Shown: positions 1 to 64,000 of the stretch, piece after piece
Position numbering within the stretch: the stretch's first letter is position 1
How the letters are laid out: each line of letters opens with the position of its first letter
From: Pollutibacter soli
Lineage (GTDB): Bacteria > Bacteroidota > Bacteroidia > Chitinophagales > Chitinophagaceae
Assembly (NCBI GenBank): GCA_029269725.1
Contig: JARJHS010000002.1
Coordinates: 372,001-436,000, forward strand
DNA: 64,000 nucleotides
Reading direction: 5' to 3'
Notes under the pieces: model-generated
The model's database searches: none
Seen by the model: only the letters and a program-made list of their open reading frames with translations
Told to the model about the DNA's origin: nothing
Translations under genes and position numbers: made by a program

Positions 1-2
1 AG

Positions 3-1256
3 AAAGCAATCCTGGAAAAACTGGAACCAATGGAATTGGTACAGAAGTATACCAATCTTTTCCATTGGGCGATGCACCAGTTCAATAATCTTGATCCAAC
101 CATCGAGCCAACTGCAACGGGTCATATTGTTGAACAGATTGTAATGATTGAAAAGATCATTGCTGCCGGATACGCATATGTAGTCAACGGTTCGGTATAT
201 TTTGATGTCGACAAATACCATTCAGATTATGGTGATAAAGGAATGCCGTATGGAATATTAAGCGGACGCATACTCGAAGACCAGCTGGAAACAACAAGAG
301 ACCTGGATGGCCAGGATGAAAAACACAGTAAGGCTGATTTCGCGCTCTGGAAACATGCTGCTCCTGAACATATTATGCGCTGGCAAAGCCCCTGGGGAGA
401 AGGATTTCCGGGATGGCATATCGAATGTTCTGCAATGAGTACCAAGTACCTGGGCGGTCAGTTTGATATACATGGCGGTGGAATGGATCTGCAGTTTCCG
501 CATCATGAATGCGAGATTGCGCAGAGCGCTGTATGCAATCATGAAATCCCTGCACGATACTGGTTGCATAATAACATGATCACCATTAACGGAAAGAAGA
601 TGGGAAAGAGTTATAACAACGTGATTAAGCTCACTGAACTTTTTTCAGGTTCTCATCCGCTGTTATCGCAGGCCTTCAGTCCGATGACAATCAGATTCTT
701 TCTTTTACAAACCCATTACCGCAGTACCCTGGATTTCAGTAATGAAGCATTAATTGCCGCGGAAAAAGGATTAAGAAGGGTGTGGGATGCTTTTCAGAAA
801 TTGAATAAACTGGAGTATACCACTACTGAAGATGAGAAACTGATCGATCAGGAACTCAGTGCCAATACCACCCGTTTGCTTAATGAAATGGATGAGTTTA
901 TGGCTGATGATTTTAACACAGCGAAGGTGCTGGCAAATATATTCGAACTTGTTCCGCTGATCAATTCGATACGTGACAAACAGGTAGCCGTAACAGTGAT
1001 ACCAATAAGTCTTTTTGAAAAACTGAAGTCGCAATTCAAAAAATACCTGGTGGAAATTTTCGGATTGAAGGATGAACTGCAGCAGGAAAGCAATAAGCTG
1101 GATGCGGTATTGCAATTACTTGCCGACATCAGGAGTGAAGCAAAACTTCGAAAAGATTTTACAACTTCAGATAAGATCAGGAATCAGTTGCTGGGAATGG
1201 GTATCCAGATGAAGGATGAGAAGGGCGGCGGAGTGAGTTGGACGATTGAGAAGTAA
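3..1256 (+). CDS. cysS: Cysteinyl-tRNA synthetase, C-terminal part (cut by window edge)
   Basis: Charges tRNA-Cys with cysteine in the cytoplasm. The reading frame is open from base 3, so the start and the HIGH motif lie before the window. What is visible is the rest of the class I catalytic domain. Zinc-site residues appear as the Cys of IECSAMS (around 424-444) and the His/Glu of [11 protein letters not shown] (around 496-528). The KMSKS loop appears as KKMGKS (around 594-611). A helical DALR-type anticodon-binding region follows, ending in [11 protein letters not shown]. The gene is followed by about 185 bp of purine-rich low-complexity sequence. The family assignment is secure; only the N-terminus is missing. 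Confidence 0.97.
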
Positions 1257-1442
1257 ATAGTAAGTACTAAGTAGGAAGAAGTAAGAAGGAGATTAAAGTT
1301 GAAGGTTTAAAGTGATAGGTTGTAAGTGATCTGCTGCTAGATCCGGATTCATTTAATACGATGACGAGTGTAACGTGCACGTTCCGGATAATTGCTTCAA
1401 GAACCCGATTGCTCTATAGGTGCGCCAGGGAATTGCTGATAA
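1257..1442. other. Low-complexity intergenic spacer between convergent genes
   Basis: A stretch of about 185 bp between the ends of cysS and the glycosyltransferase. It begins with repeated purine words (AGTAAG, AGTAGGAAG, AAGAAGG at 1255-1290) of the kind also seen, in pyrimidine form, before pyrH. It also contains a 12-bp palindrome AACGTGCACGTT near 1372. I see no gene or clear terminator in it. Confidence 0.5.
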
Positions 1443-2543
1443 TCATCCGGCTTGTAATGACTGCATAATAATGGATTCCGCCTGCTCGACCCAACGATGA
1501 TATTCCGGTGATTGTTGATTATGGTTTGGGATGTACTGGATTAGTTTACTGAGATCAAAATGATCTGCACGAATCCCTGCGCCATTTTTTTGTGCATCTG
1601 CTGCATTGCAGCATTGCTCAAACTGTCCTTCTACAGGCACCATCATCACAGGTTTGGAAAGATACATTGCTTCACAAACCGATTCAAAGCCTGCCGTAGT
1701 TGCCATCGCATTACAACTGGCCATCATCTCCATAAATTTCCTGTCATTCAAAGAATGAAATGAAAGCGTTTCATCATAAATCCATTCGCCTTTGTGATCG
1801 TTCTTCAATTGATTGCAATCCATGAAACAATGGATGCTGATTTCCGGATGTTGCTTGTGCCATTCAATGATTTGATTTTTATATCCGCTGTTGACAAGAT
1901 ATACAAGAATGAAATTCTCCTTCCCTGGACTCATTTTTCTTATCGCGGTGCGCAATACAGGGGGGATAACGATGATCTGTTCCGAAATCGAGGAAGGAAG
2001 TTGGTACATCGATATCGCCAGGATTTTATGAGAGTGTAACGCGACAAAACGTGTGTACCATTTCAGGATATTTTTTCTGATCCGGCTGGTTTCGGGGAAA
2101 TGAAACCCGGGATGCAGGTATACGAATTGGTGCGCGATGGAAAAGGTTCTGATTTTTTCACGATAAACGAGGTTATATATTGCAGCCAGCGGTTCGTAAA
2201 AATTGATGACGACATCAGGCTTGTGAAAACGGATCAGCATATTGATCTTCCTGATGCTGCTGATATAATCTTTAACCCTGAATAAATTATGGAAAACTGT
2301 TTTACCTGCGAGTACAGATTTGTTTTCGGTGTCCGTAACAAATCCCGGGCTGGGTATGGTAACAACTGGTGAATTGATTGCGGCCGGGAAAAAAGCAGGA
2401 AGAGTCTTTTTACCGGACATACCAACTACAACGCAACAAACTTCGTGATTATGTTGCTGTAACATTTCACTGATGGTAATGGCCTGAGTTAAATGCCCAC
2501 GCCCCTCACCTTGTACAAGAAATAAAAATGATTTTTTTTTCAT
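1443..2543 (-). CDS. GT-B type glycosyltransferase
   Basis: A 366-residue protein with the layout of a GT-B glycosyltransferase of the MurG/UGT-like group. The N-terminal glycine-rich loop is QGEGRGHLTQA (residues 11-21). The C-terminal half carries a nucleotide-sugar region, TTAGFESVCEAMYLSKPVMM followed by PVEGQFEQ. It has no signal peptide and is probably a cytoplasmic or membrane-associated enzyme. It starts at ATG 20 bp after the LpxH-like phosphoesterase gene, so the two are likely one operon. With that partner, a role in envelope glycolipid assembly is plausible but inferred. Donor and acceptor cannot be told from the sequence. Confidence 0.85.
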   Translation of the reverse strand: MKKKSFLFLVQGEGRGHLTQAITISEMLQQHNHEVCCVVVGMSGKKTLPAFFPAAINSPVVTIPSPGFVTDTENKSVLAGKTVFHNLFRVKDYISSIRKINMLIRFHKPDVVINFYEPLAAIYNLVYREKIRTFSIAHQFVYLHPGFHFPETSRIRKNILKWYTRFVALHSHKILAISMYQLPSSISEQIIVIPPVLRTAIRKMSPGKENFILVYLVNSGYKNQIIEWHKQHPEISIHCFMDCNQLKNDHKGEWIYDETLSFHSLNDRKFMEMMASCNAMATTAGFESVCEAMYLSKPVMMVPVEGQFEQCCNAADAQKNGAGIRADHFDLSKLIQYIPNHNQQSPEYHRWVEQAESIIMQSLQAG

Positions 2544-2563
2544 TAGAAGAATTGGTTGAGGTT

Positions 2564-3409
2564 TCAGGAATTGATAATGGATTCAAGTACTTCATCGATA
2601 TCAGCAGAAGGAGCACTACCATCGACAGAATGTTGGCCGGTTTCTTTAAGCCATTCATTGTAGTAAATGATTTTCCAGTCGCCGTTTTCAGTTTCGACAA
2701 CAGCGCTTAATGTTTCCACCCAATCGCCGCTGTTCAGGTAATGAATCCCATTGATTATTTTGTCAGCAGGCTGATGTATATGGCCACAGATAATTCCCTG
2801 GCATTTTTCAGTTGCTGCTACAGCACATAATTCGTTTTCAAAGTCAGAAATAAAACTCACGGCGGATTTCACACGCTGTTTGACTGTCGCCGAAAGTGAA
2901 TAATATGGCAAACCTTTTTTTCTGCGATAGTTATTGTAAAGACGGTTAACCCAAAGAAGAAAAGTATAACCTGTATCTCCGAGCCTGGAGATCCATTTCA
3001 GGTTGGTTGTAACGGAATCAAAAATATCTCCATGAACAACAAAGTATTTACTGCCTTCCGATTCATGAACATAATCTCTGAGGATAGAAAAATTTCCAAC
3101 TTCCAGTGGAAGGATTTCGTCAAGGAAATCATCATGATTGCCGCGGAGATAAATGATTTTTGTAGCGCTGGAAGAAAGTCTGTTTAATAAAAGTTTGAAA
3201 AAGGCAGTATGTTTTTTCTTCCATTTACCTGATTTACTCAGCTGCCATCCATCAATAATGTCGCCATTCAGAATCAATGTTTCGCAACTATGTTCCCGGA
3301 GAAAATGTACAGCTTCTCTTACATGGGAATTCCTAATACCCAGATGAATGTCCGAAATAATGATCGTCCTGTAATGCGTTTTCAAATGCGAGGTTTTGTA
3401 AAGAACCAA
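2564..3409 (-). CDS. Metallophosphoesterase, UDP-2,3-diacylglucosamine diphosphatase-like
   Basis: A 281-residue calcineurin-like phosphoesterase. All metal-ligand motifs are present: D20-I-H22, GD50, GNH92DD, VHGD (H126) and GHIH (H210, H212). The family includes LpxH, which splits UDP-2,3-diacylglucosamine in lipid A synthesis, and Bacteroidota homologues are usually given that name. The role is inferred from the family and from the adjacent glycosyltransferase. The only start before the DIHLG motif is a TTG at 3409; a stop lies 30 bp further upstream and there is no ATG. It is divergent from the glycosylase gene at 3531. The exact substrate is uncertain. Confidence 0.82.
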   Translation of the reverse strand: MVLYKTSHLKTHYRTIIISDIHLGIRNSHVREAVHFLREHSCETLILNGDIIDGWQLSKSGKWKKKHTAFFKLLLNRLSSSATKIIYLRGNHDDFLDEILPLEVGNFSILRDYVHESEGSKYFVVHGDIFDSVTTNLKWISRLGDTGYTFLLWVNRLYNNYRRKKGLPYYSLSATVKQRVKSAVSFISDFENELCAVAATEKCQGIICGHIHQPADKIINGIHYLNSGDWVETLSAVVETENGDWKIIYYNEWLKETGQHSVDGSAPSADIDEVLESIINS

Positions 3410-3474
3410 ATATTGTCTTAACCTATTGTTGCCTGTAGATTATGCTTATGTGAAGGGAATAAGATGAAAAAGTT

Positions 3475-3498
3475 ATCACAGGAATTCAGTTCTGTGAT
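3475..3498. promoter_or_regulatory. Inverted repeat in the divergent promoter region
   Basis: ATCACAG at 3475-3481 is mirrored by CTGTGAT at 3492-3498, with a 10-nt centre. It lies between the divergent LpxH-like and glycosylase genes, about 33 bp before the glycosylase start. It has the form of a regulator-binding site, but no regulator is evident nearby. Confidence 0.3.
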
Positions 3499-3530
3499 TT
3501 CTGTTGAACGCTATGGCGTAAATTGGGTTC

Positions 3531-4136
3531 ATGCATTATTTACCACACCTGGAAAAGGATCGCAGGCTTAAGAAGATTATGGATTCGCATGGCCCGCTAA
3601 AACTCAGGAAGCAGAAGGATCTCTGTAATTATTTATGTGCATCGATCATGAGTCAGCAGCTTTCAACAAAAGTGGCTTCTGTTATTCATGGACGTTATAT
3701 CGAGTTGTTCGGGGGAAAAGAGCCGGAACCGCAAAGAATAATTGATACGCCTCACGAAAAACTTCGGGCCATTGGTCTTTCAAATGCGAAAGTTAGCTAC
3801 GTAAAAAATGTTGCGGAGTTTGCTATTGTCAAAGGGATGAGCCACGACAAACTACATCCTATGACTGACGATGAAGTGATTGCTTATCTGACGGAAATCA
3901 AAGGCGTCGGCAGATGGACTGTGGAAATGTTATTGATGTTTGCATTGCAACGGGAAGATGTTTTTCCTGTGGACGATCTCGGTATCCGCCAGGCAATTGC
4001 CGGCATCTACAAAATAAAAACCGGGGATAAAAAAGAGCTGACCGAAGCCATGTATCGCATCGCAAAAAAATGGTCACCATACAGGACCTATGCGAGTATG
4101 TATCTGTGGAGATGGAAGGATACGCTGAACGTTTAA
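3531..4136 (+). CDS. DNA-3-methyladenine glycosylase II (AlkA-type, HhH-GPD)
   Basis: A base-excision repair glycosylase of 201 residues that removes alkylated purines. The helix-hairpin-helix is LTEIKGVGRWTVEMLL (residues 120-135). It is followed by the catalytic-Asp segment FPVDDLGIRQA, in which D149 aligns with the general-base Asp of AlkA. SIMSQQLSTK (39-48) is the usual DNA-contact helix of the family. The protein is shorter than E. coli AlkA because it lacks the N-terminal domain, as is common for this subgroup. An in-frame stop at 3519 fixes the start near 3531. It is monocistronic and convergent with the S46 peptidase gene. Confidence 0.92.
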   Translation: MHYLPHLEKDRRLKKIMDSHGPLKLRKQKDLCNYLCASIMSQQLSTKVASVIHGRYIELFGGKEPEPQRIIDTPHEKLRAIGLSNAKVSYVKNVAEFAIVKGMSHDKLHPMTDDEVIAYLTEIKGVGRWTVEMLLMFALQREDVFPVDDLGIRQAIAGIYKIKTGDKKELTEAMYRIAKKWSPYRTYASMYLWRWKDTLNV

Positions 4137-4262
4137 CGTAGAACGTTGAACGTAGGAACCTGATGACGCAGAGCCGTTTCTGGACTGGGTATAACAAAAC
4201 AGGATGGGTAACTGCCTTCGCAAGCGCTAACGTTCTACGTTAAACGTTCTACGTTTAACGTA
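4128..4262. repeat. AACGTT-word inverted repeat between convergent genes
   Basis: The left arm (about 4128-4158) and the right arm (about 4225-4262) are built from repeats of AACGTT, TAACGT and GAACGT. They are largely complementary to each other, enclosing about 65 bp. The element overlaps the stop codons of both convergent genes and could fold into a long hairpin on either transcript, so it may act as a bidirectional terminator. Similar words recur at 6832-6850, 7865-7907 and 55434-55478. Confidence 0.55.
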
Positions 4263-6411
4263 AAGAGAGTTCTTTCAAAAGATATCCTGCCCCGCCGAGT
4301 TTATCAATACACCAAAGAATATAACGTACATCAACGCAAATGGTGCGGTTGAGGTTTTTATCAAATGCCAGTTTGTGACTGATGGCTTCATAGTTTCCAT
4401 CAAAGGATAAACCGATCAATTCACCTTTTCCGTTAAGTACAGGAGAGCCGGAATTGCCACCGGTGATATCATTTGTAGTAATGAATGTTACTACAAGGTC
4501 GTTCCTCGATTTATCAATATATGTCCCGTAATCTTTTTTTGCAGCGAGCTCTCTTAGTTTAGCCGGGAGTTCAAATTCGAAATCACCGGCCCGGTATTTT
4601 TCAAGTACGCCCGTCATTGTGCAGACATAGTCATATTTTACCGCATCCCTGGGTTGATAGTTTTTTACACTGCCATAACTAAGACGCATCGTAAAGGTGG
4701 CGTCTGGATACATTTTTTTTGTGGGACTCATTTCGCGTAGTCCTTTCAGATAGATCCTGCTGTATTCATTGTTCGAAGCAGTAAACCGTGTAAAATATGG
4801 GTTGTATTTGCTGTCATAATTTTTGATAAACTTATCTGCGATAGAATATGCTGCATCATTCTGTAATTGGTTCGCATCCGGTCGTGAAGCAAATGCCTTC
4901 CATTTCGAATCATCCAGTAAAAATGTTGTACCAAAAACATTGGCTGCATATTTATCCCATGTAGACTGATCTTTCAGATCTCCATATGTGTTACGTACAT
5001 TTTCATAAAAGCCAATAGGATGCTGATTCTTATCGATGTTCTGGTAGAACATGCTGAGCATTTCTGCAAGAATTTTTTTATCGGAAGCGATATTTTCATC
5101 TTTGATAAATTCCTCGCGGCGTGCACTAGCAGCCGCCAAAGCTTTTTTAGTGTCTGCATGATCCGGTCCTTTTCTTACGAGGCTGGCTTCCAGGTTTGCA
5201 AGTGAGTTGGCAAATGCCAGCAATGGAGAACCTAGTATTCCTTCCCTGATGTACATACGATGAGCTGCATAAGGTTTCCACTGATCATATGCTTTTTGCC
5301 AGTCAGGAAACAAATTTTCATAAACAGGTTTTCCTTTGGCCCATTGCTGGAATGTAGCTTCTTCTGCCTGTTTGCGTTGAAGTATATTGTATTTGATTAA
5401 TTGTTTTGTTTCACCATCAAAAAATTTCCAGTAGTTACTGATAGTCGAATGTGCAGAACTCAGCTGAAGCCTGGTGGCAGGATCTTTTTTCATTTCTGCT
5501 AACATCAATTTCAGTCGCACATCACGTAATTCAACCAGCGCCGGATTTTCTACCGTTGTTTTCAGAGCTACACCGTATGATGTTTCATAACGATTGGTAG
5601 ATCCCGGATAACCATAAGTCATTGCATAATCACCATCTTTTACTCCTTTGACAGAGATCGGCAAAAAGTATTTTGGTTTGAAAGGGATATTGTCAGTAGC
5701 GTATTCTGCAGGTTTACCATCTTTGCCTGTGTATATTCTAAAAATTGAAAAATCGCCTGTGTGTCGTGGCCATTCCCAGTTATCCGTATCGCCGCCATAA
5801 TTTCCAACGGATTCTGGTGGTGCTCCTACAAGGCGGATATCCCTGTATTCCTGGTACACAAAAAGCAGGTACTGATTACCTTTGAAAATTGATTTCAATT
5901 CCGCTTTAATAAACTGATCGGGCTTGCTGTATTGACTATTGATTTCTTCAGTAAGCTCAAGAATTTTTTTTGCCCTATCAGTTACACTAAGGCCATTGGT
6001 TGCGCTATCTATTTTAGAAGTAAAATCTTCAACACTTACAAGAAACTCGACTGTCACATGCTTTGCCGGGATCTCATCAGCCTTGGATTTTGCATAGAAC
6101 CCGTCCTTCAGATAATTGTTCTGTACTGAGCTTGCATCGGCAATCGCATCATAGCCACAATGATGATTTGTAAAGATGAGGCCCTCATTGCTCACTACTC
6201 CGCCAGAACAGCCCCTGTTAAACATGATGATCCCGTCTTTTATCGAAGGTTTATTGATGCTGTAAAGTTGTTCTTTAGTTAATAGCAGGCCTTTTTTCAC
6301 CATATCATTATAAACATCCTGACCAAGAAGCATGGGTAACCACATGCCTTCTTCAGCGATACAGCATAGGGATATAAAAAATGAAATGAGAGCAACCAAT
6401 GACTTTTTCAT
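4255..6411 (-). CDS. S46 family dipeptidyl-peptidase (DPP7-like)
   Basis: An exported serine exopeptidase of 718 residues that removes dipeptides from peptide N-termini, expected in the periplasm. A signal peptide covers residues 1-19. The catalytic His lies in TNHHCGYD (H83/H84). The catalytic Ser is S654 in GGNSGSP. In Porphyromonas enzymes the residue 18 positions after the catalytic Ser sets P1 preference: Gly in DPP7 (hydrophobic) and Arg in DPP11 (acidic). Here it is G672, so DPP7-type specificity is predicted. The length matches the family (about 710-720). A good promoter lies just upstream. It is monocistronic. Confidence 0.93.
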   Translation of the reverse strand: MKKSLVALISFFISLCCIAEEGMWLPMLLGQDVYNDMVKKGLLLTKEQLYSINKPSIKDGIIMFNRGCSGGVVSNEGLIFTNHHCGYDAIADASSVQNNYLKDGFYAKSKADEIPAKHVTVEFLVSVEDFTSKIDSATNGLSVTDRAKKILELTEEINSQYSKPDQFIKAELKSIFKGNQYLLFVYQEYRDIRLVGAPPESVGNYGGDTDNWEWPRHTGDFSIFRIYTGKDGKPAEYATDNIPFKPKYFLPISVKGVKDGDYAMTYGYPGSTNRYETSYGVALKTTVENPALVELRDVRLKLMLAEMKKDPATRLQLSSAHSTISNYWKFFDGETKQLIKYNILQRKQAEEATFQQWAKGKPVYENLFPDWQKAYDQWKPYAAHRMYIREGILGSPLLAFANSLANLEASLVRKGPDHADTKKALAAASARREEFIKDENIASDKKILAEMLSMFYQNIDKNQHPIGFYENVRNTYGDLKDQSTWDKYAANVFGTTFLLDDSKWKAFASRPDANQLQNDAAYSIADKFIKNYDSKYNPYFTRFTASNNEYSRIYLKGLREMSPTKKMYPDATFTMRLSYGSVKNYQPRDAVKYDYVCTMTGVLEKYRAGDFEFELPAKLRELAAKKDYGTYIDKSRNDLVVTFITTNDITGGNSGSPVLNGKGELIGLSFDGNYEAISHKLAFDKNLNRTICVDVRYILWCIDKLGGAGYLLKELSLR

Positions 6412-6432
6412 GTGTGTAACGATGTATTAAGA

Positions 6433-6461
6433 CAAACCTACTGTTTAAAAATCAATTTCAA
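6433..6461 (-). promoter_or_regulatory. Bacteroidota-type promoter of the S46 peptidase
   Basis: On the minus strand the -7 element reads TAGGTTTG (6433-6440), a full match to TAnnTTTG. A TTG -33 element lies at 6459-6461, 18 nt away. It ends 21 bp before the peptidase start codon. Confidence 0.6.
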
Positions 6462-6510
6462 CATGACCATCAACGGTCCTAAGTTTTAATTTTACTACAA
6501 AATTTCTCAT

Positions 6511-6831
6511 ATGATTTTAACTACTACCCCTACTGTAGAAGGACGTTCCGTCAGGGATTATCTGGGTATCGTTTCCTCCCAAACCATTATCGGCGCAAAC
6601 TTTTTCAAAGACATTCTCGGTGGCCTGCGTGATGCTTTCGGAGGTCGCAGCAGCACTTATGAAAGGGTTCTTGAGGAAGCAAAAGAGTATGCCATCACTG
6701 AACTTTCGCAAAAAGCTCATGCAGCAGGAGCTGATGCTGTTGTAGGTATCGACCTGGACTACCAGGCCATCGGAGCCAATGGAAGTATGCTGATGGTGAG
6801 TGCCAGTGGTACTGCCGTTAAGCTGGGGTGA
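6511..6831 (+). CDS. YbjQ/UPF0145 family protein
   Basis: A 106-residue protein of the YbjQ (UPF0145, formerly DUF74) family, recognised by VEGRSVRDYLGIVSSQTIIG near the N-terminus and AHAAGADAVVGIDLDYQAIG in the second half. Family members form pentameric beta-barrel-like assemblies and have been called putative heavy-metal binding, but their function is not established. There is no signal peptide or membrane segment. It is convergent with obg, with only 19 bp between their ends. Confidence 0.9.
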   Translation: MILTTTPTVEGRSVRDYLGIVSSQTIIGANFFKDILGGLRDAFGGRSSTYERVLEEAKEYAITELSQKAHAAGADAVVGIDLDYQAIGANGSMLMVSASGTAVKLG

Positions 6832-6850
6832 TTACGTTCAACGTTCAACA

Positions 6851-7852
6851 TTAATGTACAGGTTCCTGCAGATTTTTCCAAAGCAGATCTTTTAATTGAA
6901 CCAATCCTGATCCTGATACTCCCGAAATAAATACATGAGGGATATTTGCCGGCAACTCTTTGCTGATGGCTGTTTTCAATTCGTCGTCAAGCATATCCGA
7001 TTTGCTGATAGCGATGATGAATTTTTTATCCATCAGTTCAGGATTGTATTTTTCAAGTTCCTGAAGTAGTATCTCCAGTTCTTTTTTATGATCCTTACTA
7101 TCTGCAGGGATCATAAAAAGTAAAACAGGATTTCTTTCAATGTGACGAAGGAACCGATGCCCCAATCCTTTTCCTTCTGAAGCGCCTTCAATGATCCCTG
7201 GCAAATCGGCAATACAAAATGATTTTCCTTCGCGATATTCAACCATGCCCAGTTGAGGTGTCAACGTGGTAAATGCGTAATCAGCAATTTTCGGTTTGGC
7301 CGCAGTGATAGCAGAAAGTAATGTTGATTTTCCTGCATTTGGAAATCCAACCAGACCTACATCAGCAAGTACTTTTAGTTCGAGGACTTTCCAGCCTTCA
7401 ACGCCTGGTTCGCCGGGCTGGGCATATTCGGGTGCCTGGTTGGTTGCTGTTGCAAAATTTTTATTTCCAAGTCCGCCACGTCCGCCTTTCAGCCAGATGA
7501 CTTCCTGACCGTCTTCCAAAATCTCAGCTTGTTTTTCGCCCGTTTCTTCGTCACGCGCAATGGTTCCTAACGGTACTTCAATAATAATGTCTTTCCCATC
7601 GCGACCAGTCATGTTATTCTTATTGCCACCCTGTCCGTTTTCCGCTAACACATTCTTATAATAGCGCAGATGCAGTAGTGTCCAGAGATGCTTACTACCT
7701 TTCAGAATGATATGGCCACCGCGACCCCCATCTCCTCCATCAGGTCCGGCTTCGGGATTGAATTTTGTGCGCATGAAATGCCTGCTTCCCGCGCCGCCAT
7801 GCCCGCTTTTGCAGAAAACCCTGATCTGGTCTACGAAGTTTGATTTTTCCAT
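6851..7852 (-). CDS. obg: Obg/CgtA GTPase, ribosome assembly
   Basis: An essential GTPase of 333 residues that helps assemble the 50S subunit. The glycine-rich Obg fold fills about residues 1-158 ([24 protein letters not shown]). The G domain has [11 protein letters not shown] (G1), [20 protein letters not shown] (G3 and switch II) and ISKSDML (G4). The family's variable C-terminal domain is absent, as is usual in Bacteroidota. It lies 31 bp downstream of paaY on the same strand, separated by AACGTT-type repeats that may stop read-through from the paa genes. Confidence 0.97.
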
Positions 7853-7864
7853 CAGGCCGCAAAT

Positions 7865-7907
7865 TACGTTAAACGCTGAACGTTCAACGTTTAACGTTTA
7901 ACGTTCG
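7865..7907. repeat. AACGTT-word repeat between paaY and obg
   Basis: Four to five tandem AACGTT/AACGCT words with T-A-A spacers fill the short gap after the paaY stop codon. They are of the same type as the element at 4128-4262. The words are self-complementary and can fold, so a terminator role is possible. Confidence 0.5.
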
Positions 7908-8486
7908 ACCCAGTGTATGATAAAGTTCTTCCTGCTTTGGTCTGTTTGCTTCCTGTTCAGGCAGAGGTTCGCAGGGTTGCCAGAAGTTTTTCATTTCTTG
8001 AGGAAGCTGCTGATAAAGTTGTGTGCCTGCAGTCTTCCAGGCGATCATTTCATCGCTCACCTCTTTCACTTTCTTCGCGGGATTTCCTGCCATCACGCTG
8101 CGTCTTTCAATCTTCTCGCCCTCTTTTACAAAACTCAATGCTCCAACGATGCATTCATCTCGCAATACAACATTATCCATGATCACGGAATTCATTCCTA
8201 TGAGGCAGTTTTTTCCGATATGCGCGCCATGAATGATCGCTCCATGACCGATATGTGCTCCTTCCTCCAGCACCACGATAACTCCCGGAAACATATGAAT
8301 AGTACAGTTTTCCTGGATATTGCATCCATCTTTAATAACGATTCCTCCCCAATCGCCACGAAGGGCTGCTCCGGGACCGATATAAACATTTTTACCAATA
8401 ATTACATTTCCGGTTATGCATGCCTGTGGGTGAACAAAGGAGCTCGGGTCTGCCACAGGTGTAAAACCCCTGAATGCATAGAACAT
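7884..8486 (-). CDS. paaY: PaaY, left-handed beta-helix thioesterase of phenylacetate catabolism
   Basis: A hexapeptide-repeat protein of 200 residues, related to gamma carbonic anhydrases. Successive turns such as [36 protein letters not shown] and [15 protein letters not shown] form the trimeric left-handed helix. The metal-ligand histidines (TIH, IGH, IIHG) are retained. The sequence follows E. coli PaaY closely, including the [14 protein letters not shown] start and the C-terminal extension. PaaY hydrolyses unwanted CoA thioesters formed in the pathway. It is the last gene of the paaABCD-G-I-Y run, and the context makes PaaY preferable to a generic carbonic anhydrase. Confidence 0.88.
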
Positions 8487-8524
8487 ATGCTGATAGTTAT
8501 AGATAGCTAAATCAAACGGAAATA

Positions 8525-8962
8525 TTAAAGTGAAGATGTTCCGCCAATCAATGCTTTACCTGTACGGAAGCAGGTTCCTTTAAATAGTGCAACCTGGTCA
8601 TTATACTGATTACGTACATGTATCAGGTAAACGCCTGTACTTCTGCCATCATGGATTTCTTCTGCCTCAGCAATCAGCTCATCACCCACATGAACAGCTT
8701 TTGTGAAAGTAATCGTTACATCCAGCGCCACAGATAAATTATTCCGGTTGTTACAGGCAAACGCAAATGCACTGTCGGCAAGGGAAAACGGGATTCCACC
8801 ATGGATGATTCCAAAGCCATTCACCATTTCCTTGCGGATCACCATTTTTATTTTACTGTAGCCAGCTCGAATGTCTATTACTTCAACACCCATCCACTGA
8901 CTGAAAAAATCATTTTTCATCATATGCGCTACTACATCGCTTGCTAATTGTTGACCTGCCAT
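8525..8962 (-). CDS. paaI: PaaI, hotdog-fold acyl-CoA thioesterase
   Basis: A 145-residue hotdog thioesterase. The conserved segment GFGIIHGGIPFSLADSAFAF carries the family HGG motif and the acidic catalytic residue in LADSAF. PaaI clears dead-end hydroxyphenylacetyl-CoA-type esters and returns CoA during phenylacetate degradation. The gene lies 11 bp downstream of paaG and 38 bp before paaY, consistent with co-transcription. Confidence 0.9.
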   Translation of the reverse strand: MAGQQLASDVVAHMMKNDFFSQWMGVEVIDIRAGYSKIKMVIRKEMVNGFGIIHGGIPFSLADSAFAFACNNRNNLSVALDVTITFTKAVHVGDELIAEAEEIHDGRSTGVYLIHVRNQYNDQVALFKGTCFRTGKALIGGTSSL

Positions 8963-8973
8963 ATTAAATGTTT

Positions 8974-9750
8974 TTAGCGTCCGGTAAATAATGGTGTTCT
9001 TTTTTCAAGGAAGGCGTTTATCCCTTCTTTAAAATCTTCGGTATTCGCAGCAGCCTGTTGCAACTGATCCTCCAATGTTAATTGCTGTTCCAGCGTATTG
9101 GAAAATGATAGGTTCAATGCTTTTTTCGTCAATGCAAAACTTCGGGTAGGCATTGCTGCCAGTTTTTTTGCGATGGAAACGGATTCTGATACAAATTGGT
9201 CGTCGGGTATACAGCGGTAAATCATACCCATTTTTTCCGCTTCTTCTGCGGACACTTTATCTCCCAGCATCGTAAGAGCAGATGCTTTTTGCCAGCCGAT
9301 AAGACGAGGTAAAAAATAAGTGCCACCACTATCCGGGACCAATCCTAATTTGGAAAAAGCCTGTATAAAAGATGCATAAGAAGTGGCAACAACGATATCG
9401 CAGGCCAGGGCGATATTGGCGCCGGCGCCAGCTGCAACACCATTTACAGCCGCCACGACAGGTAATTCTATCGATCTTATTTTTTTGATGATTGGATTAT
9501 AATGCTCATGTAAAATTTTCTGCATCCCCGGGCCTTCAGGATCGATTACTTCAGCCAGGTCCTGCCCGGCAGAAAATCCTTTTCCTTCCCCGGTGAGATA
9601 AATACAGCGAACAGCATTATCTTTTTCAAATGTTTGAAATGCATCAATCAATTCCATCGACATTGCGCGATCGAAAGCGTTTAATTTTGCCGGTCGGTTT
9701 AAACGGATGAAGCCAACACCATCTTCTATATTTATAAGCAGTGAAGACAT
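8974..9750 (-). CDS. paaG: PaaG, ring-epoxide isomerase (enoyl-CoA hydratase family)
   Basis: A crotonase-fold enzyme that converts ring-1,2-epoxyphenylacetyl-CoA to the oxepin-CoA. It shows the CoA/oxyanion region GKGFSAGQDLAEV, the segment AVNGVAAGAGANIALACDIV, and KLGLVPDSGGTYFLPRLIG with the conserved acidic position. The C-terminus EGINAFLEKRTPLFTGR is close to E. coli PaaG. I chose ATG 9750 (MSSLLINIEDGVGFIRLNRP) because it aligns with the family N-terminus. An alternative start at 9801 would add 17 residues and overlap paaD. Confidence 0.9.
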   Translation of the reverse strand: MSSLLINIEDGVGFIRLNRPAKLNAFDRAMSMELIDAFQTFEKDNAVRCIYLTGEGKGFSAGQDLAEVIDPEGPGMQKILHEHYNPIIKKIRSIELPVVAAVNGVAAGAGANIALACDIVVATSYASFIQAFSKLGLVPDSGGTYFLPRLIGWQKASALTMLGDKVSAEEAEKMGMIYRCIPDDQFVSESVSIAKKLAAMPTRSFALTKKALNLSFSNTLEQQLTLEDQLQQAAANTEDFKEGINAFLEKRTPLFTGR

Positions 9751-9791
9751 ATCATGTGAAAGTAACGTGGATTGAAATGGATTCACTATAA

Positions 9792-10280
9792 CTAATGACA
9801 CTTAAAATAATCAAAAGGCTCAAGACAATTTTCGCACCGGTACAAAGCTTTGCATGCGGTAGATCCGAATTCACTGATCACTGTTGTATCCGCAGACCCG
9901 CAGTTCGGACAAACAACCTTTGAATTGTCTTTTCCTGAAGCTGAATATTGTGGTGGTGCTATACCATAGGCCTTTAACTTCTCACGGCCGGCATCGGACA
10001 TCCAATCTGTTGTCCATGCGGGTGAAAGTACCTGTTTTATTCTGAAATTGGAAATGCCGTTCGCAAACAAGATCATCCTGATTTGTGTAGAAATAACATC
10101 CATTGCAGGGCATCCGGAGTAAGTAGGAGTGATCGTTATTTCCCAGAAAGGATTTATTGGATCGTTGATCAGTTCCACTTTTCGGACTATTCCAAGGTCA
10201 AGGATCGATAACACTGGTACTTCAGGGTCTTTTACTGATTCCAGCCATTCCAGAATTGTATGTTCAGTAAGAAGTTTCAT
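9792..10280 (-). CDS. paaD: PaaD, phenylacetyl-CoA epoxidase accessory subunit
   Basis: A 162-residue protein with an N-terminal MIP18/DUF59 domain (LESVKDPEVPVLSILDLGIV, then TPTYSGCPAMDVI). The C-terminal zinc or Fe-S-type module has CPNCG and CENC pairs and ends FDYFKCH. PaaD is needed for maturation or activity of the PaaABCE multicomponent epoxidase, probably through metal-centre assembly. It starts 3 bp after paaC ends, so translational coupling is likely. Confidence 0.95.
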   Translation of the reverse strand: MKLLTEHTILEWLESVKDPEVPVLSILDLGIVRKVELINDPINPFWEITITPTYSGCPAMDVISTQIRMILFANGISNFRIKQVLSPAWTTDWMSDAGREKLKAYGIAPPQYSASGKDNSKVVCPNCGSADTTVISEFGSTACKALYRCENCLEPFDYFKCH

Positions 10281-10283
10281 GAT

Positions 10284-11033
10284 CTACCATTCCATACCGG
10301 GATAGGTTCGCTGCATATATTGCATTTCTGCAAGTAAATAACCCAGGTGTTCTGTGTGCATTCCCTGCCTGCCTCCTTGTTGCGTCCATTTCTGAAGTCT
10401 GAACTCAAGGGTAGCTTCTTCAAATACAGGATTTACCAACGAAATCCACTTCTCTCTCAGCGTAACCGGATCGACTGCCATGTTGGATTCAGTCAACATT
10501 TTTTCTTCATCGGAAGCAATAAAAAATTCGCCAACATAATCTTTAAGTATATTCCATGAAGCGATCATTTTTTTCCGGCTTTCCGTTGTGCCATCCCCTA
10601 ATCGTATCACCCATTCTTTGCTCCATCTTACATGGTAAGCCACTTCCTTGAGCGATTTTTCAGCAATTGCCGCAATTTCCTGGTCTGAAGCGTCTACCAG
10701 TTTTTCATATAACAAATACTGATACTGACTGAACAGGTATTGACGCAAAACAGTAAATCCCCAATCTGAATCCGGAAGCTCGAGAACAAGGAAGTTTTTA
10801 AACTCACGGGTATCACGCAGGTATGCAAGGCTGTCTTCGGTTACTCCCGCTCCTGCCCGGCTTGCAGCATACTGGTAGAAATATCTTGCCTGGCCCAGAA
10901 GATCAAGTGAAATATTCGTCAGTGCGATATCCTGTTCCAAAACAGGTCCGTGGCCACACCATTCACTGTTTCTGTGACCAAGAATGAGAGCATTATCAGC
11001 CAGGTGCAAAAGATAATTGTGGAGATGATCCAT
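10284..11033 (-). CDS. paaC: PaaC, structural subunit of phenylacetyl-CoA epoxidase
   Basis: A helical ferritin-like subunit that pairs with PaaA in the epoxidase; it lacks the full di-iron site of PaaA. The start MDHLHNYLLHLADNALILGH with GHGPVLEQDIALTNISLDLLGQAR is typical of the family, as is HVRWSKEWVIRLGDGT in the middle. ATG 11033 is taken as start; a TTG seven codons upstream (11054) is less likely. It follows paaB by 21 bp. Confidence 0.95.
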   Translation of the reverse strand: MDHLHNYLLHLADNALILGHRNSEWCGHGPVLEQDIALTNISLDLLGQARYFYQYAASRAGAGVTEDSLAYLRDTREFKNFLVLELPDSDWGFTVLRQYLFSQYQYLLYEKLVDASDQEIAAIAEKSLKEVAYHVRWSKEWVIRLGDGTTESRKKMIASWNILKDYVGEFFIASDEEKMLTESNMAVDPVTLREKWISLVNPVFEEATLEFRLQKWTQQGGRQGMHTEHLGYLLAEMQYMQRTYPGMEW

Positions 11034-11054
11034 AATATTAAATACTACGCACAA

Positions 11055-11423
11055 TTACATGTGAGTAATGGAATCCGGAATGTTATAAAATGTGGGGTGA
11101 CGATACACTTTATCATTTGCAGGCTCATAAAGCATTCCTGATTCATCAGGATTCGATGCATGGATATCTTCACTTCTCACCACCCAGATACTTACTCCTT
11201 CCATCCTGCGCGTGTAAACATCGCGTGCATTCTCTATGGCCATAGCAGCATCGGCAGCATGCAGACTTCCTACATGCTTATGATCTAAACCTTGCTTACT
11301 CCTGATAAATACTTCCCACAAAGGCCAGTTCACTTCTGCAAAATTGTTCTTATTGTTTTCAGAAGCTGAACCACCTGCATCAGGAATATCTCCGTAATAA
11401 AATATGTTTACATGATTTAACAT
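11055..11423 (-). CDS. paaB: PaaB, small subunit of phenylacetyl-CoA epoxidase
   Basis: A 122-residue subunit of the PaaABCE complex. The core WPLWEVFIRSKQGLDHKHVGSLHAADAAMAIENARDVYTRR is characteristic of PaaB. Compared with the E. coli protein it has an N-terminal extension of about 30 residues before the WPLWEVF segment, and a C-terminal tail. It lies 20 bp downstream of paaA. Confidence 0.94.
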   Translation of the reverse strand: MLNHVNIFYYGDIPDAGGSASENNKNNFAEVNWPLWEVFIRSKQGLDHKHVGSLHAADAAMAIENARDVYTRRMEGVSIWVVRSEDIHASNPDESGMLYEPANDKVYRHPTFYNIPDSITHM

Positions 11424-11443
11424 AGTGATTTGTTTATTTCAAT

Positions 11444-12382
11444 TCAGGCAGCCCGTTGTTTATTTTTTTGTTTTTCAGCATGTGCAAGTGCAGCATCCCG
11501 AACCCAGGCACCATCAGTATGTGCTTTTCTTCTTGCTTCAAGCCTTTCCTTATTGCATGGACCATTCCCTTTTACCACGTTCCAGAATTCCTCCCAATTG
11601 ATTTCTCCGAAATCATAAGATCGGCGTTCTTCATTCCATTTAAGGTCGGGATCCGGTAACTGCATGTTTAAAACTTTAACCTGCTCTGCGATCATATCAA
11701 CAAAACGCTGGCGCAGTTCATCATTGCTTTGTCGTTTAATTTTCCATTTTGTGCTTTGATCTGAATGTGTTGATTCGCTGTCTTTTGGTCCGAACATCAT
11801 CAGCGAGGGCCACCACCACCTATTGATGGCATCCTGGCACATGGCTCTCTGGATTTCAGTGCCCCTGCTCAACGTTAACAGGATTTCAAATCCCTGCCGT
11901 TGATGAAAACTCTCTTCTTTACATATCCTGATATTTGCGCGGGCATATGGTCCATAAGATGTTCGGCAAAGCATTACCTGATTAAGAATGGCAGCTCCAT
12001 CAACCAGCCAGCCTATGGCACCCATATCTGCCCATGTCAGCGTCGGGTAATTAAATATCGAGGAGTACTTCGCCTTGCCCGAGAGCAGATCTGCAACAGT
12101 TGATTCTCTGCTCACACCTAATGTTTCTGTCGCTGCATACAGATACAAACCGTGACCCGCTTCGTCCTGCACTTTAGCGAGAAGAATCGCTTTCCTCTTT
12201 AAAGTCGGAGCGCGGGTGATCCAGTTCCCTTCCGGCAACATGCCGATGATTTCACTATGCGCGTGTTGACTGATCTGCCGGATGAGCGTTTTTCTGTAAG
12301 CTTCCGGCATCCAGTCGCGAGGCTCGATCTTTATTTCATCTTCAATTTTTTCCAGAAATAATTCCTCAGGGTTCTGTGCCAT
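11444..12382 (-). CDS. paaA: PaaA, catalytic di-iron subunit of phenylacetyl-CoA epoxidase
   Basis: The oxygenase subunit that epoxidises the aromatic ring of phenylacetyl-CoA. Di-iron ligand motifs of the ferritin-like fold are visible: [21 protein letters not shown] (ExxH) and [13 protein letters not shown] (second ExxH). [11 protein letters not shown] and [18 protein letters not shown] are also typical. The start at ATG 12382 is preferred over an in-frame TTG two codons earlier. It is the first gene of a tight minus-strand run paaABCD-G-I-Y. A TetR-type palindrome lies about 50 bp upstream. Confidence 0.96.
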
Positions 12383-12430
12383 ATTCAAGCATTTTGAACA
12401 ATATGTAAAACTACAAAAAACCGATAAAAA

Positions 12431-12444
12431 CTAACAGTTGTTAG
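12431..12444 (-). promoter_or_regulatory. Predicted TetR-family operator before paaA
   Basis: CTAACAGTTGTTAG, a palindrome with one central mismatch, starts 48 bp upstream of paaA. It is almost identical to the palindrome before the tetR gene at 14959-14972. The outline CNAAC-N4-GTTNG resembles the PaaR site described in other bacteria, as I recall it. Both copies are next to the same AAACTACAAAA segment on the plus strand. Confidence 0.6.
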
Positions 12445-12605
12445 TCGGAATTGATCCAGGGGTACGAATCTTTTAACTTATACCTTACTGATTAACAGGA
12501 TTTCCAGAGCAAAACTGTTGTCTTCGTTTTAATGGTGGGTGACTCAGGCACCCGTTTACTTGCAACCCGTCCCGGGAATGATTACCTTATACTTAGGTTA
12601 CTGTT

Positions 12606-13229
12606 ATGAACGAATTTTCAAGAATCATACGATTGCTCACGAGGCCGGTCGCCGCATGGAGGGAAATTGAGGCTGATAACAGAGCTATAGCATCAATTTT
12701 CTTCCGGCTTGTCCTGCCTTTTTTATTATTGGGATCGGTCGCGATTTTTATTGGGTACGGAATTGTGGGACTGGACACCTTCATCCTTAAGATAAAGGGA
12801 ATCAACTGGGGGTTATGGTTTGGTTTGAGATATTTAATTACAGGTACTATTGTATTCTTCGCCTGCACCTATGCTATCGATATGCTGGCACCGGTATTCC
12901 ATTCGGAGCGAAACCTTATTAAGTCAGCACAACTGATCGCATATTCATCAGTCCCATCATGGATTACTGCTTTATTGCTGTTTTATCCTTTTCTGGGATT
13001 TTTAGGTTTACTGGGATTATATGGAGTGTACCTGTTTTATAAAGGTCTGCCTGTTCTTAAAAAAACGCCTGCAGATAAGCGCATCATTTACATGCTTGTT
13101 TCCGCTTTGCTGATTATTATTCTTTCATGGTTGATACAAATTGGAGTGGGCAGTGTACTCGAACAATTTTTTGGAGATCCTTATGCGAGTAATGTTGAAG
13201 AGTTCAGAAATCTGAACAGGGGAAAATGA
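12606..13229 (+). CDS. Yip1-domain membrane protein
   Basis: A 207-residue integral membrane protein. An N-terminal amphipathic segment (FSRIIRLLTRPVAAWREIEAD) leads into about five hydrophobic helices, in the pattern of the bacterial Yip1 domain family. The motif RPVAAWREI is commonly seen at the start of such proteins. Its function is unknown. It lies on the plus strand between paaA and paaE and so interrupts the paa genes; nothing in it suggests a catalytic role in that pathway. Confidence 0.78.
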   Translation: MNEFSRIIRLLTRPVAAWREIEADNRAIASIFFRLVLPFLLLGSVAIFIGYGIVGLDTFILKIKGINWGLWFGLRYLITGTIVFFACTYAIDMLAPVFHSERNLIKSAQLIAYSSVPSWITALLLFYPFLGFLGLLGLYGVYLFYKGLPVLKKTPADKRIIYMLVSALLIIILSWLIQIGVGSVLEQFFGDPYASNVEEFRNLNRGK

Positions 13230-13240
13230 GATGGTCAATA

Positions 13241-14323
13241 TCAACGATCATCAAAATTGATAAACAAGTCCGGACTTCGTGGATGACTCTGGCAGGTTAG
13301 GATAAAACCCTGAGTCAACTCATCTTTTCCTAATGCATAATTTGCTTCCATTTCTACTTCGCCGATAAGGAGTTTTGCTTTGCAACTGCTGCATATTCCT
13401 CCCTTGCATGCATAAGGCAGATCCATTCCCTGGTGAAGAGCAGCATTCAGGATGGAATCACCATAATAATTGAGTGTGAATGAGGATGCTTTGCCATCCA
13501 GCATTATGGTGACTTTTGCCTGCTCACCTGAAGTTGAAACAGAAGAACTATCTTTTTTTGAAGTAAGCTGTTGCTCTCCCGGAGTGGTGAACAATTCAAA
13601 ATGAACTTTTTTTTCTTCGACACCCTGTTCAGACAAAAAACCATTCACTGAACGGATCATTTGCTCAGGTCCGCAAATAAAAAATTCATCTATTGTTCGG
13701 ATATTGATCAATTTTTTAAAAAGCTGGATGCATTTTTCAGCATCGATCCTTCCTGAAAATAGTGGAAGTTCCGCTTCTTCCCGACTTAGAATATGAATCA
13801 ACCTGAAACGAGTCATGTACTGATTTTTCAGGTTTTCCAACTCCTCCCGAAATATGATCGAATTGCGGTTTCGGTTACCATATACTAAAGTGAACTCACT
13901 TTCCGGTTCAAAAAACAATATTGCCTTGAGAATGGAAATGATGGGTGTGATACCACTCCCAGATGCAAAAGCGAGATAATGTTTTTTCTGAGCTTTATTT
14001 AGCACCGTATGAAAACTTCCGGTGGGCGTCATTACGTCCACCTGGTCTCCGACCCTGAAGAACTCGTTTGCAAATCCGGAAAATTTTCCTGATTCAGCTT
14101 TCTTAATTGCTATCCTCAGGCTTTTCTCATGCGGGCTCGTACAAATCGAATATGACCGGCGAAGTTCTGTGCCATCAATTGTTTTACGGAGGGTCAGGTT
14201 CTGACCATGAATAAATGCGAACTGATCCTTGAGGTGTTCTGGAATTTCGAACTCGACAGAAATGCAATCCGGAGTTTCTTTTCGGATATCCCTGATCGTA
14301 AGCGGATGGAAATGAACTGCCAT
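13241..14323 (-). CDS. paaE: PaaE, reductase subunit of phenylacetyl-CoA epoxidase
   Basis: A 360-residue reductase that passes electrons from NAD(P)H to PaaA. The order is a FAD domain (RRSYSICTSP), an NAD(P) domain (FASGSGITPIISILKA, then FFICGPEQMI) and a C-terminal plant-type [2Fe-2S] ferredoxin domain (CKGGICSSCKAKL with the fourth Cys in FILTCQSHP). The length matches E. coli PaaE. It is 12 bp downstream of the tetR gene and about 860 bp from paaA, so the epoxidase is encoded in two transcription units. Confidence 0.95.
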   Translation of the reverse strand: MAVHFHPLTIRDIRKETPDCISVEFEIPEHLKDQFAFIHGQNLTLRKTIDGTELRRSYSICTSPHEKSLRIAIKKAESGKFSGFANEFFRVGDQVDVMTPTGSFHTVLNKAQKKHYLAFASGSGITPIISILKAILFFEPESEFTLVYGNRNRNSIIFREELENLKNQYMTRFRLIHILSREEAELPLFSGRIDAEKCIQLFKKLINIRTIDEFFICGPEQMIRSVNGFLSEQGVEEKKVHFELFTTPGEQQLTSKKDSSSVSTSGEQAKVTIMLDGKASSFTLNYYGDSILNAALHQGMDLPYACKGGICSSCKAKLLIGEVEMEANYALGKDELTQGFILTCQSHPRSPDLFINFDDR

Positions 14324-14335
14324 AGGTAAAGGATC

Positions 14336-14932
14336 TTATTGTGCTGCAAGGCCATTGATGATATTCACAACCATACTGTCCTCCAGTTCAGCGGCGCTGA
14401 TATTTTTCTTTGTACGATGCCAGAACTCAATCCCCCGCACCGCACTAAGCAGGAGCAGAACAACGGCATAAGGCTGAATTTTTCGGATCTGCTTTTTCTT
14501 AATGCCGTCTTCAATAATCATTTCGAGGCGACGTACATAAATTCTTCTTTCATTGTAGAAAGTCGTGAGATAAGGTTCGTCGAGGTATTTACTTTCATTA
14601 TTCGCGACGAGCACTTCATCAATGCGATCGACCCACATGCGGATATGAAACCGGATCACCTGTTCTATTTTTTCAATGCTGGACATCGTGTCGTTTGCTT
14701 CCAGTTCGTTGAGTTGTGTCGTAAATGTATTGGCAATTCTGAAACAGATTTCCTGGAGCAATTCAGCCTTTGAGCTGATATGGTTGTAGAGACTGGCAGC
14801 TTCAACTCCTACATCACCCGCCAGATCACGCATACCGGTAGCGGAAAATCCTTTCTCACGAAAAAGCCTGGCTGCCGCCAACGTGATCAGCTCTTTCCTC
14901 GAACTATTTTTTTTACTCCTGATTCTTGCCAT
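14336..14932 (-). CDS. TetR/AcrR-family regulator (likely PaaR-type)
   Basis: A 198-residue regulator. The N-terminal HTH spans about residues 12-58 (LITLAAARLFREKGFSATGMRDLAGDVGVEAASLYNHISSK); the rest is a helical ligand-binding domain. It is the first gene of a tetR-paaE unit. The palindromes in front of this gene and of paaA point to autoregulation and control of the paa genes, probably relieved by phenylacetyl-CoA as in known PaaR proteins. The ligand is inferred from that family. No paaX-type gene is present. Confidence 0.88.
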   Translation of the reverse strand: MARIRSKKNSSRKELITLAAARLFREKGFSATGMRDLAGDVGVEAASLYNHISSKAELLQEICFRIANTFTTQLNELEANDTMSSIEKIEQVIRFHIRMWVDRIDEVLVANNESKYLDEPYLTTFYNERRIYVRRLEMIIEDGIKKKQIRKIQPYAVVLLLLSAVRGIEFWHRTKKNISAAELEDSMVVNIINGLAAQ

Positions 14933-14958
14933 ACCTGCTGCGAAACTACAAAATAAAG

Positions 14959-14972
14959 CTAACAGCTGTTAG
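14959..14972 (-). promoter_or_regulatory. Predicted TetR-family operator before tetR-paaE
   Basis: CTAACAGCTGTTAG is a perfect 14-bp palindrome 26 bp upstream of the tetR start. It differs by one base from the paaA-upstream site. Its position just before a TATTTTG promoter-like element suggests autorepression. Confidence 0.65.
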
Positions 14973-14974
14973 TG

Positions 14975-15069
14975 ACGTTGTTCGTTCATCGTTCTTCGTT
15001 CATCGAAACAGCCTTCGGAACAAAACGAAATACGAACAACGAACAACGAATAACGAAAAACGGATAACG
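14975..15069. repeat. CGTTCGTTCATCG-type inverted repeat
   Basis: Plus-strand words GTTCGTTCATCG and GTTCTTCGTTCATCG (14978-15006) are followed by complementary words CGAAATACGAACAACG and GAACAACGAATAACG (15027-15056), so the segment can fold back on itself. It separates the end of the secreted hypothetical gene (15072) from the tetR promoter and may end transcription of the former. Confidence 0.5.
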
Positions 15070-15071
15070 CC

Positions 15072-15623
15072 TCAATAAACTGGTCGATAAGATTTCAGTA
15101 GTGTAGTGAGATCCACTCCGGACTTCTGTTGCTTTTTGGGGATGACAATTAATGGACTGAGATTGGGTATGATGCTTTTTATTTCTTCTTCTGAAGCTGT
15201 GTTGGCATCAGCAAAGCGCCAGGTCTTTCCGCCATCACTGGAAACCCCAACAAGATGAGAAACTGAACTGACTGGCTGTCCATTGATTTTGAGTTCGCTG
15301 AATTGTTCAACAACACATTGCATCGGACTCGCTTTTGTGATCAGTCTTATTACAGATCCTGCTTTCATCTGGCTGAATTCCACACCTTTCAACGCATCCA
15401 TTTCCTGGCGGAGATAAGATGCAAATTCATTTTCACCACCCATCATGGCAACCAGATTGGTATTGTTGTATTTGACAAACCCAATAAAATCTTGATCCCT
15501 GAATGATTGAAGCATTGAATCAGCAGCAGTCCTGATGTTGGAAGCAAGCGTAACAGAATCAGTTTGCGCATTTAAAAATGGAGCACAACTACAAAAAAAT
15601 AAAATGCACAAAACACGTTTCAT
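15072..15623 (-). CDS. Secreted hypothetical protein
   Basis: A 183-residue protein with a clear signal peptide (residues 1-19, ending FLNAQ). I do not recognise the family. After the signal the protein is soluble and of mixed charge. The segment SMLQSFRDQDFIGFVKYNNTN and the central GGKTWRFADANT resemble SnoaL/NTF2-like proteins of Bacteroidota in a general way, but this is weak. The C-terminus reads LTTLLKSYRPVY. It is divergent from the sugar kinase gene, with 66 bp between the starts. Confidence 0.75.
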   Translation of the reverse strand: MKRVLCILFFCSCAPFLNAQTDSVTLASNIRTAADSMLQSFRDQDFIGFVKYNNTNLVAMMGGENEFASYLRQEMDALKGVEFSQMKAGSVIRLITKASPMQCVVEQFSELKINGQPVSSVSHLVGVSSDGGKTWRFADANTASEEEIKSIIPNLSPLIVIPKKQQKSGVDLTTLLKSYRPVY

Positions 15624-15660
15624 CAGGGTAATATTTCTACGGAAAATTACAATTTCCGAC

Positions 15661-15668
15661 TACCTTTG
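15661..15668 (+). promoter_or_regulatory. -7 element of the sugar kinase promoter
   Basis: TACCTTTG matches the TAnnTTTG consensus and lies 21 bp before the kinase ATG. No clean TTG is visible at the expected -33 distance. Confidence 0.5.
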
Positions 15669-15689
15669 CAAAGTTAAAAAAAAACGCAC

Positions 15690-16613
15690 ATGTCGCTTAT
15701 CGTTGTCGGTTCAATGGCCTTTGATTCTATCGAAACTCCCTTCGGAAAAAGTAACAAAATCGTTGGTGGTGCGGCCACTTATATAGCCTGGAGTGCCTCA
15801 AATTTTGTTAAACCTGTTCAACAGATTTCCGTTGTCGGTGGTGATTTTCCCGAATCAGAGCTGAAATTACTGGCTGACAGGGGCGTAGATCTGGAAGGGG
15901 TGCAGATAAAAAAAGACCAGAAATCTTTTTTCTGGGCCGGGAAGTACGATATGGATATGAATTCCAGGGAAACACTCACGACCGAACTGAATGTATTGGC
16001 TGATTTCAATCCGGTAGTGCCTGAATCATATGGTGACAGCGAGTTCCTCATGTTGGGTAATCTGGCTCCGGCGGTTCAGCATAGTGTTATCAAACAACTG
16101 AAGAAAAGGCCAAAACTCATCGTGATGGATACGATGAATTTCTGGATGGAAATCGCGATGCCTGAACTGGAAGCTGTTATAAAAGATGTCGATGTACTTC
16201 TTGTTAATGACAGTGAAGCCCGCCAGCTCAGTGCTCAATATTCATTGGTGAAGGCAGCGCGTGAGATCATGAAAATGGGTCCGAAATACCTGGTGATAAA
16301 AAAAGGTGAACATGGCGCGTTGCTGTTTTATGGCGACCAGGTTTTTTATGCTCCGGCACTGCCACTCGAAGATGTATTTGATCCAACGGGAGCCGGCGAC
16401 ACATTTGCCGGGGGTTTTATTGGGCATATCGCACGCACTCGGGATATTTCTTTTGAAAACATGAAGACTGCAATCATTGTAGGTTCTGCGATGGCATCTT
16501 TCTGTGTCGAAAAATTCGGAACTACCAGGCTTCGTGAGATCAGCAAAGAAGAAGTTGATATTCGTATACAACAGTTTGTTGAGCTTGTAAATTTTGATAT
16601 CGAACTGGTTTAA
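15690..16613 (+). CDS. PfkB-family carbohydrate kinase
   Basis: A 307-residue ribokinase-fold kinase. The N-terminal glycine region is KIVGGAATYIAWSA (about residues 24-37). The catalytic and ATP-site signature is FDPTGAGDTFAGGFIGH, with the base Asp in GAGD. It phosphorylates a sugar, nucleoside or related alcohol; the substrate cannot be read from the sequence. It is transcribed alone and is convergent with the lamin-tail gene, with 7 bp between the stops. Confidence 0.9.
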   Translation: MSLIVVGSMAFDSIETPFGKSNKIVGGAATYIAWSASNFVKPVQQISVVGGDFPESELKLLADRGVDLEGVQIKKDQKSFFWAGKYDMDMNSRETLTTELNVLADFNPVVPESYGDSEFLMLGNLAPAVQHSVIKQLKKRPKLIVMDTMNFWMEIAMPELEAVIKDVDVLLVNDSEARQLSAQYSLVKAAREIMKMGPKYLVIKKGEHGALLFYGDQVFYAPALPLEDVFDPTGAGDTFAGGFIGHIARTRDISFENMKTAIIVGSAMASFCVEKFGTTRLREISKEEVDIRIQQFVELVNFDIELV

Positions 16614-16620
16614 CCTGAGC

Positions 16621-18336
16621 TCAGTTCCGATACACTAATACAGCAGCTTTACGGATTATTTTTCTTTTCCCATCCAGGTGGAACAGATCGATGACCAGGT
16701 AATAAATTCCGCTAAGTAACAGCTGATTTCTGTCGTTGAGGCCGTTCCAGCGAAAGTAGCCTTCAGTGCCGCACACCTGATTTTTTACAAGGTTGTTCAC
16801 CAGGAAACCAGCCTGGTTAAATATACTGATACTGCAATTATACCCTGGTTTATCCAGCTTATAGCTGATAGTTAACTGATCATCATGCCCATCATTGTCG
16901 GGAGAAAATATTTTCAGATCAGTAGAGAATTCATCTTCTGATGGAATATGTCTTTTGAACTGTGAGTTTTTTCTGCCTGGAGTAGCATAACCTGCATCAC
17001 TTGCTGCAGACATCCAGTTAGATGCATCCTGTGTTTTTGCAAACGGATCTATTCTTTCCAGCGATACACCTTCCGGATCATTCACTAATGGATAGTGCAT
17101 TTTTTCTGAATAGGAGAATTCGTCGATCACATCACCTGAATTATTTAAAAGTATAACTGAGCCTTTATCATCCGGCCACGAAGGCAGGTTATCAACATTA
17201 AGAAATGCAACATTTTTTCTGATCTCATACTCCTTGCTGACGATCATGAAATCTTCCGATACCAAATAGTAATCGCCCGGAAAAATCAACTGATGCTGAT
17301 TGCTCAAACTCACCATGCCGGTGATTTCACCTGTATTGTTACGTCCTGCCGCTAATAGGTTGTTTAAATCAATTATACTATTTCCTGCATTATAGATTTC
17401 AACAAAATCGATTCCTGATGGCCGTGGATTAAAAAGTATTTCGTTTATAATAAGTCCTTCATATGATTTACCTGCAAATCCCGTTTTTATCTCCAGTGTG
17501 AGATTGTTGCGTGATCCATAACAATCGGGAATGGACGAAGCTGATAGGGTAAATACATGATCCGGCATCAACGGTTCAGACAACAGAAGCACTGCTGTAT
17601 TAAAAAGCGGAGGCTGAACCGTTATCTGCTGCGGTTGCCCGATGCCGTTATCAATAGTAAATACGTCGTTTTCCAGCGTAATCATAGCGCTATCGACAGA
17701 TTTATTAAATACCACTACAATGTGAAGACTGTCTGTTGCAAAGCTGGAAATAATTGACAATGGGACTTCATCAATGAAAGAAGAAGTTATTGCATTCTTT
17801 TTGCCAGGTGTACCGCCAACCGGCGAGACACTGAATCGCCAGTTCTTCCAGCCGCTGCAAGGTTTACTTTCATCCATCATTTCCAGCGACCAGCCTCCGT
17901 TTACTTTCACAGGGTCAGGAAAACTGTCAATATTATACTCGATTCCATGTATGAGCCTTCCGTCAGCCGCAAAAAGCATAAGCTGATCTTTGCGGTTATC
18001 CAGCGAGGGAAATCCACTGATGCCAGCGGTAGTACCAAATTTTTCAAAAGCAGTTTTATAAGCATTTGAACATATAATAAGAAAACTATCCGGCGGCAAT
18101 CCGATATTTTCGGTTATGCGTCCGCGGCTATTCCCGTCGCTGATAATCCATCCAAGGAGAATGATTGTATCGTTGGAATTGTTTTTTATTTCTATGAATT
18201 CGGCCTCGGGAAGACCAACAGAAGGATTTGGATCGGCGAGGAGCTCGGTAATAACAATATCATAGATTTTTACAGGTTGTGCATCCGCAGAACTCCATCC
18301 AATAAGACAAAACATCACCGGTATCCAGGCCTTCAT
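16621..18336 (-). CDS. Secreted lamin-tail-domain protein with gliding-type C-terminal domain
   Basis: A 571-residue exported protein with a signal peptide (1-19, ending SADAQ). Two lamin-tail (LTD) domains are seen: ITELLADPNPSVGLPEAEFI near the N-terminus and IINEILFNPRPSGIDFVEIY around residue 290. The last 90 residues, from FSPDNDGHDDQLTISYKL to IIRKAAVLVYRN, resemble the FlgD-like/CHU_C region of proteins secreted by the type IX system. It is likely a cell-surface or secreted protein. Whether it binds nucleic acid, polysaccharide or protein is unknown. Confidence 0.85.
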   Translation of the reverse strand: MKAWIPVMFCLIGWSSADAQPVKIYDIVITELLADPNPSVGLPEAEFIEIKNNSNDTIILLGWIISDGNSRGRITENIGLPPDSFLIICSNAYKTAFEKFGTTAGISGFPSLDNRKDQLMLFAADGRLIHGIEYNIDSFPDPVKVNGGWSLEMMDESKPCSGWKNWRFSVSPVGGTPGKKNAITSSFIDEVPLSIISSFATDSLHIVVVFNKSVDSAMITLENDVFTIDNGIGQPQQITVQPPLFNTAVLLLSEPLMPDHVFTLSASSIPDCYGSRNNLTLEIKTGFAGKSYEGLIINEILFNPRPSGIDFVEIYNAGNSIIDLNNLLAAGRNNTGEITGMVSLSNQHQLIFPGDYYLVSEDFMIVSKEYEIRKNVAFLNVDNLPSWPDDKGSVILLNNSGDVIDEFSYSEKMHYPLVNDPEGVSLERIDPFAKTQDASNWMSAASDAGYATPGRKNSQFKRHIPSEDEFSTDLKIFSPDNDGHDDQLTISYKLDKPGYNCSISIFNQAGFLVNNLVKNQVCGTEGYFRWNGLNDRNQLLLSGIYYLVIDLFHLDGKRKIIRKAAVLVYRN

Positions 18337-18389
18337 GGAATAAAATTAACTTCACTGACATAGCTGAGAAGGGGAAAAACAACAATTAT

Positions 18390-18420
18390 TTGGAAGAAAA
18401 AACTTTCCCTTTTATTTTTG
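18390..18420 (+). promoter_or_regulatory. Promoter of the asd leader
   Basis: TTG (18390-18392), a 20-nt spacer, then TATTTTTG (18413-18420), a perfect TAnnTTTG. Transcription should start near 18424-18427. That leaves a leader of about 160 nt before asd, with the leader-peptide ATG almost at the 5' end. Confidence 0.6.
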
Positions 18421-18427
18421 CTCTCCA

Positions 18428-18487
18428 ATGTTTAACAATAAGAAACATACAAAGAAGACCAAGCTTTTCCTGACGGAGGAAGGTTGA
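18428..18487 (+). CDS. Predicted Lys/Thr-rich leader peptide of asd
   Basis: A 19-codon reading frame, MFNNKKHTKKTKLFLTEEG, with five Lys and three Thr codons; seven of the eight codons 5-12 are Lys or Thr. Lysine and threonine are end products of the pathway that Asd serves. The frame ends inside the segment AGGAAGG that can act as an antiterminator arm. It begins only a few bases after the predicted transcription start, so it would be translated from a nearly leaderless 5' end. The A-rich composition could give Lys codons by chance, so this is a hypothesis supported mainly by the downstream structure. Confidence 0.5.
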   Translation: MFNNKKHTKKTKLFLTEEG

Positions 18488-18542
18488 GAATATTTGTATG
18501 TACAGAATATATTTAAGCCTTCCTGAAACGGGAGGCTTTTTT
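18467..18542 (+). promoter_or_regulatory. Attenuator: competing hairpins ending in an intrinsic terminator
   Basis: Arm 1 TTCCT (18467-18471) can pair with AGGAA (18477-18481). The overlapping arm AGGAAGG (18477-18483) is an exact complement of CCTTCCT (18518-18524), which is the 5' side of the terminator. The terminator stem AAGCCTTCC/GGGAGGCTT (18515-18523 and 18530-18538; one G-U pair) has a 6-nt loop and is followed by T6. These parts match a classical ribosome-controlled attenuator. Confidence 0.6.
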
Positions 18543-18588
18543 ATTAACCAAAAACCAAAAACTCCGGAAGGAGACAAACAAAAAAATC

Positions 18589-19596
18589 ATGAAAGTTGCA
18601 GTTGTAGGTGCTACAGGCCTGGTAGGCACAAAAATGTTACAGGTTCTCGCGGAAAGAAATTTCCCTGTGGATGAACTGATCCCGGTGGCTTCTGAAAGAT
18701 CAGTAGGTAAGGAAGTGGAGTTCAAAGGGAAGGCATATAAGGTAGTAACTGCAATTGATGCCATTGCATTGAAACCGGATGTTGCGATATTTTCTGCGGG
18801 TGGAAGTACTTCCCTCGAGCAGGCCCCTAAATTTGCGGAAGCAGGAATTACAGTAATCGATAATTCATCGGCATGGAGAATGGATCCAACCAAGAAACTG
18901 GTTGTACCGGAAATCAATGCGCATGTACTTACCGCTGAGGATAAAATCATCGCAAATCCAAACTGCTCCACTATTCAGATGGTAGTGGCTTTGAATGATC
19001 TTCATAAAAGATATAAGATCAAAAGAATCGTGGTTTCCACTTACCAGAGTGTAACGGGTACTGGCAAGAAAGCAGTTGATCAGTTGATGGGCGAGCGCGG
19101 AAAGGCTATGAATGGATCCTCCGGAGATTACCCGATGGCCTATAAATATCCGATTGATCTCAATGCCATTCCACAAATCGATGTATTTCTTGATAATGGA
19201 TATACCAAAGAAGAAATGAAGATGGTGAATGAAACCAGAAAGATCATGGGTGATGATAGTATCCGCGTGACCGCAACTACTGTCCGTATTCCTGTGATGG
19301 GTGGACATAGTGAAAGCGTTAACGTGGAATTTGAAAAAGATTTCGATCTTGCTGAAGTGAGAAAAATATTATCGGCCACTGCAGGTGTAGTACTGGTGGA
19401 TGACACAGCGACTCAGCAATATCCTATGCCGAAAGATGCACACGAACGTGATGAGGTTTTTGTTGGTCGTTTAAGAAGGGACGAAACACAACCGAATACA
19501 TTAAACATGTGGATTGTGTCTGATAATCTTCGCAAAGGTGCCGCAACAAATGCAGTGCAGATCGCTGAATATCTGCAGGAAAAAAACCTTTTGTAA
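18589..19596 (+). CDS. asd: Aspartate-semialdehyde dehydrogenase
   Basis: Reduces aspartyl phosphate to aspartate semialdehyde, the branch point to lysine/diaminopimelate, threonine and methionine. A Rossmann motif GATGLVGTKML sits at residues 7-17. The catalytic Cys is C126 in NPNCSTIQ. Downstream are the conserved YPIDLNAIPQID and GGHSESVNVEF with the active-site His. The length of 335 is normal. An AAGGAG-like site 16 bp before the ATG is unusually strong for Bacteroidota. It is preceded by the predicted attenuator and followed by a perfect terminator hairpin, so it is transcribed alone. Confidence 0.97.
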   Translation: MKVAVVGATGLVGTKMLQVLAERNFPVDELIPVASERSVGKEVEFKGKAYKVVTAIDAIALKPDVAIFSAGGSTSLEQAPKFAEAGITVIDNSSAWRMDPTKKLVVPEINAHVLTAEDKIIANPNCSTIQMVVALNDLHKRYKIKRIVVSTYQSVTGTGKKAVDQLMGERGKAMNGSSGDYPMAYKYPIDLNAIPQIDVFLDNGYTKEEMKMVNETRKIMGDDSIRVTATTVRIPVMGGHSESVNVEFEKDFDLAEVRKILSATAGVVLVDDTATQQYPMPKDAHERDEVFVGRLRRDETQPNTLNMWIVSDNLRKGAATNAVQIAEYLQEKNLL

Positions 19597-19620
19597 AAAA
19601 TCGTGGTAGTAGAATAATAA

Positions 19621-19651
19621 ACAAAATGCCTGGCAAATTCAGGCATTTTGT
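19621..19651 (+). terminator. Terminator after asd
   Basis: A perfect 12-bp stem, ACAAAATGCCTG with CAGGCATTTTGT, and a 7-nt loop, 24 bp after the asd stop codon. The 3' arm supplies the T-rich tract. Confidence 0.8.
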
Positions 19652-19774
19652 ATTTGTAATTTTATTCAAAATCGCGAATTGGTGCGGCACCCTGACTTCA
19701 GTCCGTTTGATAACCATCGAACTCTGGCCACCCAATGAATTACCTTAAAACCTATAACTTAACACTTACCAACG

Positions 19775-20443
19775 TCAGTGTTCAATTGCGCGATTTATAA
19801 ACTTTATGACCGGCGTGAGCGTGAGCAATGTATTTGCTGATTCTTTTAAAAGTTCAGGTGATTGAAGTTCTTTATCGGAAACTTTCCTCATGGCAATAAA
19901 ATTTTTCAGCTTGATATATTTTGCTGCGGGATTATCCGGTTCATAACCACGAGGGACACGCGATAAGGATGATTCGGATGAAAAGTCTAACCCGTTATAA
20001 ACATCCTTAAACTTTTTTGCATTGACAAGCTTGCTGAACTCATCGAAGCAATAATCAATTTCCTGTCTTACTTTCTGCAATTCCTGTGGCATGGGTGCCC
20101 ACAGTCCACCACCGATAAAAGAGTTTCCCGGCTCAAAATGGAAATAGTACCCTCCGAAAATCGATTTCTTTCCACCCCGGTTGATAGATGCGCCAAAATT
20201 TGATTTGTAGGGCGATTTATCTTTCGAAAATCGAACATCCCTGTTGATGCGAAACAGGCATTCTTTTGCTTTGATTCCCGCTAATTCCGGATCTTTTTTG
20301 CCGGTTAAATCAATTAATTGTTGAATAAACAATTCGAAATCTTTCCTTGCAGCTTCATATGCAGGACGATGAGCATCAAACCAGGATTTGTTGTTATTCT
20401 TTTTTAATTCTTTCAGAAAGCGAATGGAAGATGTTTGAAGCAT
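19775..20443 (-). CDS. DUF2461-family protein
   Basis: A 222-residue protein of the DUF2461 (TIGR02453) family. This is recognised by the N-terminal FLKELKKNNNKSWFDAHRPAY, the central FRINRDVRFSKDKSPYKSNFG and the GGYYFHFEPGNSFIGGGLW segment. The family is widespread and has no established function. The protein is soluble with no signal peptide, and no partner gene is evident. Confidence 0.9.
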   Translation of the reverse strand: MLQTSSIRFLKELKKNNNKSWFDAHRPAYEAARKDFELFIQQLIDLTGKKDPELAGIKAKECLFRINRDVRFSKDKSPYKSNFGASINRGGKKSIFGGYYFHFEPGNSFIGGGLWAPMPQELQKVRQEIDYCFDEFSKLVNAKKFKDVYNGLDFSSESSLSRVPRGYEPDNPAAKYIKLKNFIAMRKVSDKELQSPELLKESANTLLTLTPVIKFINRAIEH

Positions 20444-20572
20444 CTGTGGAGTTTGGCAAGACAGTTGTGATCTGCTAATACTATTCCCTCACAAACAACC
20501 GGGGTTTCTTTCGGTTATAGTTTGATGTTAGCAGCCTTTCTTTATAAGTAAAAAATAGCTATAGCTCAGACT

Positions 20573-21133
20573 TTAGATACGGCTCCAGTTTTCACCACTT
20601 TTGATCCTGTAAAGGGTCATTTCACTGACTCCGTATTTTTCTGCCATTTGTTTATAGGTCAGTTTTCTTTTTGGATCACCAAGCAGTTTTTTTATCGTTT
20701 TTACCTGGTTCGCATTCAATTTCAAACCTGTTGTCCTGGATGCCTGTACTTTTTTATAAGCAATTTTTGCAGGAGATTTTTGCTGATGATCAGAAACTTC
20801 TTCCTGGCTTGCCCATTTAAGATTTGCGGCGCGGTTGTCCAGTTTATTATGATTGATGTGAACTACGTATTTGAATTTAGGAGATGCTTTCTTATGAAAT
20901 AATTTGGCAACTTCCCTGTGAATATAAATGGTGCCTTTACTATTAGGACGATGCAGGTTCAGGCTCCTGTACCCGGTGGTGAGTGATCCGTTCAGGAGTT
21001 TGCCATCTTCAACTATATCGTTGGTGTAACTGGCAACGCGGCCTTGATTAGACACGGCGTATTTTTTTCTGAGTTCCTTCCATCCCGGGAACTGCAGCGA
21101 TTTCCATACTTCACCGGTTAATTTTTTAATCAT
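20573..21133 (-). CDS. NUMOD4/HNH-type protein with C-terminal HTH
   Basis: A 186-residue protein with three parts. A NUMOD4 motif (EVWKSLQFPGWKELRKKYAVSNQGRVAS) starts near residue 8. An HNH-like core (VVHINHNKLDNRAANLKWAS) lies around 88-107. A C-terminal resolvase-like HTH (LTYKQMAEKYGVSEMTLYRIKSG) follows. Such proteins derive from homing endonucleases of introns and phages. Here it stands alone, with no intron or phage genes next to it. It may be a domesticated DNA-binding protein or a free-standing endonuclease; catalytic competence is unclear. Confidence 0.85.
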   Translation of the reverse strand: MIKKLTGEVWKSLQFPGWKELRKKYAVSNQGRVASYTNDIVEDGKLLNGSLTTGYRSLNLHRPNSKGTIYIHREVAKLFHKKASPKFKYVVHINHNKLDNRAANLKWASQEEVSDHQQKSPAKIAYKKVQASRTTGLKLNANQVKTIKKLLGDPKRKLTYKQMAEKYGVSEMTLYRIKSGENWSRI

Positions 21134-21225
21134 AAGAAAAGAATTTAGATTTCTAATTTACTAAAATTGAATTTCAAAAGCTCAATATTTTTTTAAACGC
21201 ATGAACTGTTTTATTGTTTCCAACC

Positions 21226-23328
21226 TCACAGTATGCCATAACCGGTCATTTTAATAAAAGCGTCTTCGTCGATAATATTGATTGAAGGAATTTTACGTGC
21301 TTTTTCCAATTTAGAACCAGCATCATCCCCAACCACAAGGTAATTCAGTTTGCTACTAACGCCTGAAAGCAACTTGCCACCATTTTTTTCTACAAGCTCT
21401 TCTGCAGCTGTACGTTTCAGTTTTGTTAGCGTACCTGTAAAAAGAAAAGTAAGGTTGCTCAGGTTGCCGGTTATTTCTGAAATTCCTGATCTTTTGAGCG
21501 TGAGCCCAAGTGCTTCAAGCCTTTCGATCATTTTTATGTTGTCCGGATTATGAAAGAACTGATATATACTTTCAGCAACTTTAGCGCCAACATCCTCGAT
21601 TTGTAAAAGATTTTCTATTGAATAGTCGCGCAGGTCGGATAAATGTGTCACGGTCCGTGCAAGCACTTTAGCAGTTGTTTCGCCAACATAACGGATTCCG
21701 AGTGCGTTGATCAGTCTGTGTACCGGTTGTGACTTTGATTTTTCGATGGCTTCCTTCAGGTTATTAACCGATTTAGCTCCCATACCTTCAAGCTTTGCCA
21801 TCTGATCATACGGTAAAGTATAGATGGAGGGAACGTCAGTTAGCCATCCCAGTTCGAAAAAATTTCTAATATTGGCTTCGCCCAGTCCGCGGATATCCAT
21901 CGCATCCTTACTTGTAAAATGTATAATCCTTTCCACGACCTGTGCCTTACAGTTCATATTCGGGCAACGCCACACGGCTTCGCCTTCAGGCTTATACAGT
22001 TTATCTCCGCAAACAGGACAGTTCGTTGGAAAAACGATAGGTTTTACATTATTCTTTCTCAATTCGGGTAGGGATTTTACGATATATGGGATAACATCAC
22101 CAGCCCGTTCCACAAGAACACTATCGCCAATGCGTATGTCTTTTTCACGGATAAAATCTTCGTTATGGAGAGAAATCGATCCCACTGTTACGCCACCGAT
22201 AGGTACGGGCTCAATTTTTGCAACAGGAGTGATACTCCCGGTTCGGCCTACCTGAAATTCTACATTCTTCAAAATACTGGTGGCCTGTCTTGCTTTAAAC
22301 TTGTAAGCAATTGCCCAGCGGGGGTGATGAGTGGTCATTCCCAGCCGGTCCTGAATGTTGATGTCATTCACTTTAATCACCATTCCATCAATTTCATATG
22401 GCAGTTTGTCTCTTTCAGCCTCATAATCGATACAATAATCAATAACACCCTGGATTCCCTTAATGACTTTTTTCTCTTTAACCGGACTGCGAAATCCAAG
22501 GTCCCAAAGCATCTGCAGGCAACCGGCATGTGATTGAAGTGCAGTATCAGCCTTTTTGCCGGAAATCAGCGAGTAATCGCTTACGTGATAAAGGAAGGCC
22601 TCCAGGTTTCTTTTACCGACTTCTTTCGGATCCTTAATGCGAAGGGTACCCGAAGCTGCATTTCGTGGGTTGGCCAGCGGCGGCAAATTTTGTTCAGCCA
22701 GTTTTTCATTGAATTTTTTGAAATTGTCTTTGTTGATCAATACCTCCCCCCTGATTTCAATCTGTTGAATACCATAGCGTGAAAAAGCTGCTGACAAAGG
22801 AATCGACCTGATCTGTTTCAGGTTGGTAGTGATCAATTCACCATGAACACCATCACCGCGGGTTGCTCCACGGGTAAATAAATCATTTTCGTATATCAAT
22901 GAAATACTGGCTCCATCAAATTTCGGCTCGACACAATATTCGACTTCAGTTAATTTAGAAAGCTCACGTGCCTTGCGATCCCAATCTAAAAGATCATCTG
23001 CATTGTAACTGTTCTCCAAAGACAGCATCGGGACCAGGTGTTCAACAGTTACAAAATTGGTTGTAATACCTGCAGCAACGCGCTGTGTGGGAGAGTCAGC
23101 TGTTATCCAATCAGGATGTTCGGCTTCGGTTCGTTCCAGCGTTTTGAATAGCTGATCATATTCGAAATCTGAAATCAAAGGGTCACTGAGAATGTAGTAC
23201 CTGTGCTCATGGAAGCGCAGTACTTCCTTCAGATGCTGTAATTCTTTTGCTGAAATTTTTTTCCCTGCAGTTTTAAGTAATTCAACGGTTTCGGCCTGGT
23301 ATTTCTTTGTTTGTTCTATAGTATACAT
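21226..23328 (-). CDS. ligA: NAD-dependent DNA ligase
   Basis: Seals nicks in DNA, using NAD+. It is a full-length enzyme of 700 residues. The N-terminal Ia domain includes HEHRYYILSDPLISDFEYDQL. The adenylation motif is CVEPKFDGASISL, with the active Lys in the KxDG position. The OB fold contains VGRTGSITPVAKIEPV. The four-Cys zinc finger is CPVCGDKL plus CPNMNCKAQ. Helix-hairpin-helix repeats follow, and a C-terminal BRCT domain runs from about residue 620. A TATCTTTA -7-like element lies about 30 bp upstream. Confidence 0.98.
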   Translation of the reverse strand: MYTIEQTKKYQAETVELLKTAGKKISAKELQHLKEVLRFHEHRYYILSDPLISDFEYDQLFKTLERTEAEHPDWITADSPTQRVAAGITTNFVTVEHLVPMLSLENSYNADDLLDWDRKARELSKLTEVEYCVEPKFDGASISLIYENDLFTRGATRGDGVHGELITTNLKQIRSIPLSAAFSRYGIQQIEIRGEVLINKDNFKKFNEKLAEQNLPPLANPRNAASGTLRIKDPKEVGKRNLEAFLYHVSDYSLISGKKADTALQSHAGCLQMLWDLGFRSPVKEKKVIKGIQGVIDYCIDYEAERDKLPYEIDGMVIKVNDINIQDRLGMTTHHPRWAIAYKFKARQATSILKNVEFQVGRTGSITPVAKIEPVPIGGVTVGSISLHNEDFIREKDIRIGDSVLVERAGDVIPYIVKSLPELRKNNVKPIVFPTNCPVCGDKLYKPEGEAVWRCPNMNCKAQVVERIIHFTSKDAMDIRGLGEANIRNFFELGWLTDVPSIYTLPYDQMAKLEGMGAKSVNNLKEAIEKSKSQPVHRLINALGIRYVGETTAKVLARTVTHLSDLRDYSIENLLQIEDVGAKVAESIYQFFHNPDNIKMIERLEALGLTLKRSGISEITGNLSNLTFLFTGTLTKLKRTAAEELVEKNGGKLLSGVSSKLNYLVVGDDAGSKLEKARKIPSINIIDEDAFIKMTGYGIL

Positions 23329-23409
23329 GGCTTGAATTATGTATTAAGGCAGAATAAAGATAGTACCACATCCACTGATTAAAGTCGGACAGTCACGGCT
23401 AAACTAAAA

Positions 23410-23439
23410 TTGGGGCTCGTGGTTTTTTTTCTACATTTG
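23410..23439 (+). promoter_or_regulatory. Promoter of the Nudix-type regulator
   Basis: TTG at 23410-23412, a 19-nt spacer and TACATTTG at 23432-23439, a full match to the Bacteroidota consensus, 44 bp before the start codon. Confidence 0.6.
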
Positions 23440-23483
23440 AAGCGACACCAGCGCACGATTTAGCCAACTTAAACGATTGCCGT

Positions 23484-24212
23484 ATGACATTAGTCGGCGG
23501 AACAGCACCTAATATCAATACCTCTCCGGTTCAACTGGAATCCAGATTTCAATTTGCAGTGTCTGTAGACTGCGTGATTTTTGGATATGAGAACAACATG
23601 CTCAAGGTGTTGTTAATCAATTGCGATCTGCCGGAATTTAAAGACCGATGGTCCTTACTCGGAGATCTTGTACTTCCGGATGAAGATCTGGATAAAGCTT
23701 CTTACCGCATTCTGCGTGAGCGAACAGGTCTTGAAAATGTATTTCTTGAACAGGTACACACTTTCGGAGATGTAAAACGTCATCCTGCCGGGCGTGTAAT
23801 TACCACTGCCTATTATTCTTTATTGAACATACGCGATCATCAGCTCAAACTTTTAAATAATGACCTGCACTGGCATCCGTTGAAAGACATTGCGACGATG
23901 GCATTTGATCATAAGAAAATTCTGGATGCCTGTTATGCTACACTGCAGAAAAAAATACAGGAAGAGCCGATTATTTTTAACCTGCTGGCAAATAAGTTTT
24001 CATTGCGCGAATTGCAGTTATTATATGAAACGATTCTGAATGTAGAATTGGACAGGAGAAATTTCAGAAAGAAATTATTTACTACCAACCTGTTGACCGA
24101 TCTCGATGAAATGGAGGCCAATGTTCCTCACCGGCCAGGTAAACTGTATTCCTTTAATCATGCCCATTATGCTGAAATGAAGAAAAAGCATTTTGTAGGA
24201 ATTGATTTCTGA
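23484..24212 (+). CDS. Nudix-domain transcriptional regulator (NrtR/AraR-like)
   Basis: A 242-residue protein. A Nudix fold at about residues 25-150 (FAVSVDCVIFGYENNMLKVLLI, then WSLLGDLVLP) is followed by a winged-helix domain (NLLANKFSLRELQLLYETIL; RRNFRKKL). The Nudix box is degenerate: in RILRERTGL the usual REUxEE glutamates are replaced by Ile and Arg. Hydrolysis is therefore unlikely and the fold probably serves as a ligand sensor, as in the sugar-responsive AraR-type regulators of Bacteroidota. It lies directly upstream of susC in the same direction and probably regulates that locus. The ligand is unknown. Confidence 0.85.
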   Translation: MTLVGGTAPNINTSPVQLESRFQFAVSVDCVIFGYENNMLKVLLINCDLPEFKDRWSLLGDLVLPDEDLDKASYRILRERTGLENVFLEQVHTFGDVKRHPAGRVITTAYYSLLNIRDHQLKLLNNDLHWHPLKDIATMAFDHKKILDACYATLQKKIQEEPIIFNLLANKFSLRELQLLYETILNVELDRRNFRKKLFTTNLLTDLDEMEANVPHRPGKLYSFNHAHYAEMKKKHFVGIDF

Positions 24213-24372
24213 ATTAAAATGTCAAGACGAAATATAATTATGCAGCAGATTTAAATTTTAAAATGTCTCTTTCGAACGAAAGGATTTGATGCCTCATTTT
24301 GGATTAAACGTTTTAGCTTAGATATAACACGATTTTGCAGCTGTGTCTTACTAATTTTCTGTTAATATTTTT

Positions 24373-24402
24373 TTGGGTTTATGTAAAAACTACATAATTT
24401 AG
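24373..24402 (+). promoter_or_regulatory. susC promoter with embedded inverted repeat
   Basis: TTG (24373-24375), a 19-nt spacer and TAATTTAG (24395-24402), one mismatch from TAnnTTTG. Between the elements lies the inverted repeat ATGTA-AAAAC-TACAT (24381-24395), well placed for an operator, perhaps of the adjacent Nudix-type regulator. Confidence 0.45.
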
Positions 24403-24430
24403 CCCGATCTTAACCAACTAAACGATTGTT

Positions 24431-27394
24431 ATGACTGCCAAAACTATGCTACGAGCGATCGTATTTCCTTGTCTTCTCATTTTTTCATTTCTCACTGCTT
24501 CAGCACAGGATAAAACCGTAACTGGTAGGGTTGTCGATAGTAAAGACAACACTCCGGTAGCTGGTGCTTCTGTGACAGCAAAGGGTACCAATGTGGGTAC
24601 TTCCACCGGTGCAGACGGAACTTTTACTCTCTCGGTTCCTTCAACAGCAACAACATTAGTGATATCGTCTGTGGGCTTTGTAACCCAGGAGATAGCAATT
24701 ACTACAGGCACTATGGGAATTTCCCTTGTGCAGGGTGGTTCTAACCTGAATGAGGTTGTGGTTACTGGTTATGGAACGCAGCGCAGAAGGGAGGTAACCA
24801 GCGCAATTACAAAAATTAGTCCGGAAGGATTCAATAAAGGTAACATCGCTGATGTTGCTCAGTTGCTGCAAGGTAAGGTTGCAGGTCTTTCCATTTCTAA
24901 AGCAGGTAGCAACCCCAACGGAGGTTATACTCTTCGTTTGCGCGGTTTGTCAACCATCGGACCAAACTCACAGCCACTGGTTGTAGTTGATGGCCAGGTG
25001 GGTGCTGATCTGAACACCATCGATCCAAACGACATCGCGAACATCGAGGTGTTGAAAGATGGTTCTGCCGCGGCTATCTACGGTACACGTGGATCCGCAG
25101 GTGTTATCATTGTAACATCTAAAAAAGGTCGCGCAGGTACTTCACAATTGAACTATTCAGGTTCTGTAAGTATCGAAGATCCATTCAGGTTCACACCGCA
25201 TATGACTGCTGCTGAATTCAGAGCTCTTGGCAAAGGAACTGATTATGGTGCTTCAACAGACTGGAACGATGAAATTACCCGTACAGCTGTAGCTACTACA
25301 CATAATATTGGTTTTACTGGCGGTAACTCACAGACTACTTACAGTGTTTCATTCAACTACCGTAACCAGGAAGGCGTTGCTATTGAAACTGGTTTCCAGC
25401 AGTTCAACGGTCGTGCCAACATCACGCACAAAGCGCTCAAAAACAGGTTAGTTTTAACCCTGGACATGAACGGAACAAAAAGGGAAAATAAAAATGGTTA
25501 CGCTGATGCATTTAAATATGCTACCATTTATAACCCGACTGCTCCCGTTTATACTAATGACCCTCTGTTCAACATTACTGGTGGCGGATACTACGAAGCC
25601 AACTTCGTGGATTATTCAAATCCGGTGGCTATGTTGAAACAGAACACCAACAAAACAAGAAACCTCAGGTATTTCCTGCAAGGATCTGCTGAGTTGGAAA
25701 TCATTAAAGGTTTAAAATGGCTCGCACGTTACGGTCAACAGGATAATAATAATATCAACGAGCAGTATTCTCCAAGAACAGCATTCATTTCCCGTGGTTT
25801 TGCAAACGGGGTTACCGGTTATGCACGTCGCGGTTATTCATATAGAAACTTCAACGAGTCTTTCAACAGGTTGTTTGAGTCAACTCTTTCTTACAACAAA
25901 AGATTCGGCAAGCTTGGTCTCGATGCGGTTGCCGGTTATTCATGGCAGCAATTTGATTACCAGGGTCATAACGTAGGTGCTGGTGATTTCATCACTGATG
26001 CATCAAGCTACAACTTTGGTGCAGCGGTTGACACACGTAATGGTCTGGCATCAATCGGTTCTTATAAAAATGCAAACAGACTTATCGCATTCTTTGGTCG
26101 TGTTAACCTGAACTGGGATGACTTCATCTTCCTTTCTGCGAGCTTAAGGCATGAAGGTTCCACCATGTTTGGTAAGGAAAACCAATGGGGTGATTTCCCA
26201 GCGGTAAGTGCAGGTATCGACCTGAAACGCATAATTGATCTGGATTTCATCAACTCGTTGAAATTCAGAGCCAGCTATGGACAAACAGGTGCGCTTCCTC
26301 CAAGTCCATACCTTTCAATGGATAGATTGCAACAGACCGGTTCTTATTATGCCGGGAACAACAACTATCTTTTCCCTTATGCAGGGTTCGTAAATCCAAA
26401 TCCGAACCTTGGTTGGGAAAGAAAAACAGAGCTTGACTTCGGATTGGATTTCTCATTGTTTAGCAACCGCCTTAATGGTAGCTTCGATTACTACAATCGT
26501 CAAACAAAAGATCTGATCTTCAACGTTGGAGTACCTTCTCCGCCAAACCTCTTCAACAATACATGGCAGAACATCGGAATACTGGATAACCATGGAATTG
26601 AGTTGTCACTGAATTATGACGTTTTCAGACGTCAGGATTTCACCTGGACAACCGGCCTGGTATATACTACGTACAATGTATTTCTTAAAGAGTTAAACGA
26701 ATCACTGAAAGGTGCCTATGTGGGTTCTACTAACCTTGGTACTCCTGGTCAGGAAGCTACTGAGTTGAACCGAAACTATGAAGGTGAACCGATTGGTAAT
26801 CTCTGGGGATATAAATTCATTGAAGTGGATCCACGCGGAAAATACCTGTTCGCTGATGCTAACGGAAAGCCAGTTAGAGCAGATAGCGGTGCCGTACGCC
26901 AGTTCATCGGAAATGGTTTACCTGATTTCGAGTTTGGCTGGACAAACAGCTTCAAGTACAAAAATTGGGATCTTAGCTTCTTCTTCCGTGGTGCAATCGG
27001 CCACGAAATGATTAACACGTTCAGGGCGTTTTATGAAAACCCGAATGTGGCAACCAGCTATAATGTTATTAATTCCAAGTACTTCAATCCTGCGATAACT
27101 GATGCTCAGATTTACAGCAGTCTGCACGTAGAAAAGGGTTCATTTGCCAAATTGGATAATGCAACAATTGGTTACAATTTGCCGATTCGCCAGGGAAGTA
27201 ATTTCTCCAGCTATGTTCGTAATCTCAGATTGTATGTGACTGGTCAGAACCTGTTCATGATCACTGAATATACTGGTGTGGATCCTGAAGTTAGATATCA
27301 GGATGGATCAAACGTTCTTGCTCCTGGTATTGACAGAAGGGAAACCTGGGTAATGTCGAGGATTTTCACTTTTGGTCTTAACATTGGTCTCTAA
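24431..27394 (+). CDS. SusC/RagA-type TonB-dependent outer-membrane transporter
   Basis: A 987-residue outer-membrane beta-barrel that imports oligosaccharides or similar ligands with its SusD partner. It has a signal peptide (1-25, ending TASAQ). A carboxypeptidase-regulatory-like domain follows (TVTGRVVDSKDNTPVAGASV, to about 105). The SusC-specific plug begins LNEVVVTGYGTQRRREVTSAI, with GLSTIGPNSQPLVVVDG and IEVLKDGSAAAIYGTRGSAGVI. The barrel runs to the C-terminus. It is the first gene of the susCD pair, with 26 bp to susD. Substrate specificity cannot be deduced directly; the downstream genes suggest glycosides. Confidence 0.96.
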   Translation: MTAKTMLRAIVFPCLLIFSFLTASAQDKTVTGRVVDSKDNTPVAGASVTAKGTNVGTSTGADGTFTLSVPSTATTLVISSVGFVTQEIAITTGTMGISLVQGGSNLNEVVVTGYGTQRRREVTSAITKISPEGFNKGNIADVAQLLQGKVAGLSISKAGSNPNGGYTLRLRGLSTIGPNSQPLVVVDGQVGADLNTIDPNDIANIEVLKDGSAAAIYGTRGSAGVIIVTSKKGRAGTSQLNYSGSVSIEDPFRFTPHMTAAEFRALGKGTDYGASTDWNDEITRTAVATTHNIGFTGGNSQTTYSVSFNYRNQEGVAIETGFQQFNGRANITHKALKNRLVLTLDMNGTKRENKNGYADAFKYATIYNPTAPVYTNDPLFNITGGGYYEANFVDYSNPVAMLKQNTNKTRNLRYFLQGSAELEIIKGLKWLARYGQQDNNNINEQYSPRTAFISRGFANGVTGYARRGYSYRNFNESFNRLFESTLSYNKRFGKLGLDAVAGYSWQQFDYQGHNVGAGDFITDASSYNFGAAVDTRNGLASIGSYKNANRLIAFFGRVNLNWDDFIFLSASLRHEGSTMFGKENQWGDFPAVSAGIDLKRIIDLDFINSLKFRASYGQTGALPPSPYLSMDRLQQTGSYYAGNNNYLFPYAGFVNPNPNLGWERKTELDFGLDFSLFSNRLNGSFDYYNRQTKDLIFNVGVPSPPNLFNNTWQNIGILDNHGIELSLNYDVFRRQDFTWTTGLVYTTYNVFLKELNESLKGAYVGSTNLGTPGQEATELNRNYEGEPIGNLWGYKFIEVDPRGKYLFADANGKPVRADSGAVRQFIGNGLPDFEFGWTNSFKYKNWDLSFFFRGAIGHEMINTFRAFYENPNVATSYNVINSKYFNPAITDAQIYSSLHVEKGSFAKLDNATIGYNLPIRQGSNFSSYVRNLRLYVTGQNLFMITEYTGVDPEVRYQDGSNVLAPGIDRRETWVMSRIFTFGLNIGL

Positions 27395-27420
27395 TCTCAA
27401 CTAAATAAATTTCAGTAAAT

Positions 27421-29028
27421 ATGAAACTGAATAAATTAATAACAGCGTCCGTAGCAGCTTCCGTTTGCTTCACGCTTTCCTGTACTAAACTGGATGAAAC
27501 GGAATTGCTTTATGATACTGTTACCTCAGCTAATTTTTATAAAACAGATGCAGAGTTAGCTTCAGCTGTAGGGGCAGCTTACAATAACCTATATGGTTTA
27601 CTCGGAAACGGAAACATTTTTTCTGTTCAGGAAGTTCCGTCAGATGAAATTGTTGTTCCACAGCGTGGTGCTGACTGGGGTGATGGTGGTCACTGGGTTC
27701 GTTTGAAGCAGCACGCATATAAAATTGATGATCCAATGATCATCAACAGCTGGAACTTTGGATTTTCCGGCGTAACGAACTGTAACAAACTGCTGGTTGC
27801 GGTGTCTGAAAGTACTTCACCGAATGCTCCAGCTTATGTTTCAGAATTAAAGGCGCTACGTGCCATATACTATCTATGGCTTATAGACCTGTTTGGAAAC
27901 GTACCTATCACCACAGACTTCACTAATGTTGCACCTCCAGCTACTAAACCACGAGCTGAAGTATATGCATTCATCGAGAAAGAACTGCTTGAAAATGCAG
28001 ATGCTCTTCCTAAAGAAGGATATGCTGATGGTCCTTTCTACAGCCGCGTCACTTATTATACTGCACAGGCTGCATTACTGCGTTTATATCTTAATGCCCA
28101 AGTTTATAAGGGGACACCTGAATGGGATAAAGCTATCGCTACTGCTGATATCATCATCAACTCTGGTAAGTTCGCGTTGATGTCTAATTATATTGACAAC
28201 TTCAAAAGGGATAACAAAGGATCAAGCGAGTTTATCTGGGCGGTTCCTTATGATGGTGTTAAAGCTGGCGGGAATAATATTGTGATGATGACGTTGAGTT
28301 ATCTTAACCAGGATACGTACAAAATTAATGCGCAACCCTGGAACGGATTTGCTACGACAGCAGAATTTTATAAATCTTACATCGACCCTGCATTGAATCC
28401 TGGTCCTCAGGGCGAAGTTGTAGGTTTGAGCCCGCTTGGAACAAAAGTGACTGGTACAGTAGATAAGAGGTTATCAAACTTCCTGGTAGGTCCTCAATAT
28501 GCTGCAAACGGAACTACAAGATTGCTGGATGGTGGTGCTGATCTTACTGATCCTGATGGACCACCGCTCACATTTACTCCATATATCAATGAATTGCTCC
28601 CTAACGCATGGAGACAATCGGGAGCAAGGATTGGTAAATATCAGTTCTACACTGGTATTCTTCAGAACGCTGATAACGATTTCCCAATTTATCGTTATGC
28701 TGATGTTCTTCTGATGAAAGCAGAAGCTGTTGCACGAAAAAATAACAACTGGAATGACCCGGTTACTCTGGCAATCGTTAACCAGATCAGAACCACACAT
28801 GGTGGTGTTGATCCTCTGGGTTCGTTGACTGCAGAATCTTTCCTTGCAGAACGCGGTCGTGAGATGTTCGCTGAAACTGTAAGAAGAACCGATATGATCC
28901 GTTTTGGAACATTTAACAGGGCATTTGACTGGCATGCCGCAGATGGTGATACTCACTGGAATCTTTTCCCGATTCCTGCAACACAGATCAATGCTAACCC
29001 CAACCTGGTTCAGAATCCTGGATACTAA
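27421..29028 (+). CDS. SusD/RagB-family surface lipoprotein
   Basis: A 535-residue outer-membrane lipoprotein that binds ligand at the mouth of the SusC barrel. The signal peptide ends in the lipobox TLSC (Cys 20). The N-terminal SusD-like segment TSANFYKTDAELASAVGAAYNNLY and the TPR-like helices (ELKALRAIYYLWLIDLFGNVPI) are typical. So is the C-terminal region ending RTDMIRFGTFNRAF...LFPIPATQINANPNLVQNPGY. It is followed by a strong terminator, so susCD form one unit. Confidence 0.96.
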   Translation: MKLNKLITASVAASVCFTLSCTKLDETELLYDTVTSANFYKTDAELASAVGAAYNNLYGLLGNGNIFSVQEVPSDEIVVPQRGADWGDGGHWVRLKQHAYKIDDPMIINSWNFGFSGVTNCNKLLVAVSESTSPNAPAYVSELKALRAIYYLWLIDLFGNVPITTDFTNVAPPATKPRAEVYAFIEKELLENADALPKEGYADGPFYSRVTYYTAQAALLRLYLNAQVYKGTPEWDKAIATADIIINSGKFALMSNYIDNFKRDNKGSSEFIWAVPYDGVKAGGNNIVMMTLSYLNQDTYKINAQPWNGFATTAEFYKSYIDPALNPGPQGEVVGLSPLGTKVTGTVDKRLSNFLVGPQYAANGTTRLLDGGADLTDPDGPPLTFTPYINELLPNAWRQSGARIGKYQFYTGILQNADNDFPIYRYADVLLMKAEAVARKNNNWNDPVTLAIVNQIRTTHGGVDPLGSLTAESFLAERGREMFAETVRRTDMIRFGTFNRAFDWHAADGDTHWNLFPIPATQINANPNLVQNPGY

Positions 29029-29044
29029 GAATTATTTTAGCTCC

Positions 29045-29086
29045 ATAAAGAAAAAGCAAGTGATTTTTCACTTGCTTTTTCTTTAT
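29045..29086 (+). terminator. Terminator after susD
   Basis: A perfect 18-bp stem: ATAAAGAAAAAGCAAGTG at 29045-29062 pairs with 29069-29086 across the loop ATTTTT. The 3' arm is T-rich. It lies 16 bp after the susD stop codon. Confidence 0.85.
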
Positions 29087-29173
29087 ATTCCTTTCTGTTT
29101 TTTAGGCATAAATTAACTTGTAAACCCGCACTGCGCCTTAACTTTACCGATTCGCTGTACGAGAGATCCTGTC

Positions 29174-32100
29174 ATGTTGAATTATACGAGTGCCTGTTTA
29201 TTTTATCGTCTTGCTAAGAAGGCTCTGATCATATTATCTTTCCTAACGGGATTTATTTCCTGTGAATCAAAAAACAATCAGGCCGGGTTAAATTCAGACG
29301 CCTCTGTATCTGAACAGCAGTTGTTTGTTAAGGAGTCTCCATCAACTACCGGAATTCAGTTTGCAAATAATGTTGTTTATACGGAAGAACTCAACGTATA
29401 TACCTTCAGGAATTTTTATAATGGGGGTGGCGTAGCTATTGGAGATATGAATAACGATGGTCTCGCTGATATTTTTTTCTGCGGAAATCAGCAGACAAAC
29501 AGACTTTATCTCAATAAAGGCAATTTCCGGTTTGAAGATATTACTGATAAAGCCGGACTAAATTCAGAAGGAATCTGGTCAACAGGAGTGACGCTTGCTG
29601 ATATCAATGGCGATGGACTGCTCGATATCTACATTTGCAAATCAGGCGACTTTACAAAGAAGAACCGGAGCAACGCTCTTTACATTAATAACGGTGATCT
29701 TACATTTTCCGAGAAAGCAAAAGAATTCGGATTAAATAACCTGGGGCTTTCAACCCATGCTGTTTTTTTCGACTACGATCGGGATGGCGATCTGGATTGT
29801 TATCTTCTCAATAACTCATTTAAATCTGTTGGCAATTTTGACCTGGTAAAGGATCAGCGAAACATTCCTGACAGCATAGGAGGAAACAAATTTTTCCGGA
29901 ACGATGACAATCACTTTACAGATATCACTGCAGCCGCCGGGATATATTCCAGTAAAATTGGTTTTGGCCTGGGCGTTACCGTTAGTGATCTCAACAACGA
30001 TGGCTGGCAGGACATTTATATTTCGAACGACTTTTTTGAAAAGGACTACCTGTATATAAATCAAAAAAACGGGCGATTTACCGAAGCGCTTGAATCCGGC
30101 ATCAATGAGCTCAGCATGAATTCCATGGGCGCCGACATCGCAGACATTAACAACGATGCGCGCCCTGATATTTATGTTACAGATATGTTGCCTGGCATTG
30201 AGAGTCGGGTGAAAACCAAAACCAATTTTGAAGACTGGGATAAATATCAATCGGGAATCCGCAACGGTTATTACAAACAATATGTGCGGAATGCCTTACA
30301 GTTAAACCGGGGGAATCAGCAGACGGAAGGCCGCAGCAGTATTCCTTACTTTAGTGAAATAAGTCGTTATGCAAATGTGTACGCAACAGACTGGAGTTGG
30401 GGAGCATTAATTTCAGATTTTGATAATGATGGTTATAAAGATGTGTTTGTAGCGAATGGAATTTTTAAAGATCTGACAGACCAGGATTATGTGCAGTTTA
30501 CGGCCAATCCTGCTGAGATCAGGAAAATATTGTTGTCTGAAAAAGAAGGCATCAAAAAGCTGATTGACCTGATGCCATCGAATGCGTTATCGAACTATGC
30601 GTTTCGGAACAATGGTGACCTTACGTTTACGAATGAGGCAGCGGGTTGGGGTTTGGGAACACCTGGCTTTAGTAATGGCAGTGCTTATGGAGACCTGGAT
30701 AATGACGGGGACCTGGACCTGGTGGTAAACAATGTGAACATGCCTTGTTTTGTGTACCGTAACCGTAGCCGTGAGTTGCATAGGGAGCTGCACTATCTGA
30801 AGGTGTCCTTTGAAGGCGAAGGGAAAAATCGTTATGGTATTGGCAGTAAGGTTACGGTGTATGGGGAAGGAAAACAGTTTTACCAGGAGCAGATGCCGAT
30901 GCGCGGGTTCCAGAGTACGGTGGATGCGCGGCTGAACTTTGGATTGGGTAAGACAGGGAAGATCGATTCAGTAAAAGTGGAGTGGAATAGCGGCAAAGTG
31001 CAGACGCTGACGACGGTAGCGATGGATACATTGCTGGTGTTAAAGGAGAAAGATGCAACAGCCGCCTCAGCAGTACCCCCGGCACCAATGAAGACACTGT
31101 TCACGGCAACAACTGATAGCAAAGGGATCGATTTTGTACATAAGGAGAATGATTTTGTAGACTTCAACCGTGATAAACTGATTTTTCGTATGCTGAGTAC
31201 GGAAGGTCCGAGAATGGCGACAGGTGATGTCAATGGTGATGGCAGAGAGGATCTGTACATCTGCGGAGCCCGTGGCCAGGCAGGCGCACTGTATATGCAA
31301 CAGGCGGGCGGCAGTTATAAAAGAACTAACGAAGCCATACTGGAAGCAGATAAAGAGAGTGAAGACACAGATGCGTTGTTTTTTGATGCCGACGGTGATG
31401 GCGACCAGGATCTGTTTGTGTGCAGCGGTGGCAATGAGTTTTCTCCGAACTCGACACAGCTGATCAGCCGCTTGTACATCAATGAAGGAAAAGGGAAGCT
31501 GAAAAAATCCCCGCAACTGCTTCCTTCTGCAACCTTATTTGAGAGCGCGAGTTGTGTAGCAGCAGCTGATTATGACGGTGATGGCGACCAGGATCTGTTT
31601 GTGGGTGTGAGATTAAAACCCTTTGCTTACGGTTATCCGTGCAAAGGTTATGTACTGAACAACGATGGCAGAGGTAAGTTCACCGATGTAACGGAGAAAG
31701 TGTGTGCCCCGCTGCTGACAGCAGGTATGGTGACGGATGCCAGGTGGTTCGACTATGATGGAGACACCAGAAAGGACCTGGTGGTGGTGGGAGAATACAT
31801 GCCGGTGCGTGTGTTCCGCAACGAGGGCGGCAAGACGTTGAAGGAAGTGACGGATGCAGCGGGCCTGAGGAACAGTAACGGCTGGTGGAATCGTGTGGAG
31901 GTATCGGATGTGAACGGTGACGGGAGAGAGGACCTGGTGCTGGCCAATCATGGAGAGAACAGCCGGTTTAGATGTTCAGAGAACAAACCGGTGAAGATGT
32001 ACGTGAGTGATTTTGACAAGAACGGCAGTGTGGAACAGGTGGTAACGTGCTATAATGGAGATTCCAGTTACCCGATGGCCCTAAGACATGACCTGGTGAA

Positions 32101-32581
32101 CGTGTTGCCCTACCTGAAGAAGAAATACCTGAAGTACGAGGCGTACCAGCGTCAGCAGGTGAAGGATATATTTACAGAGGATCAGTTGAAGGAAGCGTTG
32201 GAGCTGACGGCCTATGAAATGAGAAGTTGTGTGATGCTGAGTGATGGTAGGGGAGGATACAGTAAACAGCCCTTACCAGCGGAGGCACAACTGAGTGTGA
32301 TGTACGGGATAGAGGTGATGGACTATGATGGAGATGGAAAGAAAGACATCCTGATGGGAGGAAATTTTTACGAGAGCAAACCGGAGACAGGGATCTATGA
32401 CGGGAGCTATGGTGTGTTGCTGAAGGGCGACGGTAAAGGAAACTTCCGGTCAGTGGATGCAGACACCAGCGGCATCAGTATCAGAGGGGCAGTGAGAGAT
32501 ATAAAAACTTTGCATTCAGGAACAAAAAAGAAAATATTAGTGGCCAGGAACAATGGTCTGCTCGAGATAAAAAACTATTAA
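29174..32581 (+). CDS. Giant VCBS/FG-GAP lipoprotein with ASPIC/UnbV domain (copy 1)
   Basis: An 1135-residue surface-type lipoprotein. The signal peptide ends in the lipobox GFISC. It carries many FG-GAP/VCBS repeats with calcium-loop motifs (GDMNNDGLADIFF, ADINGDGLLDIYI, DYDRDGDLDCYLL, SDLNNDGWQDIYI), which predict an integrin-like beta-propeller. An ASPIC/UnbV domain follows at about 540-620 (GIGSKVTVYGEGKQFYQEQM, then FGLGKTGKIDSVKVEW), and then a second propeller. The family is common beside SusCD in Bacteroidota; its function is unknown. From about residue 461 the DNA is nearly identical to copy 2. A TTG-N18-TAACTTTA promoter is visible at 29118-29146. Confidence 0.92.
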   Translation: MLNYTSACLFYRLAKKALIILSFLTGFISCESKNNQAGLNSDASVSEQQLFVKESPSTTGIQFANNVVYTEELNVYTFRNFYNGGGVAIGDMNNDGLADIFFCGNQQTNRLYLNKGNFRFEDITDKAGLNSEGIWSTGVTLADINGDGLLDIYICKSGDFTKKNRSNALYINNGDLTFSEKAKEFGLNNLGLSTHAVFFDYDRDGDLDCYLLNNSFKSVGNFDLVKDQRNIPDSIGGNKFFRNDDNHFTDITAAAGIYSSKIGFGLGVTVSDLNNDGWQDIYISNDFFEKDYLYINQKNGRFTEALESGINELSMNSMGADIADINNDARPDIYVTDMLPGIESRVKTKTNFEDWDKYQSGIRNGYYKQYVRNALQLNRGNQQTEGRSSIPYFSEISRYANVYATDWSWGALISDFDNDGYKDVFVANGIFKDLTDQDYVQFTANPAEIRKILLSEKEGIKKLIDLMPSNALSNYAFRNNGDLTFTNEAAGWGLGTPGFSNGSAYGDLDNDGDLDLVVNNVNMPCFVYRNRSRELHRELHYLKVSFEGEGKNRYGIGSKVTVYGEGKQFYQEQMPMRGFQSTVDARLNFGLGKTGKIDSVKVEWNSGKVQTLTTVAMDTLLVLKEKDATAASAVPPAPMKTLFTATTDSKGIDFVHKENDFVDFNRDKLIFRMLSTEGPRMATGDVNGDGREDLYICGARGQAGALYMQQAGGSYKRTNEAILEADKESEDTDALFFDADGDGDQDLFVCSGGNEFSPNSTQLISRLYINEGKGKLKKSPQLLPSATLFESASCVAAADYDGDGDQDLFVGVRLKPFAYGYPCKGYVLNNDGRGKFTDVTEKVCAPLLTAGMVTDARWFDYDGDTRKDLVVVGEYMPVRVFRNEGGKTLKEVTDAAGLRNSNGWWNRVEVSDVNGDGREDLVLANHGENSRFRCSENKPVKMYVSDFDKNGSVEQVVTCYNGDSSYPMALRHDLVNVLPYLKKKYLKYEAYQRQQVKDIFTEDQLKEALELTAYEMRSCVMLSDGRGGYSKQPLPAEAQLSVMYGIEVMDYDGDGKKDILMGGNFYESKPETGIYDGSYGVLLKGDGKGNFRSVDADTSGISIRGAVRDIKTLHSGTKKKILVARNNGLLEIKNY
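30557..32506 (+). repeat. Near-identical block shared with 34533-36482 (copy A)
   Basis: About 1.95 kb matches 34533-36482 at a constant offset of 3976 bp. I count about 25-30 mismatches by eye, half of them in a 45-bp patch near 31085-31130. Identity falls sharply to ordinary paralogue level at both ends. Composition is richer in G than in the flanking halves of either gene. Confidence 0.9.
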
Positions 32582-32596
32582 CCGAAGACTTTAATT

Positions 32597-33199
32597 ATGA
32601 GATTATTGATCGTAACTCTTGTCGTTTTATTGGTACTGTCTGGCTGTAGTCCAAAGGATCCAAAAGCACAGTACTCAGACCTGGTCAGATCTGAACGTGC
32701 GAAAAACATTCGTGTGGATTCTATTTTCTTTGGATATTATTTTGGAATGCCTCGTAAAGAATTTTATGAACATAGCTGGGAATTGAACCGCAAGAAAAAA
32801 GTAATGGACGGAGTGAATAATATTTTCATTGTGTATGGTTTACGGGAAAATCAGTTAAAAGAACCGGGATCGATGAATTTTTTTCCTGAGTTTCACCAGG
32901 AAAGAATCTTCAAAATGCGTGCTGAGTTTGCTTATGATGCCTGGGCTCCATGGAATAAGAAAATGTATGCTGATAGTTTACTGCCGGATGTTGTTGACTA
33001 TTTTGAAACCTGGTTTCCGGGAGGAAATCCTTTCCTGGAAATAACTGACAGCGTAAAAGGAACGATCTACGTAAAAGTGGATGGTAACAGGAGAATCGTT
33101 ATTGGAAGGTATGATGAGCGTATTGTGAAGGCGGATTTCACGGATTTGACTGTTGAAGATGAAATTTTAAAAGCCAGCAGGAAAAATGAAGCGAACTGA
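32597..33199 (+). CDS. Small lipoprotein of unknown family
   Basis: A 200-residue predicted lipoprotein: an N-terminal hydrophobic segment followed by the lipobox VLSGC (Cys 17). The mature part has many aromatic and charged residues (FFGYYFGMPRKEFYEHSWELNRKKK; FPEFHQERIFKMRAEFAYDAW; DYFETWFPGGNPFLEI). I do not recognise the family. It sits 15 bp after copy 1 and about 22 bp before copy 2 of the giant lipoprotein, so it is probably co-transcribed with them and may act at the cell surface. Confidence 0.8.
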   Translation: MRLLIVTLVVLLVLSGCSPKDPKAQYSDLVRSERAKNIRVDSIFFGYYFGMPRKEFYEHSWELNRKKKVMDGVNNIFIVYGLRENQLKEPGSMNFFPEFHQERIFKMRAEFAYDAWAPWNKKMYADSLLPDVVDYFETWFPGGNPFLEITDSVKGTIYVKVDGNRRIVIGRYDERIVKADFTDLTVEDEILKASRKNEAN

Positions 33200-33221
33200 A
33201 TTTTTTGATTTTAATTGTTTG

Positions 33222-36200
33222 ATGAAAGTTTGCGCAGTTGCAGGTGTGCTTCTTTTCTTCCTGTATGGATGTTCAAATCCAAAATTACAGGAAGAAGAGC
33301 CACCAATCGCATCCAATACCCTTTTCCAGAAGCTGGATAACAACTCAACCAATATCAGATTTGAAAACAAACTTACTTATGATGATCAGTTCAACATATT
33401 CACTTATCGTAATTATTACAACGGAGGTGGGGTTGCAATAGGGGACATCAACAACGACGGACTTGCTGATGTTTTTTTCACTGCCAATATGTTGCCCAAC
33501 AAGCTTTATTTAAACAAAGGAAATTTTCAATTTGAAGATATCACCGATAAGGCAGGCATTGTAAAAAAAGGGAAGTGGTCCACTGGGGTAAGCATGGCTG
33601 ATGTTAATGGAGATGGATTTATCGATATATATGTTTGTAACAGTGGTGATGTAAAAGGCGATAATAAAGAGAATGAACTTTTCATCAATAATGGCAACAA
33701 TACATTTACAGAACGCGGGGAAGAGTTTGGATTAAATTCAATAGGATTCTCTACGCACGCTGCATTTTTTGATTTTGATAAAGATGGTGATCTGGATATG
33801 TTTCTCCTCAACAATTCATTTAAAGCCATCGGAAGTTTTGATTTAAAAATGAATGAACGCCAGAAGCGTGATTCTCTTGGAGGCCATAAGTTTTTCCGGA
33901 ACGACAACAATCATTTTACCGACATCAGTGAACAGGCCGGTATTTATGGAAGTGTGATCGGATTTGGATTGGGTATTACTGTTGGCGATGTTAACAATGA
34001 TGGCTGGCAGGATATGTACGTGTCGAATGATTTTTTTGAGAGAGATTATCTCTACATCAATAATAAAAACGGAACATTCAAAGAGGTTCTGGAAGATGAA
34101 ATGCAAAGCATCAGCAATGCTTCGATGGGTGCAGATATGGCTGATATCAACAATGATCGTTATCCTGAAATTTTTGTAACAGAGATGTTACCGCAGGATG
34201 AGGGCAGGATCAAGATGAATACCACGTTTGAAAACTGGGATAAATATCAGTTGAATCTTCGCTTTGGTTATTATCACCAGTTTACAAGAAATATGTTGCA
34301 GCTGAATAACCGTAATGGAACATTCAGTGATATTGCGCGCTATGCTGGGGTTCATGCAACGGACTGGAGCTGGGGTGCATTGATTACCGATCTTGACAAT
34401 GACGGACTAAAAGATATTTTCGTGTCTAATGGCATCTACCAGGATCTCACGAATGAAGACTTCATTCAGTATATCTCGAACAAAGAAGTGATGGTATCGA
34501 TTGTGAAAGACGCTGGTAAGAAAAGTTATAAGAAGCTGATCGACCTTATGCCATCGAATGCGTTATCGAACTATGCGTTTCGGAACAATGGTGACCTTAC
34601 GTTTACCAATGAGGCAGCGGGTTGGGGTTTGGGAACACCGGGCTTTAGTAATGGCAGTGCTTATGGAGACCTGGATAATGACGGGGACCTGGACCTGGTG
34701 GTAAACAATGTGAACATGCCTTGCTTTGTGTACCGTAACCGTAGCCGTGATTTGCATAGGGAGCTGCACTATCTGAAGGTGTCCTTTGAAGGCGAAGGGA
34801 AAAATCGTTATGGTATTGGCAGTAAGGTGACGGTGTATGGGGAAGGAAAACAGTTTTACCAGGAGCAGATGCCGATGCGCGGGTTCCAGAGTACGGTGGA
34901 TGCGCGGCTGAACTTTGGATTGGGTAAGACAGGGAAGATCGATTCAGTAAAAGTGGAGTGGAATAGCGGTAAAGTGCAGACGCTGACGACGGTAGCGATG
35001 GATACATTGCTGGTGTTAAAAGAGAAAGATGCAACAGCCGCCTCAGCAGTACCCCCGGCACCGGTGAAGACTCTGTTCACCGCCGCGGCTGACAATAACG
35101 GGATCGATTTTGTACATAAGGAGAATGAGTTTGTGGACTTCAACCGTGATAAACTGATTTTTCGTATGCTGAGTACGGAAGGTCCGAGAATGGCGACAGG
35201 TGATGTCAATGGTGATGGCAGAGAGGATCTGTACATCTGCGGAGCCCGTGGCCAGGCAGGCGCACTGTATATGCAACAGGCGGGCGGCAGTTATAAAAGA
35301 ACTAACGAAGCCATACTGGAAGCAGATAAAGAGAGTGAAGACACAGATGCGTTGTTTTTTGATGCCGACGGTGATGGCGACCAGGATCTGTTTGTGTGCA
35401 GCGGTGGCAATGAGTTTTCTCCGAACTCGACACAGCTGATCAGCCGCTTGTACATCAATGAAGGAAAAGGGAAGCTGAAAAAATCCCCGCAACTGCTTCC
35501 TTCTGCAACCTTATTTGAGAGCGCGAGTTGTGTAGCAGCAGCTGATTATGACGGTGATGGCGACCAGGATCTGTTTGTGGGTGTGAGATTAAAACCCTTT
35601 GCTTACGGTTATCCGTGCAAAGGTTATGTACTGAACAACGATGGCAGAGGTAAGTTCACCGATGTAACGGAGAAAGTGTGTGCCCCGCTGCTGACAGCAG
35701 GTATGGTGACGGATGCCAGGTGGTTCGACTATGATGGAGACACCAGAAAGGACCTGGTGGTGGTGGGAGAATACATGCCGGTGCGTGTGTTCCGCAACGA
35801 GGGCGGCAAGACGTTGAAGGAAGTGACGGATGCAGCGGGCCTGAGGAACAGTAACGGCTGGTGGAATCGTGTGGAGGTATCGGATGTGAACGGTGACGGG
35901 AGAGAGGACCTGGTGCTGGCCAATCATGGAGAGAACAGCCGGTTTAGATGTTCAGAGAACAAACCGGTGAAGATGTACGTGAGTGATTTTGACAAGAACG
36001 GCAGTGTGGAACAGGTGGTAACGTGCTATAATGGAGATTCCAGTTACCCGATGGCCCTAAGACATGACCTGGTGAACGTGCTGCCTTACCTGAAGAAGAA
36101 ATACCTGAAGTACGAGGCGTACCAGCGTCAGCAGGTGAAGGATATATTTACAGAGGATCAGTTGAAGGAAGCGTTGGAGCTGACAGCCTATGAAATGAGA

Positions 36201-36554
36201 AGTTGTGTGATGCTGAGTGATGGTAGGGGAGGATACAGTAAACAGCCCTTACCAGCGGAGGCACAACTGAGTGTGATGTACGGGATAGAGGTGATGGACT
36301 ATGATGGAGATGGAAAGAAAGACATCCTGATGGGAGGAAATTTTTACGAGAGCAAACCGGAGACAGGGATCTATGATGGGAGCTATGGTGTGTTGCTGAA
36401 GGGCGACGGTAAAGGAAACTTCCGGTCAGTGGATGCAGACACCAGCGGCATCAGTATCAGAGGGGCAGTGAGAGATATAAAAGTCCTGAACAAAGGAAAA
36501 AATCGAAGGATCATTTTTGCATTGAATAATGCAGCGCCATATTTTCTAAAATAA
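33222..36554 (+). CDS. Giant VCBS/FG-GAP lipoprotein with ASPIC/UnbV domain (copy 2)
   Basis: A paralogue of the gene at 29174, with the same order of FG-GAP/VCBS repeats, ASPIC/UnbV domain and second propeller. I chose ATG 33222 because MKVCAVAGVLLFFLYGC is a compact lipoprotein signal. An ATG at 33186 would add 12 residues and overlap the previous gene. The N-terminal 440 residues differ clearly from copy 1, while the C-terminal 650 or so are almost the same. This is evidence of gene conversion or a shared recombining module. The last residues (VLNKGKNRRIIFALNNAAPYFLK) again differ from copy 1. Confidence 0.92.
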   Translation: MKVCAVAGVLLFFLYGCSNPKLQEEEPPIASNTLFQKLDNNSTNIRFENKLTYDDQFNIFTYRNYYNGGGVAIGDINNDGLADVFFTANMLPNKLYLNKGNFQFEDITDKAGIVKKGKWSTGVSMADVNGDGFIDIYVCNSGDVKGDNKENELFINNGNNTFTERGEEFGLNSIGFSTHAAFFDFDKDGDLDMFLLNNSFKAIGSFDLKMNERQKRDSLGGHKFFRNDNNHFTDISEQAGIYGSVIGFGLGITVGDVNNDGWQDMYVSNDFFERDYLYINNKNGTFKEVLEDEMQSISNASMGADMADINNDRYPEIFVTEMLPQDEGRIKMNTTFENWDKYQLNLRFGYYHQFTRNMLQLNNRNGTFSDIARYAGVHATDWSWGALITDLDNDGLKDIFVSNGIYQDLTNEDFIQYISNKEVMVSIVKDAGKKSYKKLIDLMPSNALSNYAFRNNGDLTFTNEAAGWGLGTPGFSNGSAYGDLDNDGDLDLVVNNVNMPCFVYRNRSRDLHRELHYLKVSFEGEGKNRYGIGSKVTVYGEGKQFYQEQMPMRGFQSTVDARLNFGLGKTGKIDSVKVEWNSGKVQTLTTVAMDTLLVLKEKDATAASAVPPAPVKTLFTAAADNNGIDFVHKENEFVDFNRDKLIFRMLSTEGPRMATGDVNGDGREDLYICGARGQAGALYMQQAGGSYKRTNEAILEADKESEDTDALFFDADGDGDQDLFVCSGGNEFSPNSTQLISRLYINEGKGKLKKSPQLLPSATLFESASCVAAADYDGDGDQDLFVGVRLKPFAYGYPCKGYVLNNDGRGKFTDVTEKVCAPLLTAGMVTDARWFDYDGDTRKDLVVVGEYMPVRVFRNEGGKTLKEVTDAAGLRNSNGWWNRVEVSDVNGDGREDLVLANHGENSRFRCSENKPVKMYVSDFDKNGSVEQVVTCYNGDSSYPMALRHDLVNVLPYLKKKYLKYEAYQRQQVKDIFTEDQLKEALELTAYEMRSCVMLSDGRGGYSKQPLPAEAQLSVMYGIEVMDYDGDGKKDILMGGNFYESKPETGIYDGSYGVLLKGDGKGNFRSVDADTSGISIRGAVRDIKVLNKGKNRRIIFALNNAAPYFLK
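34533..36482 (+). repeat. Near-identical block shared with 30557-32506 (copy B)
   Basis: Partner of the block at 30557-32506, in direct orientation. Most differences are silent or lie in one patch (35061-35107). Recombination between the two blocks would delete or duplicate the small lipoprotein gene and one hybrid gene, so the locus may be unstable or under-represented in assemblies. Confidence 0.9.
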
Positions 36555-36559
36555 GAAAC

Positions 36560-37249
36560 ATGAGATTAATTTTTCTTTTTGTTTGTACGTGTTTTAGTCT
36601 TCAGATTTCTGCTCAATCGCAAATCGATCCGAAGAAGCTGAAGTTTAAACCGATGTTCAATGGAAAAAATTTCAAGGGCTGGTACAGTTACCTTCCAACA
36701 AAGGGAAAGAATGCTGATCCGGATTCTGTATTCAATATAAAGGATGGATTGATACATATTACCGGAAAAGAGTTTGGATACATTGCAACAGAAAAAAGTT
36801 ATAGTAACTTCTATATGCGTCTGGAATTCAGATGGGGTACAAAAAAATGGCCGCCACGCGACGCAGATACAACCAGAAGGGATAATGGCATCCTGTTTTA
36901 TGTTCCGGTTGATGCAAAAGATGAAGTCTGGCAGAAGTCGATTGAATGCCAGATACAGGAGGGAGATGTGGGGGATTTCTGGATGATAGATAGTGCAACA
37001 ATTGAATTTGATGGAGCGCGTACGATACCGAAAGACTATCAGCGCGCACAGAAAAAGAAAGATGGAGAAAAGCCCACCGGAGAATGGAATACTGTCGAGA
37101 TTATCTCCAATCGCGGTAACATCATTTATATTGTAAATGGAGTAAAAGTGAATGAAGGAACCAACCCTTCAATAAACAGCGGGAGAATAATTATTCAATC
37201 TGAAGGTGCCGAAATTTTTTACAGGAAAGTGGAGATTGCACAGCTATAA
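36560..37249 (+). CDS. DUF1080 protein (3-keto-glycoside hydrolase/lyase family)
   Basis: A 229-residue exported protein (signal peptide 1-19, ending ISAQ) with a concanavalin-like DUF1080 domain: FKPMFNGKNFKGWYSY, then LRLEFRWGTKKWPP-like and DNGILFYVPVDAKDEVWQKSIECQIQEGDVGDFW. Characterised DUF1080 proteins act on 3-keto-glycosides, cleaving them after oxidation at C3 by a separate dehydrogenase. The GMC oxidoreductase gene 29 bp downstream could supply such an oxidation. It starts 5 bp after the copy 2 lipoprotein, so co-transcription is likely. The natural substrate is unknown. Confidence 0.88.
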   Translation: MRLIFLFVCTCFSLQISAQSQIDPKKLKFKPMFNGKNFKGWYSYLPTKGKNADPDSVFNIKDGLIHITGKEFGYIATEKSYSNFYMRLEFRWGTKKWPPRDADTTRRDNGILFYVPVDAKDEVWQKSIECQIQEGDVGDFWMIDSATIEFDGARTIPKDYQRAQKKKDGEKPTGEWNTVEIISNRGNIIYIVNGVKVNEGTNPSINSGRIIIQSEGAEIFYRKVEIAQL

Positions 37250-37278
37250 GCAGGACGGGTAACCGAAAAAATTATTTT

Positions 37279-39012
37279 ATGCCACAGGACACAGCAAAAG
37301 TAAATATCAATACCAACCAGAACAATAACTACGATGCTATTGTTATCGGCTCAGGTATCAGTGGGGGATGGGCGGCGAAGGAGCTCACAGAAAAGGGACT
37401 TAAAACCATTATGCTCGAACGTGGCCGTCCTTTTGAGCATTTGAAAGATTATAAATCCGCTTCAAAAAATCCCTGGGAGTTCACGCACAGAGGAAGAGCA
37501 ACTGCGCAGTATAAAAAAGATAATCCGAACATTTCGCGTGACTGGGCGATGTATGGCACAGCAGCGCAGGAAGCGATTGCAGACTATTGGGTAAATGAAA
37601 AAGAATGTCCATATATCGAAGTGCAACCCTTTGCCTGGTGGCGCAGTTACCAGATGGGTGGCCGTTCTATCTTATGGGGCCGTCAGTCTTATCGTTTAAG
37701 TGATATGGATTTTGAAGCGAATGTAAAAGATGGGATTGCAGTGGACTGGCCTATACGTTACCGTGAGATGGCTCCCTGGTACGATTATGTTGAAAAATTT
37801 GCAGGTATCAGCGGCTCACGCGAAGGACTTTCGCATTTGCCTGATGGTCATTTTCTTCCGCCTATGCAATTGAACTGCGTTGAAAAAGAAATTGCAGACC
37901 GGATAAAGAAAGCTTATAAGGAACAGCGGCATATGTTCATTGGAAGAGTAGCGAATCTTACGGCTGCCATACCGGGCAGAACTCAATGTCAGTTCCGTAA
38001 TCGCTGCTGGGAGGGGTGTCCCTTCGGCGGATATTTCAGCACACAATCATCTACCTTACCTGCAGCAACCGCAACAGGAAATCTTACGGTAAGACCTTAT
38101 TCGATTGTTACTAAAATCATTTTTGATAAGAACAGCAAGAAAGCTACAGGAGTTGAAGTACTCGACGCAGAGAATAATAAAACGTATGTATATAATGCGA
38201 AAGTTGTTTTTCTGAATGCATCTGCACTGAACAGTGCATGGATATTGATGAATTCAGCGACAGACATTTGGCCCGATGGATTGGGTAGCAGCAGTGGTGA
38301 ATTGGGTCATAACGTGATGGATCATCATTATATGCTTGGTGCACAGGGAACATTTGAAGAGTTTGAGGATAAGTATTACTACGGCCGACGTGCCAATGGA
38401 TTTTATATTCCTCGTTTTGCAAATATGCCCGGAGATAAACAAAGGAATTTTATTCGGGGTTATGGTTACCAGGGAAGCGCAAGTCGTGAAGGATGGAGCA
38501 GGGAAATTGCGGAGTTAAATATCGGCGCAGAGTTTAAAGAAGCATTGACCGAGCCAGGTGCATGGCAAATTGGTGCCACAGGATTTGGTGAAGTGTTACC
38601 TTATCACGAAAACGTAATTCGCCTGGATAAAAATGTAAAAGATAAATGGGGACTTCCGGTACTTGCAATGGATGCAGGACTGAAAGAGAACGAATTGAAT
38701 ATGCGTAAAGACATTGTTGCGGAACTGGTCGCCATGTTTGAGTCAGCAGGTGTAAAGGAAATAACCACCTGGGATAAAAATTATGCGCTCGGTCAAGGCA
38801 TCCACGAAATGGGAACAGCAAGAATGGGTAAAGATCAAAAAACATCTGTACTCAATGCACATAACCAGGTCTGGGATTGCAAAAATGTATTCGTTACTGA
38901 TGGAGCCTGTATGACGTCAAGTGCATGTCAGAATCCTTCTCTCACCTATATGGCTTTGACAGCAAGAGCTGCAGATTTTGCGTACAGTGAATTGAAAAAA
39001 GGAAATATCTGA
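37279..39012 (+). CDS. GMC-family FAD oxidoreductase (possible glycoside 3-dehydrogenase)
   Basis: A 577-residue flavoprotein. The FAD-binding motif is DAIVIGSGISGGWAAKEL (residues 19-36; GxGxxG at 24-29), with the ribose Glu in LERGR. The C-terminal GMC domain has GIHEMGTARMG, with the catalytic His, and SSACQNPSLTYMALTARAADFA with the Asn partner. GMC enzymes oxidise alcohols and sugars; those next to DUF1080 genes often oxidise the C3 hydroxyl of glycosides. No signal peptide is visible, and no small gluconate-dehydrogenase-subunit-3-type partner is encoded here, so export and electron acceptor are open. Confidence 0.9.
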   Translation: MPQDTAKVNINTNQNNNYDAIVIGSGISGGWAAKELTEKGLKTIMLERGRPFEHLKDYKSASKNPWEFTHRGRATAQYKKDNPNISRDWAMYGTAAQEAIADYWVNEKECPYIEVQPFAWWRSYQMGGRSILWGRQSYRLSDMDFEANVKDGIAVDWPIRYREMAPWYDYVEKFAGISGSREGLSHLPDGHFLPPMQLNCVEKEIADRIKKAYKEQRHMFIGRVANLTAAIPGRTQCQFRNRCWEGCPFGGYFSTQSSTLPAATATGNLTVRPYSIVTKIIFDKNSKKATGVEVLDAENNKTYVYNAKVVFLNASALNSAWILMNSATDIWPDGLGSSSGELGHNVMDHHYMLGAQGTFEEFEDKYYYGRRANGFYIPRFANMPGDKQRNFIRGYGYQGSASREGWSREIAELNIGAEFKEALTEPGAWQIGATGFGEVLPYHENVIRLDKNVKDKWGLPVLAMDAGLKENELNMRKDIVAELVAMFESAGVKEITTWDKNYALGQGIHEMGTARMGKDQKTSVLNAHNQVWDCKNVFVTDGACMTSSACQNPSLTYMALTARAADFAYSELKKGNI

Positions 39013-39074
39013 CACGCTCTTCATTCAAAATACCTGGCATCTCTCTGCTTTGCCGGAAATATTTTTTTCCTGCA

Positions 39075-42000
39075 GTGATCGCTATATTCATTGGTATCAG
39101 CTGCACCGACAAACCATCGGCCGATACATTGTTTACATCGATACCCTCCACCAGTTCAGGAATTTATTTCAGAAACAATGTAACGGATACAGACAGTCTG
39201 AATATTCTCGACTATCTCTATTATTATAATGGAGCAGGTTTAGCAGCCGGGGATATAAATAACGATGGTCTTGTTGATCTGTATTTTGTCAGTAATCTTG
39301 AACCGAATAAACTTTATCTCAACAAAGGCAATCTCGAGTTTGAAGATATCACTGCGAAAGCAGGCGTTGCGGGAAGCGGGGAATGGAACACGGGTGTGAA
39401 CATGACTGATGTAAACGGTGATGGCTACCTGGATATTTATCTTTCAACAGTTGGTGCAAAACTGATTTCCAATGGAAAAACAATCCGCGGAAAAAATCAA
39501 TTGTTCGTCAATAATGGCGATATGACCTTTTCAGAAAAGGCAGCTGAGTATGGTCTAGATTATGAAGGATATTCGACACAGGTTGTATTCTTTGATTATG
39601 ATAAGGATGGTGATCCGGATATGTTTCTGCTGAACCACTCGGTTCACTCCAATGAAAATTATGGAGACAGCTCCATTAGAAGCAAGCTCAGCGCGGAAAG
39701 TGGCGATAAACTTTTCCGTAATGATAATGGTCATTTTTTTGATGTCACATCAGGCAGTGGAATCATCAGCAGTTCTATCGGGTATGGACTTGGTGTTGCA
39801 GTTTGTGATTTTAATCATGACGGATGGGATGATATCTATGTTTCGAATGATTTTCATGAAAATGATTATTACTATCTGAATAATGGTAACGGCACTTTTT
39901 CGGAAAACATTCGTGGAAGTTTTGGACATACGAGCCGCTTCAGCATGGGTAATGATGTTGCTGATATGAATAATGACGGATGGCCCGACCTGATTACGAC
40001 GGACATGTTGCCAGAAGGAGAGAAAGAACTGAAATCTTCTAATGGGGATGATGGACTTGATATTTATACTCTCAAATACAAATACGGTTACTATCATCAA
40101 TATGCGAGAAATGCGTTTCAACTGAATGTAGCTCGTGGGGAATATTTTAGTGATATTGGTTTGCTCTCGGGTATTGCGGCAACTGACTGGACATGGGCTC
40201 CGCTCGCAGCGGATTACAACAATGACGGTCACAAGGATTTGTTTTTCAGTAATGGCATTCTTCGACGTTTAACAGATCTGGATTATATACGTTTTTATGC
40301 TGATGCTAATCTTGGAAACAGCCTGAAGAATTCCAGGAAGCTCGACAAATCCGTAATAGATATGCTACCCCCCGGAGAGGCGCAGAATTATATGTTCAGT
40401 GGAAGCGACAGCCTGCTATTTACCAATCAATCGGACGCCTGGGGCTTTGAAGGAAAAAATATTTCAACAGGATCGGTGTTTGCCGATCTCGATAATGATG
40501 GTGACCTGGAGATTGTCACAAACAATATCAACAGTGAGGCGCTGTTGTATAAAAACATGTCAAGGGAAAAGTCAGGGAACAATTACCTATCAATTCACCT
40601 TCAATCTGACAGCTCTGCTCCTTTTGCTGATGGTACAAAACTATATCTGAAAATCAAAGACAGTATCCAGTATCAACAACTGTATCCTGCAAGAGGTTTC
40701 ATGAGTTCTTCAGAACCGGTACTGCATTTCGGTTTGAACAAACATGAATTTATTGATACCATCCTCGTCATCTGGCCAGATGGAACCAAGGATAGTTTAT
40801 TCCAGGTAAAGGCCAATCAAAGATTATTAATCAGGAAAAGGAAAGTTGAAATTACTCCGGCACTTAAGAAAAAAACGGTTGGCGGTGATGATTTTGCTGC
40901 AAGGACAACATCAGTGTTTGCAGATATCACCGCAGAGATACAACTGAACTACCGTCATCGCGAAAATGATTTTATTGATTTTGTGAGGCAGCCACTTATC
41001 CCACATATGCAATCGCTTCGTGGGCCTAAACTCGCTGTTGCAGATGTAAATAAGGACGGGCTTGATGATTTTTATGTTTGCGGTGCAAAAAACCAGCCAG
41101 GTGAATTGTTCCTGCAAACAAAAGGAGGAAAATTCATTTCTTCCAATGAGCAATTATTCATTGGCGATGCTTCTTGTGAAGATGTTGATGCTGTTTTTGC
41201 TGATGTAGATAACGATGGCGATCCCGATCTTTATGTAGTCAGTGGTGGTGGCGAATATGGAAAAGGTTCTTCCGAATTAAATGATCGGTTATACCTCAAC
41301 GATGGTAAGGGAAATTTTGTGAAATCGGCTGCCATTCCCGGCATCAGAACAAATAAGAACTGTATTGCAGCTGCCGATATTGATGCGGATGGTGATATCG
41401 ATTTTTTTGTTGGCGCTGGCGCTGATGAAAAAAGTTATGGACTCGTGGGCAATTCGTTTTTGCTGATCAATGATGGTCACGGAAAATTCTATGTTTCGGA
41501 TTCTGCAAACAATCGGGAACTTAAATCTCCGGGTATCATTACTACAGCATTGTTTGCTGACATGGACAAGGATGGTGACCCGGATCTTTTACTTGCCGGC
41601 GAATGGATGTCCCCGGTAATATTTGAAAATACCCAGGGAAGGTTTTCATTAAATCATAATAAACTAAAAATTCCCGAGGTTCCGGGATGGTGGCAGACAC
41701 TTGCTGTAAGTGACATTAATGGAGATGGATTCCCGGATATTCTCGCGGGGAACTATGGCAGAAATTCGAAACTCACAGCTGACCCGGATCGTGCATTACT
41801 GATGTATATGATTGATTATGATAACAATGGCGTAACTGAACAGCTCATTGCATACAGGAAGGGTGACACCTATTATACATTCCTTGGAAAGGATGAGCTT
41901 GAACACCAGATTCCTTCCATCAAGAAGAAGTATTTAAAATATGGGGATTTTGCCGGGAAGAATATCCGCGAAATATTTGGGGATCATCTCGATAATGCAA

Positions 42001-42386
42001 AAATTCTTCGGGTAACATCGCTTTCTTCAACAGCATTTCTAAATGATTCAAAAGGAAATTTTTCATCCATCTCTTTCCCTTTGCTGATGCAAACCGCTCC
42101 GGTTTTTGCGATACTTCCCGGTGATTTCAACCGTGATGGAAAAATGGATCTGATTGCCGCCGGCAATTTTGGTGGGGTGCTTCCATTCGAGGGCAGATAC
42201 GATGCATTATTGCCGTCATTTTGTGAGGGAGATGGAACAGGTAATTTTTCCCGAAAGCTACCGATCGAAAAGCAGATGGTGATCCGCGGTGAAATAAGGG
42301 ACATAAAACAGATCCGTCTTGCAGGTGGAAAAAACGGCCTGATCTTCGCCCGGAACAACGATTCACTCGTATTTTTAGCCTGGTAA
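39075..42386 (+). CDS. Giant VCBS/FG-GAP lipoprotein with ASPIC/UnbV domain (copy 3)
   Basis: A third, more diverged paralogue of about 1103 residues. FG-GAP/VCBS repeats (GDINNDGLVDLYF, TDVNGDGYLDIYL, CDFNHDGWDDIYV) flank an ASPIC/UnbV domain (YPARGFMSSSEPVLHFGLNK). The lipobox is GISC. The only ordinary start codon is a GTG at 39075, which gives a very short signal (MIAIFIGISC). The frame is open further upstream to the GMC stop and encodes a better signal n-region (CRKYFFPAVIAIF), but it has no ATG. The true start is therefore uncertain. It does not share the near-identical block of copies 1 and 2. Confidence 0.88.
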   Translation: MIAIFIGISCTDKPSADTLFTSIPSTSSGIYFRNNVTDTDSLNILDYLYYYNGAGLAAGDINNDGLVDLYFVSNLEPNKLYLNKGNLEFEDITAKAGVAGSGEWNTGVNMTDVNGDGYLDIYLSTVGAKLISNGKTIRGKNQLFVNNGDMTFSEKAAEYGLDYEGYSTQVVFFDYDKDGDPDMFLLNHSVHSNENYGDSSIRSKLSAESGDKLFRNDNGHFFDVTSGSGIISSSIGYGLGVAVCDFNHDGWDDIYVSNDFHENDYYYLNNGNGTFSENIRGSFGHTSRFSMGNDVADMNNDGWPDLITTDMLPEGEKELKSSNGDDGLDIYTLKYKYGYYHQYARNAFQLNVARGEYFSDIGLLSGIAATDWTWAPLAADYNNDGHKDLFFSNGILRRLTDLDYIRFYADANLGNSLKNSRKLDKSVIDMLPPGEAQNYMFSGSDSLLFTNQSDAWGFEGKNISTGSVFADLDNDGDLEIVTNNINSEALLYKNMSREKSGNNYLSIHLQSDSSAPFADGTKLYLKIKDSIQYQQLYPARGFMSSSEPVLHFGLNKHEFIDTILVIWPDGTKDSLFQVKANQRLLIRKRKVEITPALKKKTVGGDDFAARTTSVFADITAEIQLNYRHRENDFIDFVRQPLIPHMQSLRGPKLAVADVNKDGLDDFYVCGAKNQPGELFLQTKGGKFISSNEQLFIGDASCEDVDAVFADVDNDGDPDLYVVSGGGEYGKGSSELNDRLYLNDGKGNFVKSAAIPGIRTNKNCIAAADIDADGDIDFFVGAGADEKSYGLVGNSFLLINDGHGKFYVSDSANNRELKSPGIITTALFADMDKDGDPDLLLAGEWMSPVIFENTQGRFSLNHNKLKIPEVPGWWQTLAVSDINGDGFPDILAGNYGRNSKLTADPDRALLMYMIDYDNNGVTEQLIAYRKGDTYYTFLGKDELEHQIPSIKKKYLKYGDFAGKNIREIFGDHLDNAKILRVTSLSSTAFLNDSKGNFSSISFPLLMQTAPVFAILPGDFNRDGKMDLIAAGNFGGVLPFEGRYDALLPSFCEGDGTGNFSRKLPIEKQMVIRGEIRDIKQIRLAGGKNGLIFARNNDSLVFLAW

Positions 42387-42502
42387 CCAGCAGGAATGCC
42401 CGCCGGAACTGAATTTGAGCAGTGCTTGAAAATATTTGTTCAAAATTATTATTGAAAATCAATTCATTACAAAGGTGCACTCAAAAATAGTGTACCCATT
42501 TT

Positions 42503-42534
42503 TTGGATTGTAGTCATGTATTCTCCTACCTTTG
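42503..42534 (+). promoter_or_regulatory. Promoter of the rplM operon
   Basis: TTG at 42503-42505, a 21-nt spacer and TACCTTTG at 42527-42534, a full consensus match. It leaves a 5' leader of about 85 nt before rplM. Confidence 0.7.
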
Positions 42535-42555
42535 CGCTCCCTAATTAAATCTGGG

Positions 42556-42581
42556 TTCATTGCCGGGATGGCGGTGATGAA
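42556..42581 (+). promoter_or_regulatory. Hairpin in the rplM leader, possible ribosomal-protein autoregulation site
   Basis: ATTGCC (42559-42564) can pair with GGCGGT (42570-42575) over a GGGAT loop, extended by TTC with GAA across a bulge. It lies in the 5' untranslated region of rplM. A ribosomal leader for L13 has been described in Bacteroidia; I cannot confirm that this one matches it. Confidence 0.35.
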
Positions 42582-42622
42582 ATATTTTAAAAACACGGGC
42601 GCAGGCCTGTAAAACAAAAAGT

Positions 42623-43066
42623 ATGAGTAAACTTCATTTTACCACAAAGCATGCGAATGCAGCTTCCGTACAGCGTAAATGGTACGTTGTTGACGGGACC
42701 AATCAAACTGTGGGGCGTGTATGTAGCCGTATTGCGGCTATTCTGAAAGGCAAGAACAAAGCCTACTACACACCTCATGTGGATTGCGGAGACTATATCA
42801 TTTTTCTCAATGCCGATAAAGTAAAATTTACCGGTAACAAGCTGGAAGAGAAGGAATATCAACACGTGACTGGTTATCCTGGCGGTCAGAAGATCGAGAT
42901 TGCAAAAGACCTGATCAAACGTCGTCCTGAGCTGATTATCGAACGTGCGATCAAAGGCATGTTGCCGAAAAATCGCCTCGGCAGGCAGATGTATAAAAAG
43001 CTGTTTGTTTATGCAGGTGCCGAGCATCCGCATGGCGCGCAGAAACCAGCTGAACTGAAATTCTGA
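42623..43066 (+). CDS. rplM: 50S ribosomal protein L13
   Basis: A 147-residue L13. Recognised by KWYVVDGTNQTVGRVCSRIAAILKGKNKAYYTPHVDCGDYIIFLNADKV-type sequence in the first half, and RAIKGMLPKNRLGRQMYKKLFVYAGAEHPHGAQKP near the C-terminus. L13 is an early-assembly protein of the large subunit. It is the first gene of rplM-rpsI-rpsB-tsf, 27 bp before rpsI. Confidence 0.99.
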   Translation: MSKLHFTTKHANAASVQRKWYVVDGTNQTVGRVCSRIAAILKGKNKAYYTPHVDCGDYIIFLNADKVKFTGNKLEEKEYQHVTGYPGGQKIEIAKDLIKRRPELIIERAIKGMLPKNRLGRQMYKKLFVYAGAEHPHGAQKPAELKF

Positions 43067-43093
43067 TTAAAAACTATTCCAAAAAAAAGATAA

Positions 43094-43483
43094 ATGGAAA
43101 AACAAAAAAACGCGGTTGGCCGTCGTAAAGAAGCTGTTACCAGGGTTTTCCTGAGTAAAGGCGATGGTAAAATCACCGTGAACGACCTGGATTATAAAGT
43201 TTATTTTCCTCAGGTATACCTGCAAAACCAGTTGGAACTTCCTTTTGCTGCTATTGATGGCAATGGAAAATTCGACATCCAGATCAATGCTGCTGGTGGT
43301 GGGAAAAAAGGCCAGGCAGAAGCTGCTAAACTGGGTATTGCCCGTGCTTTGATCACGCTGAATGCTGAATGGCGCCCGGCGTTGAAAGCAGCAGGCTTGC
43401 TTCATCGCGATTCAAGAGTTGTGGAGAGAAAGAAATTTGGTAAGAAGAAAGCCAGAAGAAGCTACCAGTTCAGTAAACGTTAA
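43094..43483 (+). CDS. rpsI: 30S ribosomal protein S9
   Basis: A 129-residue S9 whose basic C-terminal tail reaches the P-site tRNA. Seen as NAVGRRKEAVTRVFLSKGDGKITVN at the start, GGGKKGQAEAAKLGIARALI in the middle and RDSRVVERKKFGKKKARRSYQFSKR at the end. It is the second gene of the operon, 75 bp before rpsB. Confidence 0.99.
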   Translation: MEKQKNAVGRRKEAVTRVFLSKGDGKITVNDLDYKVYFPQVYLQNQLELPFAAIDGNGKFDIQINAAGGGKKGQAEAAKLGIARALITLNAEWRPALKAAGLLHRDSRVVERKKFGKKKARRSYQFSKR

Positions 43484-43558
43484 GGAATATTTTCTTCCTG
43501 CGGATTACTGCAGCGATGGAAAAGCAATTTTTAAAACCATATTTATACAAATCATACA

Positions 43559-44422
43559 ATGGAAAATAACACTTCATTACAACAGCAGTTATTAGAAGCC
43601 GGTGTTCATTTCGGGCACCTGCGTAAGAAGTGGAATCCCAAGATGCTGCCTTACATCTATGCTGAGAAAAAAGGCATACACATCATCGATCTTAATAAAA
43701 CAGTAGAATGCCTGCAGGAAACTGCAGCAGCCCTGAAAAGCATCGCTAAAAGCGGTAAGAAGATCATGTTTGTGGGAACAAAAAAGCAGGCGAAAGAAAT
43801 CATCACTGAATGTGCTCAGCGCATCAATATGCCTTTTGTTACTGAACGTTGGTTAGGTGGTATGCTTACCAACTTCAACACAGTAAGAAAAAGTGTGAAG
43901 AAAATGCAGAGCATCGAAAAAATGCTTGGTGATGGCAGCTTCGACAATATCACTAAAAAAGAACGCCTTCAGCTGAGCCGTGATAAAGAGAAGATGGAAA
44001 AGGTTCTGGGTGGTATCGCACAACTGGGACGCGTACCTGCTGCTTTGTTTATCATCGATATCGGTCATGAGCACATCGCCCTGGCTGAAGCAAAACGCCT
44101 GGGTATCGCAACTTTCGGTATGGTGGATACCAACTGTGATCCCAACAAGGTTGACTTCCCTGTACCTGCCAATGATGATGCAACAAAATCAATTGCTATC
44201 ATCGCAAACTATATCACTGCAGCAATTGCTGAAGGATTGGCTGAGCGCCAGGTTGAAAAATCTGAAGAGTCAGAAACTGAAGAAGACACATCAGAAAAAT
44301 CACCACGTTTCGCTCTTGAAGAAGACGAAGATAAAGGTGGTAACAGGAGAGGAAAACCACAGCCTAAACGCCGTGTTCCTGGTCCTGGTGCCGGTGGTCG
44401 CAAGCCAGCACAAAAAAGATAA
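43559..44422 (+). CDS. rpsB: 30S ribosomal protein S2 with long C-terminal tail
   Basis: A 287-residue S2. The core (about 1-228) shows LLEAGVHFGHLRKKWNPKMLPYI, KKIMFVGTKKQAKEII and PFVTERWLGGMLTNF. A tail of about 58 residues follows: an acidic stretch (EKSEESETEEDTSEKSPRFALEEDEDK) and then a basic, Pro/Gly-rich end (RRGKPQPKRRVPGPGAGGRKPAQKR). Such tails vary between Bacteroidota; this one is not part of the core S2 fold. Confidence 0.98.
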   Translation: MENNTSLQQQLLEAGVHFGHLRKKWNPKMLPYIYAEKKGIHIIDLNKTVECLQETAAALKSIAKSGKKIMFVGTKKQAKEIITECAQRINMPFVTERWLGGMLTNFNTVRKSVKKMQSIEKMLGDGSFDNITKKERLQLSRDKEKMEKVLGGIAQLGRVPAALFIIDIGHEHIALAEAKRLGIATFGMVDTNCDPNKVDFPVPANDDATKSIAIIANYITAAIAEGLAERQVEKSEESETEEDTSEKSPRFALEEDEDKGGNRRGKPQPKRRVPGPGAGGRKPAQKR

Positions 44423-44476
44423 TTCTGATTTCGTTTTCGGGCTTGTTGCCTGATTGATTAAACAAATAAAAAAAGC

Positions 44477-44503
44477 GCCCTGCAGGGTTAGCTTTTGCAG
44501 GGC
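44477..44503 (+). promoter_or_regulatory. Hairpin in the rpsB-tsf spacer
   Basis: GCCCTGCA (44477-44484) pairs perfectly with TGCAGGGC (44496-44503) around an 11-nt loop, directly before the tsf start. No T-run follows, so it is not an ordinary terminator. It could set the rpsB:tsf ratio or block ribosome entry at tsf. Confidence 0.4.
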
Positions 44504-44514
44504 CGGAGAAAAAT

Positions 44515-45354
44515 ATGAGTACTGTAACAATTACCGCTGCTGATATAAATAAGCTTCGTCAGATGACTGGCGCTGGCATGATGGATTGCCGTAAAGCTCT
44601 TACGGAAACCAATGGTGATTTTGAAGCTGCTATCGACTGGCTGCGTAAAAAAGGACAGAAAGTTGCCGCATTGCGCAATGATCGTGAAGCAAAAGAAGGT
44701 GTGGTATTGGCAAAAACAACTGCCGATAACAAAACGGGTATTGCTCTTTGCCTGAGCTGCGAAACGGATTTTGTAAGCAAAAACGCTGACTTCGTAGCTT
44801 TCGCCCAGAGCATCATTGATGCTGCGATTGGTGCAAATGTGAAGACTGTAGATGAATTGAATAGTGCATCAATCAACGGTGCAAAAATTGCAGACCTGGT
44901 GAATGATAAACTGGCGAGTATCGGTGAGAAAATCGCTGTTTCAAAATTCGAAAGAATCGATGCTGATTACGTTGCTTCTTATATCCATGGCGCAAATCGT
45001 ATGGGCGTGCTGGTTGGGTTGAACAGACCTGCAGCTGAAGCCGGAAAAGATATCGCTATGCAGATCGCTGCAATGAATCCTGTAGCTGTTGATCCTGCTG
45101 CTGTTCCTGCTGATGTTGTATCACGTGAAAAAGCTATCGTTACTGAGCAGATCAAAGCTGATCCTAAAATGGCGGGCAAACCTGAAGAGATGATCAACAA
45201 GATCGCTGAAGGTAAACTGAACGCATATTTCAAAGAAAGCACATTGCTTGCACAGGCTTATGTGAAAGATAACGGTGTGACTGTTGGAGATTATATCAAA
45301 TCTGTTGACAAGGATCTTAAAGTAATCGGCTTCAAACGTATAGCATTAGGTTAA
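44515..45354 (+). CDS. tsf: Elongation factor Ts
   Basis: The nucleotide-exchange factor for EF-Tu, 279 residues. The N-terminal UBA-like domain has INKLRQMTGAGMMDCRKALTETNGDFEAAIDWLRKKG. The core contains SCETDFVSKNADF, the conserved TDFV contact loop with EF-Tu, and SYIHGANRMGVLVGL. It is the last gene of the ribosomal operon and is followed by a strong terminator. Confidence 0.99.
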   Translation: MSTVTITAADINKLRQMTGAGMMDCRKALTETNGDFEAAIDWLRKKGQKVAALRNDREAKEGVVLAKTTADNKTGIALCLSCETDFVSKNADFVAFAQSIIDAAIGANVKTVDELNSASINGAKIADLVNDKLASIGEKIAVSKFERIDADYVASYIHGANRMGVLVGLNRPAAEAGKDIAMQIAAMNPVAVDPAAVPADVVSREKAIVTEQIKADPKMAGKPEEMINKIAEGKLNAYFKESTLLAQAYVKDNGVTVGDYIKSVDKDLKVIGFKRIALG

Positions 45355-45377
45355 TTTCAAAATCTAATTAAGATATG

Positions 45378-45407
45378 GGTCCCGGATTTTTCCGGGACCT
45401 TTTTTTT
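45378..45407 (+). terminator. Terminator after tsf
   Basis: A perfect 9-bp stem GGTCCCGGA/TCCGGGACC with a T4 loop, followed directly by eight T. A textbook intrinsic terminator, 24 bp after the tsf stop codon. Confidence 0.9.
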
Positions 45408-45521
45408 AAATGATGAATTTCGAATTGCGAAGGCCTAATTGAATTTAGAATTTGTGATATTGATTAAGAGCGATGCCCGTCTTTTATGAATTTCCGGAAA
45501 GCAAATAATCGTACCAGCTAT

Positions 45522-47852
45522 CTAAAAGAGTTGAATTCTTTTGTTGGCAAGATCCTCTTTCCCATCATTGCTTATCATTCGTACATCATAAATTTCCGCA
45601 ACACGGGAATTATTCCTTGCCTGAAACTTTACGGTAATTGATTTGTCAACCAGCACACCTCTGGCAAACGGAATGGATTGGATGATCAAACCACTTCCTT
45701 TCTTACCATCAAACCTTCCATGATCCACAGTTGCAGCTAGACGACCGTTCAGAAAAATATCATACACAGCCTTCTCATCCTTGCCCGCATCAACAACAAA
45801 AATCAATTGCTCTCCCGTTTTTACGCGTTGCAGTTCGTACATGAAGTAACCACCATCATTTGCACTTCTCGACTTTTTTACTCCATTATCTGTTTTTGAT
45901 GAAGAAATGAATTCAAGTTTATGTGCCTTCTCGCTTTCGGTATCACCAGGAATTACCCGATCAACCGTCATGGCAGAAATACTTTTCATAAATGTATTTT
46001 CATCTTCCAGATTCTTTTTATATCCGCTATAGGCAGCATCATTTTCAAAATGCCGGAAATAAACTGCATACCTGCTGTAATGAATAGTGTTGAAAGGAAC
46101 CAATTCAAGATTCTTGTCGGAAACAGATTGAAACAAAGCAACGCTGCCGGGTTTCCTGGTGATGCCTTTAGTGATGTTGTCGTAGTTGCCGGCAAATGTT
46201 GGCGCATCAGACAAGGGAATTATTTTTCTCGCAACAACATCACGTGCATTTCTGAAATCATTTGCATTTAAACCTTGATTATCCATTTTCGCAGCAAGTA
46301 CTATTGGGCCGTATAAAACAGAAATATATTCGTTACCCCCTGGTATACTTTCTATGCTGATTTTTCCAGGAAGACCTACTATGATTTCGTCGCCATTTTT
46401 CCAAACCCGCTCAATCGCAACATAACCATCCGGTGACGCTTTAATGCTTATTTTTTTGCCATTTACCTTGATATCAGGTATTGCTGATTTTAACCATTTA
46501 GGCTGCCTGATTTTTAAGTTGAATTTTACTGGCTGCTCTGTTGTTATAACGATGGTAGATGATTCAATATCAGGAAAAGAAGTTTTCTGTGTGATCCTGA
46601 CTTTTTTATCCTTCCAGTTTAATTCCGAAGGCAGAAAGAGATTTACATACAACGAAGATTCATCGTAAGCAAAAATCATCTGGCCAAATTTCGAAGGGCT
46701 TTCCATTCCCGTTCCGGTACAACACCAGAACGAATGATACTTTGTACCGTAAACTTTATAGTGGCCTGGTCGCATTGAAGTATAGTACACACACATCGCA
46801 CTATCCGGATCATAGTTGGAGAGAATATGATTGAATAACACTTTCTCGTAGTAATCAATTTTTTCAGGCTCTGCATAATCTTTATAAAGCACTTCCGTAA
46901 GTCTCAACATGTTCACTGAATTGCATGATTCAGGTCCACCGATCAATGGAAGCCTTTCAGTAAATTCACTGGTGGTAAAAAAATGTTCGCCAGTACTATT
47001 ACCGCCAATCGACCAGGTGTGTTTTGAAACCACGGTGCTCCAGAAAAATCTTGCAGCGTCTGTATATTTCTGATCACTGGTATATTGATATATGTTTTCA
47101 AATCCGGTGAACTTTGGAATCTGAGTATTTGCATGCCAACCATTAAGCACGTCCTTTCCTTGTGAAAGCGGCACCCACATGTCTTCATCATTCAGCATAT
47201 TTGCCCATTGCAGATATTTTTTATCACCGGATAATTTATACGCATCGATGTAGGATTCGTTGATTGAGCCATGCTCGCATACCAGAAGTTCCTGTATCTG
47301 ATCATGCGTAAGTTTATTCAATACACTGTCTCCAAACCAATCGGCCATCTTTAAAAAAATAGCTCCTGCTTTTGGAATTCCACACCTGGTATAAACACTG
47401 TTTAAACCCAGCATGATTTTATTCATAATGTACACAGGTTCCCATGTGTCATTAATCAGTGGATTGGATGTCTTAAAATTTCCTTCCACCACATCCTGGA
47501 AAACATGTCGGCCATTAATCGTCGCGAGAAGGTATCCGTCTTTTCCAGCTTTCTGACATTCTTCAAGTTCTGATAATGTATAGTTTAGTTTTTCGATAAT
47601 TTTCTCATCGCCGGTACTCTGGTACATCATCGCCATTGATGATAAATAAAATCCCATGATGTGTCCGGCCAGCGGACCTTTTCCCCAGACATCTTCTGAT
47701 TCCCAGAAAGGATATGGCTGCGCTTTCGGGATAAGGCCTGCTTCTCTTCGGAACCAGGATGCAATCCTGTCTTGATCAAGCGAAAGCAGGTATTCGTGAT
47801 TGAGGTCCATAATATTTTTAAAAGCCCCCCCGGTAATACGCACATCTGCCAA
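45522..47852 (-). CDS. GH127-type beta-L-arabinofuranosidase family protein (DUF1680), 5' frameshift likely
   Basis: A 776-residue glycosidase of the GH127/GH146 group. The zinc-thiolate active site is conserved: E308 and C310 in GGPESCNS, and C377-C378 in FWCCTGTG. These match the Glu, Cys, Cys, Cys set of HypBA1, where the first Cys of the pair is the nucleophile. An (alpha/alpha)6 barrel is followed by beta-sandwich domains. The apparent start (TTG 47852) is too late. The frame continues upstream as a signal-peptide end (PICVSAHAHPED), while the only ATG (47980, MPNRIASILFF) is in another frame. One missing base within about 47935-47953 would join them. Confidence 0.85.
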   Translation of the reverse strand: MADVRITGGAFKNIMDLNHEYLLSLDQDRIASWFRREAGLIPKAQPYPFWESEDVWGKGPLAGHIMGFYLSSMAMMYQSTGDEKIIEKLNYTLSELEECQKAGKDGYLLATINGRHVFQDVVEGNFKTSNPLINDTWEPVYIMNKIMLGLNSVYTRCGIPKAGAIFLKMADWFGDSVLNKLTHDQIQELLVCEHGSINESYIDAYKLSGDKKYLQWANMLNDEDMWVPLSQGKDVLNGWHANTQIPKFTGFENIYQYTSDQKYTDAARFFWSTVVSKHTWSIGGNSTGEHFFTTSEFTERLPLIGGPESCNSVNMLRLTEVLYKDYAEPEKIDYYEKVLFNHILSNYDPDSAMCVYYTSMRPGHYKVYGTKYHSFWCCTGTGMESPSKFGQMIFAYDESSLYVNLFLPSELNWKDKKVRITQKTSFPDIESSTIVITTEQPVKFNLKIRQPKWLKSAIPDIKVNGKKISIKASPDGYVAIERVWKNGDEIIVGLPGKISIESIPGGNEYISVLYGPIVLAAKMDNQGLNANDFRNARDVVARKIIPLSDAPTFAGNYDNITKGITRKPGSVALFQSVSDKNLELVPFNTIHYSRYAVYFRHFENDAAYSGYKKNLEDENTFMKSISAMTVDRVIPGDTESEKAHKLEFISSSKTDNGVKKSRSANDGGYFMYELQRVKTGEQLIFVVDAGKDEKAVYDIFLNGRLAATVDHGRFDGKKGSGLIIQSIPFARGVLVDKSITVKFQARNNSRVAEIYDVRMISNDGKEDLANKRIQLF

Positions 47853-47934
47853 TGAGAAAAGGTGAATTTTTTCTGCTTGTTTTCGGGTGACGATCGAAGT
47901 GTCTTCAGGGTGAGCGTGTGCAGAAACACAAATC

Positions 47935-47980
47935 GGGAAAGCAAAATGAAAAATAATATTGAAGCAATTCGATTCGGCAT
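47935..47980 (-). other. Probable frameshift in the GH127 signal peptide
   Basis: On the minus strand, ATG 47980 opens a signal-peptide start (MPNRIASILFF). The h-region end and cleavage site (FPICVSAHA) are in the frame of the enzyme. The switch must fall in the T- and C-runs at 47935-47953. Either the gene is inactivated, or it is phase-variable through the homopolymers, or there is a sequencing error. Confidence 0.55.
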
Positions 47981-48040
47981 ATGCAATTCTTGATGGTTAA
48001 GATGAATTGAATTTAGCTTTTTTAGATCACAGTTTAGTGG

Positions 48041-48609
48041 TTGACAGTTCACAGTTTCGGACAGCCGGCGATTGCGATTGAATTTTTCTGTTCCCGCAGA
48101 TGCTCGCTGATCTGATACACGCAGATTCACGCAGAACAGCTCACGGCTGAGTGGTTGACAGTTCACAGTTTCGGACAGCCGGCGATTGCGATTGAATTTT
48201 TCTGTTCCCGCAGATGCTCGCTGATCTGATACACGCAGATTCACGCAGAACAGCTCACGGTTGAGTGTTTGACAGTTCACAGTTTCGGACAGCCGGCGAT
48301 TGCGATTGAATTTATTTGTTCCCGCAGATGCTCGCTGATCTGATACACGCAGATTCACGCAGAACAGCTCACGGTTGAGTGGTTGACAGTTCACAGTTTC
48401 GGACAGCCGGCGATAGCGATTGAATTTTTCTGTTCCCGCAGATGCTCGCTGATCTGATACACGCAGATTCACGCAGAACAGCTCACGGTTGAGTAGTTGA
48501 CAGTACAGTTTCGGACAGCCGGCGATTGCGATTGAAATTTTTCTGTTCCCGCAGATGCTCGCTGATCTGATACACGCAGATTCACGCAGAACAGTTCACC
48601 TGTAACCTA
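48041..48609. repeat. Five tandem copies of a 114-bp repeat
   Basis: Copies start at 48041, 48155, 48269, 48383 and 48497, exactly 114 bp apart. They differ by a few bases; the fifth has a 2-nt loss and a 1-nt gain. Each unit starts TTGACAGTTCACAGTTTCGG and contains GGACAGCCGGCGATTGCGATT and three spaced CGCAGA words (GCTGATCTGATACACGCAG, ATTCACGCAGAACAG). Because 114 is a multiple of three, an open frame runs through the array on the minus strand, but nothing suggests it is translated. There are no variable spacers, so it is not CRISPR. Confidence 0.95.
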
Positions 48610-48676
48610 ACACTTTCAACCTTCCACTTCCCACTTTCAACTACTTCGTCCTTCACTTCGTACTTCATCCTTCCTT
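48610..48676. repeat. Pyrimidine-rich word repeats before pyrH
   Basis: Short repeated words such as CACTTTCAACCTTCCACTTCC and ACTTCGTCCTTCACTTCGTAC fill the gap between the tandem array and pyrH. They are of the same low-complexity style, on the opposite strand, as the purine words after cysS. Confidence 0.5.
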
Positions 48677-48679
48677 TTG

Positions 48680-48687
48680 TATCTTCG
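48680..48687 (+). promoter_or_regulatory. -7-like element before pyrH
   Basis: TATCTTCG, one mismatch from TAnnTTTG, ends 4 bp before the pyrH ATG. If it is used, the mRNA would be leaderless or nearly so. Confidence 0.4.
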
Positions 48688-48691
48688 CGCC

Positions 48692-49399
48692 ATGCCAGTT
48701 TTCAAACGTGTTCTTCTGAAGCTTTCCGGTGAGTCATTAATGGGGCAAAATAGTTTCGGACTTGATCCTTCAGTTATCAGTAAGTATGCCCAGGAAATTA
48801 AAACAATCGTTGACCTTGGTGTGGAAGTTGCCGTTGTAATCGGTGGCGGAAATATTTACAGGGGCATGAACGAATCTGAAACGGGAATAGAGCGTGCTCA
48901 TGGTGATTACATGGGTATGCTTGCCACCGTAATCAATGGAATGGCCATGCAGGCGATGCTGGAAAAACTGGGAGTATATACCCGTTTGCAGAGCGCCATC
49001 AAAATGGAACAGGTGGCAGAGCCATATATTCGCAGACGTGCGATCAGGCACCTGGAAAAACATCGTGTTGTGATCTTCGGCGCAGGAACAGGCAACCCCT
49101 ATTTTACCACTGACACAGCAGGTTCACTGCGTGCCGTCGAAATCAACGCGGATGTGATTCTGAAGGGAACACGTGTTGACGGCATTTATACTGCGGATCC
49201 CGAAAAAGATCCTACTGCCACAAAATACGAGACCATAACATACAAAGAATGCCTGGAGAAAAATCTCCGCGTTATGGATCTCACCGCTTTCACCCTTTGT
49301 ATGGAAAACAATATTCCCATCATTGTTTTTGATATGAATAAAAACGAAAACCTGAAAAGGGTAGTGATGGGCGAGAAAGTGGGAACGCTTGTGAAATAA
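48692..49399 (+). CDS. pyrH: UMP kinase
   Basis: Phosphorylates UMP to UDP; bacterial hexameric amino-acid-kinase fold, about 235 residues. Motifs: [14 protein letters not shown] at the N-terminus, [11 protein letters not shown], the [17 protein letters not shown] phosphate/UMP region, and [13 protein letters not shown]. The start is ATG 48692 ([14 protein letters not shown]); a TTG at 48677 lies inside the promoter-like element and is rejected. In many Bacteroidota pyrH follows tsf; here about 3.3 kb with the GH127 gene and the tandem repeats separate them. Confidence 0.98.
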
Positions 49400-49428
49400 G
49401 TCGCCGGTTTATTCAAATACTTTTTCTC

Positions 49429-50067
49429 ATGAGCATCGCTGATATTCGCAAGGAATATAAAATGGCAAGTTTGTCGGAAGACCAGGTTGATCCTTCTCCG
49501 ATAATTCAGTTTGACAAGTGGTGGAGAGAAGCTGTTGCTGCAAAAATAGATGAAGTAAATGCCATGACGCTGGCTACTGTTGCTGCTGATGGCCGGCCTT
49601 CTGCACGGATTGTTTTACTGAAAGAATATACCGGTCAAGGGTTTGTGTTTTTCACGAATTATTTTAGCCGTAAAGGAACTGAGATCAGCGGGAACGCTGT
49701 AGTTGCATTGCTTTTTTTCTGGAAAGAACTGGAAAGGCAGGTTCGGATAGAAGGTTCTGTGAAGTTGGTAAGCACTGAAGAAAGTGATGAATATTTTGCA
49801 TCAAGGCCGAAAGAAAGTAAACTCGGAGCATGGGCTTCACCTCAGAGTAAAATAATTGAAAGTCGGGAGCAACTTGAAATGCAATTCAACCAGGCGAAAG
49901 AAAAATTTAAGGAAGTTGAAATTCCCCGCCCACCTCATTGGGGAGGTTACCGGGTAGTTCCCGATAAGATAGAATTCTGGCAAGGCCGGCCCGGCAGACT
50001 GCATGACCGGATTCTGTATACTGCTGATATTGACGCTTCCTGGAATATCAACAGACTAAGTCCATAG
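49429..50067 (+). CDS. pdxH: Pyridoxamine 5'-phosphate oxidase
   Basis: An FMN enzyme that makes pyridoxal 5'-phosphate from the pyridoxamine or pyridoxine phosphate; 212 residues, normal length. Motifs: [37 protein letters not shown], the [12 protein letters not shown] loop, and the C-terminal [24 protein letters not shown] signature. It lies 29 bp after pyrH and is likely co-transcribed with it. Confidence 0.98.
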
Positions 50068-50100
50068 ATAAACTTTCCTAAGCAGAATTTTACTAATTTA

Positions 50101-50291
50101 AATCTGACCAGGAAATCACTGTACGTGGTTTTCTTTTGCTGATAGTTATTGAGGCCGTCAAAATTGTTCAACCAGATAATTGCTATTTTGGTGGAAATGA
50201 AGATGGGTGGCCGAAGTATCCAAAAGGCCCGGTCCCTGGAATTGATTTCGATCCTGACTTTATCACAAAACGCCAACTGATGAAGTGCTGA
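50101..50291 (+). pseudogene. Possible gene remnant, no start codon
   Basis: A stop-free frame of about 60 codons follows an in-frame TAA and ends at TGA 50291. The translation has protein-like features (IEAVKIVQPDNCYFGGNEDG, then PKGPVPGIDFDPDFITKRQL) but no ATG. I do not recognise it. It may be the tail of a decayed gene or chance; no promoter is evident. Confidence 0.2.
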
Positions 50292-50321
50292 CGTTTTCCT
50301 TCAATTCATAAACTGCTGATT

Positions 50322-51449
50322 ATGCTACACCGGATATTTTTGCCGCACCGAACTGCCTTTTTGCTGATGCTGATGTTCATATACCTACCAACTGGCGGTG
50401 ACGCATATGCGCAAAGTCAGAAAACAAAGCGATACCTGTATGTCGCTACTCCGGGCATTCGCGACTACCTGGGTTATGGTGGTCATGGGATACTTGTTTT
50501 TGATATGGACAATCATCACCGGTTCGTACGCAGGATTGCTACACAGGGATTTCATCCGGACGGGACGCCATCGAATGTGAAGGGCATCGCGGTTTCCCTT
50601 GCGTTAAATAGTGTGTATATCACCACGATAGAGGGATTGCAGCGAATCGATCTGGCAAATGACAAAATTGTCTGGGAGAAAAAAGTGGAAGGCGGTTGTG
50701 ATCGCCTGGCGATTTCTCCCGATGGTATGACCATGTACCTGCCCTCGATGGAAAAAGACTTCTGGAATGTGGTCGATTGTAAAACGGGTGATATTATTAA
50801 AAAAATCACTGTTGTAAAACGAGCGCACAATACTGTTTACAGCCTGTCCGGAAAAGCCGTGTACATGGCAGATATCGCTTCTCCGCTGCTGCATGTTGCA
50901 GATCCATCCACACACGAAATTGTAAAACGCGTCGGCCCCTTTAGCAATTTCATCCGGCCATTTACTGTCAACGGAAAAGAGACAACGGTATTTGTAACAG
51001 TTGACAGCCTGCTTGGATTTGAAGTCGGAGATCTTGACAAAAACCAGGTATTGGGTCGGGTCATAGTCCAGGGTTGGAATAAAGGTCCTGTAAGAAGACA
51101 TGGTAATCCAAGTCATGGAATCGCGCTAACGCCTGATGAAAAGGAAATCTGGCTGGCCGATGGATATAATATGCGGATGCATGTGTTTTCAGCTGAAAAG
51201 CCATGGCAACAACTCACTACAATTCCGCTGCAGGATATGCCTGGCTGGATAATGTTTAGTCTCGACGGTAAATATGCGTATCCATCAAGCGGAGAAGTCA
51301 TTGATACTCGAACAAGAAAGATCCTTCTTCAACTGCAGGATGAGCAATTCAATAATGTAGCCAGTGAGAAGATGATTGAAATTCATTTACAAGACGGCAA
51401 AGCCATACGAGCGGGAGATCAGTTTGGTCTCGGCAGAAAAATGAATTAG
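50322..51449 (+). CDS. Secreted YncE-like beta-propeller protein
   Basis: A 375-residue exported protein (signal peptide about 1-31, ending AYAQ). Repeated segments of the YVTN/NHL kind (GIAVSLALNSVYITTIEG, RLAISPDGMTMYLPSM, YSLSGKAVYMADIA, GIALTPDEKEIWLADGYN, IMFSLDGKYAYPSSGE) predict a seven-bladed propeller like YncE. Its role is unknown; it may bind a ligand or protein in the periplasm. It lies upstream of the permease and malate synthase genes, with 220 bp before the permease. Confidence 0.85.
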   Translation: MLHRIFLPHRTAFLLMLMFIYLPTGGDAYAQSQKTKRYLYVATPGIRDYLGYGGHGILVFDMDNHHRFVRRIATQGFHPDGTPSNVKGIAVSLALNSVYITTIEGLQRIDLANDKIVWEKKVEGGCDRLAISPDGMTMYLPSMEKDFWNVVDCKTGDIIKKITVVKRAHNTVYSLSGKAVYMADIASPLLHVADPSTHEIVKRVGPFSNFIRPFTVNGKETTVFVTVDSLLGFEVGDLDKNQVLGRVIVQGWNKGPVRRHGNPSHGIALTPDEKEIWLADGYNMRMHVFSAEKPWQQLTTIPLQDMPGWIMFSLDGKYAYPSSGEVIDTRTRKILLQLQDEQFNNVASEKMIEIHLQDGKAIRAGDQFGLGRKMN

Positions 51450-51588
51450 GGTTTGTATATTCAGGTGAGTGGCCTGGGAATGTAGTCTGAAATTCGGACA
51501 TTAATTTATCATGTCCTAAATGGTCGTGGTCTCTTTTCAGAAAGCTGTTTTTTTTTTATTCTGCATTTCTACAAGTCCCACCTCTTCA

Positions 51589-51657
51589 ATGAACAACAAC
51601 GATGACGAAAAACGCCGGCTGTTATCACCTGATCAGGAAGCCCTGACTATCTTTTAA
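51589..51657 (+). CDS. Small reading frame before the permease gene
   Basis: A 22-codon frame, MNNNDDEKRRLLSPDQEALT followed by IF and a stop, ends 11 bp before the permease ATG. It is acidic/basic with no membrane segment. It could be a coupled upstream frame or chance; no stem-loop follows it. Confidence 0.2.
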   Translation: MNNNDDEKRRLLSPDQEALTIF

Positions 51658-51668
51658 CCAGGTTTGGT

Positions 51669-53432
51669 ATGAAGTATACACAGATTACAGATCCGTTTGG
51701 AAATCTTGTTTTATCCGCACTGGTGGCATCGTTGCCCATCATATTTATCTTCTGGGCATTGATCATAAAAAAGATGAAAGGGTACAAGGCCAGTTTGCTG
51801 ACAGCCATAGTTGCTCTTGCAGTTTCAATTTTCGCATATGGCATGCCGATAGGTACAGCTCTTTTATCTGCTTTGTACGGGGCTATGTATGGGTTTTTCC
51901 CGATCTGCTGGATTATCATTGGCGCTGTTTTTTTATTTAATATGACGGTAAGAAGCGGACAGTTTGAAGTGATCAGGTCTTTTATGGCTTCGGTTACGCC
52001 TGACCGACGGTTGCAGGCCATACTTATTGCATTTTCATTCGGCGCTTTCCTCGAAGGGGCTACCGGTTTCGGCGCTCCTATCGCTATCAGTGCCGCTATG
52101 CTCGTTGGCCTGGGATTTCAACCGATATACGCAGCTGGAATTTGCCTGATTGCAAATACGGCACCCGTGGCATTTGGTGCTATCGGAACGCCAATTATCG
52201 CGGCTGCGAAAGTGAGCGATATTCCTGCCATGGCGATATCGCAATTGGTAGGAAGGACATTACCTGTGCTGTCGATCGTGGTTCCACTATACCTGGTGGT
52301 ATTGATGACCGGCTTTAAACGTTCGGTTGAGGTGATGCCAGCCATCCTGGTTTCGGGAATCACGTTTGCAGTTTTTCAATGGTACTCATCAAATTACCTG
52401 GGCCCGATGTTGCCGGATGTGGTGGCAGGGCTTGCATCCATCATTGCAATGCTGCTTTTACTGAAATGCTGGAAACCCCAAACCTGTTGGCGGTTTAATG
52501 AAGAGCCGCCGCAAACAATTGATATGTCACGCAAATACACTAACCTTGAAATATTCAGAGCATGGTCGCCATTTATTGTAATGACAATAATAGTAATCGC
52601 CTGGGGCTTACCTTCTGTAAAAGATGCATTAAATTCAATTGGCCATGTCAAATTTCATTTACCCGGAATGGAGAATTCGATAATACAAGCGAATGGATCG
52701 GTTTTGCCCATTAAACCTTTCGAACTGAACTTCCTCTCTACCCCCGGTAGCGGCTTGTTGCTGGCCGGATTGATTTCTCTGCCATTGCTCGGCCTGAGCT
52801 TTAAAAGTGGCCTGCGTATCTATCTCGAAACGCTCAGCCAACTCAGATTTCCTCTGATAACTATTTCATCGGTTGTAGCATTCGCATTTATCGCCAATAA
52901 TAGCGGTATGTCAATTACAATGGCCATGGCTTTAGCTGCCACTGGATTTATGTTTCCTTTCTTTTCACCGATACTCGGATGGCTCGGTGTTTTTCTTACT
53001 GGATCGGACACTTCATCCAATGCGTTGTTCTGCAAACTTCAGTATAATTCAGCTGAAGTAATCGGAGTTGACCCCTTGGTAACAGTAAGCGCAAATGCAT
53101 CGGGCGGAGTGACCGGTAAAATGATTTCACCGCAATCCATCGCTATCGGATCCGCTGCAGTCGGCCTTATCGGCAAGGAAGCCAATCTTTTCAGATTTAC
53201 GGTCAAACACAGCTTTATCATGTTGTTTGTCATTTGCGTGCTTACCGTGCTCCAGGCCTATGTTTTTAAATGGATCGTTCCGGACTATTCAACATCTGAA
53301 GCTGTTCAGACAGTATCTCCCGGTTCTGCCTGGACAGGTTACTTGATACTTGCAGGAATGGTCGTCTTACTTTCGGTAGTGTCAGCAATTCTTATTTCTC
53401 AGAACGGAAAAGTAAAAAGTGTGAAACAGTAA
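51669..53432 (+). CDS. lctP: L-lactate permease family transporter (LctP/LldP)
   Basis: A 587-residue inner-membrane transporter with about 13-14 hydrophobic helices. Family hallmarks: SFGAFLEGATGFGAPIAISAAMLVGLGF, IANTAPVAFGAIGTPI, and near the C-terminus FLTGSDTSSNALFCKLQ with SANASGGVTGKMISPQSIAI. Characterised members (LldP, GlcA) carry lactate and glycolate with protons. The malate synthase gene 69 bp downstream makes glycolate, or another route to glyoxylate, a reasonable guess for the substrate. Confidence 0.93.
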   Translation: MKYTQITDPFGNLVLSALVASLPIIFIFWALIIKKMKGYKASLLTAIVALAVSIFAYGMPIGTALLSALYGAMYGFFPICWIIIGAVFLFNMTVRSGQFEVIRSFMASVTPDRRLQAILIAFSFGAFLEGATGFGAPIAISAAMLVGLGFQPIYAAGICLIANTAPVAFGAIGTPIIAAAKVSDIPAMAISQLVGRTLPVLSIVVPLYLVVLMTGFKRSVEVMPAILVSGITFAVFQWYSSNYLGPMLPDVVAGLASIIAMLLLLKCWKPQTCWRFNEEPPQTIDMSRKYTNLEIFRAWSPFIVMTIIVIAWGLPSVKDALNSIGHVKFHLPGMENSIIQANGSVLPIKPFELNFLSTPGSGLLLAGLISLPLLGLSFKSGLRIYLETLSQLRFPLITISSVVAFAFIANNSGMSITMAMALAATGFMFPFFSPILGWLGVFLTGSDTSSNALFCKLQYNSAEVIGVDPLVTVSANASGGVTGKMISPQSIAIGSAAVGLIGKEANLFRFTVKHSFIMLFVICVLTVLQAYVFKWIVPDYSTSEAVQTVSPGSAWTGYLILAGMVVLLSVVSAILISQNGKVKSVKQ

Positions 53433-53501
53433 CGACTACAGCATGTCGGATTATTCCAATCAGTTAATTTATCCGTAGAATATAACACCTAACAACCATT
53501 T

Positions 53502-55382
53502 ATGGAATTGACAAATGTTTTTATAAGAAACAATCTCGCAGAATTATATAGTGATGTATTGACACCTGAAGTGCTTGAAGTTCTGTCAGAGCTGTCCAGT
53601 TTTAATGGTGTGATCAAAGATGCAATGAGTGAACGCATCCGTCAGAGAAATGAAAGATTTCTGCAAAAGAAGCGGATCGCATTTTCTGATCCTGGTTCCC
53701 ATATTCCTAATACAAATATCCTTGTAAGTGATGCCAGAGAGGGAAAATTTGAAGGAGCTGTTATACCTGCAGACCTTCGGCGTCAATGGATCCAGGGAAC
53801 GGGCCCTGCGGCAAAACCCAAGGCGCAGTTAAAAAGCAGCATCCGTAACGTCGCCTATGCGTTGCTGTCAGGCGCCGATGGCTGGATGTTTGATGGAGAA
53901 GATGCGCTGGGGCAGATTACCACGATGTCCCTGGATAATCAACGAAATCTGAAACTGGCCATTCACAACGATCCGGTTTTCCTTGAAGTCGCAGAACAGG
54001 TGGCGGGTGAAATGAATAACTGGTCCAGGAGTTTTCTGGGCTACGATATGATTACTGATTGGAAAGAGCAGTTGAATTTCACGACAAAAATTTTCCGTGC
54101 GCGTGGATTGCATCTTGATGACCGGCATATCCGGGACGCCCAGGGAATTCAGATGGCTGCATCCATTGTTGATGTCTCCATGTATGTGGTAAACAACTAC
54201 AGGCAGTTAATGAAAACAGGTTCATCTATTGTATTGTATCTGCCTAAAATTCAGAAAGCAGGTGAGGCTGCAATATGGAACAAACTGCTTAATGCGCTTG
54301 AAAAGAAATTGGAATTACCAAAGGGGACGATAAAAGTATATGTTCTCGTGGAGCAGCTTGAAGCGACATTTCAACTCATGGAAATCCGTGCTGCACTAGG
54401 AAAACATTTTGTTGGATACAACACAGGAAGATGGGATTATATCAACAGTGTTTCGGATGCATTGGCGTGGGATCCGGCGTTCATCAATCCTGACATTGAA
54501 TCTATTACGATGACTTATGGTTACATGAGGTATTATGAGGACCGGGTACGGAGAGCAGTAAACACGCCGGACGTCAACGGAAACTATGCGTTATGGCAGG
54601 GCGGGATGGAACCTAATATCCCTGTTGGTTCTGCTGCGGGTGTTGCAGCGGGTATGAAGAAAGCGCTTGCCGGAGCAGAAAGGGAACAAAGAGAAGGGGC
54701 CAGCGGGAAATGGGTGGCACATTGGAAGATGGTTCATATTGTAAGGCCGGTATGGGAAAAAATCAAAAATGACAATCAGTTAGGACGCAATTTTGCGCCA
54801 TTGACATATACACCGGAAGATGCAGAAAAGCTTTCGGTGATTGAACCATCAGAGCGTACGATCAGGGGCGCCAGAAATCTTATCAGTGTCGCATTACAAT
54901 ATGCAAATGCATTCGGTCAGGGAATGCAGGCAGCAGCCATCAAACCGGCGGATTTCTTCAAAGATGACAACATTCTGTACCTGATGGAAGATATGGCAAC
55001 GGGTGAAATCCGTTTGAGTATACTATGGGAATGGATACATAAAAAAGCTGAAATCACTGTGCACGATCAACAGACAGGGACTCGCGCAGGAGACGTTTTT
55101 ACGATGGCTTTATTTGAAAAATTACTTGATGAAGAATATCAGAAGTTGCTTGAAGCGGATGACAAAGATGTATATCAGCATTCAAAACAAACCACTTTAC
55201 CGATTGCCCGCTCGATAGTGGAAACATATATCAGCAGTGAATCCAAACTGCCGTGGTTTATAGATTTACTGAACATCAATCTGAATAATTCAGATCCGAT
55301 GGAGGCAAAAAAAAGGATTGCATTATATGTTGATGCATTCAGAAAAGACGGGACCCGGATAACCGGAAATATTGATTATTAA
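53502..55382 (+). CDS. Divergent malate synthase A-type enzyme
   Basis: Predicted to condense glyoxylate with acetyl-CoA to malate; 626 residues against about 530 for typical MSA. Family landmarks: ALLSGADGWMFDGEDALGQ, VLVEQLEATFQLMEIRAALG, GYNTGRWDYINSV, QGGMEPNIPV, GKWVAHWKMVHIVRPVWE and LMEDMATGEIRLSILWEWIH, in which the Asp aligns with the proposed catalytic base. Several usually fixed positions differ: the signature GLNCGRWDYIF reads GYNTGRWDYIN, and IET reads VEQ. Activity or substrate may therefore be altered. It pairs with the upstream permease. No isocitrate lyase gene is in the window. Confidence 0.8.
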   Translation: MELTNVFIRNNLAELYSDVLTPEVLEVLSELSSFNGVIKDAMSERIRQRNERFLQKKRIAFSDPGSHIPNTNILVSDAREGKFEGAVIPADLRRQWIQGTGPAAKPKAQLKSSIRNVAYALLSGADGWMFDGEDALGQITTMSLDNQRNLKLAIHNDPVFLEVAEQVAGEMNNWSRSFLGYDMITDWKEQLNFTTKIFRARGLHLDDRHIRDAQGIQMAASIVDVSMYVVNNYRQLMKTGSSIVLYLPKIQKAGEAAIWNKLLNALEKKLELPKGTIKVYVLVEQLEATFQLMEIRAALGKHFVGYNTGRWDYINSVSDALAWDPAFINPDIESITMTYGYMRYYEDRVRRAVNTPDVNGNYALWQGGMEPNIPVGSAAGVAAGMKKALAGAEREQREGASGKWVAHWKMVHIVRPVWEKIKNDNQLGRNFAPLTYTPEDAEKLSVIEPSERTIRGARNLISVALQYANAFGQGMQAAAIKPADFFKDDNILYLMEDMATGEIRLSILWEWIHKKAEITVHDQQTGTRAGDVFTMALFEKLLDEEYQKLLEADDKDVYQHSKQTTLPIARSIVETYISSESKLPWFIDLLNINLNNSDPMEAKKRIALYVDAFRKDGTRITGNIDY

Positions 55383-55427
55383 TGACCCTGCCGGATTACA
55401 GTGGGTGGATGTGTTGCATAGAAAAAG

Positions 55428-55480
55428 CAGATGAACATTCAACGTTTAACGTATCACGTTATACGTTGAACGTTCATCTG
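55428..55480. repeat. Large inverted repeat with AACGTT words
   Basis: The left arm CAGATGAACATTCAACGT and the right arm ACGTTGAACGTTCATCTG are complementary over 18 bp with one mismatch. They enclose further TAACGT/ACGTTA words. It lies 45 bp after the malate synthase stop codon and before the oppositely oriented bTHX gene; probably a bidirectional terminator-like repeat. Confidence 0.6.
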
Positions 55481-55562
55481 TACTAAAAATACTCTCGTTT
55501 ATTATATTTAGACTCCTGCCATTGCAGTGTCTAATTTTCAAGCTTACACATTAAACTTTCAA

Positions 55563-55679
55563 CTATTTCTCAGACGATTTTTTTGGCGCTGCTTTTTTCG
55601 CCGGGCGTGCAGGACGTGATTTTCCAAAAGAACCTTTGAAGATTTTTCCTTTTTTTGATTTTTTATCTCCTCTTCCCAT
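55563..55679 (-). CDS. 30S ribosomal protein bTHX
   Basis: A 38-codon gene that is easy to miss. The protein starts MGRGDKKSKKGKIFKGSFGK and continues with a Lys/Pro/Ala-rich tail (SRPARPAKKAAPKKSSEK). This matches the small basic bTHX/S31-type protein that binds at the top of the 30S head in Thermus and is conserved in Bacteroidota. It lies about 83 bp downstream of HU on the same strand, after a terminator. Confidence 0.88.
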   Translation of the reverse strand: MGRGDKKSKKGKIFKGSFGKSRPARPAKKAAPKKSSEK

Positions 55680-55708
55680 GATGTGATTTTTAATTCGTAC
55701 AAAAATAG

Positions 55709-55745
55709 AAAAAGCAAGCTACAAATACTGCAGACTTGCTTTTTT
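55709..55745 (-). terminator. Terminator after HU
   Basis: On the minus strand, AAAAAGCAAG pairs with CTTGCTTTTT (10 bp, 16-nt loop) and is followed by a T-rich run, 17 bp after the HU stop codon. Confidence 0.75.
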
Positions 55746-55762
55746 AATGCGTTGGGTTGCGA

Positions 55763-56032
55763 TTATAATTTAGCTGTCAGTTCTTTACCAGCTTTGAAAC
55801 GGGCAACCTTTTTAGCTTTGATTTTAATTACTTCTCCGGTTTGAGGGTTACGGCCATTGCGTGCTGCTCTTTTTGAAACAGAGAAAGTGCCAAAACCTAC
55901 CAGGGTAACTTTACCATTTCCTTTCAAAGTTTTAGTAACTGCTTCAATGAAAGAATCCAGGGTAGCGTTAGCCTGTGTTTTTGTAATGCCAGCGTCATCA
56001 GCAATTTTGGCAATCAATTCAGCTTTGTTCAT
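55763..56032 (-). CDS. HU-family DNA-binding protein
   Basis: An 89-residue nucleoid protein that binds and bends DNA as a dimer. The sequence [46 protein letters not shown], then [19 protein letters not shown], is a standard HU. The GRNPQTGE beta-arm with its intercalating Pro is intact. Promoter and terminator flank it, so it is transcribed alone. Confidence 0.97.
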
Positions 56033-56064
56033 AGTAGAATTTTTTAAAAAATTTTAAACGTCGA

Positions 56065-56093
56065 CAAATTTATAGGCTTTTCATTTATCACAA
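56065..56093 (-). promoter_or_regulatory. HU promoter
   Basis: On the minus strand, TTG (56091-56093), an 18-nt spacer and TAAATTTG (56065-56072), a full consensus match, about 33 bp before the HU start codon. I see nothing else in the 280-bp gap up to the DUF4286 gene. Confidence 0.65.
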
Positions 56094-56314
56094 AATTTTT
56101 TTTGATTAATAGATTGGGCTGTAAGCCGCGTCCTGCCTGCATTGCAGCCTTATCGATCAAAATTGATTTTTGTGTAATTTTTACATCGACGGCTGAAACC
56201 CTTATGGCTGTTGATTTTCAGCATGATGGCCTGAAATACTGAACTGCTGCGGCTTCTAAAAGAATATACTATTAATTTTCAGTGGGAAAAGTTAATATAT
56301 CATATTTTCCACAG

Positions 56315-56620
56315 TCAGTTAATAACCTCCATTATTGTGCGGAATAAGTAAACCTGCTCTCCCCATGCATCAATTACATGTTGTCTCATTAAAGGCGCAT
56401 GTTGATGTATATAAGTGTGATAGTGATCAAGATGACTGCAGAAATATTGAATCGCATAAGTCACACCGTCACTCTCATCCTGTTCTAGTAAATGAAGAAT
56501 TCTGTGATGAGTAAATAAACCTGTCGACAGAACATCGGGGATATGTACTTCCTTCATCCAGCGCAGCCAGGATTCGTGTACGGCCAAATCCACTTTTGCA
56601 GTAACATTATAAATGTACAT
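56315..56620 (-). CDS. DUF4286-family protein
   Basis: A 101-residue protein of the DUF4286 family, typical of Bacteroidota: MYIYNVTAKVDLAVHESWLRWMKEVHIPDVLSTGLF, then YAIQYFCSHLDHYHTYIHQHAPLMRQ. It probably has a ferredoxin-like alpha/beta fold and its function is unknown. The gene lies 32 bp downstream of the exonuclease III gene and is likely co-transcribed with it. Confidence 0.88.
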   Translation of the reverse strand: MYIYNVTAKVDLAVHESWLRWMKEVHIPDVLSTGLFTHHRILHLLEQDESDGVTYAIQYFCSHLDHYHTYIHQHAPLMRQHVIDAWGEQVYLFRTIMEVIN

Positions 56621-56652
56621 GCTAAAATATTTTTAATAACAACAAATAACTA

Positions 56653-57420
56653 CTACAATTTAAGATCGAGAAATACGGGACAGTGATCACTGTGTTTTAC
56701 ATCAGGATAGATATCTGCGTTTTGAATGCTTTTTTTTAATGGCTCTGTGACATTGATATAATCTATGCGCCATCCTTTATTCTGTAAACGAACTGAAGGG
56801 AAACGTTGGCTCCACCACGAATAACGATCCGGCTCCGGATGAATCGCTCTGAAACTATCAATCCATCCGCTTGCATAAAATTTATCCATCCAGCTTCTTT
56901 CTTCAGGAAGAAATCCGGATGAATTTTTATTTCCTTTCGGATCGTGGATATCAATTTCTTTATGGGCGATATTGTAATCGCCACAGAGAACCAGTTTCGG
57001 ATTTTTTTTTCGAAGGTTGCTGAGGTAATCGAAAAATTCCTCGAGCCATTGATATTTATATGTCTGGCGAATATCGCCTGAAGTGCCCGAAGGAAAATAT
57101 GCATTGATCAACCTGACAGGTCCGAAATCAAGTTGAATTACGCGGCCTTCTTCATCGCTCACCTGGTGGCCTGATCCATACACCACATTATCGGGTTTCA
57201 ATTTTGAAAGAACGGCAACTCCGCTATAACCTTTCTTTTGCGCACTGTACCAATAATCATGATAGCCCAGGTCAGTAAACTGCTGATGAGGAACATTATC
57301 TCTATGGGCCTTTGTTTCCTGGATACAAATAATGTCTGCCGGATCGGTCTTCAACCAATCCAGAAATCCTTTATTTAGCGCAGCACGAATTCCGTTCAGG
57401 TTATAACTGATGATTCTCAT
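56653..57420 (-). CDS. xth: Exodeoxyribonuclease III / AP endonuclease
   Basis: A base-excision repair endonuclease of 255 residues (EEP fold). Motifs: SYNLNGIRAALNKGFLDWL, IICIQETKAH with the metal Glu, GYHDYWYSAQKKGYSGVAVL, LCGDYNIAHKEIDIHDPKGN and the C-terminal WRIDYINVTEPL with KHSDHCPVFLDL, which supplies the catalytic His/Asp. The length is normal. Confidence 0.95.
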   Translation of the reverse strand: MRIISYNLNGIRAALNKGFLDWLKTDPADIICIQETKAHRDNVPHQQFTDLGYHDYWYSAQKKGYSGVAVLSKLKPDNVVYGSGHQVSDEEGRVIQLDFGPVRLINAYFPSGTSGDIRQTYKYQWLEEFFDYLSNLRKKNPKLVLCGDYNIAHKEIDIHDPKGNKNSSGFLPEERSWMDKFYASGWIDSFRAIHPEPDRYSWWSQRFPSVRLQNKGWRIDYINVTEPLKKSIQNADIYPDVKHSDHCPVFLDLKL

Positions 57421-57486
57421 ACGACTAAAGTATGGAAAAAGGCGATTGATTCTGTTTGTACACGCAGGTCATCCTGGTGAAACATT

Positions 57487-58278
57487 TTATTTATCGAACA
57501 GGGTGAGCAGCTGAACAATTTTATCTTCTCCGCTGTCAACCGCAATAAATCCGGCAGTTGGTCGCGCAAGATCAATAGTAATATAGATGATGATGCAGGC
57601 CAGTAAAATAAAGCCGGCGATCACTACCCAGTCTTTGGTTTTAAGCATTGGCGAAGTAAAACCTCCGAGGAAACTGACGAAGAGCGCCAGGGAAAATAAC
57701 ATTACTGAAATTGGAAGTGGAACACCGGTGACCAGCAGCGCATCTCTTCTCGCTGCGATGTCGAACATATTTGTCAATGTTGCTAAAAGTGCTGCACCCG
57801 CCGGACCGTATCCAGGTTGCTTGGAAAGATCTGTTACCATGCGCCACAAGCGTACACCCACTTCAGCTCCTTCCTGCTGCAATTTTGCAGACTCAGAAAG
57901 ATCCTGTGATTTGTTGTAGTATTCAATTCTTAATTCGAGATATCTTTTTAATTCATCATTAAAAGAAGTTTGCATACTGTCGGATAGCGTTTCTGATCGC
58001 AGGATCGCGTTGCGGATAGAGTTCGCTTCATCAATCATTACAGCCCGGAAATTTTCAAACCGGCTTGAAGCATTTCCGAATGTAATTGCCAGCACAAATC
58101 CCCAAAGACCAAATAAAGCGCCAAGCAAAGGGCCAGCACCTCCCGGTGAATCTGATTCATCCTTTTTGAGAAATTTATTACGTGTGACTTTCCCGGCAAT
58201 AACCATCAAAATACATCCGGCAAATAATATCCCGCATAATATTGCCGGATCAATATTGTAAAAGATAGAAGGTTTCAT
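57487..58278 (-). CDS. DUF4239 (bestrophin-like) membrane protein
   Basis: A 263-residue membrane protein. Two hydrophobic segments sit in the first 75 residues (LCGILFAGCILMVIAG; GPLLGALFGLWGFVLAITFG). A charged central helix region follows (SSRFENFRAVMIDEANSIRNAILR), then two C-terminal segments (ISVMLFSLALFVSFLGGF; WVVIAGFILLACIIIYITIDLARP). This is the DUF4239/bestrophin-like layout. Function is unknown. Two copies of a CTCAnGTGAG palindrome lie upstream. Confidence 0.82.
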   Translation of the reverse strand: MKPSIFYNIDPAILCGILFAGCILMVIAGKVTRNKFLKKDESDSPGGAGPLLGALFGLWGFVLAITFGNASSRFENFRAVMIDEANSIRNAILRSETLSDSMQTSFNDELKRYLELRIEYYNKSQDLSESAKLQQEGAEVGVRLWRMVTDLSKQPGYGPAGAALLATLTNMFDIAARRDALLVTGVPLPISVMLFSLALFVSFLGGFTSPMLKTKDWVVIAGFILLACIIIYITIDLARPTAGFIAVDSGEDKIVQLLTLFDK

Positions 58279-58377
58279 ACTTTATCAATTTTTGGCAAGT
58301 AAGTGAAAGCTAAATATTTTTTTCTTCAACTTTCCAAAACTGCCAAAGCTCTTAATAAAGGAAATGAAAGACCTTTT

Positions 58378-58424
58378 CTCAAGTGAGCTACAATATATAT
58401 ATGGGAAATACTAACTCACGTGAG
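58378..58424. promoter_or_regulatory. Paired palindromes upstream of the DUF4239 gene
   Basis: CTCAAGTGAG (58378-58387) and CTCACGTGAG (58415-58424) share arms CTCA/TGAG and are 37 bp apart. They lie between the metH 3' end and the DUF4239 gene, 100-146 bp before that gene's start. Spacing of about 3.5 helical turns is compatible with a pair of binding sites; no -7 element is clear. The rest of the 58279-58482 gap shows nothing else. Confidence 0.3.
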
Positions 58425-58482
58425 GGAACTACGCTTTGTACTCCTCGCATCAATTAAAGCAATTTATACAGAAGTTTAAATC

Positions 58483-61173
58483 TTATTCCAGAACGGGCCT
58501 CAGCCAGCGCTCTACAACTTCCGCATCCATATTTTTTCTCTGTGTATAATCTGCGAGCTGGTCTTTTTCAATTTTACCAACACCGAAATATTTTGATTCC
58601 GGGTGTGCAAAATACCAACCGCAGACAGAAGCTGCAGGATACATGGCTAAAGATTCTGTGAGAGAGATGCCTGTATTTTCTGTGGCATTCAACAGGTGAA
58701 ATAATTTATGCTTTTCTGTATGGTCCGGACAAGCAGGATATCCAGGAGCCGGACGAATTCCCTGGTACTCTTCTTTTATCAGCGCAGTATTGTCCAGGCT
58801 TTCCTGTGGGACATAACCCCAGTATTCTTTTCTCACTCGTTGATGCAGGCATTCAGCAAAAGCTTCTGCCAGTCGATCAGCAAGTGCCTGCAGCATGATC
58901 TTGTTATAATCGTCAAATTGAGACTCAAAACGTTTGATATGAGGCTCAATACCGGCAATGGATACTGCAAAAGCACCGATATAATCCTGTTTGTTATTTC
59001 CTTCAGGACAAATAAAATCTGCCAGGGAAAGGTTTGGCTGACCGGCAGCTTTTTTAATCTGCTGACGTAAAAACTGGAGATGTACAACTTCTCCTTCAAC
59101 ACCATTTTCATTCAACACGGAAACGGAATCACGACCATTGCTGTTTGCCGGCCAGAAGCCGATAACACCGTGGGCATCTAACCATTTTTCTTCTACGATC
59201 TGGTTCAGCAACTGATTCGCATCGTTGAATAATTTTGTTGCTTCTTTGCCTACCACTTTATCTTCAAGGATAGCAGGAAATTTTCCAGCCAGCTCCCACG
59301 CAATGAAAAACGGGCTCCAATCGATAAATGGAATCAGTTCTTTCAACGAAAAGTTTCTGAATGTTAAAGCTCCTTTTTGTTTAGGTGCAACCGGAGTAAA
59401 TAAAGACCAATCAATTTTAGATTTGTTTTCAATTGCAGCTTCGTAAGAAATATACTGCTTGGAAGTTTTTTTAGATGCAAAATCCTCTCGCAGTTTCTGG
59501 TATTCGCTGTCGATTTGTTTCAGAAAACCTGGTTTTTGTTCCTGGTTTAAAAGACTACCTGCAACAGTCACACTGCGTGAAGCATCCAGCACATGGACGA
59601 CACCATTGTCATACTGCCCGGCAATCTTTACTGCTGTATGCATCCGTGAAGTAGTGGCACCACCAATCAATAACGGCTGATGCATTTTCCTTCTTTTCAT
59701 TTCATGAGCCACATGCACCATCTCATCAAGTGAAGGCGTGATCAAGCCGCTGAGGCCAATGATATCAACGTTATGCTTCTGCGCTTCTTCCAGAATTTTA
59801 TCAGCGGGTACCATAACACCAAGGTCAATGATTTCATAACCATTACAACCCAGCACAACGCCAACAATATTTTTGCCAATATCGTGGACGTCACCTTTTA
59901 CTGTTGCCATCAGGATTTTTCCTGCTGACGAGGCTTTTGATTTTTCCAGTTCGATGTAAGGCGTAAGTACAGCAACACTTTTTTTCATTACACGCGCACT
60001 CTTCACTACCTGTGGCAGAAACATTTTTCCACTTCCGAAAAGATCGCCTACTACATCCATGCCGGCCATCAAAGGACCTTCAATAACCTCGAGAGGTTTC
60101 GGATATTTCAACCTTGCTTCTTCCGTATCCTGGTCGATGTACTCGGTAATTCCATTGACCAACGCGTGTTTTAATCTTTCTTCCACAGAATTATTGCGCC
60201 ACGACTCGTCGCGCTCGACCACCTTGCCTTTCGCTTTCACCGTTTCTGCAAAAGCAATCAGTTTTTCCGTCGCCTCATTGTTTTCATTACCCCGGTTCAT
60301 GATAACGTCTTCGCATAACTGGCGCAGTGTAGGATCTATTTCATCATACACCACCAGCTGACCGGCGTTTACAATACCCATATCCATTCCCGCCTTGATA
60401 GCATGGTACAGAAAAACCGAGTGCATGGCTTCCCGCACGTGTTCATTGCCACGGAACGAAAATGAAAGATTGCTGACGCCCCCGCTGATCTTAGCCAAAG
60501 GCATCAGTGCCTTTATTTCTTTCGTTGCACGGATAAAGTCAACAGCGTAGTTATTATGCTCTTCCAGCCCAGTCGCAATAGCGAATATGTTCAGATCGAA
60601 AATGATATCCTGCGGCGGAAAACCCAATTGTTTAGTGAGGATTTTATATGCGCGTTTACAAATGTCAATACGTCTCTGAAAATTGTCAGCCTGTCCGTTT
60701 TCATCAAAAGCCATTACGATCACTGCTGCTCCATAGCTTCTGCAGATAACAGCCTGCTCTATAAATTTCTGTTCACCTTCCTTCAGTGAAATGGAGTTCA
60801 CTATACATTTTCCCTGTACACATTTCAATCCTGCTTCGATGATGGAAAATTTTGATGAATCGATCATCACCGGAATCTTCGCGATATCGGGTTCACTCTG
60901 CAATTGATTCAGAAAAGTAACCATCGCCACTTCACCATCCAGCAACGCATCATCCATATTGACATCGAGCACCTGGGCTCCATTTTCCACCTGTTGTCTT
61001 GCTACACTAAGCGCTTCTTCATAAAGCCCTTCCCTGACAAGACGGGCAAATTTTTTCGAACCTGTGACATTGGTACGCTCACCGATATTAACAAAATTGG
61101 TTTCAGGCCGAACCACCAACGGCTCAAGTCCTGACAATCTCAGATATGGTTTGATATTAATTGCTTCTCTCAT
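58483..61173 (-). CDS. metH: Cobalamin-dependent methionine synthase, folate/B12/activation part
   Basis: An 896-residue protein carrying the second to fourth modules of MetH. The methyltetrahydrofolate (pterin-binding) domain begins [16 protein letters not shown]. The helical cap and B12 domain contain [22 protein letters not shown], with the cobalt-ligand His in DxHxxG. The AdoMet-binding reactivation domain has [15 protein letters not shown] and [19 protein letters not shown]. The homocysteine module is encoded by the separate gene upstream (26 bp gap). Together they equal one E. coli MetH. Split metH is known in Bacteroidota. Confidence 0.95.
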
Positions 61174-61199
61174 AATGATTCAGAATGGAATACCTTTTC

Positions 61200-62231
61200 T
61201 CAGGCAGTAAGTGATTCTTCAATAACAGGAATAGGTCTTGGATTTATTTTTCTTACATAATCAGCAATATGCCTGATATGATCCGGAGTTGTTCCGCAAC
61301 AGCCACCAACTATATTTACAAATCCCTCTTCGGCCCATTCTTCTATGAAATGAGCGGTTTGTGAAGGAAGCTCATCGTATTCACCCATTGCATTTGGCAA
61401 ACCTGCATTCGGATACGCAGATATATAACAGCTGGCAATCTGTGATAGCTCTTCAATATGCGGCCTCATCTGATCGGCACCGAGTGCGCAATTCAAACCG
61501 ATACTCAAAGGGTTCGCGTGCTGAACGGAGGTGTAAAATGCTTCAAGCGTCTGGCCACTGAGTGTTCTTCCTGATGCATCAGTAATTGTTCCGCTGATCA
61601 TCAGGGGAAGTTCAGGTTTCCCTGTATCGCGGAAATATTTTTTCACGGCGAAGATGGCAGCTTTCGCATTCAATGTATCAAAAATTGTTTCAATCAGTAA
61701 AAGATCAACACCGCCTTCTACCAGTCCCTTTACCTGCTCGTAATAAGCCTCTGCTACTTCATCAAAACTGATGGACCTGAAGCCTGGGTTGTTTACGTCA
61801 GGAGATAGTGAAAGGGTCTTATTCATCGGCCCTATCGCGCCAGCGACAAATGGCCCTGGTTCGTTTCGTCTTTCCGGATGGCGCACCAAAAACTCATCGA
61901 CAGCCTCACGCGCACATTTTGCCGAAGCGAGGTTCAGCTCGGGTGAAAGGCTACTCATATTGTAGTCTGCCATGGATACGGCCTGCGCATTGAAAGTGTT
62001 GGTTTCAATTATATCTGCTCCTGCCTCGAGATACTCCAGATGAATAGCCTTGATGATTTGCGGCTGGGTAATGCTCAACAGGTCATTGTTGCCTTTCAGG
62101 TCAGTAGGGTAATCTGCAAAACGGGTTCCCCTGTAATCTTCCTCTGCCAGTTTGTATCGCTGGATCATAGTACCCATGGCACCATCGATGATCAGGATAC
62201 GTTTGTTCAATAATTCGTTTATACTGCTCAT
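61200..62231 (-). CDS. metH: Homocysteine S-methyltransferase module of split methionine synthase
   Basis: A 343-residue TIM barrel that binds homocysteine through zinc. The zinc Cys residues are in SIGLNCALG and in the [10 protein letters not shown] pair near the C-terminus. The N-terminus [21 protein letters not shown] is typical of the MetH N-terminal domain. It lies first in the unit, directly upstream of the folate/B12 part, so the two products must act together. Its mRNA has a structured leader of about 180 nt. Confidence 0.94.
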
Positions 62232-62414
62232 ATTGTAAGCATTTAAAAATTCGCACTTAAAACGTTGAAAAACTATAGGTAGTGTCGGTACAGTACAAAA
62301 GATAATAACCAGTGGGGAGTGAATGCCGGGTTACGCCCTGCTGTTTATTAGTTCATTTGGCTGTGGCCATACTACCTGCCGCGGGTTGAACAATAAACAA
62401 ATCCGCCCGCGGAG
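62232..62414 (-). promoter_or_regulatory. Structured 5' leader of split metH (possible riboswitch-type element)
   Basis: Four helices can be drawn. In plus-strand coordinates: a 7-bp stem CCCGCGG/CCGCGGG (62406-62412 with 62379-62385) at the 5' end; a closing helix 62371-62377 with 62277-62283 (AGGTAGT/ACTACCT in the RNA); inside it a hairpin TGGC-CACA-GCCA (62358-62369); and a helix 62341-62350 with 62303-62312 (10 positions, one mismatch). The last three form a three-way-junction-like layout. It does not match the SAM-I, SAM-II or cobalamin consensus as I remember them. Confidence 0.45.
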
Positions 62415-62419
62415 AAGTG

Positions 62420-62449
62420 CAAAATTAGGGACTTGAATGATGATGGCAA
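62420..62449 (-). promoter_or_regulatory. Promoter of split metH
   Basis: On the minus strand, TTG (62447-62449), a 19-nt spacer and TAATTTTG (62420-62427), a full consensus match. The predicted start near 62414 gives a leader of about 180 nt. Confidence 0.65.
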
Positions 62450-62458
62450 AATAGTAGG

Positions 62459-62925
62459 GAGGCAGGAGCCTGCCGGCAGGCAGGCAGGTGGGGAGGCAGG
62501 AGATTCAGAGGGCAGAGAATAGTGACAAGCACTTTATGCAGGGTTGTTTTGGGGTTTGATAGCACCATATTTTTTTAACGGTTATTACAGATATCCGGCA
62601 ACGGTAAGGAAGGGAGTTTCACTATTGGCAAAAACGCTAATGTCTTTTTAGCAATAACCTATCAAAAATATCCCAGTGACAGCCTCAAAAGCTGGAAGAC
62701 GCAAAGATTGCTCGAAGTAAATCTCCTAAAAGTCTTGCCGTCTTCGTGGCAAAAAAAGCCATATAGCAGGAGATTTAGCCGGCAGAGAATAGTGGCAAGT
62801 ACTTTTTGCAGGGTTGTTTTGGGTTAATGTCTGTTCTTCTGAAGATTTTGAGCTCCTTACTCCGGCTGTTGTGCCTACTGCCTCCAACCTCCTACCCATC
62901 GCCTCTACCGTCTCCCATCTGCTGT
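62459..62925. repeat. Gene-free repeat region with two diverged 60-bp direct repeats
   Basis: Copy 1 (62496-62556) and copy 2 (62766-62826) are about 88-90% alike by eye and share GGCAGAGAATAGTG and TGCAGGGTTGTTTTGG. Before copy 1 is a GGCAGGCAGG-rich simple repeat. After copy 2 (about 62875-62940) is a run of CCTAC/CCTCC words ending next to the lipoprotein stop codon. An open frame across 62806-63075 is not convincing as a gene. Confidence 0.6.
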
Positions 62926-63318
62926 CTACAGTCTTACAAAATGCAACTCGTCATCCTGCCCCGGATTATCATCTTCCAGGTGAATCAAAGTACTGGTACG
63001 CTCGATTTTTTCCCAGTCATCATTGATCTCTTCAAGTACAGGGTCATTTCCGAAATTTATAATAAACTTACTTGATGTTTCCTGCCAGCTTCCTGTTACC
63101 GTAGTTGATCCCTTTTTGGCTTTCAGCTGGCCGTTACCTAGAAATTCGAATACATAGCCCGCAAAATCACTGGTTTCGTTTTTTTCATCCCAGTAATAAT
63201 GGATCACCCATTGTCCGCTGATCGAGCCATTATTGCCATTTGCAGGATCATCATTTTTTGAACAGGATAAAAGAGAAACAAAACCCAGGGCTATAACGAG
63301 CCGGACTATTTTCAGCAT
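62926..63318 (-). CDS. Small lipoprotein, lipocalin-like hypothetical
   Basis: A 130-residue predicted lipoprotein: MLKIVRLVIALGFVSLLSC with the Cys lipobox, then an Asn/Gly/Asp-rich linker and a beta-rich domain (ISGQWVIHYYWDEKNETSDFAGYVFEFLGNGQLKAKKGSTTVTGSW). The pattern of a GxW strand, a hydrophobic strand and a second GxW strand recalls the small lipocalin-like lipoproteins of Bacteroidota. I chose ATG 63318 over an upstream start at 63363 because it places the signal at the N-terminus. Function unknown. Confidence 0.75.
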   Translation of the reverse strand: MLKIVRLVIALGFVSLLSCSKNDDPANGNNGSISGQWVIHYYWDEKNETSDFAGYVFEFLGNGQLKAKKGSTTVTGSWQETSSKFIINFGNDPVLEEINDDWEKIERTSTLIHLEDDNPGQDDELHFVRL

Positions 63319-63531
63319 GAAATGAAATTTAGGATCATTACTCAATTGTTGTACCACAAACAATTCAGTCTAGCGGATATTGAAAAAATTCCTTAAACTT
63401 TTGCCGGAGTGTAAAATCTGTTGGAATCAATACGAAGAATGACAAAAAGAGGTTGCCGGTGTCGCTTGGGCTGGCTTCGGGAAAAATGCTTCGTAATCAG
63501 GTATTGAGATATTAAAATTGACCATCAGAAA

Positions 63532-63864
63532 TCAATTCTCGTGTATGCTTTGCAGATGGACGCAGATATTTGCGATTCGTTCGGTATTGCCGGGATTTTC
63601 TGCATGGTGGTGCGGACAAACTTCGCGATGTGAAAAAGGAATGATTTTATCGTCAAGGATTTCCGCTTCATAGCCCGTTTTATTCAGCAGAGAAATTACT
63701 TTTTCTGTTTCGATCTTTCGTGAAATGGATTCAATACGAAGGATATGATCACAATCATCAAGATCAAAATTTGCTTTGTATCCGGGAAATAAATCAGTGA
63801 TTTCATTGATAAGCCTTTCCGCCTCCCGCTGCTGACAAACTCCTGTTTTAAAAACTTCGATCAT
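63532..63864 (-). CDS. Small hypothetical protein with HMA-like fold
   Basis: A 110-residue soluble protein. Residues 1-72 (MIEVFKTGVCQQREAERLIN, KANFDLDDCDHILRIES, VISLLNKTGYEAEILDD) fit a ferredoxin-like beta-alpha-beta-beta-alpha-beta pattern similar to heavy-metal-associated domains, but without a CxxC. The C-terminal part (FSHREVCPHHHAENPGN) is rich in His and Cys and could bind a metal. I do not recognise a named family. Confidence 0.7.
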   Translation of the reverse strand: MIEVFKTGVCQQREAERLINEITDLFPGYKANFDLDDCDHILRIESISRKIETEKVISLLNKTGYEAEILDDKIIPFSHREVCPHHHAENPGNTERIANICVHLQSIHEN

Positions 63865-63900
63865 AAATAGAAATTGACCATTTAAAGTTACAAAAACCGC

Positions 63901-64000
63901 TTATGCAGTTGGTTCAAAGCTGATCATCCAGTTGATACCGAATTTATCTGTTAACATTCCTGAATAAGCACCCCAGAACTCATTTTGCATGGGACGATTT
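63901..64000 (-). CDS. VOC-family (PhnB-like) protein, C-terminal fragment at window edge
   Basis: Only the last 32 codons are in the window: NRPMQNEFWGAYSGMLTDKF followed by GINWMISFEPTA and stop. The FWG...G.LTDKFG..W sequence is typical of the C-terminal end of PhnB-like glyoxalase/VOC proteins. The rest of the gene lies beyond base 64000. Confidence 0.75.
   Translation of the reverse strand, partial: NRPMQNEFWGAYSGMLTDKFGINWMISFEPTA

Follow-up and report, generated by a model that had tools for sequence, protein, structure and literature searches.

The asd gene of Pollutibacter soli, encoding aspartate-semialdehyde dehydrogenase, is very probably under the control of a classical ribosome-mediated transcription attenuator, in which the translation of a short peptide rich in lysine and threonine would decide whether transcription ends before the gene or continues into it. 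By computation we found the layout of such an element, its conservation in relatives, codon variation of the type found in coding sequence, covariation of the RNA arms and a stall position that matches the Lys and Thr codons. The original prediction for this locus, made from the sequence, was confirmed in what it observed, and its interpretation as an attenuator turned out to be largely right. In what follows, the window is the whole 64-kb stretch of DNA that was analyzed; coordinates refer to it, and the elements described are on its + strand.

The controlled gene in the proposed model extends from 18589 to 19596, and its assignment as asd was corroborated with the TIGR01296 asd_B equivalog profile, which its product matches with 433 bits (cut-off 324, E 6.5e-130). 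The gene to the left of the leader, between positions 16621 and 18336, is on the strand opposite to asd. The promoter was found where it had been proposed, with TTTG at 18389-18392 as -33 element and, 20 nt after it, TATTTTTG at 18413-18420 as -7 element, of the form TAnnTTTG. This box has been located at -12 to -5 in Flavobacterium psychrophilum, according to the accessible text of that study (PMC9723704), and the same placement here gives a predicted transcription start at 18425, with the leader ATG 3 nt further on. As judged from box position, the 5' UTR of the leader is therefore predicted to be about 3 nt, i.e. the mRNA would be near-leaderless. The leader frame itself, MFNNKKHTKKTKLFLTEEG, comprises 19 codons (18428-18487, ATG at 18428-18430 and TGA at 18485-18487), is present as originally described and is kept in relatives. 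It is followed by an intrinsic terminator at 18515-18538, with a run of six T at 18537-18542, supported by a terminator scan, by folding and by the arm-swap test described below.

Conservation was evaluated in Chitinophagaceae, where 185 of 195 genomes gave an asd match. The upstream region was read in 110 of these 185 (the 30 best asd matches plus 80 more among the matches listed), and the same layout was present upstream of asd in 100 of the 110 regions, using a presence pattern that demanded a terminator-like stem and a T-run; in the other 10 there was no covariance-model match up to E = 1. Niastella yeongjuensis, of the same family, carries the same leader (L208). All 100 element-bearing genomes have an ATG-started leader frame of 13-23 amino acids, free of stops in every case, while the other two frames contain stops in 97 and 65 of the 100 genomes. 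Lys is found in 100 of the 100 peptides and Thr in 94, and without the first Met the overall composition is 25% Lys, 13% Thr and 9% Ile; these Lys and Thr counts profit from a selection rule that took, for every genome, the frame richest in Lys and Thr combined. When the leaders were aligned on a Lys-Lys pair, a core K-H-T-K-R-T-K-K could be recognized in 83 of them, the remaining 17, with no such pair near the expected place, being excluded from core statistics. The position directly before the pair is Thr in 48 of the 83 and Ile in 21, and Thr is encoded there by ACA (15), ACG (12), ACT (12) or ACC (9). The use of four Thr codons at a single position is poorly explained by RNA pairing alone, and indicates, at the level of sequence comparison, that selection acts on the leader peptide.

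Two main placements of the asd leader stop codon were observed relative to GGAAGG, one immediately in front of it and one 12-19 nt beyond its start, the contrast being between loci such as L003, L019, L058 and L063 and the loci L001, L002 and L014. With either of them, a terminating ribosome would sit over GGAAGG. It was also observed that an ACATAA motif recurs in the spacer of many leaders (in L003, between TATG and the terminator), and that it can pair with TATGT inside the antiterminator.

The RNA between the promoter and asd can adopt alternative structures. Arm 1 (CATACAAA, 18446-18453), which lies within His-Thr-Lys codons, pairs with TTTGTATG (18493-18500) in a structure of -15.2 kcal/mol spanning 18446-18500. 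Region 2 (18477-18500) contains this partner of arm 1 and also AGGAAGG (18477-18483), the outer arm of an antiterminator that covers 18477-18524 (-15.4 kcal/mol); in its outer part, 18477-18485 pairs with 18516-18524, which includes CCTTCCT (18518-18524) on the terminator side, and its inner part is within 18488-18514. The terminator fold (18515-18542) has -13.4 kcal/mol. The asd leader thus has both an antiterminator mutually exclusive with the terminator and a further blocking arm. Of these elements, the AGGAAGG/CCTTCCT pairing and the T6 terminator before asd had been anticipated and were borne out. The early hairpin between TTCCT and AGGAA (18464-18481) that had been put forward as the first alternative is indeed there, but the main competing helix, overlooked at the time, is CATACAAA:TTTGTATG, which encloses that hairpin. 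A second GGAAGG near the asd start (18566-18571), suggested as an additional arm able to pair with the terminator, is probably incidental; GGRAGG occurs in the terminator-asd gap of 4 of the 100 genomes.

A single alignment of all 100 leaders, made with MAFFT, was of little use, as it had the 3' partner of arm 1 out of place and gave no structure in RNAalifold, so covariation was tested by arm swaps, in which the pairing of each genome's own arms was compared with that of arms exchanged between genomes (n = 100). Own arms paired better than exchanged ones for arm 1:2 (z = -10.5), for the terminator (z = -15.2) and for the outer antiterminator (z = -10.0), with smaller values for the inner antiterminator (-2.8 to -4.8, depending on the cut chosen) and a weaker signal for the inner hairpin of arm 1:2 (-4.1). 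Controls with the reversed partner or with the terminator as partner gave z = -0.6 and -0.9, and the 5'-most slice of the leader showed no swap signal with region 2 in the 100 genomes (z = 0.1). After thinning the set to less than 75% and less than 65% identity (70 and 33 sequences), the four main swap tests remained clear, with 0 of 5000 permutations as low, and control values of -1.3 and 0.0, respectively. Below 60% identity (19 sequences) arm 1:2 and the terminator were still clear and the outer antiterminator was weaker (13/5000), while the inner antiterminator (z = -1.7, 259/5000) was no better than the control (z = -1.5, 364/5000). A subset of 17 close sequences (A1) lent some support for arm 1:2 and the terminator, with five pairs in which both partners had changed (a count attained by 5/500 shuffles), a covariation score reached by 8/500 and further pair types by 91/500; antiterminator pair counts in A1, where the letters hardly vary, were not above shuffles (125/500 and 95/500). 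A structure-fitted alignment (A3) was left out of these counts because it contains 10 antisense matches, and alignment A2 was also left out. The arm-swap comparisons support arm 1:2, the antiterminator and the terminator. The comparison with relatives that had been proposed for the frame and the AGGAAGG/CCTTCC arms therefore came out in favour of the element, both being kept and the arms covarying.

The presence of a promoter and a terminator ahead of asd could also be read in a different way, with the terminator simply ending an upstream transcript or belonging to a small RNA, and asd expressed from a promoter of its own. Intergenic terminators are common, but the gene upstream (16621-18336) is on the other strand, the frame and the arms are conserved, and the position of promoter boxes in the 100 Chitinophagaceae genomes points elsewhere. 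The end of a promoter box is located 1-14 nt before the leader ATG in 89 of them, and TAnnTTYG occurs within 18 nt before this ATG in 87, versus 1.8 expected from first-order shuffles, a comparison that is helped by the rule for leader starts, which took the first ATG downstream of the last promoter box and gave preference to ATG. The TTTG element, whose spacing played no part in choosing frame or start, ends 19-21 nt upstream of the box in 78 of those 87 genomes. In the gap between terminator and asd, TAnnTTYG was found in 1 of 100 genomes, versus 2.8 expected. With the box before the leader ATG and almost never in the gap, transcription of asd appears to run through the leader; a transcription start downstream of 18487, named in the original prediction as an observation that would speak against it, is unlikely, and we regard the ordinary terminator as highly improbable.

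The attenuator reading makes a statement about where a ribosome should stall, and this was explored with a masking model in which, genome by genome, a ribosome was set at each codon and the RNA ahead was folded as far as the 5' arm of the terminator, a stage at which the terminator cannot yet form. When the A site lay 11 to 3 codons upstream of GGAAGG, the mean pairing probability of the CCTTCC arm was 0.83-0.97, and it fell to 0.08 when the A site held the stop codon, in agreement with the proposal that a ribosome reaching the stop codon lets the terminator form. Codons at which stalling is permissive (0.8 or more) are 36.3% Lys and 16.5% Thr, as compared to 9.5% and 6.0% for non-permissive codons (below 0.5), and the contrast was similar for ribosome footprint edges of 9-15 nt. 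For the frame in the window, permissive stall codons are 3-14 (counting ATG as 1); codons 9-12, proposed as the stall site, are inside this set, but the modelled range is wider. When the ribosome is at the ninth codon (Lys) the best fold of the remaining RNA is the antiterminator, and when it is at the stop codon the terminator forms. The folding model is least convincing for a free, untranslated leader, where mean arm pairing was 0.43 and the terminating form was not clearly favoured; folded as far as the 5' arm of the terminator, the leader is most stable as the antiterminator (-19.2 kcal/mol).

On this basis, we infer a sequence of events in which RNA polymerase would start near 18425 and a ribosome would load almost at the 5' end and begin to translate the 19-codon leader. 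If Lys-tRNA were scarce (in Chitinophagaceae also Thr-tRNA), the ribosome would stall in the KKHTKKTK block and cover arm 1 (CATACAAA), leaving region 2 (AGGAAGG...TTTGTATG) to pair with region 3 (...CCTTCCT); this pairing would block the terminator and asd would be transcribed. With both amino acids in plentiful supply, the ribosome would reach the stop codon and cover AGGAAGG, and the terminator would end transcription in the cell before asd.

The control of asd could also be the work of an RNA that binds a metabolite, for example a lysine riboswitch, or of a T-box, and the short frame would then be incidental. Lysine riboswitches are widespread in other phyla, as stated in the available portion of a survey (PMC3766115), and Rfam has a motif from Lactobacillales under the name asd (PMC2864571). 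What is conserved here, however, is the frame together with the alternating arms. A search of the window gave no match to any Rfam family at gathering score, the leader families, lysine riboswitch, T-box and asd motif included, and five related loci searched at E up to 1 gave just two cis-regulatory hits, both far below cut-off (28.5 and 26.9 bits, against 55) and both to Phe_leader, a family that is itself of the leader-peptide type. A riboswitch or T-box is thus extremely improbable at this locus.

As for the codons that would be read, the His and Arg codons might be the sensors, or the frame might be kept only for RNA pairing, and it is true that His and Arg are present in 56 and 42 of the 83 aligned cores and that the CAT ACA AAG CGC stretch itself constitutes arm 1. 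However, His (to N, Y or I) and Arg (to N, K or H) are replaced more often than the Lys codons are, arm sequences vary much between genomes while Lys content persists, and the same scaffold before hisG has His runs instead (see below), all of which makes this explanation very unlikely. A more serious question is whether an attenuator of the same kind senses lysine alone, with Thr codons tolerated and not used. Lys is found in 100 of 100 leaders; beyond the aligned Lys-Lys pair, which contributes two Lys by construction, two more core positions have Lys in 74 and 60 of the 83 cores, and Thr occupies its own two positions in 60 and 48, with Ile, Lys, Ser or Asn often taking its place. In addition, asd leaders from two other families (f42 and f58) lack Thr in four cases out of five and have it only near the start in the fifth, and dapA, in the lysine-only branch, has the same scaffold in five genomes. 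Against this, 94 of the 100 peptides do contain Thr, and the position before the Lys-Lys pair is kept with all four synonymous codons (48 Thr and 21 Ile in 83), which needs a reason. The five dapA leaders have neither Thr nor Ile there, a difference with Fisher p values of 0.017 for Thr and 0.0003 for Thr or Ile, in a small sample with counts made by eye. We therefore consider sensing of lysine alone to be possible but rather doubtful, and Lys, with Thr in Chitinophagaceae, to be the likely signal. The initial proposal of Lys plus Thr holds for Lys, which looks to be the constant of the asd/dapA type in the sequences compared, while Thr, often replaced by Ile, looks family-specific and typical mainly of Chitinophagaceae.

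The attenuators of the Thr, His, Trp, leucine, ilv and phe operons are best known from Proteobacteria. Like them, the asd leader combines codons for the end product, alternating helices and a terminator before the structural gene. Leader-peptide attenuation is textbook knowledge, and the asd leader is no new principle. Comparative work on proteobacterial attenuators has reportedly been done by Vitreschak and colleagues, and attenuator-like sequences before asd are said to have been reported for Streptococcus mutans in 1987. The S. mutans sequences and the structured RNA of the Rfam asd motif (RF01732) belong to another phylum, and a RF01732 match is absent from the window. Mycobacteria reportedly have polycysteine frames that act as leaderless leader peptides reading Cys. 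A leaderless leader peptide for Trp, rnTrpL, has been described in Sinorhizobium meliloti, as far as the available text goes (PMC10117765). Both start at or near the mRNA 5' end, as is predicted for the asd leader, but are from other phyla and have Trp or Cys as the residue. The nearest parallel is SEP5, a translated small frame in a 5' UTR of S. meliloti with six Thr and three Lys codons clustered, proposed as a possible leader peptide for a downstream gene named as aspartate dehydrogenase-encoding; it is from another phylum and kept only in Sinorhizobium, and the accessible text describes no competing RNA structures (PMC10117765). Within the phylum, leader-peptide attenuation has been proposed upstream of amino-acid operons of F. 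psychrophilum, with no asd, Lys or Thr case in the portion of the article available (PMC9723704), and Rfam contains the family Bacteroid-trp (RF01692) from Bacteroidota, compared here by name only.

The specificities listed for attenuators in the available part of a 2013 survey are His, Leu, Thr, Trp, Ile/Val and Phe, not Lys, so the asd leader would differ from them in its Lys(/Thr) specificity (PMC3766115). Our search of open-licence papers, as far as their accessible text extends, found no report of an asd element with a Lys/Thr leader; this specificity has apparently been undescribed before, and the predicted near-leaderless start is apparently new for attenuators in Bacteroidota. Leaderless mRNAs account for about 4-6% of mapped mRNAs in two Bacteroidota, according to the text available (PMC7366714, PMC9723704). 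Control of lysine genes by RNA is known from riboswitches, and a leader reading Lys(/Thr) ahead of a branch-point enzyme would extend a textbook mechanism by one specificity. If true, it would also show ribosome-mediated attenuation at work in a phylum whose promoter is unusual and whose start signals are not of the Shine-Dalgarno type, in this case apparently with almost no 5' UTR.

A covariance model (R1) was built from the asd leaders of 17 relatives, excluding that of the window, and used to search for further copies of the element. In the 64-kb window the asd leader was the only match up to E = 1 (46.3 bits, E 8e-8), and it was also the best in the whole genome of P. soli (E 7.6e-6, the next being 0.087). 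R1 matches all 100 asd elements on their loci, including its 17 training members. Among 28 asd loci of the order, the six from Chitinophagaceae match R1, and none of the 22 from other families does so upstream of asd. When the best 80 of 592 named asd loci were searched, four of which carry little upstream sequence, 23 showed a sense match upstream, with E 0.0022 or better. Nothing comparable was seen by eye at the asd loci of Pedobacter, Mucilaginibacter, Hymenobacter and Flavobacterium that were examined; one Pedobacter asd locus (L239) gave a weak match (E 0.033). The idea that the asd leader is confined to Chitinophagaceae was dropped when the search of the class, in which 31 of 198 genomes have an R1 match at E up to 0.01, gave the five asd leaders of f42 and f58, which are rich in Lys, e.g. 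MKMICSKKCMKKPVR.

R1 also detected the same scaffold before other genes. All seven matches in the genome of P. soli were read and correspond to asd, hisG and five places without a convincing leader. The second best is the hisG leader (L112, G000:C36:177852-177957), a near-leaderless His leader, MILNAHTHHHLFPDQVSR, with a terminator; nine further His leaders are similar to it (L123, L124, L126, L134, L135, L137, L318, L319, L328). Matches at E up to 0.05 were found in 79 of 98 Chitinophagaceae genomes, and among 20 chosen places other than asd there were five dapA with Lys-rich leaders, six hisG with His runs, one aminotransferase and eight without a convincing leader. Outside this family, 18 of 32 places were read: five were asd, three hisG, one a trpE-like gene, one an asparagine-synthase-like gene and eight had no leader. 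Several of these gene names were tested with profiles and the rest, including hisG at L134, L135, L137, L318, L319 and L328, were assigned by eye from the start of the protein. The trpE-like gene (L326, G377:C22:211650-212850) is preceded by MKITMNNTWWWKNLRQTS, which contains Trp, and the asparagine-synthase-like gene (L324, G438:C205:1850-3030) by MKTQTHNNNRFFALASR, which contains Asn and, from its sequence, is possibly an Asn attenuator. The dapA leaders, in five Chitinophagaceae genomes (L118-L122), are Lys-rich copies of the asd type, e.g. MQLIKKHTKQVKKHSMYGEG.

With Lys at asd and dapA, His at hisG, Trp at the trpE-like gene and Asn at the asparagine-synthase-like gene, peptide content follows the pathway. 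This inclines us, by a small margin, towards a modular Bacteroidota attenuator scaffold on near-leaderless mRNAs, in which the control codons would be exchanged according to the pathway (Lys/Thr at asd, and Lys, His, Trp and Asn at dapA, hisG, trpE and asparagine synthase, respectively) and which would include the first lysine-sensing ribosome-mediated attenuators. The same scaffold before other amino-acid genes amounts to a regulon-wide prediction.

dapA was also considered as a general partner of asd in this type of control and rejected as such, R1 giving a sense match upstream in 4 of 45 dapA stretches scanned (L138, L139, L140, L145; the fifth leader is L122) and none in the other 41, and the dapA of P. 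soli itself (L188) having no R1 match. Separately, genes of the thrA type (aspartokinase-homoserine dehydrogenase) were seen to be preceded by frames with Thr/Ile runs, IIITTITTR, ITTTFTTTTR and TTATCTTTR, with no evident T-run terminator (L189, G000:C23:283300-286200; L191; L192). Finally, the aminotransferase gene mentioned above, which resembles aspartate aminotransferase, is preceded by the leader MVIKKLHKELKRLAAGRPQ and a terminator (L125, G050:C9:96967-97081).
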